A DNA stretch of 64,000 nt, from contig CM041203.1 in the NCBI GenBank assembly GCA_023078555.1, forward strand, positions 1,073,481 through 1,137,480, in the 5' to 3' direction. Positions within the stretch are counted from its first letter, which is position 1; each line of letters starts with the position of its first letter. Shown here one piece after another: positions 1 through 64,000 of the stretch. Source of the DNA: Ulva prolifera (lineage: Eukaryota > Chlorophyta > Ulvophyceae > Ulvales > Ulvaceae). The notes beneath the pieces are model-generated. The model was given only the letters and a program-made list of their open reading frames with translations. It searched no databases and was not told the origin of the DNA. The position numbers and the translations under genes were made by a program.

Positions 1-1726
1 ACGCAGGCGTGCGATTGGCCCGCTCCCTTTTGACGACCTGAGGTGCCTGAATCTGCGAAAGGCTGGCGTGAGCTTTATCTGTCGCGTTCTCGTCACGTTC
101 ATGTTTCAACGCAGGGCAGCAGTGGCGACGGTGGACTCATGCCCCTCTGCAAACCGGCGCGCCACACATGCAGTCCAATCACAGCATGCGACACTGCATT
201 TCCCGGTGGTGCGCACAAACGCTGGTGCCTCATGTGGTGTATGCGCACGTGGCGTCTACTTTTCTCGGCCTTGTGCACAAGAGCATGCTCGATCCTAGCG
301 CTACAGCGCCATGCACACCCACGTAATCTTGCTTGTTGAACGAGCCATGCGACCGCGTGATCAAGGAGGCCTTCTTCTCCCGCCTCCAGTTTGAATGTTC
401 CCATCGACAAACCAATCTGATCAGATGATGAGCCCAAGAGGTGCAGATGTGTGCGTTACGATGCTCTGAAATGCTCTGAAGGGCAGAATAAACAACCGCC
501 GGGCTGCATGATCAGCATGAACAACCTCCTCCTTGAGATTGTATTATATCAAAGGCCCCAGCGACCTCTTCGATGCCTAGGCCGTCTAAATAGACGCCAA
601 ATCAGTCACACAGCCACATGCACGCTGCCAGAGCAGCCATCCAGCCACATGGGTGTGCTCCCTTCGTGAGACGCACTGCTAGCCATCAATCCGCTGCAGG
701 CAAAATCCACGTAACAATAAAGTACATGCTTGATACTTTAGCATGCCGGAGCGCCGTATATGCACAACAGCGAAGGCAGATTCTTGTGTGCAGGCATGTA
801 GAGTGGCCTGAAACCTCCACCTGCAGGCAGCTCACTTACAGGCCCTCCACTCTTCCGGTGGATGCGATGCACTGCATGCAAGAGATCGCCACAGTCCAGC
901 CGAGTCGAGCTCATGAGCTGCTCAGCTGCCCTCTGTTCACCTGCCGTGACAGGCAAAGGATGCCCCGGGGCATCCTTTGCCTGTCATATAGCATCATTTC
1001 AAACAGGCCTGTTTGAAGAAATGATGCTATATTTATTCACCCCGATGCCGCGCCCCTCAGGGCCTAGAGGCTGATCTGGAGCATAGCTCCTGTGTCACAC
1101 GCAGAGTGGAGATTCAATGGTGAATGCAGTGCACGTGTGGTGGCGCCATCCACGGTTCCAAACCCATGTTGCAACAGCCTGGAGCTTATGCGCAGAGCAT
1201 GCTAGTGCGTGTGTCTGTCCATCTGAATTTTTACAATGACCTCCATGCAAGAAAGATCTATATCAAAATTACATTTCTGGCGGAGGACTAATCATCAGTT
1301 CATTGACATGCCACGTGTGGCCCAATGCATGGGTACATAGCATACACAAACAGCTGCTGCCTCTCTCAAGACACCCCCCTGAGACCCTGAAGATCCGGGT
1401 GGCTATGACACCATCGAGGCGTCTACTAGCATGAATCATGACCGGTACCAGTGCCGGCCTGGCCAAGTTGAAGTGCTAGATAGCTAGGCCCTGGCCAGCT
1501 GATGCCACACTCCACCCTCAGCACTCTACAAGTACACTGTCTCCAGCTACACTTTCCACTCCAACCTGAGGCCTGCCAGTGCTTGACAGAAGCATGCTAT
1601 CTGGGTCTACAACCGTGGAGCTTCCAGCTTCCTGGCTAACATGACAAGGACCGCAAGAGCGCCCAGAGTGGCAGCCCTGCATGCGCAGCGAATACCAGTC
1701 ACAGCACTGATGCCAGTCTCAGACTA
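1..1726. other. Intergenic stretch, no gene recognised
   Basis: No open frame here has convincing protein-like composition or exon-type borders. The only strong structure is a pair of adjacent palindromes at 947-1032, listed separately. The right end is the 3' flank of the minus-strand gene that stops at 1727. Confidence 0.5.
947..1032. repeat. Two adjacent long palindromes
   Basis: Bases 947-986 form a perfect 40-bp palindrome with no spacer; the left arm starts TGACAGGCAAAGGATGCCCC. It is followed directly by a second, nearly perfect palindrome at 986-1032, with arms ATATAGCATCATTTC and its complement around an inner palindrome centred on CAGGCCTG. Both could extrude as hairpins or cruciforms. 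No coding frame crosses them convincingly. They could be a fold-back element, a cruciform or replication hotspot, or a small structured RNA; the sequence alone does not decide. Confidence 0.9.
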
Positions 1727-2768
1727 TCAAGCAGGAAGGGTCGTGACAGGTGGCAGCTGCAGCGGCGGTGGGGTCCCGAACTCCTCCACATCAACGTCGA
1801 CGGACAGCGCGGCGGCCACGTCTGATGATACGGTGAGGTAGAACGACTCCTTCGAGCGGCGGTTGCCGAGGGCCAGGAGCCAGGGCGACATCGCCTCGAG
1901 TTCCGAGTCCCAGGTGACGTCGAGGTTGTCCACAACGTCCAGCGCAGACTGGAACGGGAAGTTGACGAGCTTGTTGACGCCCCAGACGGCGGCCTTGGCA
2001 CGGTCGCGGTGGAGGATGACGCGGACGGCCTCGGGGCTCTCGGGGAAGCGGTCGCCCTCATAGTAGTCATGCACCGCGAAGTACCTGCACAGTGAAGTCA
2101 AGTGCAGCCAGTGTATGAATTTTGGATGCTCTGTCTTCACTTGCCCTCTGTTTTGGCAGCCCGGCCATGTGTATGTGCATGTCAATTTATTCAGCATTTC
2201 AATGAATGTTGATTAATTATGCAGTGCTAGCCAGGTGGCGTACCAGTTGGTTCCGGTGGGGCCGAGCGCAGTCGGGACGGTGGTGGCCTGAAGGATGACC
2301 CCCGGGCCGTTGGTCGTCCACACCGGCTCGCCGGTGAAGGTGATGCGGCCGTCGCAGTTCCGGCGGACGTTGACGTACACGCTGTTGACGTCGCGGGTGT
2401 CTCCGGGCCGCGCATTGTTCGCCGACAGGCAGTACTGCCGGCCCTCGATCCTTGTGGCGAACGAGAACTTGGAATCGAGCGGCGTCTCCAGCAGCAACCT
2501 GCGCAGGTGCCGGGACATCAGTGGGGCGTACAGGCGCGATCACAGAATTGTTTTTATGTTGTTTGGCACAAGTAGACACATGCCAGGGACGAGGCAAGGG
2601 GATGCAATGCGACTGCAGTGCATCACTGCCACACAATGGCAGGTGACAAGGGGCAAGCGTGTGCGAGTGTGCGCACCCGGAGGCAGAGCCGATGGCCAGC
2701 AGCTGCAGCAGCGACATGGAGGCGCCCAGGCTCAGGGCCTTCTGCACCATGTTAAAAAACATGCCCAT
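1727..2768 (-). CDS. Hypothetical secreted protein, 234 aa, 3 exons
   Basis: Proposed exons on the minus strand are 2677-2768, 2244-2498 and 2084-1727. The junctions CCGG|GTGCGC...GCAG|GTTG and AACTG|GTACGC...GCAG|GTAC keep the frame and give a 234-residue product. Exon 1 encodes a typical signal peptide: a short N-terminus, then a leucine-rich core (about residues 12-27) ending IGSASG. The mature part has an acidic C-terminal tail (residues DVDVEEF) and a proline-rich end. No catalytic motif or known family was recognised; the composition, with TNWYFAVHDYYEGD in the middle, resembles a small beta-rich extracellular protein. The leader and the clean phase of both introns support a real gene. 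Function is unknown. Confidence 0.6.
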
Positions 2769-3158
2769 GTCTAGAAGGCAGTCGTCAGTCGTTCAACAGC
2801 GGATGCTCCACTCGGCGGTGTTGTTGCAGGGAGCGGCTGTTCTGGAGGCTCGTGATCTGTCAAAAGGAGGTGGTGGCGTGCAAGCTGAAGTGGGACTACC
2901 GTAAAGTAAAGTGGGACTGCTGTGGGCTGAGGTGGTTGGGGATGTCAGTGGATCGATGCTTTTATACCAATTATCCAGCTGCCAATGGCAACGACACGAC
3001 TTGAACGGCCTGGATCAATCTGGAAATCCAGCCCTGGAAGGGGCCAGGGGGTTTCCCTCACAGATCAGAGAGCATGCATTGGAGTGGCACTGCCGCATTG
3101 CATGTGCACAGGGGTGCAGCTCCGATCCAGATCTAGACTGTGTTTCTGTAGGCCCCCT

Positions 3159-3212
3159 TGTGCCTGCCTGTTCACAGCTGTAAGCTGTGCCTGCCTGTTC
3201 ACAGCTGTAAGC
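3159..3212. repeat. 27-bp exact tandem duplication
   Basis: The unit TGTGCCTGCCTGTTCACAGC plus seven more bases occurs twice head to tail (3159-3185 and 3186-3212) with no mismatch. This looks like a recent replication-slippage or repair duplication in non-coding DNA. Confidence 0.9.
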
Positions 3213-3939
3213 TTCCTGCCGATCAGTTAGTCATGAACGGGTCAAGAGCACCATGGTCATCACAAGATCATGGGCTGCTCTTGCCTACAGTTCAGCCCGC
3301 GCCGCAGCGTCCGGACTCGAGCTTAGCCGACTGGCAGTCGGGGAGGCAGCTGCAGGGGCACCGCATAGCAGCACATCGATATCGCAGCTCATGCATTCAC
3401 GTCAACACCGCCCAATGGTAAAGCAATCCCAGTCACACCAGAAAAAACATGAGCACTTGTGTACAGCGGGCCCGATACATCGATATGGCCGGTGCTTGTC
3501 GTGCGTTTCCCTTGCACCGATCCTCCACGCCACTTCCGACTGTGTGAACTTCACAGTGCTTCGGAGGATCAATATTGCGGATCGGCCTGACGTCGCGACG
3601 ACGACGCGCCAGAGGTGCCTAACCCCCGCAAGTGCCTCTCGCACGCAACTCTCTTGGCAGGCGTGTATGCACTTGACGTGGCTACGTAATTTGATGATAG
3701 AGCGTCCACGTGCAGAGCGATGCATGCAGGCTTCACGGTGTACCGCAGCGAGCGGTAGATCTGCGGCGGCACGTGTGCACTGTACACATCCGCACCGGCC
3801 GGTATACCGCGGTATCGCGGAAGATATGGCCATGGGGGGCATCCTTGCGAAGTTCGTGTGAACTCAATTCCGTGTACTCTGTTGCGCATAAAGGCGGAAG
3901 GGCCGCGGGCACATCACGCGTGTGTGACCAGGGGCTCCA

Positions 3940-3975
3940 CCATATATATGGTACTACCACCGTATATGTGGTAGT
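3940..3975. repeat. Palindrome followed by a hairpin
   Basis: CCATATATATGG is a 12-bp palindrome. It is followed after one base by ACTACCAC, a 7-base loop and GTGGTAGT (3953-3975). Both could fold. No neighbouring gene start makes them an obvious operator or terminator. Confidence 0.7.
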
Positions 3976-4665
3976 GCATACACATTGTTGCAATCATGAT
4001 CACCGAAGAGGTGCACATGTAGACAATGCTGTGCCACATGAATGCACACATGAACCTGCAGTATCGTGGAAAATCAAAACATGCGGAGGTGATGCATCGC
4101 CACTATGCGCCCAAGCACCTCCAGGCTGTACAGGTTGGCTGCTAACATTCCACGCCTGCAACGTGTGCTGAACGGCACTGTGTGATGTCGTGATTGAAGC
4201 AAGTGTCAGCCCTGGACATTCCTTGAGACTAGCGAGACTGGGTCTTTACTGAGCTCAAAGGAAGCTGTGCTTGTGGGTCTGAGTTTGGGAAGAGCTATAG
4301 ATGAGTGAGGCATCAGAGAGGCTGGGATGAACGCCACATTAGCAGCTCATCTGCAAATCAGGCCTCAAACAGTGTTCTGAATAGTAGGTCGCTCCCACTT
4401 GACCTGCACTCTTCAAGGGATTTGACTCACGCGGCTGTCGGCATCATCAGTGGCTGTGTGTTGCCTTGTGCGAAGGTATGTGCCAGGTGATATGGTGCAG
4501 ACAATATCAGGTGAATTCTGCAGAGGCTGACAATATGACCATTCGAATAGATGGAGCATTGATGACCTTTCATTTGTGTAGATCTTGTGAAGCTACAGTG
4601 CAAGCACGAGCCAAGTGCATGTGGCTACTCGAGTCATTTGAGTCGAGTGTGCATGATCGACCACT

Positions 4666-5022
4666 TCAGCGAGGTAAATGCCTCTTATATTGAAATCTCC
4701 TTGCACACTTATGCAGTGGCCATGCAGAAATCCAGGACGCAGCTGAAAGGCAACGACGTTCCGGTAATGCGCGCTCCATTGCGCAACAAATGGGAAACCG
4801 GTGCGTTGCCGTGTTGGACAAGCCTGGATCCTGAACCGCGAAACCGAACAGAGGCACATACGTGGCCTTGCCTGTCGATGCCTTCGGCAGATCGCGGATT
4901 CCTTCGAGTATGCGCTTGTCAAAGGGAGCGATGATCCCAATCTGAGGAAGCGGTGCTGCTTGCTGCGTGGCGACCTCGTCCAGCGCTCTTGCGAGGCCTA
5001 TCTCGAACGTCGTGCTCGTCAA
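4666..5022 (-). CDS. Exon-like segment of an unidentified gene
   Basis: The minus-strand frame has ordinary protein character from about 5022 to 4800: TSTTFEIGLARALDEVAT, then a stretch containing IGIIAPFDKRILEGIRDLP and YVPLFGFAVQDPG. After that the composition deteriorates. No ATG starts this frame; an in-frame stop lies just upstream, so if real it is an internal exon with an acceptor at about 5030. No family was recognised and no confident neighbouring exon was found. It could be a gene fragment or pseudogene. Confidence 0.25.
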   Translation of the reverse strand: MTSTTFEIGLARALDEVATQQAAPLPQIGIIAPFDKRILEGIRDLPKASTGKATYVPLFGFAVQDPGLSNTATHRFPICCAMERALPERRCLSAASWISAWPLHKCARRFQYKRHLPR

Positions 5023-6771
5023 GCAGGCATATCTCTAGATACTGGAGCACACGGCAGGTTACCAGCGCCCACATCTTGACGCAGAAGCTGCTCGCTCCAC
5101 ACATGCCGCCGTCTGGAGACTTGCAGTGAAAACAGATTAGTCATAGCTGCAGTTCGTTGTTCCTGATGATGAAAAATATATGACTCTTTGTTCCGTCGAA
5201 ATGGATACAATTCAGCTTGACGCAGCTGGTGCGCAGCACTCGGCGCGCAGCACCGCAATGCACGGATGCCGAACACTGTACGTGGCACGTATTCTCGCAG
5301 GGGACGACACGCCAATGCCGAAGAAACACGACGCTCGCCAGTGCGCTGGACTGCCAGCATATAGTTTTGCTTGAACTGCTGTGTGCAGCTGTGTTCTGAA
5401 TTGCCATGGCTGTTCCCCCGGGCGGGGTGTTAGCTGCAGCTGCAGTACGAATTCACTGGCAAGCAGTGGCACTGGCAGCGACCCGCACCCCGGCAGGCAC
5501 CTTCTATGTCTCACGGACCCTCATCAGACACATATTTTGATGTCTCAGGCCACAGTCTTTGGGCAGGGTACCCTCTGCCAACGGCGTGGCCCGGGCTCAT
5601 CCGGCTCCGGCGGCCCCCGGGGGCCCTCCGGAAGCTGCCATGGCACTGCAGAGAAGAACGTTGAGTTGATTGATCACCGTCCAGTGCAAATTCTGTACAC
5701 GGATTGTATGCACAGTTGTCATAACAGGCGCTGTAGCTGGCTGGCTGACGGGTTTATGTGCACATACAATCGCATGTACCAAGACTGGGTGAAGACGTCT
5801 GAAGCTTCACGCTCGTGTAGTGGCAAGAGGCGGGGTCTGACGCCCCGTACAGCTGCAGACTGGGTCAGCGCCCACTGGCAGCAGAAACCTGGAAGCGCAT
5901 TCCTCCGCCCCATCATGATGTACAGCGGGCCAGCTTAGGAATGTGTTGGTGTGTGTCGCCGGTGGGAGCCAGTGACAGAGCTTCCCGGAGCTGCTGGGGA
6001 GGTCTGGGCTCGGGACCTTCCCAAGCAGCAAGCTCTGGGCGCCCTCATCGCCCGAGCCGGCTCGGCTGTGAGGCAGCATGCATATGTGTCGAGGTGTGTT
6101 CAGGAGTGTGCTACGGCGTGCTTCGCATTTGACTGTACATATGTACATCTTCACGTGAAGAAGCACCATCGGCAGAGCTGCAGGGCAAATGCAGCTCTAC
6201 AGCACGCTGCCATGCAGCGCACCAGCTCGGACACAGTCAGACGGCCAAGAAAGAACAGTCAGTGCCTCCAGGATCAATGCCTGGAGCTTGAGCTTGCACT
6301 TGCATTGCAGTTTGACGCACAGATGGTTACACAAGTAAATCTGCTGAAGCAAACTGTAAAACGCGGCGATGGCGCAAAAAACACCTCAGATGCAGACTTA
6401 TTCAACATGTCTTGATCTCCCCTGATGCGGCCAGTTTCAACTACCATCCCGGTTCCGTCCCGAGCACTGCATCACAACACGGAACCAAAATGCCGTAGAC
6501 TTATTTGATGCCTGTGACGCGCCACTGCAAGGCCTCCTTCCAGGCGACGCAGGCAGCTCCCACGTCACATCCTACTGCAGCGCCACAGCTCACTGACCTT
6601 GAGCTCAGCTGCCAACCCGCCCCACCAACGGGGTGCTATGAATGTGCTATGCCTGAAACGGCGCTGCATGCACAGTTGCGCCCGCGCCTGCCTCACCAGA
6701 AGTCACTTGACCGGCATTGGCATCGATTGCTCGACGCCCAAATGTGGTGTCAACGTTGCCGTTGCGACACT
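5023..6771. other. Weak coding signal only
   Basis: One plus-strand frame (about 5951-6415) reads plausibly in parts, for example GEVWARDLPKQQALGALIAR and QCLQDQCLELELALALQFD. It lacks an ATG, recognisable domains and clear exon partners. Nothing else is supported. Confidence 0.3.
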
Positions 6772-7480
6772 CTACCACTTGCCGAGGCTGAAGAGGGCCT
6801 TGAAGTCCTTGGGTAGGTCGTGCAGGCCGTCGCCGGGGGCGCCCGTCTCGGGGAAGCCGCACTCCTTGAGGCACGCCTGGTCCAGCGCAAACGCCCTGCG
6901 GGCTCGCCTCCACGAGCTGTGCGCCGCTGGCCGCGATGGCCGCCGCGCCGGCGTCGCTGCCGGCGCCGAGGGCGGCGAGGGCGCCGATGACGTTGAGCGC
7001 TCCGGGGTTGCTGCTGGTGAAGGACTGCAGGAAGACGTTGGGGAAGCACTGGCGGTTGTGGTTGTGGTGCAGCAGGCCCTGCGGCACGACAAACACCTCC
7101 CCGGGCCCGACCTCAAACGTGATGTCCTGCGCCGCCCCGTTCTCCTGGGAGATGCCGGCATCCATGGTGCCTGCAAGGATGGCCGTGCTGTCAGAAAATG
7201 CACCAGGGATCTGCGCTGTGTGCCGAGAGTGCTGACTATGCATGCATGGGCACAGCGCACGAGGCATGGAGGCGCACCGAAGATGACGGAGCTCCTAGTA
7301 GAACTCGTTGGCGCGCTGGTGCACGTGGGGCAGCAGGATGCCGCAGGGCTTGAGCACCGTCAGGAACTGAGACTCCCCGGGCTCGGCGAGGGTGGAGAGG
7401 AAGGGGTTAGTGGCCTTGGTGACGCGCTGCTGCAGCACCGCCGCGTTGTCCGTCACCGCCGACACGCCCTGCACAAACAC
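6772..7480 (-). pseudogene. Germin-like / cupin-1 protein, partial and apparently broken
   Basis: The upstream exon (about 7295-7471, after a GTGCAG acceptor) encodes a cupin strand with the metal-site signature LLPHVHQRANEFY, matching the HxH...E of germins. The next block (about 7174-6880) continues with LAGTMDAG, VGPGEVFVVPQGLLHHNH (the second cupin box, with its His) and SFTSSNPGALNVIGAL, typical of germin C-termini. Two problems are visible. After NEFY comes an in-frame TAG with no GT donor at the required place. Near 6895 the frame must shift by one base, in a GGG run, to reach the matching tail ALDQACLKECGFP...LFSLGKW. No signal-peptide exon was found upstream. Germins are secreted Mn-binding cupins. 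This is either a decayed copy, an assembly error or a gene with a non-canonical intron. Confidence 0.6.
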
Positions 7481-7489
7481 CGCCCGCAC

Positions 7490-10400
7490 TCAGCCGCTGG
7501 AGGATGGGGGGGCTGATTGCATCGTGCAAAGGCTGCTACTGCATTTACTTTACTACACTGCATGCGTGCGGCTCGAAGGCGGAGACATGTCATGAACTAT
7601 TCCGCGAACTGGCACATGAACATACACTGACACGCCCTGATCGTACTCATGCTGGGCACTGCCACATCATGCATAAGCACCTTGCAGCAGAGGTGGTCTG
7701 TATACATTTGCTACATCAAGATCGTGCACACGGCAAGCTGCGTGCAGCCGAGACCTCACAACACAACCGAGGCTGGCTGCCCCGCCTCGCTGGGCACTGG
7801 CATCGGCCACACACCCAGACCGCCGGAACACAGGCACCACATTCAAGCCACCCAGCACCATGCAGCAGCAGAGGATGGGCGCTCGAGGTGGTCACAGCCC
7901 CGCTCAAGCAGCGCCCGCGGGCAGGCGCCCGAGGCGAGCTGGCGCCGCTCCTGGCTGTCAGCGAGACAGCGCCTGGATCCGCTCTGCCGCAGTGCACACC
8001 ACGGGGCCCCAGCGTTGGCCACATCCGTGCAGCCGCGTCACAAACCCATCCCAGCGCACCGGTGCATGCATGAACGCGAACTCTTAGCCATATTTCCCGC
8101 ACAACGGTTGTGGTTGCGCCGTGAAGTACATGGCTTGGAGTGCTCTGCCACAGCACGGACCATCGGCCGTCGCATCTCCAGGCCCCTCTAACGTTGGCCT
8201 TGTTAATACGCAGCGTCCACGATCGGAGTGCCCCTGAAGCCATGCATGGGGAGTGAGCCCGTCTGGACGAGCGATGCCTTGTGGATCCCATGAGCATCTG
8301 CGGTCTCTTTGCATTTGAGCTTAGCGATGTGGCTAATTGCGCGTTGTAGGGCAGCTGCCTGGAGCAGACTTTCCTACAGAGCATGGTGGCAGAGCTCAAG
8401 GCCGCGGAGTCCGGCACAGGCCGCCTGCTGTGAGCTGGTGGATGCATGACGGCTTGCACCCGAGTCTATGCTGGCGTGATTGGAAGGGCTCGTGCAGTTT
8501 GGGCTGCATCGGGTTGGCTGCGTCGGGTTGGCTGGATCGCATGCAGCAGGTCGAGGGCTGCTCTGCCCCCACGGGATGCTCTGCTCCTTCAGCCTGCTGT
8601 GTGCACCGACGACATTCATAGTACCAAATACATCTCCGCCCGAATGCATGGATGTGAGCCGTTGATGATGTATACGTGCAAGGCCAATCCTGCAGCTGAT
8701 AGTCAATGCTATTCGTGAAACTGTCGCGGCTATTGCATCATAGGATGGTGAGATCCCTTTAGGGCATAGGGACGGAGATTTCGTCACGGAGTGTAGGCTA
8801 CACGCCCGAGCGTTGCTGAGTGGTGCGGAGGGACCTCTTGTGAGGCCCGACCAGATCTGGCGTGGAGCTTTTCCTATGTCATTCGCTAGGAGGCTCGCCA
8901 TGATCCGCGATCTGCAGTGATTGCTGATCAGATGGCGCCTGCGTTGCGGACACGACTGCTCTATCTTTGGGAGGTAGCTGCGTTTCAACGCATCGCCTTT
9001 TGCGGGTGCTGTTTGGCAGGCTGCACGCATACTGCCGCACCCGCGCAGTTTCAGTGGAACCTTTATAACAAACTCGCAAAATTTTGCCGATGCATAAGGC
9101 AAAGGTGATCGCCCTTCACCAGCGCTGGCATTGCTGACCGGGTGCTGCAGCGTGAGTCATCTTCAGCGCCTCAGATGCCACAACCGATGAGGCCAAGCTC
9201 ATATCACACCTATCGCAGTTCAACACACTTTGCGTAAAATTTGGATGTAACAAGTTGGGATGGACCGTCAGGCTGAGGTGAGGATACGGAGCGGGTCCAC
9301 GCATGCCCAGGCACGGAGGGGCGGCACAGAGGGACCGCGAGCCAAGCCAGACGACGGAAGCTTTGGAAATTGATAGGTCACTTGTGATCGATGCCTTCCG
9401 TTTCTCGCTTCACTGCAGCGATAGCTGAAAATTACGCGAGAAACGATGCTGCACTACGTGCGAGAACATGCGGAGTGACATAGAATTTCATTTCGTGTTA
9501 AACACGCATTGTCAACGTTTTACGCCCCGTTGGTCAACAATCTACCGCAAATGAACCGTTCAGAGTTCGCCAAGCGCCTGGTGCGAGTCTATCCGGTCGA
9601 AACGCGTCCAGGCCACGGCAGCCCACCGGTTGAAGTTTACTGCTTCACCGAGCTAAAATTGGTCTCGGGCCTCTTTGTCAGGGCTCTCTTTTCTTCTTTG
9701 GCCCAAAAAGCATTCATCTTGTGTAACAGGCCACCATGTGCGGCTCGTCCGAGTCGCGATGTCCACCGAAGCCCGTCGAAGGAGTGTCCAGGATGCGCAA
9801 GCTGCGCAACAGGAGGAGCTCGTTTGTCTGGCACTTGCGTTTGTGGCTCATCGCGCTCAAATGAGCCTCGTTGCGGTCACACCAACCTGCCATGACGCGG
9901 CATAGCTCTAGCGGAGCCCGGTCACATGCATTCACAGCGATAGTTGCTCGCGCTACGTTAAAGCCTACTTGGACATAAAACCCAGGGACTTCGGGCGACT
10001 AGAACTGCTCATGTGTCTTGAGGTTGTCTCCTTCTGGCCCTGCGCATGTCTTGGCAGCCTCTCAAGTAGCACAGTATTCACCTGGCTCCAAGACAGATAG
10101 ATCCCGATACCTTCGCAAGCACCCGCCAAAACATTAAGATTTGACCATGAGTGGTATGCTGCTTTTGCTTTTGTCTGACGGTCGCTGCATGCGTTTGCAG
10201 TGTTACGCCCGATAGTTCAGGGCAGGCTTTCACCAGTGTGGGCGCGGCGACTTACAGCGCCTGTGAAGCTGTCTGACAGGCTAAATTGCACTTAATGGTT
10301 CTAAATTTTGGTTTTTGGGGGTGAGAATATCGGTACTGACGTTTTGCCCAGATCTTCCCGGAGCCACGTCACATCCCATACATCTGCTACGATCCCCTTG

Positions 10401-11314
10401 CAAGGTCGTGCGCCCTTCCGAGCAGTTTAAAAGTGTGTCTGAATTCGTGTCTAAGCAATGCGAGCAACCAGAGCTCCGGTTGTGACCATGCGTGCTGGAC
10501 GGGGAAGCCCAGTCGCGTTTAACAAGTCACGTCGCAGTTAGCGATCTTGCCTGACGACAGTGTGACAAGTAAATATATACTTGTACGTTAGCATGGTGCC
10601 ATTAGCCAGTGCCAAATCGGCATCAACAGCAAGCAGCGCTGGACATGCTGGTAACGCGCAAACAGCAATTGCAGCACCTTGTCCGACTTTTACACTGCTC
10701 CGACCTTACAGTATGTAATTTCTAGTTGATAAAACTCTACTGCGCGACATGTCAAGGACGCCTCGTCAAGGTGCCCAGCCGTCGTGTGCGTGGAGATATT
10801 GGCCCACTTGCATTGCGACCGAAGGCCAGCATTTGCGGATACGCACGCAACCGCTGCCAAACAGGTCAAATTGGGATCTCTGTGGTTTCTGAATTTGTGG
10901 GAATGTGTTAGCTGGGATGAATGCCGATCCCGTGCCGATGTCCCGCCCAAGCTCGGCCTTCTCGTGAAAGCTCGAGCTGAGCTAGGCATGCGTGTTTACT
11001 GCATCTGACACAGTGTGATCAGAGATAAGAAATTCTCTGGGTCACACATAAATACCGATGCTGCTAATGTTGCGACCTTCTATCATTGCCTGTGAGCTAT
11101 CACTGGCTGGCGCGAGACCTGCCTGAGATGTTTTAGTATGTTTCAGCGTTGGCAGTTAAACAAACCAGCATAACTCTCGTCATCTGCTTCAGTTTCGTGC
11201 CTGCTCTTGTGCAGATTGGTCGTGGCGCTTTGGCGCTGCGTTGTCACGGGATTGCATCCTGTAGCCACACGTCCTAGTCATCACATGGTATCCTGTAGAC
11301 ACCCGCGCCTGAAA
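7490..11314. other. Long gene-poor stretch
   Basis: Several open frames exist, including minus 8374-9102 (242 codons) and minus 7716-8459, but none has a recognised domain or convincing splice partners. The minus frame around 8650-8910 has some protein-like texture (MASLLANDIGKAPRQIWSGL) and might be a mobile-element remnant. A plus-strand segment at 9551-9660 (RVYPVETRPGHGSPPVEVYC) could be an isolated exon. From 9900 to 11100 the DNA is less GC-rich and nothing was seen. Confidence 0.35.
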
Positions 11315-12214
11315 ATGAGTCGTCGTGCAGTGATCGAGTCGCCAATCGACACCACGCCGATGTGCAAGCCCGCCGTGACCACACGCGCCGGCAGGGTCGT
11401 CCAGCAGTCCCGGAGATTCCAGGAGCAGGACGACCAGCCTCCAGCGGCTCTTCCGTCCGAGCCTTGCGCACCGGCCGCCAACAAGCCACAGCTGAAGCGC
11501 GGGCCAGACACCCTCAAAGCCACCGCACAGGCAGACGGCCCGCTCTGCGACCTGACAACTGCCACCGATCAGCCGCGCAAGGAGCCGGACACCGAGTCTG
11601 CGCCTCACCATGCATGCCCCGCGGCGACGAAGCGGCAGCGCCTGGTCCGGCTCGACGCGCTCATCGCCGACACGCTTCAGCGCTCCAACACGGCGCCGCA
11701 GCGCACGGCGGCCGCGGCGCGCAAGGCCCGCAAGCAGGCGGCGCGGCTTCAGGTCAAGCGCCGCCGCGTCCCCGCCGGCCTGCGGCTCACCGCGGACGAG
11801 TTCGCGGCGGTGCACGACTGCGCGCTCGTGGAGGAGGCGTACGAGTCCGCCGCGGCCGCGGTGCGGGAGCAGGCGGCGGAGCTGCAGCGCGACATGCAGC
11901 TGCTGCTGGTGCGCTCGGCGGCCGTGAAGGCGCACGAGCTGCGCGCCGGCGAGCTCAAGGCTGCGGCGCGCGGCATCGGCGCGGCGGAGCTGCGCCCCGC
12001 GCTGCAGGAGCTGCAGCGTGTGGGGTGGGAGCTGCAGCTGCAGGAGCGCGAGGCGGAGATCTACGTGAGCGTGAGCGAGGTGAAGACGGCGGAGGCTCAG
12101 GCGGCGGCGGCGGAGATGGCGAAGCGCATGATGGAGGCGAAGATGCGTGTGCCGCGGGGGGTGCGGCTGCGTGGCGTCGCCGCAGCGCTGCTCGGGGAGG
12201 CCTGGGCTGCCTGA
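11315..12214 (+). CDS. Intronless basic coiled-coil protein, 299 aa, function unknown
   Basis: The ATG at 11315 (context GAAAATGAG) opens a 299-codon frame in very GC-rich DNA; the frame is open further upstream but without better context. The N-terminal third is polar and proline-rich. About residues 105-145 carry basic patches (TKRQRLVRLD, ARKARKQAARLQVKRRR) that could act as a nuclear localisation signal. Residues about 160-285 are long alanine/glutamate/arginine/leucine-rich helices, predicted coiled coil. No enzyme motif or known family is visible. Because the DNA is so GC-rich, the opposite strand is also open over the whole length (11189-12232), but the plus frame has the better start and composition. 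It could be a lineage-specific nuclear protein. Confidence 0.5.
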   Translation: MSRRAVIESPIDTTPMCKPAVTTRAGRVVQQSRRFQEQDDQPPAALPSEPCAPAANKPQLKRGPDTLKATAQADGPLCDLTTATDQPRKEPDTESAPHHACPAATKRQRLVRLDALIADTLQRSNTAPQRTAAAARKARKQAARLQVKRRRVPAGLRLTADEFAAVHDCALVEEAYESAAAAVREQAAELQRDMQLLLVRSAAVKAHELRAGELKAAARGIGAAELRPALQELQRVGWELQLQEREAEIYVSVSEVKTAEAQAAAAEMAKRMMEAKMRVPRGVRLRGVAAALLGEAWAA

Positions 12215-13402
12215 CAACCCACAGCACAGCACAGCACAGCGGCCGTGAGCCGGGAGGGGGTAGGAGAATGCCCCCCACTCGCTGCACGGCCGCCCCCCTC
12301 AGCTTGCGAGATAATGGCTGTCCACATCGAGCGGGAGATGCGCGCACGGGTTGTGCGTGCTTCTGTGCTCGACTAGGTCACCGCAAATAATGATAGGCAT
12401 CAAGGCAGCCTGTCTGGCGCGCCGGATTTGGGGAGATATTTTCGTGTAGATGGTCCATGTGGGCGTCAACAGTATGGTGCTGTGTGAGGCATGAGTGCAG
12501 TTAAGAGCGCCACAGCGCCGCCCCCATGCAGCCTTCAGGCCCTGCACGGCCCGCAGTGGCAGTGGCAGTGCGACGCATGGAGCGGCGAGAGCGAGCCTTG
12601 CAGCAGGTCTTTCCTTCACCAGTTCAGGTTTCAGGAGTTTGCAGCGGGTGTGGCTGCAGTGAGTCAGCAGCCGAGATGGGCAGTGGGTCGAGTCGGTAGG
12701 TTCAGGTGGGTGACTCTGTGGTTGTATCGTGCCGACGAGCCGGCGTGTGCTTGCCCAGAGCAGAGGCACGTAGATGTAATCTCGCGCCCACACGCAGTCG
12801 TGATGCTGGTGGCACAGCCATACACAGCATGGATGTCTTGACATGATGCGAAGCGGTTGCGTGAAAGACTGTCAGCAGCCGCGGTGCCACGCACCGGCAT
12901 TCATTCAACCAGCTCATGAACTCGCGGGAGGCGCTGCTATGTGCAGACTTGAACCGGGACGACGGAGACGGTTGCAGCAGACACATGCTGGAGCCCTGCA
13001 TTCATTCCAATGCTGCCAGCATGGTGATGTGCATGGGATTGTGGTGTAAGCTCCGTCCTGCAGCAGGATCGGAGAAAGAGGCAAGGTGGTGCTCTGGATA
13101 ACATGCGACGATGCCACAGCAGCGGGGGGGGGGGGGGGCTGGGCCGCGCCGAGGCCACACAGGCTGTGTCTTACACACTAGGACTAGCAGGAAGCGATGT
13201 GGTCGCCAATTATGCCATGCCTGCTCCTGCCATCAGAATAAACACCACTACAAAGAGGCTGAGCGCCCATAAATTCAGGCATCGCAGGCGAACCGTAGCT
13301 ACGGTAGTTCTGACCAACATATAAATCAACTGAAAGTGGCTGCCCATGCTCTCTGGTGGCCACCACTGCAATGGTACTAGGCAAGAAATCATGGCTGACA
13401 GT
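12215..13402. other. Intergenic stretch
   Basis: No supported gene. A four-fold CACAG tandem lies at 12219-12240, just after the coiled-coil gene, and a run of 15 G lies at 13124-13138. The right end is the 3' flank of the PRX-like gene. Confidence 0.5.
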
Positions 13403-14440
13403 TCAGAAATAGTCTGGTGCTTGTCCCGGATGCCATTTGACACTGCATCCCATGCTTGGCTTGCCTGCAGGCGCTGCTTCGCCGTTGATCGTGGCATCGA
13501 GAGCTTGGCGCAGCTCGTTTCCAGTCACAGGGGTGCCTGCACCCGGTCGCGAGGCATCAAATCGCCCATGGTAGGTCAGCTTCAAGTCGCTGTCGAAGCA
13601 GTAGAACTCTGGTGTGCACATGGCCTTGTATGCCTGTATACCAGTCTTCCACTAGGTTATTTGACGAGTGTATGGCATCAAGCATGTGCAAGATCCCTGC
13701 CTGACACAGTCGTCACCAAATCGGACCAAAGATGCACATGATTCAGCTTTACTGCACCATCACCATATGGCAAACACGCGCCTTTGCCACATCTTGAGTC
13801 TCATCGTAAAGGTATGGGAACGTGTAGTTGTTCTCTTCCGCATCTTTGGCCATCATGTCCGGTCCGTCCTGCATTCGTACACCATGGTCAAGAGCTGAAA
13901 TATGGTAGGCGGTACGGCCTTGAGGTTAATCGGCATCTGTTGGGAAGCCCAATCGCAGGACGTGCCTGTGGATGTGTCTGGACTGAGTTTGAAGAAATGG
14001 CCACGACCCCCATGCCACGCTGCTGGTATTCCATGCCAACGTTGGCGATCTCCTTCTTCAGAATTACGACGAAGGGGCAATGGTTTGAAATGATCATGAC
14101 CAGGACGCCATGCTTCCCCTTAACATCTGAGAGAGAAACGGTCTCCCCTGTCCTAGGATCGGGAAGCTGCAACAACATCCAGGGCTGAGTTCACGGACCA
14201 TCTTTAATTACATTTACAACAATGATGTCATGAGGGATCGAGGCAAACCGGCTTGTGCATGCTGCTGTCTGTGCACAACACACACTGGCTGAAGCATACC
14301 TGGAAGTCAGGAGCCACCGTGCCCAAGGGTAGATCATACGATTCTTTGACTACCATTGCTTTGACTTTTCTGCGATATGCTGGAGGCCGGAGTGAGACAG
14401 AAGCACACCCAAGCGTGCTCTCAAATCGGCACTTGAGCAT
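13403..14440 (-). CDS. Thioredoxin-fold peroxiredoxin-like protein (PRX_like1 type), 219 aa, 4 exons
   Basis: Exons on the minus strand are 14440-14300, 14166-13966, 13868-13782 and 13633-13403; all junctions are phase 0. The product matches bacterial-type AhpC/TSA-like proteins of the PRX_like1 group. It has LGTVAPDF at the start of the fold, then LVMIISNHCPFV, an active-site region with one cysteine (CPFV rather than CPxC), YLYDETQDVAKAY, CTPEFYCFDSDLKL and the tail GCSVKWHPG. The first about 28 residues (MLKCRFESTLGCASVSLRPP...) are basic and acid-free, like a plastid or mitochondrial transit peptide; translation could also start at the internal Met 29. Two of its three introns use GC donors (CAG|GCACGT and AAG|GCGCGT). 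Likely role: thiol-dependent redox protein; the substrate is unknown. Confidence 0.85.
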
Positions 14441-14973
14441 CCAGGAATCTTACCTCGCAGCGTTGAGTGCAGACACGCAGTTGTTCACCGTGTTTTGGCC
14501 TTAACTCTACGTGGCTCGAGATTCACATACATACACAGTCTTCTGGGCTCGCTCCCAGCCCGCCCAGTCGTCTTCGCTGTCCTGGCGCATTCCCGTGCCG
14601 CGATAAATCGTGACGTTCCCTGCTCCGCTCATTGTCTCCGTTTGGACCCGCGAAATCGAGGAGATCCCCTTGAACACATGGCCAAATATTGTGGTGCGCA
14701 ACCGTCACGAAAATGTGGACGTCGCGACTGCGTTCCATGTTTTGCAGGGAGACAGTCACTTGGTTTGTATTGTACTGCTTACACAGTTGCCAGTATCGTT
14801 GCCAGGATGTAGTGCATTTCAGTCGGAGCAGCGTGAGGATGTGGTCCAAGTGGATATAGAACCAACACCTTTCTGTTCGTCAGGCAGGCATCGCCTTTGC
14901 CTCGTCCATGCCCGTCAACGGAGCTGAACAAGCCACAGCGGTGCGTGCAGGGCAACGCTGGGAAACGCCGATC
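14441..14973. promoter_or_regulatory. Divergent upstream region between the PRX-like gene and ASCC3
   Basis: The PRX-like gene leaves to the left and ASCC3 to the right, so this roughly 530-bp interval should hold both promoters. A 41-codon minus-strand frame (14632-14507, MSGAGNVTIYRGTGMRQD...) starts with ATG and is not impossible as a small gene, but it has no recognised relative. No TATA-like element was assigned. Confidence 0.35.
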
Positions 14974-17900
14974 ATGGCTTTTCCTCCCTCCCTGAACTCC
15001 CTCCGAATATCGCTTTCTGTAGCATCACAGGCATCTCGCAGTGATCAGAGTACATTCTTTGTTGCGGTCTGACACTAGACATGCGCACTGGTCGAAATGT
15101 AAATTGTGCACCAGTGGCACACACGCCAGCGGCATTGCACCGAAACATGACAAAAGGCGCTTAGCACTGCTATATGTAGGAAGGCCATGCGCATTACCCT
15201 CGCTTTACCGGCTGGCTGAGGGCGAATGGCTTCCCGACGCCTACGTCAGGTGTTTCCACCGACAGCCTACTCCTCGAGCAGCGTCAGGCTCTACAGAAAC
15301 TGTCAAATGAAGACGACCCCGTGCAACACATCTTGGGAGATCGCGCAAACGATGCTCCCCACTCGGCGAAAGCAGCTAATGCAGCATTTCTGGCTGCACT
15401 GTCAGACGCCATGCACACTGAGATTGGTGGTCAAGAACTACAAAGCATTGCATTTGATGTCTTCATCTCTCTGCAGCGTGATGGCTTTTCCAGCGGCCCG
15501 CCGGGCCTGTCACAGCTGCTGGGTACCAAGGTCACACCAGATGAGTTCAACCGTGTGCAACAAGCCCACTCTGAGCTCGCCTCAGCAAGGCAGAGCCTTG
15601 GCCTGGCACCTGCAGAGCGACCAGCCCCTGCACCTGAAGCTGCCCCCGGGAGTCCGAAGTTCTTCGAGCCGACAAACGAGCCCTTTCCATTCAATGCAAC
15701 AACCTTCCTCACGAGGATGTGTGCACCTCCAGCCATCCACAAGAAGGCCCCCACCACCGCACCAGCGGCACCCACGCCAGCCAGCCTGGCCAAGGCTCAC
15801 GCCCAGCAGCTCCAGAGCGCCGCGGACGCGCTTCCGTCCACGTTCCAGCTCGTAGCCCCAGAGCCCCCCAAGCCACACACTGCGGCGCAACTCCACGGAG
15901 ACCTCGACCGAGCCCGAGGCAAGATGTCCCTCACCACGCTCGAACGCATCGTGTGTGAGATAACGGGGCAGTCCCCCCCCAGCCGCGGCGGCGATGAGAC
16001 CGTGCTGCTGCTGGTCGTGCAGACGCTGCTGCTCAACAGCGACCCCGACGCAGCTGCCGGCCAGCTTCTCGAGGTCCTTGGCTTTGACCACATGGACCGC
16101 ATCAGCGACATCGTGAACAAGCGCGAGGTGCGGCCCTGCCTCACCCCCCTTGTGTCCCTCACACCAACCTGCTATCCGCACCCACGTGCCTGGGGACCAC
16201 TTCGCTGCTCCTAGTCGCTCCCCCACGGCCCGACCCCCATTCTTCTCTTGAATTTCCACCGGTTTACCTATTCAATCTGTACCAGCGGCGACGCGAACAC
16301 CTCTCTGCCACATCTGTGCCATGCATCTGCAAGAGCGGCATAACTCAACTCTGTGATGTTTGCGGCAGCGAGTAGCTGTGGAAGGGCGGGCCGCGCCGGT
16401 GAACGCAGACCGCACAGCCCAGCCCAAGCTGCAACGGCGCCGATCTACCTGAGGAGGGGTGCGCACAGCGAGCGCGTGCGCCAGCCACATGCATGACCGC
16501 CGCCGCGCCGCGTGACAGCCGCGCTGTGCAGGTCATCCTCGAGAGCTTGCGGGCCGCGATTGCGACACTACGGAGCGAGGAGGAGCAGCCCGACTCCGCG
16601 AACCTGTCGGTGCTGTGCCAGGTGAACACGGCGTCGCAGAAGGCGATCCAGAAGATGGAGCGCAAGGCGAACAAGCGGCGCACGGCGAAGCAGGGTAACA
16701 AGGACTCCCGGGAGGCGGACTTTGACTTTGTGCGGGCTGCCGGCTGGGCGGCACTGCAGGTGCGCAACCCCCCCCCCCCCCCCCCCCCCCCCCCTCCCGT
16801 TTGCCGCCGTGCGCTGTGGTGGCGTCCGCGGGATGTTTACAGTGCTTCCTGCCCTTGGAGCGCTGCAGCAGCGATGGTTCTGTGCGTAGCTTGTCAGCAC
16901 ATGTTCGCGTGCCGGGGCTATCGATCGTCACATCGACCCAGGCGTGTGGTCACGCATGCATGGTCCGCCCCGGCGCCGCACCCCAACGGCTGTGGTTGGG
17001 CGTCAGCACGTCGGCGCCGCACCCAACCACACCCGTTGGGCTTCAGGCATCGCGTGTGCTCCATATGTGAGTAGCTGCGGCTGGGGGTCTTCGTGTGGAC
17101 GATTTCGGGACGGTGTGTGGGTCCAGGCTCACCCCCACCGCAAATGCATGAGACTCATGCATGCGTGGCGGTGCAGGACACCGAGGTCGACTACTCCAAC
17201 GTGCTCACGCTCGGCGACGTGGAGATCGCGATCGGCGACAGCTCCGGCGCGAAGAAGGCGCTGCCGCCGGGCACCAAGCGCAACGTGTTTGGTGGCTACG
17301 AGGTCGTCGATGTGCCGGCGCTGGACCCCGGGCGGCTGCTGCCGCCGCCGCAGCTCGTGCAGATCGGGGTGCTGGAGGACTGGGCGCAGACGGCGTTCAA
17401 GGGCTACAAGACGCTCAACCGCATCCAGTCGCAGATCTTCCAGGCACGATGCTCCGTCCGTGGGAATTTTCGTCTGTTCAATCATGTATTCAACCGTACA
17501 TTCAACCGCGTATTTCAAAACCTGGATTTTTTCAAACCCCCCATGCGGTCATTCCCCCCATCACCTTCCCACAATCTCACACTCTGCAACACCAAAGCTC
17601 AGACTCGCATCGCACCCGCGCCTCCCCTGCCGCCGCCAGCACGTTGCAGATAATGTGCCCATCCCGGCCACATGCATGCAGACCGGGCTGCACAGCAACG
17701 AGAACATGCTGGTGTGCGCGCCGACGGGCGCGGGCAAGACCAACATCGCGATGATTGCCGTGCTGCGCGAGGTCGGGCTGCACCGGCGGGAGGGCGTGCT
17801 CGCCCGCGACGAGTTCAAGATCGTGTACGTCGCGCCGATGAAGGCGCTGGCCGCGGAGGTCACGCGTACCTTTGGGTCCCGCCTCGAGGCGATCGGCATC

Positions 17901-20900
17901 CAGGTGCGTGCAAGGCCCCACCCCCCCTTGCCACGCGGCGGACGCGTTTACGATTCTGTTTCCTGGCTTGGTCGTGCCGTGCGTGCGCAACAGATCGGTC
18001 GTATCAGCCAGGGCCTGATGACCACGCCCAGGGCTGTCTCTTCTCGAATTCATTGGCGTGCTAACAGCCCACATCAACGAGAGTTGTGAAAGCCGTGAAA
18101 GGCTTGAGCGCAGCAAGGTGTTGAGTACGACAATCCGCCTGTCGGTCAGTGCAGCATGCAGTCGACATCAGTCCCGCAGCTTTAGACAGGTCAGTCACAG
18201 CAGCGTGCCCTGATCGCCGCAGATGCCCACACGCAATCACATACCAATAGTCAATGTCCAATAGGATACGGCTCAGTAAATTTAGATTTACTTTACTTTA
18301 CATACCCTGCTCACGCGCCCCGCCGCTGCTCTGTTCGCACGTTGCGCCGGGGAGTGTGGCTTCCAGGGGCGCCCATGCGTTCGCGCACGCGTGCAGGTGC
18401 GGGAGCTCACCGGCGACATGCAGCTGACGAAGGCTGAGCTGGCGGCGACGCAGATGATCGTGACGACGCCGGAGAAGTGGGATGTGATCACGCGCAAGGG
18501 CGGCGACGTGTCCATGGCGGCGCTGGTACGGCTGCTCATCATCGACGAGGTGCACCTCCTCAACGACGACCGCGGCCCCGTCATCGAGACGCTGATCTCC
18601 CGCACCCTCCGCCAGGTGCGCCTCCTGCATGACGCCCCCATGAAGTAGTACAACGAGCGGCGAGCACGGCCCAGCATCAGCTGGCGCCCCTTTGGCCGGG
18701 CACGGCTGCTCCTGCATTGCTGTGCCCGTCGGGCTGTCTGGATGGCGGCTGTGTGGCACGCATGGTGGACCGGCGGGGAACCTGACCGCACCTCAGATCC
18801 GCAGTGTCACCAACACGATTACGCATGCATGTGCGTCATTTCAGCCACCCTGTGGCGTGGAGCGCCACCGACAACCGACGACCATGTACGAGTGCGCTGG
18901 CCCTGTCATCGTATGGCTATGGGGAGGCAGACACCCCCCGAGGAATTCCAACAGCCACCGCCACACCTGCATCTGCGCGCCCCCAACAAGTCTGCCGTCG
19001 GACGGCGTGCCCCGATGAGCCACCAACAAGCCCCCTCCCCTCCGCGTTGCTGCATTGTTACAGCCGCAGCTGCACACATGCATTGCGCCTGTGTGCCTCG
19101 AACCACCCTGGCAGCTACAGCAACACATGCATGGCGAAGCCGTCAGGGAGTCGCCGTCACCTCATGCCCTCGGCTGCCGCAGGTGGAGACGTCCCAGCAG
19201 ATGATCCGCATCGTCGGCCTGTCCGCAACGCTCCCAAACTACACCGACGTCGCCGATTTCCTCGGGGTGCGGCCCTCCGGCCTGTTTCATTTCGGGCCGG
19301 AGTTCCGGCCGGTGCCACTCGCGATGTCGTTCGTCGGCATCACGGAGAAGAACCTGCTGAAGCGGCAGCTGCTGATGACGGAGATCGCGTACGAGCGCAT
19401 CGCGGCGTCGCTGAAGGCCGGCCACCAGGCGATGGTGTTTGTGCACAGCCGGAAGGACACCGCGAAGACGGCCGAGGCGCTCGCGGAGCGCGCGGCCGCC
19501 GAAGGTGCGCTGCACTGCCTGCGATTCTCCTGCAAATCCCGCGGGAGCCCCATCCTGCTTGCGAGCACGCCGCTCCTTCCGCTGCAGATGGCATTGAGGC
19601 TGCGATAAACCTCAATATACCAGCTGTGCTTGAGCCGCTGTGGGACACGGGTCGCAGCCGGAGTGCTCCCGGGCATTGGAAATCCGACGTCTGCACCGTA
19701 CAGACAAATGTCCCATACGCATGAGCTGCATGCATGCATGCGCGTGCAGGCGAGGCGGACCTCTTTGCGCCGCGCGAGGACCACGCGCAGGCGGCGCTGG
19801 TGCAGAAGGACGTGGCGCGGTCGCGCAACGGCCAGGTGAAGGAGCTGTTCAAGTCGGGCTTTGGCATCCACCACGCCGGCATGCTGCGCGCGGACCGCAA
19901 CCTCACGGAGCGCCTCTTCGCGGAAGGCCACGTGAAGGTCCTCTGCTGCACGGCCACGCTTGCCTGGGGCGTCAACCTGCCGGCACACACGGTCATCATC
20001 AAGGGCACCCAGGCGCGCTCCCGAGGCTGTTGTCCTGATGCCTGCTGACGAGCGCTCTCGCGGATGCTCGTGCGCGCGTGAGCGTATGAGCCCGGGGCAA
20101 GCCTCCTCGAGGCTCATGCGATGCACACACGAGCCTCAGACACTGGCGGCCACCCACAACTTGCCCCTGCATCCGATTGAAATCCGACGGCAACGTCACG
20201 ACCAAGGCCGCGCCCGGCTCTTACGCGACTACCCCTCAGGATTGGCACTCACAGCACAGTCAGCATATCTCAAGAACGCCTGCAGAGAGGCACCGTACAG
20301 CAACACAGCACATTCACATCACATCGACACCGCCCCCATACGAGCCACAGGCAGTGTGAGGGTGCCCGGGGGACTGTTGCGCGCCCGGGCGCCGCGACGC
20401 CAGCCGCCTCTTCAGAAGTGCAAAGGAAGCAGACACATGACATACCAGCCACGGCGGCCGTGTCTTACGAGGATACAGCCGGCGAGGCAGGTAGCACCGC
20501 AGGAGGGCTGTGCAAACGACCAGCACAGGACCACAGCAAGCCAACACCGCCACTCCACGTAGACCTGCGCCCTAGCCGCTTCTGCCCGTCAACACCACCT
20601 GTGCACAACAGCACCTCCACCCCCACAGCCACGTCCGCGCAAGCAGCTGTGTGTACCCGCCGGCGCCGCGTGCAGGTGTACGACAGCTCCAAGGGCCGCT
20701 TCACCGACCTCGGCGTCCTCGACGTGCAGCAGATCTTCGGCCGCGCCGGCCGCCCGCAGTTCGACACCCTCGGCGAGGCCCACATCCTCACCACCCACGA
20801 CAAACTCTCGCACTACCTCGGCATGCTCACCGCCTCGACGCCCATCGAGTCGCAGTTCGTGAAGAACCTGCCGGACAACCTCAACGCGGAGGTGGTGCTG

Positions 20901-23900
20901 GGCACGGTGAGCAACGTGACCGAGGCGATGGCGTGGCTCGGGTACAGCTACCTGCACGTGCGCTTGCACCGCAACCCCCTCGCGTACGGCATCACGCCGG
21001 AGCAGCTCGCGGCGGACCCGTCGCTGGACTCGCACCGCCGGGGCCTCGTGGAGCACGCCGCGAAGGTGCGCATCTGCGTGTGCCCGTGTGTCGGTGAGCG
21101 CTGGCTGATGGGCAACGCATGTTTCAATCGTGTGAATGGGTGAGCTCAAGAACATCTCTTAGGACGGGTCTCACACACGCGGTTTCACCTAACTGCTGTC
21201 TGTCCCCATGCGCTGCCTCCTGCATGCGTAGTGTATATTATGCCGTGGGTCTGCATGCATAGACGGGGCCGCGTGTAGCCACCACCGCCTCGCTGCGGTA
21301 TGGCAGCCGCAGTCACACGGCAGGCGCTGAATCTGTGTGGGTGCCACCCGCCACAATTTGAAGGCCGCTTGTGAGAGGGCCATGCGCAACGCACAAGCTG
21401 TTGCCTCGCACGCAGCGCAGGAGGGGCGACCTCCATTTGAATCGATATCGCTGCATCTATGTGTACATGGGGGGTGCGCCTCGCCGCACCCCACGACGAC
21501 TTCGTAATTGATTCGTCAAGGAGTGGCCGTCCCTCGCCAGCAGACGCTTTCAGCAATGTGCAACACTCAGCCCCCCCCTGTGGTACTGCAGACGCTGGAG
21601 GCGTGCAAGATGGCGCGCTTCGACGGCAAGTCGGGCAACCTCTACATGACGGACCTCGGCCGCATCGCCTCGCACCTCTACATCCAGCACGCCTCCATCC
21701 AGATCATCAATGAGTCCTTCGGCCCCGCGATGACGCTCGAGGACCTCTTCTACCTCATCTCGCGCTGCGCGGAGTTTGAGAGCCTGCGGGTGCGGGACGA
21801 GGAGGTCCCCGACCTCGAGAAGCTGCGCGACCGCTACTGCCAGGTCGGCCTGAAGGAGGGGCTCAGCTCGCGCGAGGGCAAGGCGCAGGTCCTGCTGCAG
21901 GTGCGTCTGCCGTGCCACATGCATGGTGCTCATGCATGCGATCTGCTTGGTGGGACCGACAACGCGCCGGCCGTTCCTCCTCCAGTGAAGGCGTGCCGCG
22001 ACGTCCGGCGCTGCGGCATCGAGGCCATGGCTGCATGCTTCTAGGTCTGCAGGTGATCTGTGCAGAGCGTATGTAGTTGCAAAGGACAGAGGCCGGGCAT
22101 CGAGCCGTTTCTCGGAATCCACTCGCAAATCCACTCAGTCATCGCACTAGGCCGGGCACGAGCGCATACCACAGCCCTGCCGGTGATTCCAGCCAACGAT
22201 TGAAGCCCCGCACGGAGCACAATCGCGTTCCCTTTGCACAACGCCACACTCAACCGGCGCAAAGCGTTCGTCACAGGAGCGTATGTATGTACGTATGCAT
22301 GCTGATTGCGCAGCCATGTCCACAGGGACATTGGCAACCCTGACACGCACGCTCACCTGTGCGCCCGGCCCTGCGCAGACCCGCCGCGCCGCCACAGCCG
22401 CAGCTGAGCGTGTGCGCCGCGTGTGCAGACGTTCATCAGCCGCGGCCGCGTGGAGTCGTTCTCGCTGATCGCGGACATGCTGTACGTCGGCGACAACGCG
22501 CCGCGGCTCGCGCGCGCCCTCTTTGAGATCGCGCTGCGCAACCAGTGGGTCGGCACCGTCGCGCTCTGCCTCGATGTCACCAAGATGCTCGACAAGCGCC
22601 TCTGGCGCGAGCAGCACCCCCTCTGGCAGTTCCCGACGCTTCTCGAGGACCACTACGTCACCAAGCTCGAGAAGTTCGGGCTCACCCCGGACGTGCTCTA
22701 TGACATGGACGCCTCCGTGCGCCCTCCCCCTCCACACATGCACATTGGCTGGCGTGCTCTTCGGTCGTGTGCATGCATGTGGAGCATGCATGTGCATTGC
22801 GGCAGCTCTGCATTGGCCGCTAGTTGCCCGCCGTCCTGCCAGCCGGGGCTCTCGTTCGTGCCCCGCATCTGCCTTGTAAGCGTTGAACTTGGGGATCTTT
22901 GCACCGCAAGATATATGTATGCACATCGCGGGTGCGTCGGTGTGGGGGCTTTGGGTTCTGCTTGTGCTAGATGTGGCGTGGGCGCGTTGTGCTGCGGTGG
23001 TGGACATGTTCTTGTGACGCTAGCTATTTCCGCAGTGCTGCCCGCCTCGCAGCCTCCGTCCTTGTGCCACATTGCGTGTCTGTTACAAGGACAGAGAGGC
23101 AGGTAGCACCGCAAGACACAAACAGGGGCACCACACACGCAAGCAACCGCTGGCGCCCACCACGGAACGACACATCGCGTGTGTGAAAGCAGGGGCATGC
23201 ATGCAGGAGCTCGGCAGCATGCTGCGCCACCCCGCGGGCGGGCGCAAGATCAAGGACGCGCTGCTCTTCCTGCCGCGCATCGGCATCTCGTGCACCATCG
23301 CGCCGATCACTCGCACCGTGCTGCGCGTCGTGCTCACGCTGCGGCCGGAGTTCCAGTGGCGCGACAGCGCGCACGGCGCCGCGATGCGCTGGGTCCTCTG
23401 GGTCGAGGACTCCCAGAACGACATGATCTACCACAACGACGTGTGGACGCTGACGAAAAAGATGATGCAGGTGCGCGCCGGGCCCCCGCAGCGCACAGCA
23501 CGCAGCACGCAGCACGGTCATGCCAGTGCGCGATGTTCGTGCCGTTGCACCTCATGCACAGCCCCGCCGCGCATGCATGTTGGATTCATCCGTTCACTTG
23601 GCCTCGAGGCAGCGCGCAACCAGTGTTGGAGGCTCACGGCGGCATGTATCTAGTCTTCATGCTATCATACGCGCGGGTGCCGCGCGGAGTGCTGACGCCT
23701 GGGATCCCGCTACGCGACAGCCCGCGCCGGTGCTACCCTCACCAGACCCGCGCCGCGTGCAGGAGCGTGAGCACCGCGTGACGTTCACCATCCCGCTGTT
23801 CGAGCCGCTCGCGAGCCACTACTACGTGCGCCTCGTGTCGGAGGCGTGGCTGCACGCGGAGTCCTTCGCGGAGCTGCGCCTGCACGGCCTGCGCCTGCCG

Positions 23901-26900
23901 GCGATGGCGCGGCCGCACACCGACCTCCTGCCGCTCGACCCGCTGCCCCGCGCCGCCCTCGGCCACCCCGACTACGAGGCGCTGTACAAGGCCCGCTTCA
24001 CGCACTTCAACCCGATCCAGACGCAGGCGTTCCACACGCTGTACCATACGGACGAGAGTGTCCTGCTTGGCGCGCCCACCGGTGCGCCTCGGCAGCCGCC
24101 GCTTGTCAGGCAGTGTTGGGTCATCGGGCCCGACCACATAGAACAATTCCGAAATTGCAGGTCTAAATTTGGGGTGGCGGCCCCGGAAATGCCGCAGAGC
24201 GACCCAACACTGGTGTCAGGATCTCCCCACCTCATGCTGTTCTTGCTCACTGCGAAGTCGCAGTGGAGCTGGCGGGTCTGCAGTGGCCACACCATTGCAC
24301 CATCATTGCAGTCAACGATGTCCGCTCACTTCTCAGTTTGTCTCTCTCACATTGCGGACTCATGCGAGCGATGTGTCCGGGTTGATGCCGGGACATTTGA
24401 CCTGGGCTTGGCCTTTGCACTCACGCAATTCTCCCATGATGGAGTCAGCGCAGTGATGTCATCAGTCCACGCCAAGGGGGTCATGACAACAACTCCCCGC
24501 GCATGGCATGTTGCATGCATGCATCTGCCGCTGCCCATGTCACAGAGCATTCACCGGCACCTCAGCGCCGCCGCACGCGCGCATGCAGGTTCCGGCAAGA
24601 CCATCTCCTCCGAGCTCACCATGCTGCGCGTCTTCCTGCACTACCCCAAGGAAAAGGTCCTCTACATCGCGCCGCTCAAAGCCCTCGTGCGCGAGCGCAT
24701 GTCCGACTGGGGCCCCGGCCTCTGCCGCAGCCTCGGCAAGCGCCTCGTGGAGCTCACCGGCGACTTCACGCCCGACGTCGCCGCACTTCTCGCCGCCGAC
24801 GTCATCGTGTGCACACCGGAGAAGTGGGACGGCATCTCGCGCAGCTGGCAGGCGCGGGCGTACGTGCGCTCCGTGCGGCTTGTCGTGATGGACGAGATCC
24901 ACCTGCTGGGGTCGGAGCGGGGGCCGACGCTCGAGGTGATCGTGTCGAGGATGCGGTATATTTCTGGGATCACCGGGCGGCCGGTGCGGTTTGTGGGGCT
25001 GTCGACGGCGCTTGCGAATGCGCATGACCTCGCCGCCTGGCTCGGCGTGAAGCCCTCAGTGCGTCTCCCTCGCTTGCACAGCATTCCCTGCAGCACTGCG
25101 TTTGATAGTAAAGTGTTGTGTAAAGGCCGGGCAGAGTTGCCGCGGGCGCAGTCGCGTCGCTCGTCGCTAGTCATCAGGACTGGGATGATCTGGTGGGGAC
25201 GGTCACCAGCACACAAGCAGCTCGGCCCGTTTGTGAATGAGTGTTGTGGGATGACAGGCGCTCAGTGATGTATCGGCGCCACTGTATCAACGGTGTCCAC
25301 ATGCGCATCGCAAACTCGTTGCCATACCAGCTGGAACGAAAGTTCTGACAACCCTGTGGAACGGTCAACAGTGACCTGTCCAACAGGGCAACATCGTGGC
25401 TCATACCCGGACCGCAACTCCCGGGCCTCCCTGCCGCCCCTATGCATGAGTGGGTCTCGTGTGGCTACAGGGGCTGTTCAATTTCCGCCCGGCGGTACGG
25501 CCGGTGCCGCTGGAGGCGCACATCCAGGGCTACCCCGGCAAGTTCTACTGCCCGCGCATGGCGACGATGAACAAGCCGGCGTACGCGGCGGTGCAGACGC
25601 ACTCGCCGGCCAAGCCGGTGCTCGTGTTTGTGTCGTCGCGGCGGCAGACGCGCCTCACCGCCCTCGACCTCATCGCCTTTGCTGCCGCAGACATGCGGCC
25701 GTCACAGTGGGTGCACATGCCCGAGCCGGAGCTCGAACAGGTGCGGCCGCCCTGCCTCTAAACCTCTGTAATGCACTCACCCATTGTACCTGCTGCGGAC
25801 GGGGCTTGTGGAGGCAATGCTGTGTAGTCTACTTTGGTGTCGTTCCATGGCCTGAGCTCTTTGCAACTTTCTTGCTTCGATGCATCTCCCGGACGGCGGC
25901 CCCGACATGCTCATGCCCCGGCCCATGTAGCGATCGCGCCGTCGATCCGACCTCGACCACCTCCCGCATGAGCTGCCAACTCGCAAAGCTGTCGACACGG
26001 GCAGCTGTGCCTCCGCTCCTTGCCTGAGGCATGCATGTGCGACGCATGCTATGGTACGTAGCGCACAGCAGCGTAAACGGCATCACACCACGGGGCCATG
26101 CATGCATGCAGGCGCTGACGGCGGTGAAGGATCCGCACCTGCAGCACACGCTGCGCTTCGGCATCGGGCTGCACCACGCCGGCCTGAACGAGCGCGACCG
26201 CCAGCTCTCCGAGGAGCTGTTCTGCGCGCAGAAGATCCAGGTGCTCGTGGCGACGTCGACGCTCGCGTGGGGCGTCAACACGCCGGCGCACCTCGTCATC
26301 ATCAAGGGCACTGAGTTCTTTGACGGCAAGTCCAAGCGGTGCGATTCCCTGATCTACACCGACCCTCCTCAGGCTCCGATTTTTGAACTGATGCCGTTAG
26401 GATTCCGATGTCTTGTAGTATGCCGTGGTGCTCTGCAACGCAACTGCCCGAGCATTTGTAGTTTGTTCCCTCTGCCTCCTGCCGTGGACACTGTATGCTA
26501 ACGTAGCTGTTGCAGCTGTGGACGTTGCCCTGGGCTGTTGCTTCTGTGCATTGGGGACAAGCGGTCATTGCAGACGGCAGATCAGGTCCTTTGCCTAGAT
26601 GCGGTTGCTCCTGTGCGCACGACTCGACTCCGCCGCTGGAGCAGTGCAAGGTGAACTCCACTTTGCAAACTGCCGCTTGCACAACATGCACAAGTGGCGC
26701 ACCCCACAGACGTATGCGGCCACGAGGGCATCACGCCACTGTCCGCGGTGCAGGTATGTAGACTACCCGATCACCGACGTCCTCCAGATGATGGGCCGCG
26801 CCGGCCGGCCGCAGTTCGACCGCACCGCGAAGGCCGTCATCATGGTGCACGAGCCGAAGAAGGGCTTCTACAAGAAGTTCCTCTACGAGCCGTTCCCCGT

Positions 26901-29900
26901 CGAGAGCGCGCTCCACGAGCAGCTCCCCGACCACCTCAACGCCGAGATCGTCAACGGCACGATCCGCAAGGCTCAGGACGCCGTGGATTACCTCACCTGG
27001 ACGTACCTGTACCAGCGGCTGCCGCAGAACCCTGCGTACTACGGCGTGGCCGGTGCGGAGGAGGATGGCGAGGAGGGGGGGCCGGCGGAGGAGGCTGAGG
27101 GGGCGGCGGAGGCGCGCGTCGCGGACCACATCTCGGCGCTCGTGGAGGACTCGCTGCTCGCGCTGCAGGTGCGGCATGCATGCATACGCGGCAGGGGCAC
27201 TTCGCCTGACCCATTGATGAGCGAAACTGTGGGCACAATTCGAGTGTGCCGTGTAGCAGAGGTTGCTCAGTCCGGGCAGGCGGTGCGCGGGGCTGACGCT
27301 GCGGTGCGGCAGGGTGCGATCGCCGGGGTCCGGGGCCGCATGCATGTGGCGAGGCCGGCATGGCGCTGATGTATCACCACTGATTCACCAGGGTGCTGGC
27401 GTGTAGGATGCGGGGTGCATTGAGATGGACGAGCAGGACGGCGTGTCCGCGACGATGGCCGGCCGCATCGCCTCCTTCTACTACCTGCAGCACGAGACGA
27501 TGGACCTGTTCATGCACCACATGCACGCGGACGCCGACGTCGCCGCCGTGCTCAAGATCCTCGCCAGCGCGCCGGAGTACGACGAACTCCCGGTGCGTCT
27601 CCGTCACATGGCCCTGGCCGAGCCTGCGGCACGCTCTACGCCTCGGACCGAGACTATCTGGACGATCTTGACAACCCATGCTGCTAGATCGGTCTGTCAC
27701 AGCTGTGCCTGAGCGTTTCTGACCCACTGAATACGCTCGCAGACACTACCGCTGCAGCGCTTCGTTGGTGATGACAGCAGTGTATTCGCGACACCCCGCT
27801 CATGAACGTGTCCCTACCCCGCGGCGCCCCTGACATCTCAGACACATGCGCATGCATGTACAGTGTAGATGCCGCCCCACCCACAAACTGATCTGCGTCA
27901 AGAGACCACACAACCTCACCCACCTACATGCAAACTATGTCGGCGCAAGCACAGTGCATTTTGCGCCAGCCGCACTGGCACCCCCGGCGCCGCTCCACCC
28001 CACCCGCCGCCCCCCGCAGGTTCGACACAACGAGGACAAGCTCAACACGGACCTCTCCCGCGCCGTGCGCTGGCCGGTCGACCCCGCGCTCTGCGACCTG
28101 CCGCACACGAAGGCGAACCTCCTCTTCCAGGCGCACCTCGGCCGCGTGCCGCTGCCGCTGAGCGACTACGTCACCGACACGAAGCTCGCGCTCGACAACG
28201 CGATCCGGCTGCTGCAGGCGATGATCGACGTCGTCGCGAGCCAGGGCTTCCTGCATGCCACCCTCGCATGCATCCGCACGCTACAGGCGCGCCCCCCCCC
28301 CCCCCCCCCCCCCGCCGCCATGCCCCTGTGTAAAGCACAGTACAATTGAAGCTATGTGGCTGTGGCTTGCCAGACTGTGCTCCTTGGAGCCGCCGCAACT
28401 GATAGCCTGGCTTCGCTCGCCTCTGCGATCGTTCCGCTTGCGAATGTATCGATCAAGTCTGCTCGCCGAAAGGTGCTCGTGGTGGACCGTTAGTCTGCCG
28501 TCTAGCAGTACACACAGCCTGGTGCTCCACATGATCCACCCAGCCGTTGCCGATTCAAGGCTGCGCCGATCTACCATTGCCCAGCTTCTGCACTGGAATT
28601 GTCCACCAGCTGCGTGCCTCAGCATGCATGCCTTACCACAACTACTCCCTGGAGCCACGTGGGCGAAGCGTGTCGCTCGGCCGGGACTAGTCCCGGGCAA
28701 CTGATCCGCCTGAGCCATCGCCGAGACCGACAGAGCCTCCAGGCCCGCCCTCCAGCTTCGCCCCTGCCCTGGTGCAGTGCAGACGCGCCGCAGCTGCCGT
28801 GCAGGGGGTCATCCAGGCGATGTGGCCGGACGCGCTGTCCGTCGCGTGCCTGCCCCGCGTCACGAAGGACGCCGCCGCGGCGCTCCAGAAGGCCGGGTTC
28901 GGCCAGCTGTCCGACGCGGTGTCCGCGCTGCACCGCCGCCGCGGCAAGCTCGCCGACGCGCTGCGTGCTGCGCTGCCGGAGGGGGCCTCGGCGGAGGACT
29001 GCCTGACGGTGTTGCAGCGCATGCCGTCGATGGAGGTGCGGTGCGCGGCGCCGCGGCTACAGGGGGGTGCCGCGGGGGGGGGCGGGGTGGAGGCAGAAGA
29101 GGGCGCCGAGAAGGAGGAGGAGGAGGTGGAGCAGTATGACGTGCAGGTGACGCTGACGAGGCATGGGGCTGCGGCGTCAGCTGGGAGGGGGCCCGCAGGG
29201 AAGAAGGGCAGCAAGAAGGCTCGGGTCTATGCGCCGAGGTGCGCTGCGTGCTGCGTGTCCTGCCTATCTGTCTGCTGTGTGAGCGTTATCGGGCTGCACG
29301 AAAGGCAGAACAAGGTAAATCGAAGTTTGTCTGGCTGTGCCTGTTAGCGGTGGTGCCTCACTGAAAGTGAGCTGAGGTTAGATCGGTGTGTGGGTCCGAG
29401 ATGAAGCTAAGCAGGCCTGTCGGCTGACACGTGTGCAGGCCACAGAGTCAAACTGGATTGTGGTGGTGCTTTTGTGCGCATCTCGTGATGAGTTGTTGGC
29501 ATGATGTGGTGCAGTTTGCGGGGTGCTGGCGGGTGGTGTCTTGGCTGTGTTGTGCACTGGCAACCCGACAAACACGGCTTCGATGCAGGTTCCCCAAGAT
29601 TAAGGAGGAGGGGTGGTTTGTCATACTCGCACAGGAAAACAAGGGCGACCTGCTGGCTCTGAAGAGGGTGACCGTGTCGGGCACGTCACGGGTGTCTATG
29701 GTGTATCCTGCAGTAGATGAAGACGGCTCGGAGGTGGAGAATGTTACACTCTACCTGCTGTCGGACTCGTACCTGGGACTGGACCAGCAGCTGCGGGTTT
29801 CAGAGAACGGGGCCAGAGCGCAGTATATCAGGACGAAAACTGGGCAGGCTGAGACCAAGAGTAGGCGAGTACCCATCAAGAAAAGGCCACAGGTCGAGTC

Positions 29901-29940
29901 TGCCCCGGGCAACGCTGGACCTTCAGGCGACAAAAGCTGA
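14974..29940 (+). CDS. ASCC3: ASCC3-type tandem Ski2-like helicase (activating signal cointegrator 1 complex subunit 3 / DExH14), about 2,210 aa, 21 exons
   Basis: This is the 3'-5' nucleic-acid helicase of the ASCC complex, linked to alkylation repair and rescue of collided ribosomes. Exons: 14974-~15048 (tentative), ~15250-16127, 16532-16759, 17177-17443, 17682-17903, 18397-18615, 19183-19504, 19750-20012, 20676-21065, 21592-21900, 22429-22716, 23207-23470, 23763-24081, 24589-25058, 25471-25740, 26112-26338, 26754-27168, 27407-27592, 28020-28286, 28805-29238, 29589-29940. All phases agree from exon 2 on. Cassette 1 has [36 protein letters not shown] and [11 protein letters not shown], then Sec63 domain 1. 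Cassette 2 has GAPTGSGKT (split by an intron), VMDEIHLLG, the family-typical STALANA in motif III, and [10 protein letters not shown], then Sec63 domain 2 with the PRFPK...GWF signature. ASCC3 rather than Brr2 is indicated by [15 protein letters not shown] and STALANA. Introns after exons 4, 8 and 19 have GC donors. The N-terminus is uncertain. Confidence 0.93.
16768..16794 (+). repeat. 27-base poly-C run just after an ASCC3 donor
   Basis: The run begins eight bases into intron 3 (donor CTGCAG|GTGCGCAA). It lies on the sense strand. Similar sense-strand C runs occur at 28292-28313 and, for the minus-strand oxidase gene, at 34817-34834. Confidence 0.95.
18264..18301 (-). repeat. Dispersed intronic repeat, copy A (fragment)
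   Basis: Read on the minus strand it gives GTAAAGTAAA...CTGAGCCGTATCCT, matching the 5' half of the copies at 40396 and 37641. It lies in ASCC3 intron 5, opposite to the gene. Confidence 0.6.
24111..24212. mobile_element. 102-bp hAT-type MITE in an ASCC3 intron
   Basis: The element begins CAGTGTTGGGTC and ends GACCCAACACTG, a perfect 12-bp terminal inverted repeat. The flanks are TTGTCAGG (24103-24110) and GTGTCAGG (24213-24220), an 8-bp target duplication with one mismatch. It sits in the intron that splits the second Walker A motif of ASCC3. The terminal bases CAGTGTTGG match the hAT element at 43080-43950. It is non-coding. Confidence 0.8.
28292..28313 (+). repeat. 22-base poly-C run just after a GC donor of ASCC3
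   Basis: The run begins five bases into intron 19 (donor CTACAG|GCGCG), on the sense strand. Confidence 0.95.
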
Positions 29941-30774
29941 CAGCGGAGCTGCGGCACGGTCGTCTCGTTTTTAGTGAGTAGGCATGGAGCTCGTTCTGGC
30001 TCCATCATAGGGCGGCTGCTGTAATAATGGACCTTGCTCAGTGGCAGGTTTTGGTTGTGTCCCCAAGCCTGCAGTGCATGCATTGAAGTCGGGAAGGACT
30101 GATTTAGACCCCTGAGCCGCGAAGAACGGAGCATCACAGCAGCAGCTTTGCTGTTGCAATCTCCTCTCTGATCCTTGGACGGATGGCGCATACGGCATGC
30201 GACGGACGTGGTCAGGTCTAGCGCTAGCTTAGGACATAATGCAGCAGCAAGGTTCATCTCGGCTGTAATGCAGAGTGATGCTGGATCCAGTACATTGGGA
30301 GTCATGGCCTCTGCTCGAGAACGTGCGTACGCAAGCTTCAGGTCTTGCAAGCTCTTGGATTGGAGTCGCCTCACCCGCGCTCTCGTCAGTTCAATCAGCT
30401 GGACACTGTTGTAGCGGCTGTATCTGCAACAGACATGTCTGCTGTCTGATTTCGACTGTGTCGTCGAATCGCGTGCTGTATGCCGTTCGCGTTGTGTAAC
30501 GCAGGCAGCAGTTGAACGCAGGCTTCGTGCAGGTACCTTGTTCGGCCCTACAGCTCTGCATACCGCACACCGTTATATTTTCAGATGGTCAGCTGCACTC
30601 CTGGTGGATGGTCAACTCAGTACGCGCCAACGTGACGATACTGCCATGCTCTGTCAGCTGTACCTATCGCTAGAACGCGATCTAGCATCGTGAGAGATTG
30701 GGCGGAGCGTTACATGCTGTCGTAGAGCAAACTTGCATTGTATACGTCAAGTTTCAGTCCTGCGTCGACTTCAG
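29941..30774. other. Region between ASCC3 and the coiled-coil gene
   Basis: The 3' flank of ASCC3 and the 5' part of the next gene. No exon was assigned, although the first coding exon of the downstream gene must lie here or be non-coding. One candidate start follows a TTTTCAG at about 30584. Confidence 0.4.
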
Positions 30775-33700
30775 GTGGGGCACGTCTCCCAGTCACGAGT
30801 GGGAGATCTTCGACTAGATGACATCAGGGAAGGGCTGATCAGTGCTTCACAGCATGAGCTCGGGAACTACAGCTGCTATGTAGCAATAGCACACTTTCCA
30901 GGAGAGCGGCCCAGATTGCTACGGAGGCATGCACTGGCTGAGTTGTGCAGCAGGTTGCAGCGCAATTGGGAGTCTCAGGCTCGTGGGGAAGTCTCACAAA
31001 TTGAGGTCCCAGACGCTATCCAGGTGCTCCAAAGCGGCCCTGCATCTTTTATGGCAGCCATAGCGTATCTCGGTCGACATCTGAGTCCCAGCCATGCTTG
31101 CAGAGCTACACGCAGCCTCTCCTTGATGTAGTCTTCACCACAGAGTACATCCTCAAGGATGGCGTGCCCGTCTGCCAAACACTCCAGCAGCCCTTCACCA
31201 GCAGTGTGGAGGAGTTGGCAGCATCTCCAGCGCGGCTGGGGTCCACGCCCCCTCGTGCCCTGCCCGCTGCCCCAGCCCACATTGGCACCTCCCTCAAACA
31301 GAAGTTCCGAGCGATCGCTCTGTCCCTCGCGGCACACCTACGCCGCACTCTAGATGACCCGCCCACACACTTCAGCTTCCGCTGCGTCCGTGATGCCCGT
31401 GGCCGCTTCTGCCTATCTTCTGTCTGTGTCCTAGACGTGGTATCTCCAGCCAGCTCAACCTTTCGCCAGGCACTCCACATCGCCTCCACCCCGACGACTC
31501 CGCAGCAAGCCAGAGCCCACTCCCGCCCCGCCTCTGCGTCCCCACCCCCCTCGCCACTCCATTCCCCCCTCCGCGCCCAATGCTCCCAGAGCGGGGAGAG
31601 TTGGGGCGGTGACGGCACCCCCGAACGCAGCATAGCCGCTGCGCCGCAGGAGCGGCTACACAGGTCCCCCCAACGACCGGGCCTTCCGCAACGGCCGGCC
31701 ACGGCATGCATGCCGCCTCGGCCGTACGCAGGCAGCCTGCAGGGCCGCGCCCGACCGCAGTCTGCGCAGCCGGCCGCCACAGCGCGGTTTCGCAGGGACA
31801 ATTACAGCATGTCCGGGGGTGCCCCGGCGGAGCGCGACGGGAGGAGTGCAGGGCCGGGTAGGATTCAGGACTGTGGCTCTGGCCGGGCACTGGACGGCGC
31901 GAGCTTGAAGGCTGCGGTGGACCGGCAGGGTGTGCCGCGGGTCGTGCATGCATTGGCGCGGGAGCTCGAGATCCTGCGGGGGGAGCTGGTGTTCCAGCAT
32001 GAGCAGCTGGAGGCGCACAGCAGGCGCGCAAACCAAGCGGAGCACCAGCGGCAGGTGCGGGGCCCGTGGGGACTGCAGCGAGGCTGTTGCGGTGGTGCTT
32101 GGACCAGCGTGCACTGAGCAGTGGATAGGTATCTGGCAGCTCTGCCGTGATCTTGATGGCGACGACTGAGCCCTGACGGCGCGAGTGCACGCCAGCGGAT
32201 GCCATCTGGTCTCTCTGCACGCTTTTCAGGCTGAGCTTGCCATCAGTGCTGGAACTGTCGGCGATGGCACCATGGCTATGTCTGTGTGGAGGTGGAGCCC
32301 TGTACATGCAAAAAGTTGGAACGCACATTGGCGGTGTGCATTGTGGTGATGACAGCTATCGTCACGTGGACTGGATTGCGAATGGTGCACGGGGCCAATG
32401 CGTGCCTGGACGAGGGTCTACTGTGGGGCAGCAGCAGCGGGGGCGTGCGGTGAGGTGTGAGGCGGTGTGAGCAGGCGGGGACAAACACGTACGAGGCTCG
32501 GCTGGTGGCGGCACAGGAGGCGCTGGAGGCGGCGAACAGCGAGCTCGCGACGCTGCGGCGGCAGCACGAGGCGGTGTCACAGAAGGCGTCGGCTGCGGTG
32601 GATCGGGCGCGGGCGCTGGAGGCCAAGGCGAAGGACCTCGGGGCGACGCTCGAGGAGGAGCGGGCGACGACCGTCCGCGCCCTCGGCCAGTACCAGACCA
32701 GGTGCGCGCTGTCGCCGGGCTGCCTGTGCTTGCGGCATCGTGTGTGTTGATACAACAACAGGGTTGAGATGAAAACGACTCGGCTTTGGTGCTCTGCCAT
32801 CCAGCGCCTGGTGCTCTTGGTGTTGAAGTTCCGTGGGCCGCTGGTGGTATCATACGAGGGTGGGCAGCGCTGCACGCAGCCGCGGCGTGGCACTAACCCA
32901 TCATCACTCAACTGTTTGTTTCTGACTTGTGATGTGCCTGGTGATCCCGGCTTCTAGGGTGCCAGTTGAGGTGCAGCGGCCACAGGGGCACGGTTCAGGG
33001 TGTGCGGTGGGATTCACTAACACAACACTGACGCGGCGCTGTCGGGGCAGGGACGCGGAGCTGTCGCGGCGGGTGGAGCTGCTGGAGGAGCAGCTGGCGG
33101 CGGCGCGGGGGCAGCTGCAGGAGGAGGGCGCCGCGGTGGTCGCGCTCAAGCGGCAGAGCCTGACGTTCCAGCAGGAGCTGCAGCAGATGCAGCGCGACAC
33201 GCCGCGCACGATGGCGGACGCCGGCCTCCAGGAGGTCCTCTCGACGCTGCGGCCGCTGCTGGAGAAGGAGGCGAACCCGAGCGGCGAGCGCTACGCGCTG
33301 CTCAAGACGATCCAGACGCACAGCGCGCCGCTGCGCTCGACGTTCCTGTACTACTGCCAGCTCGACACGAGCTTCGCGAACCACTGGCCGCCCGCGATGC
33401 AGCAGCACCAGTGGCTGGCGTTCTGCCGGGACAGCGAGACGGCGGACCCGCGGATCGGGTCGCGCATGCGCGCGAACGGGCAGGGCATGCTGCCGATCAG
33501 CGAGGCGCAGGAGGCGTTTGATCAGTTTGCGGCGCATGAGGCCGGGGACTCCGCGACGCTGCTGTTCGAGGGCTTCGTGGCGGCGCTCGTGTGGGTGAGC
33601 TCGAAGGTGAAGCCGCACAATGTGCAGTTTCTGTCGGAGGCGTTTAGGTCGTACGTGATGCGGTATGTGCACCGTGCGAGCCACATCCAGCCGCCCGGCC

Positions 33701-33801
33701 CGAAGCCTGGGAAGGCGCCTCCCGGCTCGGTGTATGTGCCGCACGGGCCTGCCGGCGGGCCAGGAAAGGGCGGGAAACGCGGGAAGGGCAGGAAACGCTG
33801 A
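30775..33801 (+). CDS. Coiled-coil protein with a C-terminal EF-hand/TPPP-like helical domain, possibly ciliary; 5' end incomplete
   Basis: Supported exons are ~30775-31023, 31104-32054, 32475-32701 and 33051-33801, joined in frame by CAG|GTGCTC...GCAG|AGC, CAG|GTGCGG...GCAG|GCG and CAG|GTGCGC...GCAG|GGAC. The start codon was not found; the first exon follows a CTTCAG acceptor. The N-terminal part is compact (about 310 residues with the proline/serine-rich linker). Three segments of strong coiled coil follow (from LARELEILRGELVFQHEQ through EARLVAAQEALEAANSELA to RRVELLEEQLAAARGQL). The C-terminal about 190 residues read LRSTFLYYCQLD, HQWLAFCRDSETADP, AFDQFAAHEAG, LLFEGFVAALVWVSSK, recalling the helical repeats of TPPP/p25-alpha and of several flagellar proteins. 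It ends in a basic KRGKGRKR tail. The function is an inference from fold resemblance only. Its stop lies 164 bp from the stop of the convergent oxidase gene. Confidence 0.65.
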
Positions 33802-33965
33802 GACTGGGCAGGTGTACTGACGGTGTGAGTGGGTGTAACAGAATCCGCAAAAGAAAGAGGGTGACTGAACTCTGGCAGTCGTGCCTGGGCTTCTGAAAAC
33901 TCATTCAATACATGTTCATCACTTTGTAAGTGCCTAGCTCGCATAATCACTGGCCGCATGCCTGG

Positions 33966-36900
33966 CTAGATGAGCTCACTGAGCTGGAAGCCTGCGGCCC
34001 TAAGGTACCCGTCATACAGTTGTTCGTCTTGTGCGTTGACGAATGTGCTCGTGCCGATGGGCGCACGAAGAATGGCATCCGGAATCGCGAACGCTGCCAC
34101 GCATGGCCCCGCGATGTCACGCAGGTCCTTGCACAGCTTCAACAGAAGCTTCTGGATCGCCTTGCTCTTACTTGGTGCGATGAACTCATGGTTCCGGAAG
34201 AGCAGGTCCTTCTCGATGATCTGCATGCCACAGCAGAACTGTCGGTGGATGCTGTCAGCCGGCCAAGAACCACATGCAGCTGTGCAGCAGGCACATTTGC
34301 ACAGATCACCATGTAAGCGGACAATGAAAAATTTTATGGCTGACACAAAGGCAAGGATAGAACCGCAAGCACAGCTGGGGAAGGGGATCGCACCGACAGA
34401 GCAAAGATGTCTGCCATGCACTTGAGGGCAGTCCGGCAGCCGTTGTCGTGACACCGGTTCGTGGCCTTCATGAACTGGTCATACGTGACCTGCTCGATGT
34501 GCGCCCGCGCCAGCAGCAGCAGGTGCGACAGGCACTTGTTCCATGCATGGAACGCGCCGATCCGCCGCGTGTGCCGCTGCAGCCGCGCCGCCACCGTCTG
34601 CAGCAGCCGCGCGGTCCGATACCTGCACAGCTGGACCAGCCTCAGCGCCACCAGCGAAACACACACCCCCTTCCGCAGACACCATCGCCACCTCAGCACA
34701 GATCACACACGGCGCAGAGGCAGCATTGCCCGCAATGCCTGTGCGCAGATCACACAAGCAGGAAGGAATGAGGTAGACACTCGTACACGTCCAACATGCA
34801 CGCGAAACATGCCCTCGGGGGGGGGGGGGGGGGGACAATCAAAACGATACACACGAGACATATGGAAAACACGTAGGTAGAGGACAAGGGGGTGGCCGCT
34901 GCCACTGTCGGATCGTCAGGCCCGATCACATAAAACAATCCCGACTTTTGAGGCCATATTTCTACAGGGCAGCCCTACACGCTGCGAGGGGACCCAGCAC
35001 ACAGCACAGGGGAGGTGGGCGCGGAGCCCACCGGAGGGTGCGGTTGAGGAAGTGGGGGTCTCGCAGCCGCTCCCAGTCCGTCTCGTGTGTCACGAGGGGG
35101 TTCTGCGGCAGGCTGCTGACGAGGACCTGCCGCATGTAGGAGTACGTGGCTGTGACCGGTGAGCCCTCGAACTTGGCCTTGTACTCCTTCAGCAGCAGCC
35201 CTGCAGTGCATGCGTGCGGGAGGTGATGCGCTTGCACAGCGGCGCTGGCCAGAGGCTGAGGAGTGTCTCTCAGCAGAGACAGCGAGCACGCCTGCTTTAC
35301 CGAGAGGAAAGGACCAGCAAGGAACTTGAGATTCATGCAATGCCTCCGGTCATTTGCACAGAAACGATCGGCTTGGACCCGGCTTCGCAACAGCCAGATG
35401 TTGCTGTGCCGATCTCAGCAGAGGCATGCAAAGCATGAGCAAAATGTTGCTCCAAGAAGCAGCGTGGTCGGACGTCGCTCGAAGCAACCACACTTGCAAT
35501 GTGTGCATCGACTCCATCAACACAGCACTCCGTGGGCAGCAGCGTGGGGCATCACACCCGCGGTCTGCTGCAGGAGCACCACGTTGTCGCCCTCAAACGT
35601 CTTGAAGATGTCATGATCCGACCGCCACGCGCCGAGGCGGTTCACCGCCGCGTAGCCGTGGCCTCCGCACGCCTCCCGGCACACGCTCAACGCCGTCGCC
35701 GTCAGGTCCGATACATACCTGCACCCCAAGCGCACATCAGCCGCGCATGCCACCGCCGACCTCCCCACACCCCAGCATACCGGACTCACATGTCAGCCAC
35801 CACCTGCTATCACAACCCTGCGACGTATGCATGCATGCGTGTACGCCGTGTCCAGCAGCTAGCATCGCTCCGGGCACAGGGTGCAGCGGCCGCATGCATG
35901 CTCGACTTGAGCCAGATGGCACCGGAGGCGCACGCTTTGAGGCCGGCGCTGAGGCTGTGCACGTCCGCGACGAGCTTCTCGTCGCGCGACCGCTTCATCG
36001 CGACGTACTGGTCCACGAGGTAGTCCTTCGCGAAGCCGAGGCCGTACGCGGCCGCGAGCAGCGGCATCAGCCGCTCCTGCTGGCTCTGGTAGTCGAGGAT
36101 CGCGATCTCCGGCTGCTCCGGGGGCCCGAACTGCTGCCGCTGCAGCGAGTAGCGGATCGCGACCGTCAGCGCGCTGCGCAGCAGCGACACCGACGCGGCG
36201 GTGAGGCCGACGCGGCCGCCGGTGAGCTCGCCGAGCGTCGCCGCGAAGCGGCGCGCCGCGTTGGGCAGCGGGGAGGAGTAGTGCCCCCGGCGGTCGACCT
36301 GCGCAGGCGGGGGCGATGGCGTCACCGGCGCCAACGGTGAGGGTGCACGGCTGCTGCTCCCAGCAACGACAGGAAACGCACGCCCGGCTGACAGAGCCCG
36401 CTGACGGGCGCATCAATACAGCAGCAGCAACGTGCATGGCCGGCGACACTCACCGCTCGAGTTCGTCCCTCCCCCACAACTGCACCGCGCAGCCACAACA
36501 GATCCATGCAACACATATATGGGGGCATTGCGAAACCTCCCAGAGGGTGGCTTGACCTAAGTGGGTGAAGCCGCAGCCTGCCGACGTTAGATGTGGGAGG
36601 CACGGTGCATCCGGCCCATCACGGCCGACGGGGGTTGGGCGCGCACCGAGGCAAACTTATCGAGGAGGTGCTCCCGCGGCACCCGCACGTCGTGGAAGGC
36701 GATGGCGCCGTTGTCGATGCCGTTCAGGCCGACCTTGTAGCCACAGTCGCGGATCTCAACGCCCTTGCAGAGCGTGCCGCTGTCGGTGCGGATGCGGCAG
36801 ATGAACGCATGCACGCCGTGGTCCCGCACCGCCTTGCCGCTGTCGCCCGGGACGCGCAGCCGCGCAAACACCGTCGCCCACTGGCCGTCCTCGGCGGCGT

Positions 36901-38531
36901 TGCCGATCCACCACTTGATGGCGCCTGCATGCAGGCGGGCCATGCGTGTGTGGTTTTTTGGGGGTGCCACATGTTGCCGGACACAGCCCTATGCGGCGCC
37001 GCCACTGGACGGTGGGTGCTGCCAACGCGCAAAGGATGATCTAGAGGCACTTGTGCTGGCTGAACGTGCACGCACCCAGTGGTGTAACATGCCTATCACT
37101 GGAATGCCACGCTGGCCCCAGCGTAGGCATGTGCGGGCGAGGCCAGAGCGGCCTTGGCATGAAGTGCACTGGGGAGCGAGCACTGCGGATCTGCAAGCGC
37201 AGGAGCGGGGCACGAGGCACATGGTGGGAGCACTGGGTTGGTGGACCCATTGGCCGTCCTGGGCGAGAGGCCGCATTGGTGTTCATGCAGTCGTATTGTT
37301 CGTGTCAGGGTAGAGGGGCGGCGATGTGACTACTGTGGCGGATAGCGTGGACCCAGGGTGATGCGTGTGCTGGGCAGAGGGAGCAGGGAGGGCACCTTCG
37401 TTGGGAGTGTTGATGATCCACTCGTCAGTCGCGACGTCAAAGGACGCGGTGGTCTGGAGCATGGCAACGTTGGAGCCGTGCTTGAGCTCGGTCATTGCGA
37501 AGCATCCCGGGGCTCTGCACACACGAGGGCCGTGGTCTATGGCGTGAACGCAGCTCTAGAGCACAGCGGCCTGTGCTACCAGGTCAAAGGAGGCCAAGGA
37601 GGCTTGTGTTACGGGATGACCTTATGCTGGGCATCTGTAACGCAAAGTCAAGTAGATCTAGATGTACGGAGCCGTATCCTAAAAAGGAAATCGATAACTC
37701 AGAATTAACGGGACCGCATGCCGTCGGTGTGTATGACGGCTGTGAGACGCACCTGAGGCTGTTAATGTCATCAAAGAAGCGCTGACGATGCTTAGATGTT
37801 CCCAGGTTGAGAACGCTGCCGCCCCAGAGGCTGTACTGGACTCCAAGCTTGACAGTCTGCAAGAGAACAACCCCGTCTGTGTCGTCGAACGCCGATGTGA
37901 TGACGTGACTGAGTGACACGTCAGCGACAACGAGGTCCATCCTTCGCTACGCAGGTTCACAACTGCGAGTAGGCGCGAACAGAGATCAAGCATCGTGGCA
38001 CCACTGAGCTGTACGTGTCACTGTTCGACATGCGGCCACATCAGGGACAAAGCCGGCCGCCGTGTGTGAATACTTCGCTGGCAGTTCGTCCGGAGTTCTA
38101 GGCGGGACGAGGCGCACCATGGAAAGGTCTATGGGGGCACAAATCTCGGCCATGTAGATGTATCGCCTCACGTCTTGATCAAAGAATGTAAGGGGCTCGA
38201 TTCCTGAATCGATTATGCAAGCAAGACCGTCGCGAACTAGCTGCCGATGCTCACTTTTCCGCATGCCCTCTATGACAGGGGGCAGAAGCTCAGGACGCTT
38301 TATAAATGCAGCGTAGACCGCCGCTTTCACAGGTCGTAGTTGATCAATGAAACACTCCATCGTGTGTGCATCGACGGTCTCCACCTGCTCCGATGAACAC
38401 GGCATCTGCTGCAAAACGACGCCATTTGCCGCAGTGGCTTTCAAGCTATCTTCGCTATCCATATGCTGGCGTAGAACCGACAGCCTGCGATGTGCACCGG
38501 GCTGCTGCACTCTCCTATCGGACTCCGACAT
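33966..38531 (-). CDS. Peroxisomal acyl-CoA oxidase (ACX2/ACX3-like), 706 aa, 9 exons
   Basis: It catalyses the first step of peroxisomal beta-oxidation: FAD-dependent acyl-CoA to trans-2-enoyl-CoA with H2O2. Minus-strand exons: 38531-38118, 37856-37753, 37514-37396, 36924-36647, 36298-35907, 35718-35558, 35200-35032, 34622-34394, 34220-33966. Phases agree throughout. Landmarks are [22 protein letters not shown] (FAD/substrate region), [56 protein letters not shown] and the catalytic-glutamate box [12 protein letters not shown]. The tail [18 protein letters not shown] and RAPIG is closest to plant ACX2. The C-terminus ends SELI, so there is no PTS1. The N-terminus contains RLSVLRQHM, near the PTS2 pattern R-L-x5-H-L. 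All donors are GT. Confidence 0.93.
34817..34834 (-). repeat. 18-base poly-C run (sense strand) in an oxidase intron
   Basis: Seen as G on the plus strand; it is poly-C in the transcript direction of the minus-strand oxidase gene, within the intron 34623-35031. Confidence 0.95.
34903..34945 (+). mobile_element. Diverged fragment related to the 24111-24212 MITE
   Basis: GTCAGGCCCGATCACATAAA and the bases around it align with TCGGGCCCGACCACATAGAA inside the MITE at 24111-24212, with roughly four matches in five. The right-hand terminal repeat is missing, so this is a truncated relic. It lies in an acyl-CoA oxidase intron. Confidence 0.5.
37641..37730 (+). repeat. Dispersed intronic repeat, copy B
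   Basis: Contains GGAGCCGTATCCTAAAAAGG and then AACTCAGAATTAACGGGACC, aligning with copies at 40396 and 44377. It lies in an oxidase intron, on the strand opposite to the gene. Confidence 0.65.
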
Positions 38532-39046
38532 GGTATCAACTGTTCCCTAGCACTACGCACACACACGGGACAAGGGCTTTTTGAGATGTTATAAAGACCG
38601 GGTGAAGGCACCGCCTGTAAGTAGAGCACCGTGTTTCTGCCGATTACATACCGTTCACGGGCCGTGCTGCAAGTCCTGTCACCAGCCACGAGACCTCGCC
38701 TACCGCCGCGTCATTGCAATTCGTCATGCATCGAACGAGTTCAGCATCCGATGTAGATCAAGTGCAGAGGTCACACTTCCGAGTAATGACATACGCAATT
38801 CTGCAAGACTTTTTGCTATGTCGACGTATTTAACATACGCCGGCTAGATCTATTTCGAGATGAGCATGCCTGTCCGCTCCTGAACCCCTCATCTGCAGTC
38901 CTTCCGCTGTCACAGGGGATTACCTGTTCCAGATGGGGCATTCGATGGCTCGATTATGCTGGATGTTTAATGCTTCTGTGACACCGCAGAGCTTTTGCGT
39001 ATTCGGAACGGCCACCCGGGCCTGCATGTAGCACGCTGTGTATGGG
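38532..39046. promoter_or_regulatory. Shared 5' region of the oxidase and MKS1 genes
   Basis: The two genes are divergent and their start codons are 515 bp apart, so both promoters lie here. The interval is less GC-rich than the flanking exons. No specific element was recognised. Confidence 0.4.
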
Positions 39047-42000
39047 ATGGCGTCTGATGTGGCGAACACAAGAAAACAAGTTGTCAGGACTTTAGATCCT
39101 GTTTCAAATCTCATATTTGACGTGTCCTTCCGTCGCCTTCGAGTTGCAAAGCACCGAGCTGCGGCAGTCAGCCCTGCTCCCTCGCGGACCCAGCATCACG
39201 CCAATGGTACAGCAGGCTCTAGTACAAGCCCATCTACTCTTCGCTTCCCCTTCAGTAGGCGTGCTGGAGCAGGTGGCACTGCATCTCAGGCACCACAACC
39301 GCGTTCCGATGCTGCGCCAGATTCAAACACCAATACACCTGGTCAGCGGTTTGCATTTTTAAACAGGCAAGGAAGGGCTGGAAATGCTGAGACAGAGCGT
39401 CCTGGGGCTCAAGATACTGATGCAAGTACACGTGGAGCGCTCCTGAACATTTTCAAGAGGCGCGGAGCATCTGGAGCTGCCAATACACAAGGAGACTCTG
39501 CTGGTGCAATGGAAAACTCGGAACCCAACGCCAACAGCACGCTTCGGCGCCTCTCCTTCTTCAACAGGCGACCTGCCATGAAATCCGATCAGCAGGAATC
39601 TGAACAGGACGCCAGTGACGTCCCTGCAACGGGCGCAGCTGAAGACCCACAGTCGACCACGGATGCCAACCCCGCCGACATTCAGGGGGAAGCAAACCTT
39701 CCAGCTCATCATACGTCCGTACTGGTCGTCGACGAGGGCGGGAGCATACGCAAACTGGACGGGCCTTGTCCTCAGCAGGAGTTTTTCTCAATCTCCCAGA
39801 GTATCAGCTGGCAGCAGAAAATACCAAACCGGCTGCAGGTGCACTGAGCCATCTCGTCAGACCTTCGCACCATGATTCTTGCATACTTGCGCGACTGTGA
39901 TCTTCATTCCACAGGCTTGCAGGTCAGTCAGACAGAGGAGCAGTTGGCAGTAGACAGCAGGCAACTCTCACGCCCATCTGAGCACATGTCTCAAAGGAAC
40001 AGGTACCGATCTGTCTCTCACGAACCCCGCATCAGCTTCCACCACCAGCTGCAATGCAGCTGGACGCTCCAGTCTTGTATGTGACGTGCAGTGATGGATC
40101 GGATGGCAACCTGGGCAGCGTGATATTCACTGCTGCTGCAGACGACGCCTTCTCCCAGCAGTATGAGCGCAACAGGCGCATCTGCACCTCAGGGCATGAG
40201 CAGCAGCTTGTTGACAGGGGCAGTCTTCACACCTCTGACACGCACGACGTGGCTCTCAGCTTCCCTGCTGAGCCCCACGTGTCCAGCACCGGCCCAACCA
40301 GCACCATCGCCCAGCGCGCTAGCTCCCAACAGTACCAGGTGAGCTCTCTGCAGCACACCACATGGTCCACGACTGGTACATGCTCTGGTACATGTACAGT
40401 AAAGTAAATTTGAAGCTACCGAGCCGTATCCTGAAGAGGACATTGTCAACTCCAAATTAACATCACATATGCCGAAGGGGTAAACCACCTGGAAACCCCC
40501 CTCAGACGACCGTACGCAACTCACAGTGCCCCCTCCTGTGCTCAGCGAGGTGGTCACGCACGGCCGTTTCAATTGCCCAAAGCGCACGCAGAACATGTGG
40601 TCTACGAATGGGTCCAGGGACGTGTCTGTTGCGGGACATCAGCAAACGGATAGCACAGTGCTGCCTTGAGGAGCACCTGCGCAGGATCAGCATTCACTCG
40701 TTTCTCGCATGTTGACACATCACGGGTGTGTCAGCACCCACAAGATAAGCATGCCCAGGTATTCTTCATCCTGGCAGACCTCAACTGGGAAGCGGAGGAC
40801 CCCAACGCAGATCCAGAGCATCGGCTGCTGCTGTGCGCCCAGGCCTTCAAGGATGGAACTATACAACTGCAGCCGCCTGTGCACACGAGGCAGCAGCACG
40901 AGAGCCAGCTTGGGACCCACGGCGGATGGCGGAAGCTGCACGACCGCCAGGGCGGGCTGTACGAGTACAAGATATCGATCCGCGCGTCCGGCGGCGGGGA
41001 CGACAGCATTTCAGAGCGCAAGCAGCAGCTGTGGGAGGAGCACGAGCGGCAGCACGCGGCCCGCGCGCACCGTGGGATGCTCGGCAAGTTCCTCCGCCCG
41101 CGCGGCTCGAGGCTCGCGGTCCTCGGGGAGATCCTCGCGGCCGGTGGCTTTGAGGGCGCCCGGCTGTACGTGGAGTTTGCGCTGCGGTTCCCGTCGGACT
41201 TGTGGGTGCTCAAGGGCCCTCAGTGGCTACTGGCGCAGCATGCGGCTCTGGAGGGCCAGTTTGACGAGGAGGGAGTCTGCCATGTGCGCACCGCGCTGCA
41301 TTGGGGTTGCAGATTTCCCCGGGGTGGAGCCGTTGGAGGCGCACCAACGTGCATGGACGCGGACCGAGCAGTGGATATGGGGGCGTGGGTGTGCAGGTGG
41401 CTGGCTGCACGCAGCTGTGTAGTGGGCGGTGGGTGCCGGGCCGCTTCACGGACCCGACGGCGGGATCGTTCGTGGCCAACCTGTGCCACCCGCTCGAGTT
41501 TGAGCTGGAGCTGAGGGAGCACAAGCGGCTGCCGGCGGACCTCCTGCCGACAGACTTCCCCACGCTCTTCTTCGAGGTCGACCTCTTGCGCATCTTCTGC
41601 AGTGCCGTACACTTGCCTGCACACGGGAGCGCGCTTCCCCAGCTGGACTGGCCCACACATCCTGTGGAATGCTGGTGCTTATTTAGCCAGTCAGTTAATC
41701 AGTGCTTCTGGTGAATTTCTGGTGTTCTGAATTTACCATTGGTTATCGCATCTGCCCGTTAACGGAATGGAATCTGTGAAAAGTACTGGTGTGCGCGTTG
41801 AGAAATATTGTGGCTACTGGTGTGCGCGTTGAGAAATATTGTGGCTACAGGTGCACAACATGGACGGCATGCTGCGCTCCTCCCCGCAGGGCTACTGCCT
41901 GCTGCCCCTCGCGCCGCACTGCCCCGGCAGCGCGACGCACACCCTGCAGGCCTGGCGCCCCGCGCTCACGCCGCAGCAGCGCGTGTCGGAGTTCTTCCTC

Positions 42001-44629
42001 GGGGGCGCCCCGGAGCTGCAGAGCGTCGCGTTTGTGGGCTACCCGGCCAGCGGGCCGCCGGAGTACGTGGCCGGGAGGACGCCGCTGGTGAAGCTCGCGA
42101 CGGCGAGCGAGGGCGCCGGCTGGCTGCGCGTGCGCACGCACTGCGCCCTGCAGTACTCAGACCCGTGCGCTGCACCACCTCTGCGCAGCTGCGGCTGCGG
42201 GGCTCCGCCGCGTGAATGTGCAGTACCCCCACGGAGCCGTCGGCTGTGCTGTGTACGATCGCCGTCGGTCCGATGGAGGCCCTTGCTTCCTGGAGTACCT
42301 TTGCAACAGGGCGATGCCGTGATATGCAATGGATGCATGGTTGCATGATCATATGTATGTTTTGGAACATTGACATATTTTGTACTGAATGGGGCATCCA
42401 AGCCACACTCTGCTGTGACCTCGGGAGCGCTGGGTGTGCAGGGACATGCATCCGCGGCGGCGGGGCGTGCTCGCGCTGGGGCAGGCGGGCGTGCCCGCCC
42501 CGAAGAGCACGCACCGCTCGAAGCTGGAGACGATCGAGGAGATCGTGGCGCATGCGGGGCAGTACATCCAGCACGTCACGGAGCACGACCCGAAGGGCGG
42601 GGAGCTGCGCGCGGCCGCGCTCGCGCGGCACACGGCGCGGCTGCGGCAGCGCCACAGCGCCCCGGACGGCGCCGAGCTGACGGTGCTGCCCGCCGCGATC
42701 GAGGCGGTCGCGCGCACGCGGGTGTTCCGGCCCCGCATCGTGGAGCAGCCGGCCGACGTGCACGCGGAGATTGGCTCCGTAGCGGAAGTCCAGCTATCGG
42801 TGCAGGCTCAGGTGCGCCCCGCCTGTACAGGTATACATAAGTATGATGCAGCTGCGGTTTTCTGTGGCTGCGCCTGCGAATCAACGGACTCATGCATGCA
42901 CTTGTAGGTAGGTCACCATGGTCAACCGGCGCGCGCTCCCAACACAACGTGGGTAGCTCTTGCAATGCTGTATCATGACAGGGCTTTGCGGCCGTACACT
43001 GTAAAAAGACACGTGTCGTGCAGTCTTTGAGGATCTTCTGCACTTTCCTGGAATGCTGTCCACCACATGACATTACCAGCAGTGTTGGCAAAATACGCGT
43101 ATTCTCGAAAAAAACGTATGAAATACGCGTATTATGGCCACATCGTATGGAATACGGCATACGTTGGACTTGGCCAGCGTGTGGGCGCCTAAGTGCTAGC
43201 GCTGTACACAGACTGCGCTTGTAGACGCTTGTCGACAAGCGCGTAGGCTCAATAGTCACCTGCCGCGGCCGCTGCGCTGCGCATGCCGCCACACAGAGCC
43301 TCGTGTAACGTTTAGTCGTGTCTGTAGTATTGTCAGAGGTCATGAGACATTGCGGCTTACGTGCAGCGTGCTGTTCACTGTGGCACGATGCAGCGGTTCT
43401 TGGGGAACAGGCCCGCGGCCGCGGGCCCTGCAGCGCAAAAGCGAGGGCGTGATGATGACTGGAAATCTCACGTAGATATTAAGGCATTGCAGAAATTGCA
43501 GAGCGCATCACTGCGCTGGGGCCAACGGCGTCGCCTTGTGAGCGCAACTGGTCTGCGTATGAGCATGTTGTGAGCAAGAAGCGCAACCGCCTGAGCGTAG
43601 ACAAGACTGAGAAGCTTGTTTATGTGTTCCAGAACCTGCGTACGCTGTATGCGACAGAGCACGCCAACCGTAGTGAGCTCTATGAGCAGATGTACTTCGA
43701 TGCATTTGCTTCGGAGGACGAGGGTGGAAGCAGTGATGCCAGCGACGAGGATGTTGCAACAGAATGAGCTGCTGTTGTCTTGGTGCATGCACAGATGCTC
43801 TGGTCGGCGGGGGCTGCGCCCCCGCACCCCCGTTGCTATGTTCCTGCCTCAAGTGCACTTTGACACACGTATTCCCCCACCGCAAACGTATTTGCATACC
43901 GTATTCGCTGCCCAGCGTATGCCATACGAAATACAAAAGTGCCAACACTGATTACCAGTGCGTGCAACAGTTGCTTGAGTGACCTATGACTCACATGAGC
44001 GACATGCCCACGACTGCACATGCGTCTCCAGGGCGAGGGGCTGAAGTACCAGTGGCACAAGGACGGCTCAGCGCTGGAGAGCGAGACCGCGGCCGCCGCC
44101 ACGCTGCTCCTCAGCAGCCCCTGCGTCGAGGACTGCGGCTTCTACCACGTCGTCGTGTCCAACGAGGCGGGGGCCGTGCAGTCCGCGCGGGTGCACGTCA
44201 TCATCAAGCCGGAGTCCGTCAGGCCTCTGCAGGCAGCCGTGTCGATGGCGACCTCGCTGTCGCGGGCCGGGCGCGCGGCCGCGCGGCGCCGCAAGCTGCG
44301 CGAGGGCCAGCTGCAACAGGCAGCCTCGATGCTCGCTGACAGCCCGTCACGGCTCGAGTGCGCGTCTGCTCCGGTGCCCATGTACAGCCCAGTATTTCTG
44401 CAACTACCGTGCCGTATCCTGAAGAGGACGCTGGCAAATCCGAATTGATGGGACCACGTGTGTGGCGGGTGGCGCTGACGGGGTGTGTGCGTGCAGGGAG
44501 ATTCAGCCGGCGCCCAGCTCGGGTGCTGCACAGGGGCTCGGGGATGACGATGCAGCTGCGGACATACAGCGGGTGCACAGTGGGGACGCAGATGCGGAGC
44601 AGGCCCAGGCGAGCTCGCAGGCGCTGTAG
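39047..44629 (+). CDS. MKS1: MKS1 homologue (B9 domain, ciliary transition zone) with a C-terminal Ig-like domain, about 9 exons
   Basis: MKS1 is part of the transition-zone complex that gates cilia. Exons: 39047-39838, 39923-~39949 (end uncertain), ~40061-40338, 40759-41283, 41397-41576, 41851-42164, 42442-42811, 44032-44373 and 44501-44629 (acceptor at 44497 is the alternative). Family landmarks are LDPVSNLIFDVSFRRLRV near the N-terminus, ISWQQKI, VFFILADLNWEAEDP and LYEYKISI in the middle, then the B9 domain: FVANLCHPLEFELEL, TLFFE|VHNMDGM, GYCLLPL, LQAWRP, RVSEFFLGGAPEL. An insertion of about 150 low-complexity Ser/Thr/Arg-rich residues follows the N-terminal motif. After the B9 domain, exons 7-8 encode a linker and a domain reading QPADVHAEIGSVAEVQLSVQ, LKYQWHKDGSALES, CGFYHVVVSNEAGAV, a typical Ig-superfamily fold with Trp and the C..D.G.Y region. 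Exon 7 also carries the linker, so the fusion is supported by phase. The last exon could be read in two ways. Confidence 0.85.
40396..40480 (+). repeat. Dispersed intronic repeat, copy C
   Basis: Begins GTACAGTAAAGTAAATTTGA, then GAGCCGTATCCTGAAGAGGA and AACTCCAAATTAAC. It lies in an MKS1 intron, in the sense direction. Confidence 0.7.
41784..41845. repeat. 31-bp tandem duplication at an MKS1 acceptor
   Basis: The unit TACTGGTGTGCGCGTTGAGA plus eleven more bases occurs twice with period 31. The second copy runs directly into the acceptor GGCTACAG|GTGCAC of exon 6, so the duplicated unit lies in the last part of the intron. The first copy has TACTGG where the acceptor has TACAGG. Confidence 0.9.
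43080..43950 (+). mobile_element. Non-autonomous hAT transposon in an MKS1 intron, 871 bp
   Basis: The ends are CAGTGTTGGCAAAATACGCG on the left and, read inward from the right, CAGTGTTGGCACTTTTGTAT: the first 11 bases match exactly. The element is flanked on both sides by ATTACCAG (43072-43079 and 43951-43958), a perfect 8-bp target duplication as made by hAT transposases. Sub-terminal regions repeat AATACGC/GTATT-type words. Inside, the plus frame 43483-43767 encodes the conserved hAT C-terminal dimerisation region: SPCERNWSAYEHV, VSKKRNRLS, EKLVYVFQNLRTLY, with an acidic tail. An ATG-initiated stub at 43388 (MQRFLGNR...) lies in another frame. The catalytic centre is absent, so this is a deletion derivative. 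The intact duplication indicates a fairly recent insertion. Confidence 0.92.
43483..43767 (+). pseudogene. Remnant of a hAT transposase C-terminus
   Basis: The frame has the hAT signature C-E-R-N-W-S followed by SKKRNRL and KLVY...NLR. It begins after an in-frame TAA at 43480 with no ATG and has lost the DDE catalytic region. It ends at a stop after an acidic D/E-S-rich tail. It is carried by the element 43080-43950 and is not expected to be active. Confidence 0.85.
44377..44465 (+). repeat. Dispersed intronic repeat, copy D
   Basis: Contains CATGTACAGCCC, then GTGCCGTATCCTGAAGAGGA and AAATCCGAATTGATGGGACC. It fills most of a roughly 125-bp MKS1 intron (44374 to 44496 or 44500), in the sense direction. 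Confidence 0.7.
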
Positions 44630-46327
44630 CCGTGTCAGTCATTGCAGGTGTATGGTCACTTGTCGACCGATGCCGGGCTTCACGAGTCATGCATATGGAC
44701 GGCTGGTCAGTCGCTCAGTGACTCGAGTGCTGTATTGTGCGGGTTGGTAGGGATACACATGGAATCACATGCAGTGGACAAGCATGTGCTAGCTGTTTTT
44801 AATCGCAGCATGTGTGTGTGCTACTCATGATTGCAATAGGACGCATCTGGCCGCCCGGCATCGATCTACTGCGTCAGCGCTCGAGCAAGTGCGTGCCTGC
44901 GACTCTGCCGTGTGTGGCCTCTGCAGGCACGGCTCTGAGGCACTGGGCAGGCGAGATGCGTCGGTGCATCTCAGGCAAGAGGGCTCTCCAGGGACAGGAG
45001 GGTGGCATCGTTCCTGCTTTGCCAATGCAGAACGCTTCTGTCACCTGCACAGTGCCTGCACGAGGTCCCCCTGCCTGGTTCTGCTCCAACCGATCCTACT
45101 TTGTTGCATTGTTCTGGCGAGGATGTGCGGCCAGACGCCCAAGTTGCTCCATGCCATGGGAGGGCATGTGCATGGGAGGGCATGTGCGAGAACCTTGCCT
45201 GTCTCGTTGCGCACACAGGCTGAGATCATTGAATGGCACGGATGTGATGTAGCTGAGACATCAGGCGCGCAAATGGTTGTCATCGGTCCGGGAGTGCAGT
45301 TTGCTGGCAAGCTCCCGTCAGCACTCCGTCCAGTGCCTTCACGAATTCGTTGTAGGATGTTGATTAATATCCTCAGATGATCTTAGCACGATGCGCTTTT
45401 GAGAGCAGAGCTGGGGGAGCCGGCCATGTGCACGCCTGCACAAACATGCAAGGCAGGCATGAACATTTCGGTGCATAGGCAAGGGCTTCTTCATCATGGC
45501 AGGGCACCGCTTGCATACGACATGGCAGCCCTGATTCAAGCTTGAAGAAATCAACCATTGGATTTCAAACGCCTGGCGTATCACGGGGGCTGTGCACAGA
45601 TGTTTGTTGAGCTGATTCCAGGCGCTCAGTTACGAAGAACTCCACAGCAGGTCAGCGATGCATTTATGCCGCAGTGCTGTAGCGTGTCTACAAGTGCTGT
45701 TTGCCAGCTGCACGCTTCTGAAAAACGGAGTTTCGCCTACACCGACGGAGACACAGTCCGAGACCATAAATTCCGTTCTCGCCATTAATTTCGCAACACT
45801 GTATCTTGTGTATCCGTGCTGCCAGGCCTGCTGCGTGCGTGCCCTATGCGGCTGGTCAACTCCGCTTCGCGAATGACGGGGCCGGGGCAGCGCGGACTTG
45901 GCTTCCTTTCATAAATCCAGGCTTCGAAGTTGATCCTATTCATCAGGCAATCGAGCCAAGCTTGATCATGCCGGCTGACTTGACCCCCGAGGGGAAGGCG
46001 GAAGCTGAACAGCTCCTGGGCGGACTGGGCATCAGCCCAAACGTTCTCACGTATGTTTACCTCCCACAAACTCTACTTGACCCATGCCGTGCCAGCGATG
46101 CCTGCCTCTCATTCGTGCGGATTCATTTCATGTGAGAGACGGCTCTCGCAACCCGACTTATAAATTTCATGCGCCAGGGGCGTATGTTCCGGTGCATGTG
46201 ATGCCCCCTTGATGTCCTGCGTGCCTGATCTATGAATCGTATGGCTTCCGAGTGATTTGCGGCCTTGCTGCCTGGAGCATCCCACAGTGGGAAGCGAGCA
46301 GCCACTGGATGCTGGCACTAGCATACC
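44630..46327. other. Region with scattered exon-like segments, no gene model
   Basis: On the plus strand, segments such as AEIIEWHGCDVAETSGAQMV (from about 45222, after CACACAG), MFVELIPGAQLRRTPQQ (about 45600-45650, after GCACAG) and FEVDPIHQAIEPSLIMPADL (about 45925-46060) look like exons. The last of these is also open on the minus strand (45785-46069). No family was recognised and the segments could not be joined reliably. A 16-bp exact tandem repeat lies at 45155-45186. Confidence 0.3.
45155..45186. repeat. 16-bp exact tandem repeat
   Basis: CATGGGAGGGCATGTG occurs twice head to tail without mismatch. Confidence 0.9.
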
Positions 46328-49300
46328 ATGGCATCTTCTCGTATGCAAGCCCCTTCAGACTTTGTAAATATATCGTCGATGCTCAATAATCACGCTCCAA
46401 AAGCAGATTTTCGCTACAGGCAGACACTGAACAACGCCAAGCTGACAGGCACCTTGGTCGACTTGATCAAAGCTCATGGCCTCGAGAAAGGCTGCAGCAA
46501 GGAGAAGGGTGCACTCGTGATGATGGTCGGCAGCACTTTCCCAGCTGCAGCCATGCGGCACCGCCCTCTGCTGATGGACTACATCCTGACAGACAAAATT
46601 GTCACCAACGACCAGTGCAACGGCGCCATGAAGTACTTCAAGGGCATCAAGGACGCCGACGTCGTCGTCGCCGACCTTGAGAAGTCTGCAGGCGTAGGCA
46701 TCGTCGTCAGTGATGCGGACGTCGAGGCAGCTGTGGCGAAGGTCCTGCAGGACAACATGGAAGCCCTCGAGGCCGAGCGCTACCACTTCAAGACCATGAA
46801 GCTGCTGCAGCCCATCAAGAGCATCGGCGACATGGCCTGGGCGGACATCGCAAAGGTCAAGGCCGAGCTCGCACGGCAGACCGCCGCTCTCCTCGGGCCC
46901 AAAACCGCCGCAGATGACGAAACTCAAGAGAAGCCCAAGAAAACCAAGGCCCCAAAGCCTGAAAAGGTGCTCCCACGACCCGACCGTCCTCTCATCCCAC
47001 AACTCCAGCAGCCAAAACGGGCCGCATCTGCGCTGTATGTTTGCCATGGTCACCACGGAACCCTTGTCAGGGCATGTCCTGACCAGGATCTTCCGGGAAG
47101 CATGGTAGTTCGCCTTGGTACTCTGCCATGCAGTAGCCTGAGCTCTTGCAATGTGCTCTTAAACTGGGAGCCTCCTCCACCAGGAGCTCCCAGGGCAGAC
47201 CCACCTGCAGCCCGCTGAGCCTGTTGTTGCTCTGCCATACAATCGCCCTGTCTCCTGCAATCCCCACCTGCAGCCAGCTGAGCCTGTGAGCCGCGCAGCG
47301 CAGGCAAAGCAGGCGGTGGTCGAGGACGACGAGTCCTGGAAGACGGCGGACCCGTACGCCTTCCTGCCGGACCCGGAGGCCAACACGGACGTGCACGAGG
47401 AGCTCACGCTCTCCGACGGCAGCGTCCACCGCTTCTGCAACACCGACGCGCAGCTGAAGCAGCACCTCTCTGCCACCGGTGGCGCGGTGTGCCCACCCCC
47501 CCGCTGCTTGTCTCCCCTGTGCCTATGCAGCAGCATGTGGCGTGGACGTCAATGCACTCGAGTTCGGAGTTGCACCGATGGATTCGGCCGTACAATCATG
47601 CATGTGTGTGTACATACCTGCAGCTGCATGCGGCGCGGAACTGAGGGCTTGTTGTCACGCCAGCGCCGCTCTGGGATGTCGTGACCATGATCCTCCCCGC
47701 AGTCTGTGTGCTTGCGCCGCAGCACCCCAGCCCTCGCACCTCTCGTCTCTCGCGTGCACTCCCGCACACCTGAACGTGTGTACTGCAGCCACGCGGTCCA
47801 TCGATGACCCCACGAGCAATCTCACAACAAACACAGCGTGTCCACAGGTGGTCACCCGCTTCCCGCCGGAGCCCAACGGCTACCTCCACATCGGCCACGC
47901 CAAGGCGATGTTTGTCGACTTTGGCTTCGCGGCGAAGCGCGGCGGCAAGTGCTTCCTGCGCTTCGACGACACCAACCCCGAGGCCGAGAGCCCCGAGTAC
48001 ATCGAGCACATCAAGGAGATCGTGCGCTGGATGGGCTGGAGCTACTGCGCGATCACGTACTCCTCCGACCACTTCCAGACGCTGTACGAGTTCGCGGTGC
48101 GCCTGATCCGCGAGGGCAAGGCGTTCGTTTGCCACCAGACGGGGGAGGAGATCAAGGCGACGCGGGAGGCGCGGGGGTTCTCGCCGTGGCGCGACCGCCC
48201 GGTCGCCGAGTCCCTGCGGCTGTTTGAGGACATGCGGCGGTGCGGCCATCCCCCACAACAAACATGAGCCGCCGTCGCGCATGATCCCGGTTGCATGCTG
48301 CACCGCCACCCTCAGGACAAGACAGGGGATTCGTCTCTGCGATCACGGCTGCGGGCGCAGGCGTGGCCGGCACATAGCCAGGGCGTGAGCGCGGCGGGGG
48401 TGCAGGGGCCTGGTCGACGAGGGCGAGGCGACGCTGCGGCTCAAGATGGACCCGAAGAACGACAACCGCAACATGGACGACCTCGTGGCGTACCGCGTCA
48501 AGTTCTGCCGCCACCCGCACGTCGGCGCGCGCTGGTGCATCTACCCCTCGTACGACTTCACGCACTGCATCGTCGACGCCCTCGAGAACATCTCGCACTC
48601 GCTCTGCACCCTCGAGTTCACGACGCGCCGGGCCTCGTACTACTGGCTGCTGCAGGCGCTGGGGCTGTACCAGCCGGTCGTGTGGGAGTACTCGCGGCTC
48701 AACATCACGCAGCACGTGATGTCGAAGCGCAAGCTGCAGGTGCGCCCGCCTCCGGGCCCGTGCATGCTTCACATGCATGCGTGGGTGCTCGTGGTTGGCA
48801 CGGAGGGCGAGAGAGCGGGGTCGAGAGTACCGCAAGCCTCCTCTTCCAGTGCAAAGCCTGTGTGGCTTCTGTGCGTGTGTGTGTTTAGAGGAAAGAGAGC
48901 AGTTGGTGTTGTCGCGGGTGGCGTCTGCGGGCGCGGGGTGGGGTCGGTGATGCACAACTTCTAGCGCCGGTCCACAGCCGGCCACTGAACAAACCGTGTG
49001 GTTCGATCGATAGGACTGAGACCACCCGCCCCGCACACCACCCGAGTACGAAACTGTCCGATCGTCTCGCCATGTCTGCTGCGTCTTTCTTCACCTGGCC
49101 GTGTGCCAGGCGCGACCTTGGCTGCCATGACGGTCGTTTGTCACTGGCTGCTGCCACATGTGACTCTGCGTCCCTGCATGTGTCCGTCTGTGCCTGTGCT
49201 TGTGTGCCAGGTGGCTCAGGATTGGGGCTGTTGCAGGCGCTGGTTGGGGGCGGCGACGTGCGGGGCTGGGACGACCCGCGGCTGCCGACGCTCGCCGGCA

Positions 49301-51351
49301 TGCGCCGCCGCGGCCTCGTGCCGGAGGGCATCAACTCCCTCTGCCGCGAGATCGGCATCACGCGCAGCGAAGGCTATGTGCAGCTCAACCGGCTGTACCA
49401 CCACGTGCGCCTGCAGCTCGACGCGACCAGCCCGCGCGCGCTCGCCGTGCTGCGGCCCCTCAAACTCGTGCGCACCCACCCCCACCACCGCTTAACAAGA
49501 CCTGTGTTCCTCCGCTGTTCCTGGCCACAGAATGATCGGCTCCCCGCAGGCGGGGGTGCGGTCCCGGGGCCCAGGCCATAGACCGGCGCCGCCGCTGTGC
49601 TTGCTGCAGCATGTGGCGGACGCACGTGCTGCGTGCTGCATTGGGTGCATGGCTCCGCTGCAGCTCTTGAGCGGCTGTTCCGGTGTGCTTGTAGACAGTT
49701 AAAAGGCCACAGTATCATTCAGAGGCATATGTTTGACTCCCCACAAGTGACTGTGGCACTAGCATCAGTCCGCAAGTGCATCGCTGCTATAGGGTGGAGA
49801 GATTCACACGCTGTGATCTGTGTGGTGGGAGTGCAGGTCGTGGACAACCTCCCAGACGAGCATGTGGAGGAGGTGAAGGCGCTGGACTTCCCGGGCCGGG
49901 GGGACGAAGGCTACATGGTGCCCTTCAGCAAGGTGTGCTACATCGAGGCGACAGACTTCCGGGAGGCGGATGCGAAAGACTTCTACGGGCTCGCGCCTGG
50001 CAAGTCCATCATGCTGCGGTGCGGCCTCCCGCGCCGCAACGCCTGCATATCCTCCGGCCTCACAATATCTTTTTACGCCCACGAGCAGGGTCGCAGGGCT
50101 GTGTTCCGAGATTCCGCAACCTGGTCTTTCATACTCTGTGGTGGCATCTTGCCATGCGGTGACGTGCGCCCAGGCATGCCAAAACTCAATTCTTGCACCG
50201 CGGCGCAATTGCATGGCGGGGCTCGGCCGGCGTGTAGGAAGCTGACGTGTCCGCGTCTTCCGGCGCGTCTGCATAGGCATGCATCGCACGGCGATGCGAA
50301 GCATGCTGGCAGCATTGCGTCACACTCACTCGTGTGGGGGGTGCGTTGCAGATATGCGTACGCAGTGCACTACAAATCACACGTCACGGGGGCTGACGGG
50401 AAGGTGACCGAGGTGCACGTGGAGTACGAGCCGAACCTCAAGGGCAAGCCGCCGAAGGGGGTCGTGAACTGGGTGGCGCGGCCGGCGCCGGGCGCGGAGC
50501 CGGTTCGGGCAGAGGCCCGCCTCTACGCCGACGCGGTGCGCCGCTCCTCCTGCCGCGCTCTGTCGTGTTCCGTTCCACACCGCTTCACTGTCTGAACATG
50601 CGCTCTGTAGCCCGCTACGGTCACTGATGACATCACCGCCATGAGCGCATCCTTTGCTCACCTCTGCCCCGTGGCAGATACCTTGGTGTCTGAGACTTCA
50701 GTCGGCTTCATCTCACCCTTGTGATGTTTGCTAGGACATCGATGCTGTTAGTCGACTCCCTGTTGCCTGGGCCAGCGCCGTCATTCTGTCATTCTTGCGC
50801 CAGGATCTAGCGGTGAGGATGTAGTGCCGGATCTAGGCCAGTGCCTTGCATGCGCTCCAGGTCTGGGGTGTGCACTGGCGCTGGCGAGGGGCAGGGCACA
50901 TAGCCTACTTCTCGGGCTTGCCCGGTTCGAGGGTCATCCTTTGGTACACACGCGTGTGGCGCTGCCCTGGTGCACTTCCGTCCTGATGCTGTTCCTGAAT
51001 GCGTGCATTTTGCGGACCCCTCGTGCGCGTGGGCGTCTGTGTGTGAGATTACGCGTGCTACGCGGGAGGGGGTGTGTGTCGGAGGGCTGACGGAGTGCGG
51101 TGGTGGCTGTGCAGCTGTTCAAGTCGGATAACCCTGGGGAGCTGGAGGACTGGCGGGGGAACCTGAACAAGGAGAGCGAGGAGGTGCTCGCGGGCGTGAT
51201 GCTGTGCCCTCGGCTGCATGGCGTGAAGCCGCTGGACCGCTTCCAGTTCGAGCGCCTGGGGTACTTCTGCGTTGACACGGACTCGAAGCCTGGGGCGCTG
51301 GTGTTCAACCGGACGTGCACACTACGAGACCAGTACGCTGGCAAGCGGTGA
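46328..51351 (+). CDS. Glutaminyl-tRNA synthetase (class I), 803 aa, 8 exons
   Basis: It charges tRNA-Gln with glutamine in the cytosol. Exons: 46328-46966, 47274-47486, 47848-48239, 48406-48739, 49237-49467, 49837-50018, 50352-50535, 51115-51351, with all phases consistent. The ATG sits in ACCATGG. Residues 1-210 form the eukaryotic N-terminal helical domain ([30 protein letters not shown]) followed by a lysine-rich linker. Exon 3 starts the catalytic core with [17 protein letters not shown] (HIGH motif) and [11 protein letters not shown]. The KMSKS-like loop is VMSKRK, at the end of exon 4. Exons 5-8 carry the anticodon-binding beta-barrels ([53 protein letters not shown]). The length fits plant and animal GlnRS. 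It ends AGKR with no targeting signal. Confidence 0.95.
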
Positions 51352-53630
51352 GGCGGGGTCACTTGACTCGTGAGGTGTGTGTGGGACGGCAGTGGTAGCG
51401 GTGTATTTACCAATTCATTGAAGCATGTATGTACCGGGCATCAGTATCGCAGCTGTAATTGTTTTACTCTGGCTGGGCGGGGGGTCATCACCTTGTCCTG
51501 CATCTGTGTGCATGAAGGCCATACCTGTTTGTGAGAACCGCTCTGTGTCTGCATTTGAATCCGCACGTGAGTCGCGGTGGGGGCAGGGATCAGTGATGCC
51601 AAGCCCAGTCCAAATGATTCCTGTCACGGTGAAGCCCCTGGGCCTTGAGGCCTTGCTCCGAGTCACCCGGCACATTGGCTAGCCTTTGTGTACACCACGG
51701 CCAATGTAAAAAAAATTGTTGGTTTTGGCATTGTGAACACGATCAAGGCTCCCACATTAGACATGCATGGACAAAGATGGTTCAATCTCACATGGCTAGT
51801 AACAACACAACAACGGAAACTCCCAGCGAGTTCAGTGCAGCGCTGAATGTGTCAAGCAGACACCTGCTGGCATATCCAATGCGGCGTTTGAGCTGCATAC
51901 TTTTAAGAGCATGGTCATATCTTAATGCACAGCTCTCATCGAGCGCTCAGGCTGTCGTAGCAAAACAGAACGAGCAAAATCGATTGTCCATCAAAAGGAA
52001 GCTAGGAGTCACGACCGCTGTTTGCCACTGCAGCCGTTCGGACATCCCGCGAATTTGGTCACATTGCTGCATTGCAGATTGACTGTGAATGTACCCACCG
52101 GCTGAAAATGGGCACAGGGTGGTGGTCCGCATTGAGGGTGGCCCATCGATTCATCAGCCTGGACATGACAATGTAGTTCGGATCATGGGGTCGCCCAGAC
52201 AGCTACTGATGCTGGCCCTCTGCGTCGTATGTACGGTGGTACATTTGCTGTGAGACATTGGCAATTGTATGGACAATTGAGGTGCATGGCAGCTGCATCA
52301 CATCCAAGAACAGGTCGTGTACCCGGAACATGAATCTCAGCTTACCTAGCGCATTGTGTGCAGCCAGAAGAAATACTCTTGCCTTTGGCGGGTTTGGATT
52401 GGCATGCCGGTGTTTGTCTGTGCAGCCAGCGAATGCGATATCGTGCGGCAGGCACATCAGCCAGAGCTGCCGCCTGGTTCTGGGAAAACATGTTGATGCG
52501 ACGTCTCACTTGGGGGGCGTGGGGGCATACGACGTGTGCGTGCGAATCTGTCTGGCGACCACCTGCGCCTGTGGCGCCCCTAGACCTGCTGAGTGGCTGA
52601 AGGTCGCCATGCACCAGTTTTTATACAGGAGGCTGTCACTGCAAGAAACCCCAGTTCTCGCAATGCTTGTGCACCATATGGCCAACAGCAGCCGCATCAG
52701 AGCAGTTGTGCCCCTAGAAGGTCAGAGTGTTGAGTTAGTGCTTGCTTCCCGGAATCATTTGTTGTGCAGCGATACCCCGGATCCTGTTGGAGCCTCGCAT
52801 ACTGATCACGCCTGGCGCGGGACGGACACAATGTTGAATACCGTAGGAACAAATATGGACTGCTTTTTGTTGCCGAGGTGTATGGTGAGGCCGTGCGGGG
52901 CTTGCAGGAGACGTGCTGTACGTCCGCAATGCTTGCCGCCTGAGTACGGCCGTGACCGGCGGCAGATATTTCAGCTGATTCCTTCCCGTGCCAACGTCAC
53001 CTACGAAGATGTATGGTGTGCTCTTGGCCAGGGCTCGTCCGTTGCTGTCTCGAGTCATCCAAAGCCTGTCTGACGTGGCACTCAAGCAGAGGCTTTCTTC
53101 GGCAGATTCGCCCGGCACTTGCTTGCCGTGAATTCGGAGATCCAGTTGCAACACAGACTCCTGCATTCGCTTCGACGAGCCGTGAACGCTACGCATGTTG
53201 AGGTTGTGAGTGATCGTCTGCGGTAACGTGAACGTAAGAGGACTTCCGACATGAGAGTTGATGTGCCCGCCCGCACGCGTGTGACACTGATCACGTGTCC
53301 CTGCTGTAAAATGAGCGAGCCCGCTACCTTGCTCCCCTTCTTCGTACGTCACACGATCCGTGGTAGGCACTGTCATCGGTCGTAGGCGTTCCTACTCGCG
53401 AACTCTCACCGCACCAACGCTCCATCTGTGAACGGAAATGCAAAGCCAAACCTAATACGATGATCTGTTTGCTATTCTGGAAGCGTCTGCGGCTGGTCGG
53501 ATGGGGGCGCTTCTCAGATTCTGGTAGGCAACATCATTGGTGGGCAACAACGTTGGGCACCCGAGCGTGGCCACAATGCTTGCAGCTCCCTTGCCCTGAC
53601 GCTGAGTGACCGTGCAGGGCTGCAACGGAT
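51352..53630. other. Gene-poor stretch with an unassigned open frame
   Basis: A long plus frame (52258-53073) and an overlapping minus frame (52735-53376) are open. The plus frame has protein-like parts (LAMLVHHMANSSRIRAVVPL, RRQIFQLIPSRANVTYEDVW) that could be exons upstream of the small gene at 53631, but no relationship could be shown. Nothing else was seen. Confidence 0.3.
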
Positions 53631-54067
53631 ATGTGTGATATGTTGTCAGACGATAGCCGGGCGGAGTGCTACGCATCTTTTGGCGTCGATATGGAGTCTG
53701 TCGACACGTACCTGGGCAGGGCCCTCTGCTTGGAAGCTGCATACAAAGGTATACAGACACCGCCTGCATGCTCTCGCAGCACCTGTGCCGATGGCAACCG
53801 CTCATGTTTCCAGTGACACATGCAAGACTTGGAGTGTTTTACACACACACTTTTTGTGCAGCGTCCCCCAGCCCAGATGAAGTCATAGTGCACACACCGT
53901 TTGGTGACGCCAAGCTGCATCCTCCCCATCTCCCTGACATTCCAACACCAACTCCCGAGCAGACTGAGGCCATCGCAGAAGCCCAACGGCGCCTGGGGCA
54001 AGTCATGGGTGCAGTGACGAAGTTCCACTCTGAGCTGAAGAGCTCTGCTCGCATAATGTTTGACTAA
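53631..54067 (+). CDS. Small unknown protein, 107 aa, 2 exons (possibly the end of a longer gene)
   Basis: Exons 53631-53748 and 53862-54067 join in frame at ATACAAAG|GTATAC...GTGCAG|CGTCCC. The product starts MCDMLSDDSRAECYASFGVD, has a middle segment VIVHTPFGDAKLHPPHLPDI, and ends in a predicted helix (EAIAEAQRRLGQVMGAVTKF). An acceptor (CCGTGCAG) lies 15 bases before the ATG, so this may be the 3' part of a longer gene whose earlier exons were not found. No family was recognised. Confidence 0.5.
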
Positions 54068-55704
54068 TCTTGGGATGGTGTGGTTGTGTCCTAGACCCGA
54101 GCCTAGGCGAAATGCGCCCAATAGCTTGGTATTTGATGCCCAGACCCCTGCACGACACAGACCAGAGTGCAGGTTTGAGTTCTGACCTGAATACGAGACG
54201 AGGTATCAGCATAGGTCTCTCAGCGTTGCAAATTGCTTAACTTTGGGCAGCGCAGGTGTATTTGCAGTGCGTGCTCAGAGGGTACATGGTGTCTCTCCCA
54301 TGTAGCAGGTGTTTCGTTGTGGCTGCGTGATTTGGAACGTATTCATGTGTGGCGTGGATGTCAGTGAGGGCTGTCCGTGACCTTAACTTATATTTTTAGA
54401 CTGGTATTTATGGAGTGGTGGTGTACACTGTGCTGTTTGAAGTGGCTGCGAGGGTAGTCTCATGCAGGCTGGGTTGTATGGCGCAACTTCACAAGTCTGT
54501 GTAATAAAGTTGATTTTAGACAGGCTGAGTTTTGTGTTGTACGTGCAGGCAAACGCGCAGCACTGATGTTCATGCATGCACATCATCGCCAACACCCTCA
54601 TGCTTCATGAACTGTGATGGTGCACTGCAGTGCTGGCTGCAGTGTGAATCAGTGCTACGTGCATGTGATCTTTATGTCTTTTCCCCTTGAATTTGCTGTC
54701 TTTGACATGCAAATTCGCGTTGGTTCATCGGTTGGGGAAAGTTCATTACACCATTCTACCACTGCAAGACCTTGCTGCGGGAACCGCAGTTAGGCGGATT
54801 GCCAAAACCTTCATACAGCCTGGCTACAGAGGCTGCTAGTATAACATCAGAGTCAACAATGACCCCCCGAGTGAGCTGTGGACCAGCTGCTTTAAGGCGC
54901 ATGAAACAAGACTTGCACAGGCCGCAACTTTCGTTGTAGACAGCATGTACCCTCTTGGCACGGTGAGCTCCAGCCTGCTAGGTAACGCTGGCAAGCACAT
55001 CGCTGGTGCGGCCGAGTGCAGCCAGTCCACACTGCACTTGCGCCCGGCCCCACCTGTAGCTGCGACAACCGCAAACACTTCCGGGATACTCACGTGCCAG
55101 CGGCTGCTGACCACATGAACCCTCGCACCATCCCCTCTGCATCGGTGGCCTCACAACAGCATCAAAACAGCAGCTGTTAACAATTGCATGCATCCATCAT
55201 CCTCAGGACTCTTCTAAGAATCCACTCAACCATCATGCGGACCCTCATGATCCTCATCTAGCTTCCTGACAACAGTTGCAGGCCCTGTAGCAGCTGCTGC
55301 GCAGAAGCGCCCATATCAGCCACTACAGCTAATGCCAGCGGCCGCATGGAAGGACACAACAGCCGATGGCGCCTGCGTGCAACAAATTGCACAGCAGTGC
55401 ACCCTCTGTGTGGCACTGGTCCATGACAGCTGCAGCACACTGCTCCCTCCGTAGCCGTGGCGGGCAGATGTCCTGGCACTGCTGGCTTCGGGCAAGCAGC
55501 GATTCAAGCACGAGGCCCTGTCACGTAGGAAACGTGGATGAATCGCTGCTGGCCAGGCACAATTCGCAGCTGATGCATTGCTCTTTCTTCTCTGCACACC
55601 ACGTTAAAAGGCACACAGGCTCTTGCATGCCCCAGCTACCGGGCAGATGGTCAATGCGGTTGTGCTAGGGAGGAGGCATGGTAGCTCGCTGCCTGGCGGG
55701 TTTA
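54068..55704. other. Intergenic stretch
   Basis: No supported gene. AT content is higher around 54350-54720. AATAAAG at 54503 could be a poly-A signal but is not tied to a gene. Confidence 0.45.
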
Positions 55705-56646
55705 TTATACCATGGCCTGTTGCAGATCCTCCATGATGCCAGTGACCTGCTTGATGAAGATCTTGGAGGTGTAGCTTGCGAATGATGGGGGCGGGGACAC
55801 CAGTGGAGTGACTTGCAGGGTGTGCATGACCTTGCAGCCACCGCCCGGTAGCTCCTCGACGCTCCAGGATCCCTGGAATGCTCGCATGAACTTGCTCTCG
55901 ACTAGGGAGAAGGCTACGCTTTTGTCCTCTGGCTGCTCTTCAACGCACGTGATGATGTTGAAGGACCCCCGGAACATTAGGAACTTCCAGGTGCACCGCT
56001 GAGAGACCTCTAGCTTTCCATCCTGAATACATGGTCGTTGCTGGACTTTGCAAGGTTCAATTTGATGGAACCGAATGCGGAGTGCAAGGTTGGCACGGAC
56101 GATTATGTACCATTGCAGGAGGCACACAGTGATGTCTGCCGAGGGAGCTCACAATCGGAACGGCAGAGGATGCTACTATGTTGGAGAATATTTCAGGGGC
56201 CCTGTCATGATCTGTGACAGCGGCGTATGTATCACTTGCGGATGAAGCCAATTCCATGGTGCCCCGCACAACCAACCTGCACAGGCACGAGGACCCTCCA
56301 GCAGATATGCAATCGGGCAGCGAAAATAAAATCAAAACTGTTTTCAGGCACTGTTCTGTCTATTTTCCACACGAGCATATACCAGCAAGTCTCTGGATGA
56401 TGCGGAAAGGACGCGGGATCTGTGCTGACGCACGTCAGCAAACGCGGAGCGGTACCTGCCGTCGTCTTCTTGACCAACAAACTCTACGTCTATGATGTCA
56501 GAGACTGTCACGGGTTCCGTCACAGTTTCCGCTACTGCCCCGGCAGACACGACGCCGCGTGCCATGCTTGTTTGCTTGGCTCGCCGAGTACTGGGCAGCT
56601 GAACAGCGCTGAACGCCGGCTTGAATGAGCTGAGACACGTCGCCAT
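55705..56646 (-). CDS. Plastid SRPBCC protein (COQ10/polyketide-cyclase-like), 208 aa, 3 exons
   Basis: Minus-strand exons 56646-56456, 56276-56177 and 56040-55705 join in frame at GGCAG|GTACCG...GTGCAG|GTTG and AACATA|GTAGCA...TCCAG|CAAC. Residues 1-40 (MATCLSSFKPAFSAVQLPST..., then RRAKQTSMARGVV) are Ser/Ala/Arg-rich without acids: a chloroplast transit peptide. The domain follows with SASDTYAAVTDHDRAPEIFSN, the start of the START/Bet v1-like cavity, then CTWKFLMFRGSFN, FMRAFQGSWSVEELP, LVSPPPSFASYTSKIFIKQV and the C-terminal helix. It resembles plant plastid polyketide cyclase/dehydrase-type lipid-transport proteins. Ligand binding is known for the superfamily; the actual ligand is unknown. 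Confidence 0.8.
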
Positions 56647-57948
56647 AGTGAGCCACCAATGTTTATATCCAGGGAGTATTTGGGTCGGCAGTCGTTGCTG
56701 TTCCTGTGTGGCGCTTCGGACAACTTCCACAGGAAATGCCAACTCAGTGGGCTAGTTGCTCAGGCTGCTATAGCACTGTTCGACAGCTCAAACATACATA
56801 ACCAGTCTGGAATTCCACCTGCTTGCGACTCAAACGCTGTCACTGGCGTCAGACAAGCGTGATGCTGTGTCAGCTGTGCGGACCCGGTGCACGTGTACTG
56901 CAATGGGTCGGTTGACTGCCAGCGATGCCACGTCGGTGAAGCCAGACCAGTGTCAGGAAGCCCCATACGTAAATCATATATCAACCTCGTGCTCCGATCA
57001 CGTCCCAGCGAAGATCTCTGACGGTCATCTGGCACTGTGGATGGTCTGATTGCTGTTTTGATTGTGCACCGACACGTCTGACATGCATGGAAGGCCCCTG
57101 AAGCCGCACGATCGTGTCCAATCGCTGGCGGCGCATGGGCCGTGCCTGCGGCGGCGCCTAGAGGCATTCTCTTGATTTTGTATTGCTATACCTTGACCAA
57201 GCTGTGTAGACGTATCCACACAAGGAGTCCGCGTCACCATGAGGATGCTCTTCAATGCAATCGACGCATCAAGTCAAAACAGCTTTCGCGGGAGCACGTG
57301 GACCCGAGCTTCTAATCAAGCACGGACAGTGCAGCTGCTAAATTTTGCACACCTCTGTGCTGATTTCTTGTGCAAAACATCCGGCTTCATCAAGTTGAGA
57401 TTGGGCGCGACAGCCTGCACTCACCTTGAAAGTGAAGGCGATGCACCATCCGCTTGCACCCGCCTGCACAAGCTGAGTACCATTTGTGCTTACGCACACA
57501 CAGTAGATGACATCGACACCTGAATCACGGCGCTGGACGATGCAGCGATACATGTGCTGATCATGACTAAACTACGAGTACATGCTGCCGAATCCCAGCC
57601 TCGGGCTGATGTCGTTAGCTGTCACCGAGTCAGCGCTGGACGCTAGGCAGCTGAACGCTACACTCTGAGTAGCCACTGGCTTCAGGCTGAGGCCCGGTGC
57701 ATGCTGAACTGGATGCCCCCTCGACGACAGTCAATTGTTACCGCGCACACCTTCGCCACTAGAGAACACAATAACAGGTCCTGGCGTCGGCCATAGAGGA
57801 GCACGTGTCTGTCCTGGACAGAACCTACTGCCTGCATCACTTACACTGGGCATTTCTCTGTGTCTGAGTATCCTGCGTACGGCTGCGGGGACAACCATTC
57901 TTTCCTGCGCAGAGCTCTCTGCCGCAACCTCATGTGGATTGAGCAGGC
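56647..57948. promoter_or_regulatory. Divergent upstream interval, no gene recognised
   Basis: It lies between the SRPBCC gene (minus) and the coiled-coil gene (plus) and should contain both promoters. Minus frame 56760-57167 and other short frames show no family features. Confidence 0.35.
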
Positions 57949-59581
57949 ATGCACAAATCTGGTCGGGAAGAATCATATTACGTATTAATCGCTCCGTATA
58001 TAGCAGCGACGTTCGTGCTATCTTTCGCGTCGGTTCTGCTCATGCGCCCCACCTACAGTGACTCCAGCGAGGAAGCAGAGACAACTTCGCCATCCGCAAC
58101 CATGGGGTCCATCCCAAAGACGTGGTCTGGTATATGTGCTCTGTTCGATTCTTGGACCGGAAAGGCACTCGACAATTGTTGCACGAAGCAGGAGCTCCAG
58201 TCGTTCAAACAGGACATGCATCGCATTATTGCGGAGAGACAGAAGGTGCTTGTCCGCTGCTTGATTGCATTAGATTCGACCTCCAAGAATCGATGTGTGA
58301 TTCATGTGTGAATCATGTGTATGTGCAGGCTCATGAAAGCGAACTGATAGAGGCAGCACGGCAACAGAAGTTGCTTCAGAAGCAGCAGAAAGATGCAGCT
58401 CAGGTACAATGCCGCAATCCGCTCGACTCTGCTGAACTCTTCGCCAAAATATCTGCGTGATTGAGCTTGTGAATGTTGTCTTTGAGCCGTTCATGTTGCC
58501 TTCAGTGTCGTCCTTCTGCCAGTCTCACATGGTATCCAGGTACAACTATTTGACCAAGAACAGATACAAAATCTGTCCAAGGACATGTCAGTCCTTAAGA
58601 CTGAGAATGCTGAGCTCCGCAGGTGCGCATGGTGCAGCTGTGTACACCGATTCAGCCGGCAATGCAGCAGACATTCAGCTGTGAGATCATGAATGTAGTG
58701 ACATAGCCACACCCCGTTGATGTGTGCAGGGAGCTAAACGTCACCAAAGATGCCAGCGTCATGTTGACGAGGCAACTTGAGCGTGCGTTTCACACTCGTG
58801 CCCGCCTGGCACCCTCCGCGTCTGGTGGATTGTGTCTCGCTGTACAATTCCCCACATATCGCTGACCCACGCACATGCACATGCAGTGACACAACACGAG
58901 CTGGACCTTTGCACGGCCAAGGCTGAGACTGAACGCGATCTGCTTGCTGAGAAAGCAGGCAACGACCAAAAGGCGCTGCAAAGCAACTTCCAGTGGGAGC
59001 GCCGCTCTTTGGAGGTGAAAGTACGAACCCTTCAGCTCCTGCAGGAAGTCCCTTGGTGCACAATGACATGGCGTCACAGCAGTGCACCACCGCATCCTGT
59101 CTCTGGCAGCCACCTGTGCTTGACGGATACGCCTGGCGCCGTACAGATCGAAGAGCTGACGTCGCGCAACACCGAGCTACGGGAGGAGCGCCAGATCTTT
59201 GCAAAGCAGGCCGAGGACGTCAAGGCAAAGTACAAGGAGCGGCAACAGCAGTGGAAGGACGAGCGCATGCGCATGATGCGCTGCCTCGACGCCCAGACCA
59301 AGACCAACACCGCCCACCTGCAGGAGATCTCCCGGCAGCTCGCCCCCGGCGGCTCCCTCCGCCAGAGCCTGGACTTGTCCCTCGGATGCAGCAGCGACAT
59401 CGGGCTGCCACACACGCCGCGCTCCAGTGCCAGCATGCGCCGGCACTCGCTCGCCGTCCCTGGCATCCCACGCATGCAGTCGTGCAGCCACGGCGGCACC
59501 AGCATGTGCTCGTCTCCTCACATGTCTGCCGCCTCTGCACACTTCCAAGCCGTGCAGTTTGAGGTGCGGCCCTTTGCTTGA
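57949..59581 (+). CDS. Membrane-anchored coiled-coil protein, 358 aa, 6 exons
   Basis: Exons 57949-58245, 58329-58403, 58540-58622, 58730-58782, 58887-59020 and 59147-59581 join in frame, all with GT donors. Residues about 11-34 (YVLIAPYIAATFVLSFASVL) form one hydrophobic segment, a likely signal anchor. From about residue 75 the chain is almost continuous coiled coil (KQELQSFKQDMHRIIAERQK, LIEAARQQKLLQKQQKDAAQ, EELTSRNTELREERQIFAKQ). The C-terminal about 80 residues are Ser/Pro/His-rich and unordered, with TPRSSASMRRHS as possible phosphosites. It resembles tethering or flagellar coiled-coil proteins only in general terms; no specific family was recognised. The ATG is the first in frame after a stop, but an upstream exon is not excluded. 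Confidence 0.7.
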
Positions 59582-60150
59582 CCTTTAGGGCTTGGGCCGT
59601 GGGGAGCTGCACCCGAAACGCGACCAACGCGTGTGTGTTCACTACGTGAACTCAGGCCTGTGCTGCATCGTTCAGGGTGCCCGAGTGGAGTCTCCCCCGC
59701 GGCACATCACTGTTGGACGCGGGCATGACGCTTATGCACATGCATCTGCTGATCTGGACACTGTTATCAGCGGGGCTGCGTCAGAGCATGCCACGGGGAT
59801 TCCACTACCGACTTTTGGCAACGAGAACCACCAGGTGCGGCCTGTGTGCTGATTTTGTTGCTGTGATGCAGTTGCGACTGGCTCGCAGTGTGAAATATAC
59901 ACGGAAATTACACCTGAGCCGGGGTTGGACAACGATTGGCCTGGTGCAAAATGCAGGGCTTGCATTCTGCTCACAGCCCATGTGCCGTAGTGCATGCAGG
60001 TGCAGAGGTCACGGCCCACTAAAAGAATTACAACGAAGCAGCAATCGTCTGACTGCTTCGTTCCACCCACTCGCGATGGGGACGTGATCTCCTGAAAGCC
60101 ATGCTGCTTACAACAGTACCTGGTCGTGATGGTTGATGTTTGAAATTTTG
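59582..60150. other. Short region between convergent genes
   Basis: The 3' flanks of the coiled-coil gene and the small-subunit gene. No supported gene. Confidence 0.4.
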
Positions 60151-60856
60151 TCATGCTTTCATTTTGATTGAATCCGCGATGTCTGCGGGGGCTAATGAGT
60201 CCAGGATCCCCTGCAAAGCAGCCACCTCACCGCTGGACAGCATGAATGTACACATGTAGCTACTGTAGAATAAAGGCTCAACATGTAACATTGTAGATGC
60301 ATGGTACAATCAGCATTCGAACCTCGTGTATGATTTCGTCTACAACGAGGCACACTTTCTCGTACTTAGCCATTACTAGCTGCTCTGTTGGATTGCCCTT
60401 GAGGACAGTTTTCAAGCTCATCACGAGGGATTGCATGACTGACAGAACTGCAGAGCGCCTAAATGTCTCAAACGGAGAACCGCGTTTGGCATACAGGCAT
60501 AAGGATATGGGAGATTGCATACGCGTCAGCTCATCATACTCCCCTGACCCGACTCCAAAGAAGACCAGGCTGTCAAATGGTTGAAACACAATCGTCGCCC
60601 CCCTGCGCATGTGCTGAACGTTACTACCGGTGCAGGCACCATCCTGCGTGAAAACAAAAATTGTAGGCATGTACCTGAAGTTTCCCACCCCGACGTGCCC
60701 ATTCGCCATTCGTGCGACATCTCTGCTACATTGGCCAAGGGCCGTGCGCAGCTCTGCTTTCTGTATCTCGCTCAATCGATCAAAGAATCTCTCATAAACA
60801 ATGCTACCACTGCGATTTGTAATGGACACTGCGTGAATATGGCCAAAATCCGTCAT
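60151..60856 (-). CDS. Longin-domain small subunit, TSET/TPLATE LOLITA (sigma)-like, 148 aa, 4 exons
   Basis: Minus-strand exons are 60856-60675, 60602-60523, 60447-60323 and 60210-60151, with consistent phases (TTCAG|GTACAT, ACGC|GTATGC and CACGAG|GTTCGA donors). The product begins MTDFGHIHAVSITNRSGSIV, followed by a longin fold (IVYERFFDRLSEIQKAELRT), and then FDSLVFFGVGSGEYDEL, KYEKVCLVVDEIIHE and GILDSLAPADIADSIKMKA. The G-x-x-E-Y-D-E-L box and the VDEII(V/H)xG...ET/DS tail match adaptor-type small chains, closest in my memory to the plant TPLATE-complex subunit LOLITA. These subunits act in clathrin-mediated endocytosis. An AP sigma or zeta-COP assignment is less likely because of the GxxEYDEL box and the short length. 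Confidence 0.75.
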
Positions 60857-61276
60857 GGCTGGCTGAATTCTTGGCCCCTTTGCCTCGTCTATCTGTGCAT
60901 GTTGGCGTACACCTGCGTAGACGACAACCAGCCATGCAAAGAATCGACAGAAGTGTGCCTGCCCTGACGTGACTATCAGTGTTCCCGCAGGCGTGGTGTG
61001 GGTCGTCCAGTGCGGGTGCCCCATGTGTGGCTTGGGTGCAAAACGTGTGCATTTCGCAATGCGGGTCAAAACGCCTGCTCGCAAAAAGATCGCGGAGCAG
61101 AGTCCACCGACTGCCGATGCAAAGATTGTTGTGCGGGCGTAGAACGGAACTCCTGATTAACTAGCTTATACTTGAGCAGTTACGATATTGTATTGGTTTG
61201 GGTTGGCGTTCAATTCTCCGTGATCAACCTTTGCAACTGATCCCGCAGCCAAAATCTTCGTCTAAATATTCTGATC
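60857..61276. promoter_or_regulatory. Divergent promoter region of the small-subunit and FTR-B genes
   Basis: The two start codons are 420 bp apart on opposite strands. No motif was assigned. Confidence 0.4.
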
Positions 61277-62184
61277 ATGGCGTGCACGTCGATTCGGATG
61301 AACTCAAGGTTAGGCGCGCGCACAAGCAGCGCGGCACGTCGGGTGATTCGCTGCCGTGCAGGTCCGAGATTAACTGCTCATGTCCGCCTTTGCCTGCCGG
61401 CATACCGAGACAGTGAAATACCTTGCGAGCATGTTGTTTCATTAATGGGCATGACTTGTTGCGAATTGGCGGTGCTGGCGTTCAATCGGCACTCGCGACA
61501 ATGTGTACGTGTTCCTGGGGACGGTGATGTTGTTTCGGTCATATGCCAGCCAGATCCAGCAACGGGCATCTTGAAACGGGGCGACGGAAGTTCGTGCGTG
61601 CTCGTGGTCTGGTTGCGTTGTGGCTTTCATCGTGACTGAACCGGCAACTTAGCCTCATGACTGCAGAAGAGGCGACAGACGACGAGGACAAAAGTCTGAG
61701 GATCATGCGCAATTTCTCGGAGAAGTATGCAAAGAATTCGGGAACGTATTTCTGCATGGACAAGTCGGTCACTTCAGTTGTGATCAAGGGCTTGGCAGAG
61801 AACAGGGATGAGCTTGGAGCCCCTCTGTGCCCTTGCCGGCATTACGACGACAAGCAGAAAGAAGTAAAAATGGGATACTGGAACTGTCCTTGTGTGCCAA
61901 TGCGTGAACGGAAGGTAGGCACTCCCGATTGCAGCCTTTGTCCTTTTTCATCTGGATGTTACGGAGCAGGGAAAAGATGAATGTGCCATACACATGTTGG
62001 CTTTCATGTGAAAAACAGGCAGTCAGATTGGTGTATGTCGTGGGGCAGTTGCCCAGAACGCCAAGCCAGCGCTGTTGTGTATGTGCAGGAGTGTCACTGC
62101 ATGCTGTTTCTGACAGAGGACAATGACTTTGCCGGGAAAGATCAAGACATTACGCTGGATGAGATCAAGGAGTCGACATCATAG
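61277..62184 (+). CDS. FTRB: Ferredoxin-thioredoxin reductase catalytic chain (FTR-B), plastid, 142 aa, 3 exons
   Basis: It passes electrons from photosynthetic ferredoxin to thioredoxins through a 4Fe-4S cluster next to a redox disulfide. Exons 61277-61361, 61667-61914 and 62089-62184 join in frame (GCAG|GTCCGA...GCAG|AAGAG; GGAAG|GTAGGC...GCAG|GAGTG). Residues 1-28 are Arg/Ser/Ala-rich without acids and end CRA: a chloroplast transit peptide. The mature chain has YFCMDKSV, LCPCRHYDDK, YWNCPCVPMRERK and ECHCMLFL, giving all seven conserved cysteines (C, CPC, CPC, CHC). Length and spacing match the family. Its presence shows the host is photosynthetic or recently so. Confidence 0.95.
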
Positions 62185-62391
62185 CTGCAGTGCAGAACAT
62201 GCCCAGACGCTCGTGCGCCATTCAGCTCGAGAGTTGATCCAAGCCACATTCCCACCTTTTTAGTGTGCATGGGCCACTGGAAGTATATCTGCATGTACGC
62301 GGGGCTGCCACCATTTCTCGGTCTGTTGCATGTGCTGTTGTACAACTTGTCAGCTCATAAAGATCGACTGTACAGTACCCATGCGTCTACG

Positions 62392-63911
62392 TCAGTGATA
62401 TCGAAGCAGTTCGATGCTGGCCTGGATCAGTGGACGGCTGAAGTGTGACACATCCGTGTGTGGCATCTCCAGCTTGCTTTGTAACACTTGGTCCAGGGCA
62501 TGCCGCATCTCTGTGATAAGATCAGCGCAGCGCCTGTCTGTTTCGAAGTTAATGAATCCATCCACGACTGTCAGCGTGTCTCTGTGCCTCTTCAACTCTC
62601 CCCCGAACAGCAGCAGGGCTCCAGGAGACACCTCTGAGGCAGTATTCAAGTACACCTCGGTCGTCATCAGCTTCTCCGTGAACACGGCCCATGCACGCCT
62701 GCAGCAATGCCCTCCGTCTGAAGGCTTGACCGCGTCTGAATGCTCGGCGAAACCTCCAACGGACAAGCCGAGGTAACATATGCCGCGTTGCATGGAACAG
62801 TGTGGATCACATCAATACAGACCGGCACCCCCACGTCGCAGGAACTTGACGTAGTAACAGAACGTTTGGAGTGGCGCGCACCTGTCTCGAGGCACTTCGA
62901 TGCCCATCAGGATCGACGAGGGATGGAACGCCACGCGGCCGTCCTCGTCTGTGAAGCACTTCGGCGGCTGCATGCCCCGTCGTGTCACCGCAGCGACGTT
63001 CGGGAACAGGCCCGCCACGAGCATCGCGTTGATGAGGCACGGCTCGTGCGCATGCTCTGAGTGCGCCTCGATCGTGCCCTGCAGGCCCCCCCGCGCGCGC
63101 TCGCCGCCGCCACCGTCGCCGCCACCACGGCGACCGCCGCGCCCCTGATCATTTGACAGGAACCCTGAGTCTTTCAGCACCTGCAGCCACCGCCCCGTTC
63201 AGCTGCTGCCTGCATCGAGCAGTGCGCGCCGGCGGCGGCTCAACTCTGAACGGCGCGGGGGGGGATGCCGTATCCCCGCCCCAGCGGATGCAGGCCACGG
63301 CCCAACAAAAACTTTTGTAGAAGCCCTAGCAGCAATTCGGGTCTGAAGGTGGCGTGATTGGTGTGACTATGGTCAAAATAGCTGTACAGTGTCACCCGCC
63401 CCTCCACGCGAACACCCGGCCCCGCCGTAGTGAAGCATGGTAAGCCTGCCGCTGCATCCGAGCACCGCGACACAGCGGCTGCATCGCGGCGCGGACGCAG
63501 ACCAGCCTGCGCATGCACTGCGTGCGCGGCAGTGGCCGGGGGCGGTAGCAGCCGGGGGAGGCGCGCCTGTGCAAGCTGCAGGCGGAGGTTGCAGATCAGC
63601 TCCATCGTGTTGTACATCACGAACGAGCGAGAGCACCAGTCCCGCAGCTCGCCGTGGCGGCGCTCCGCGCGCAGCTGCTGGAAGTGGTCGGCCGCGTTGA
63701 GCAGCGCCCAGTGGTCTGAGACAGCGCGGCCGGCGAGCCGCCGGCGCGCGGCGTCGGCCTCCGCGCGGCGCTCCATCGGCATCACGAACGGGCTGCGGTG
63801 CGTAAGCGTCGCGGCGATGGTGAGCACCGGCTCGAGGCAGCCGAAGACCGCGCCCATCACCAGCAGCCGCCCGACGGCCGGCTCCACCGGCAGCTGCTGC
63901 AGGTGCCCACC
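62392..63911 (-). CDS. C-terminal part of a DExH-box helicase (DHX36/DHX57-like), cut by the window edge
   Basis: Minus-strand exons present are 63911-63567, 63180-62882 and 62698-62392; earlier exons, with the helicase core, lie beyond 64000. The sequence is the post-RecA half: GHLQQLPVEPAVGRLLVMGA and LTIAATLTHRSPFV (winged-helix/HA2), SDHWALLNAADHFQQL (ratchet), INAMLVAGLFPNVA, VAFHPSSIL and the OB-fold with VSPGALLLFGG. The HA2 and OB elements in this order are those of the DHX36/DHX57/DHX29 subgroup. The first intron here uses a GC donor (GCACAG|GCGCGC). Exon 2 contains a Gly/Arg-rich loop (GRGGRRGGGDGGGG). It ends at a TGA 208 bp from the FTR-B stop, so the two genes converge. Confidence 0.88.
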
Positions 63912-64000
63912 CTGCATGCACATGCATGCCCCGCATGAGTCTCGCGGCCAATTGTCACCCCACCGCCGCAGCTGTCATGGTTCAGCGGAGCGATGGAGGA

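Follow-up and report, generated by a model that had tools for sequence, protein, structure and literature searches.

A gene model joining a B9 domain to an immunoglobulin-like domain in an MKS1-type gene of Ulva prolifera

MKS1 proteins carry a long stretch ahead of their B9 domain, and animal MKS1, which ends within roughly 60–120 residues past that domain, is not known to possess an immunoglobulin (Ig) domain. MKS1 is described as one of three B9 proteins that are non-transmembrane (PMC12807484), and the layout of B9D2 as a B9 domain at residues 2–118 plus a tail (PMC7859701). Most extracellular Ig domains carry a disulfide bond between strands B and F, whereas those inside cells depend on a hydrophobic core, and a Trp and a Tyr are invariant residues of the Ig core (PMC1352370). 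The I-set type is marked by a two-sheet Ig fold in which the A/A' strand is split.

The window analysed here is a stretch of 64,000 nucleotides from the genome of U. prolifera. Exons 4 to 9 of an MKS1-type gene on its forward strand join at GT-AG introns, yielding a single open frame that ends in TAG (Table 1). An earlier note on this DNA had claimed that exons 6, 7 and 8 join in phase, and this holds, with the joined frame open to the stop. Translation of the joined model gave a protein of 969 amino acids in which a profile search placed B9-C2 at residues 477–684, with 68.1 bits against a cut-off of 27, and I-set at residues 791–868, with 24.9 bits against 23.7. The fusion of B9 and Ig within one gene is confirmed at the level of the gene model, for which the continuity of the domains, the phase and the codon bias together make a good case. 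The evidence base for the fusion is one genome, which totals 88.9 Mb over 44 contigs, with splicing inferred from sequence. An MKS1-type B9-Ig gene model is highly likely to be correct.

Table 1. Positions of the exons, the Ig-encoding part of exon 7, intron 7 and its inserted element, numbered from the first nucleotide of the window.
Feature	Position	Strand	Remarks
Tentative MKS1 exon 1	39047..39838	+	264 codons from ATG, in 271-aa open frame; GT donor at end
Tentative MKS1 exon	40060..40338	+	Phase 0 at both ends; from frame and splice sites; included in 969-aa model
Exon 4	40759..41274	+	Pre-B9 region and first part of B9; B9-C2 over cut-off with exons 5–6
Exon 5	41397..41576	+	Middle of B9; donor GTCGAC
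Exon 6	41851..42164	+	C-terminal half of B9; donor GTGCGC, phase 2
Exon 7	42442..42811	+	Linker (about 95 residues) followed by Ig strands A to B; donor GTGCGC, phase 0
Ig domain, 5' part	42728..42811	+	No Cys; Val codon 42800–42802 opposite strand B Cys of contactin-2
Intron 7	42812..44031	+	1220 bp; 341 bp minus inserted element and one target-site copy
Non-autonomous hAT-like element	43080..43950		871 bp; terminal inverted repeats of 11 bp; flanked on each side by the 8-bp duplication ATTACCAG
Exon 8	44032..44357	+	Ig strands C to G, then predicted long helix
Exon 9	44497..44629	+	Acidic tail, stop TAG; from frame and splice sites

The structure of the gene is uncertain at its N-terminal end. 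Of the approximately 476 residues that precede the B9 domain in the model, exon 4 contributes about 110, and the remainder come from exons that are tentative. The first of these gave no Pfam match and a codon bias resembling that of non-coding DNA (−0.88 bits per codon); open but without bias, it is either fast-evolving or mis-assigned, and its likeness to the MKS1 N-terminus is presumptive. A small exon may additionally lie near 39923–40012, ahead of the tentative exon that begins at 40060. Downstream of the gene, on the same strand, lies the N-terminal region of a glutaminyl-tRNA synthetase. Elsewhere in the window, at 23850–24899, a large helicase gene contains a DEAD-box region (PF00270, 62.3 bits).

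The B9 domain is complete only with exons 4, 5 and 6 joined. B9-C2 (PF07162) then scored 68.1–68.7 bits, the 68.1-bit match covering positions 2–162 of the 166 in the profile, while exons 6–9 without exons 4 and 5 yielded 31.4 bits and neither exon 5 nor the exon 4 region gave a B9 match in profile searches of each alone. When the whole genome was searched with B9-C2, this locus was recovered at 1115319–1115618 of contig C8, corresponding to 41839–42138 of the window, in exon 6. Other matches were located on contig C1 at 8123859 and 1960044, in genes which we take, from their motifs, to be B9D2-like and B9D1-like respectively; the trio of MKS1-, B9D1- and B9D2-like genes appears to be complete in this genome. 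An extra weak B9-C2 match (33.5 bits, one internal stop) was observed on the reverse strand of contig C2 at 3233437–3233688. No clear B9 reading frame was evident there by eye, and the match is perhaps a degenerate copy or due to chance.

Codon bias was scored using a table trained on 938 codons, from ten segments hand-picked by eye in other genes of the window. Exons 4, 5, 6, 7 and 8 yielded 0.20, 0.32, 0.44, 0.55 and 0.40 bits per codon respectively, the proposed frame being the best of six in all five cases, and the Ig part of exon 8 reached 0.68. The non-coding sequence scored comprised three introns (5, 6 and 7), the transposon and the 3' flank, none of which exceeded −0.62 in any of the frames. 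Exons 4–8 are coding in the proposed frames, as their codon bias marks. Exon 9 had a weak bias of −0.27, and one of its reverse frames reached −0.20.

A single Ig domain starts at approximately 42728 in exon 7 and ends at approximately 44211 in exon 8, in agreement with the two exons to which the earlier note had assigned it. As an isolated joined segment of 88 residues it matched I-set with 31.6 bits (E 1.8e-7) and Ig_3 with 30.4 bits (cut-off 30). Exon 8 alone gave 18.2 bits to I-set and exon 7 alone no match. Because the domain is complete only when both exons are joined, the exon 7/8 join is supported. In longer contexts the I-set score stays over its cut-off, at 26.8 bits for exons 6–9 as well as in the full model, while that of Ig_3 falls under its own (26.2 bits for exons 6–9 and 24.7 for the 969-residue model). 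The contribution of exon 7 was measured by shuffling its 28 Ig residues in six constructs: I-set scored 19.1–19.7 bits in five of these and 24.3 bits, just over the cut-off, in the sixth. Relative to the five, the exon 7 part adds approximately 12 bits. None of three constructs in which the Ig segment was fully shuffled gave a family match, and a chance Ig match is ruled out by the E-values together with the shuffles. Some 106 residues matching neither domain (684 to 791), mostly encoded by exon 7, separate B9 from Ig; the Ig domain therefore does not directly abut B9.

The core Trp of strand C (44053–44055) and Tyr of strand F (44143–44145) are kept, and the motifs KYQW and DCGFY align with contactin-2 and titin. 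AlphaFold2 modelled the product of exon 8 alone as five strands followed by a helix at residues 60–103 (mean pLDDT 62.8, pTM 0.41), with low confidence in the strands and values of 66–86 over most of the helix. Whole-genome searches with I-set and Ig_3 returned zero matches and missed this Ig domain itself, and both negatives are therefore uninformative. The equivalent search with Ig_2, which could miss Ig domains split by introns elsewhere, gave this exon as its sole match (22.2 bits, under the 27-bit cut-off). A second candidate Ig protein, on contig C3 (E 0.84), was rejected; its frame runs into TPR-like sequence by eye and has no Ig pattern.

Neither the sequence nor its alignments show any Cys among the Ig residues encoded by exon 7, and the disulfide between strand B and strand F therefore cannot form. 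Aligned with contactin-2, Val occupies both of the positions held by the disulfide Cys, that of strand F being encoded at 44149–44151. In the titin alignment Val falls at the strand F position as well, strand B lying in another register. No stretch even near transmembrane strength is present in the 969-residue model, where the best mean hydropathy over 19 residues was 1.06, inside the Ig domain itself. By simple hydropathy the N-terminus, encoded by the tentative first exon, is charged and has no obvious hydrophobic character indicative of a signal peptide. Because the B–F disulfide is missing and no transmembrane-like stretch occurs, the Ig domain is very probably cytosolic. The earlier note had offered adhesion or docking as its possible function; of these, docking is the better candidate, and adhesion fits poorly with the absence of Cys from the exon 7 part, the Val of strand F, the lack of a transmembrane stretch and the non-transmembrane nature of MKS1 as cited above.

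The explanation that we favour overall, and consider reasonably likely, is that of an MKS1 of the B9 complex equipped with a cytosolic Ig domain for docking or assembly. Under the same grade of likelihood, the protein would have approximately 970 residues, beginning with a long N-terminal region and the B9 domain. A linker (about 106 residues) would connect these to a single I-set-like Ig domain, after which a long helix is predicted and the chain ends in an acidic tail. Through its B9 domain the protein would join B9D1 and B9D2 in the B9 complex at the ciliary transition zone, and the C-terminal Ig domain, on the cytosolic side and free of disulfide, could act as a protein-docking or self-assembly module. 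By analogy with the roles of Ig domains in titin and other intracellular proteins, it might tie the B9 complex to a putative partner between the ciliary membrane and the axoneme, for example a component of the Y-links; the added Ig arm would itself be positioned between membrane and axoneme. For the docking or assembly function taken by itself the chances are about even. From within the cell, the Ig domain probably helps to keep the parts of the ciliary gate together, instead of sticking cells to one another. In a bolder form, to which we give tentative credence at most, a green algal lineage may have fused a disulfide-free cytosolic Ig domain to MKS1 and so equipped the B9 complex with a protein-binding arm of its own. 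Such an arm would extend from the B9 layer on the membrane side toward the Y-links or doublets, as a titin-like connector within the ciliary gate.

Of the alternatives, the one that survives best is that the Ig domain merely caps the C-terminus as a structural element with no partner of its own, and either stabilises the tail of MKS1 or is a passively tolerated addition. An exon 6 query against viral contigs and prokaryote genomes and an exon 8 query against viral contigs confirmed no relatives by which conservation of the domain could be shown. A PDB search with B9 plus linker returned one match at chance level (E 0.99). Set against a cap or passive addition are the open frame, the strong codon bias of the Ig part of exon 8, and the retention of core residues. 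These features argue against decay but not against a purely structural role, and we regard the cap as unlikely, if deserving of consideration.

A second alternative holds that two genes are present, with exon 6 or 7 as the last of MKS1 and with a separate transcript downstream that carries the Ig exons. TGTAA is the usual polyadenylation signal of green algae. On the forward strand between 39000 and 46000 it occurs only at 43000, in intron 7, and at 43304, inside the inserted element; from 44630 to 46000, after the MKS1 stop, it is absent from that strand. Transcripts might accordingly end inside intron 7 by premature polyadenylation. Enrichment of the motif in the window is no more than mild (58 occurrences on both strands against 43.8 expected, a count of 58 being reached by two of 100 shuffles) and its pattern is therefore a caution, not a disproof of the join. 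Two genes would also be compatible with the in-frame ATGs at 42446 and 44020 and with the observation that read-through from exon 6 meets a stop only at 42348. No known domain spans the exon 6/7 join, for which phase, splice sites and codon bias are the sole basis. Against this stands the Ig domain, which straddles exons 7 and 8 and is incomplete unless they are joined. The frame of exon 7 opens only at 42419, so that a separate transcript would need an ATG inside exon 7 or an extra 5' exon of its own. Furthermore, exon 7 encodes the linker as well as the initial strands of the Ig domain, and exons 4–8 have one codon bias in common. Two genes are in our judgement improbable.

The length of intron 7 provides no hint of a gene boundary, because a transposon has enlarged an intron of 341 bp; the long intron is probably the result of a recent insertion. 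Five loci of the element were compared, of which three, including this one, have a perfect 8-bp duplication and both ends; the other two have a right end without an exact match. Copies elsewhere comprise three on contig C2 at a rounded 100% identity and one on contig C1 at 98%. One open frame of the element resembles the hAT dimerisation region (17.3 bits, below the cut-off of 21.4). With its near-identical copies, the 871-bp element has probably been active recently.

An extracellular or adhesive Ig domain can be dismissed as extremely improbable: the Ig domains of contactin-2, Robo1 and sidekick are among the sequence matches, but so is intracellular titin, and the hydropathy of the model (its first exon tentative), the Cys-free exon 7 part and the description of MKS1 as non-transmembrane (PMC12807484) all speak against it.

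If the favoured reading of a cytosolic docking Ig domain is true, a cytosolic Ig domain of the muscle type would be present in an algal ciliary protein. In a lineage in which it can be deleted or used as bait, the added arm on MKS1 would provide a direct handle on the link made by the B9 complex. If green algal MKS1 generally has the Ig domain, the arrangement would merely be an overlooked feature of the family. Judged by title or the start of the abstract, no report of an MKS1/B9-Ig fusion was found among the matches listed from CC-licensed literature, and the same architecture could already be annotated in other algae.

Ig-like domains are also known from phages, in tail proteins and in Hoc-like decorations of the head. 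The Ig segment scored 37.0 bits to phrog_3995 and 32.0 bits to phrog_2973 against 31.6 bits to I-set, the scores coming from separate libraries, and the best PDB matches were 9ncf and 9c2d, also from phages, whose scores are totals over several repeats that individually reach no more than 23.8 bits. The phage domains differ in belonging to virion proteins without B9; judged from sequence, the similarity is at the level of the domain class and does not indicate where the Ig domain originated. With MKS1 the locus shares a full B9 domain, preceded in the model by a long and partly tentative N-terminal region, in a genome that also holds B9D1-like and B9D2-like genes. It differs past B9, where its C-terminal part carries an I-set-like Ig domain and a helix, the latter predicted. 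The Ig domain itself is most comparable to the intracellular I-set domains of titin, telokin and APEG-1 (PMC1352370), in scoring over the I-set cut-off, in keeping the core Trp and Tyr and in lacking the B–F disulfide; the difference is that here it occurs as a single copy, carried on a B9 protein.
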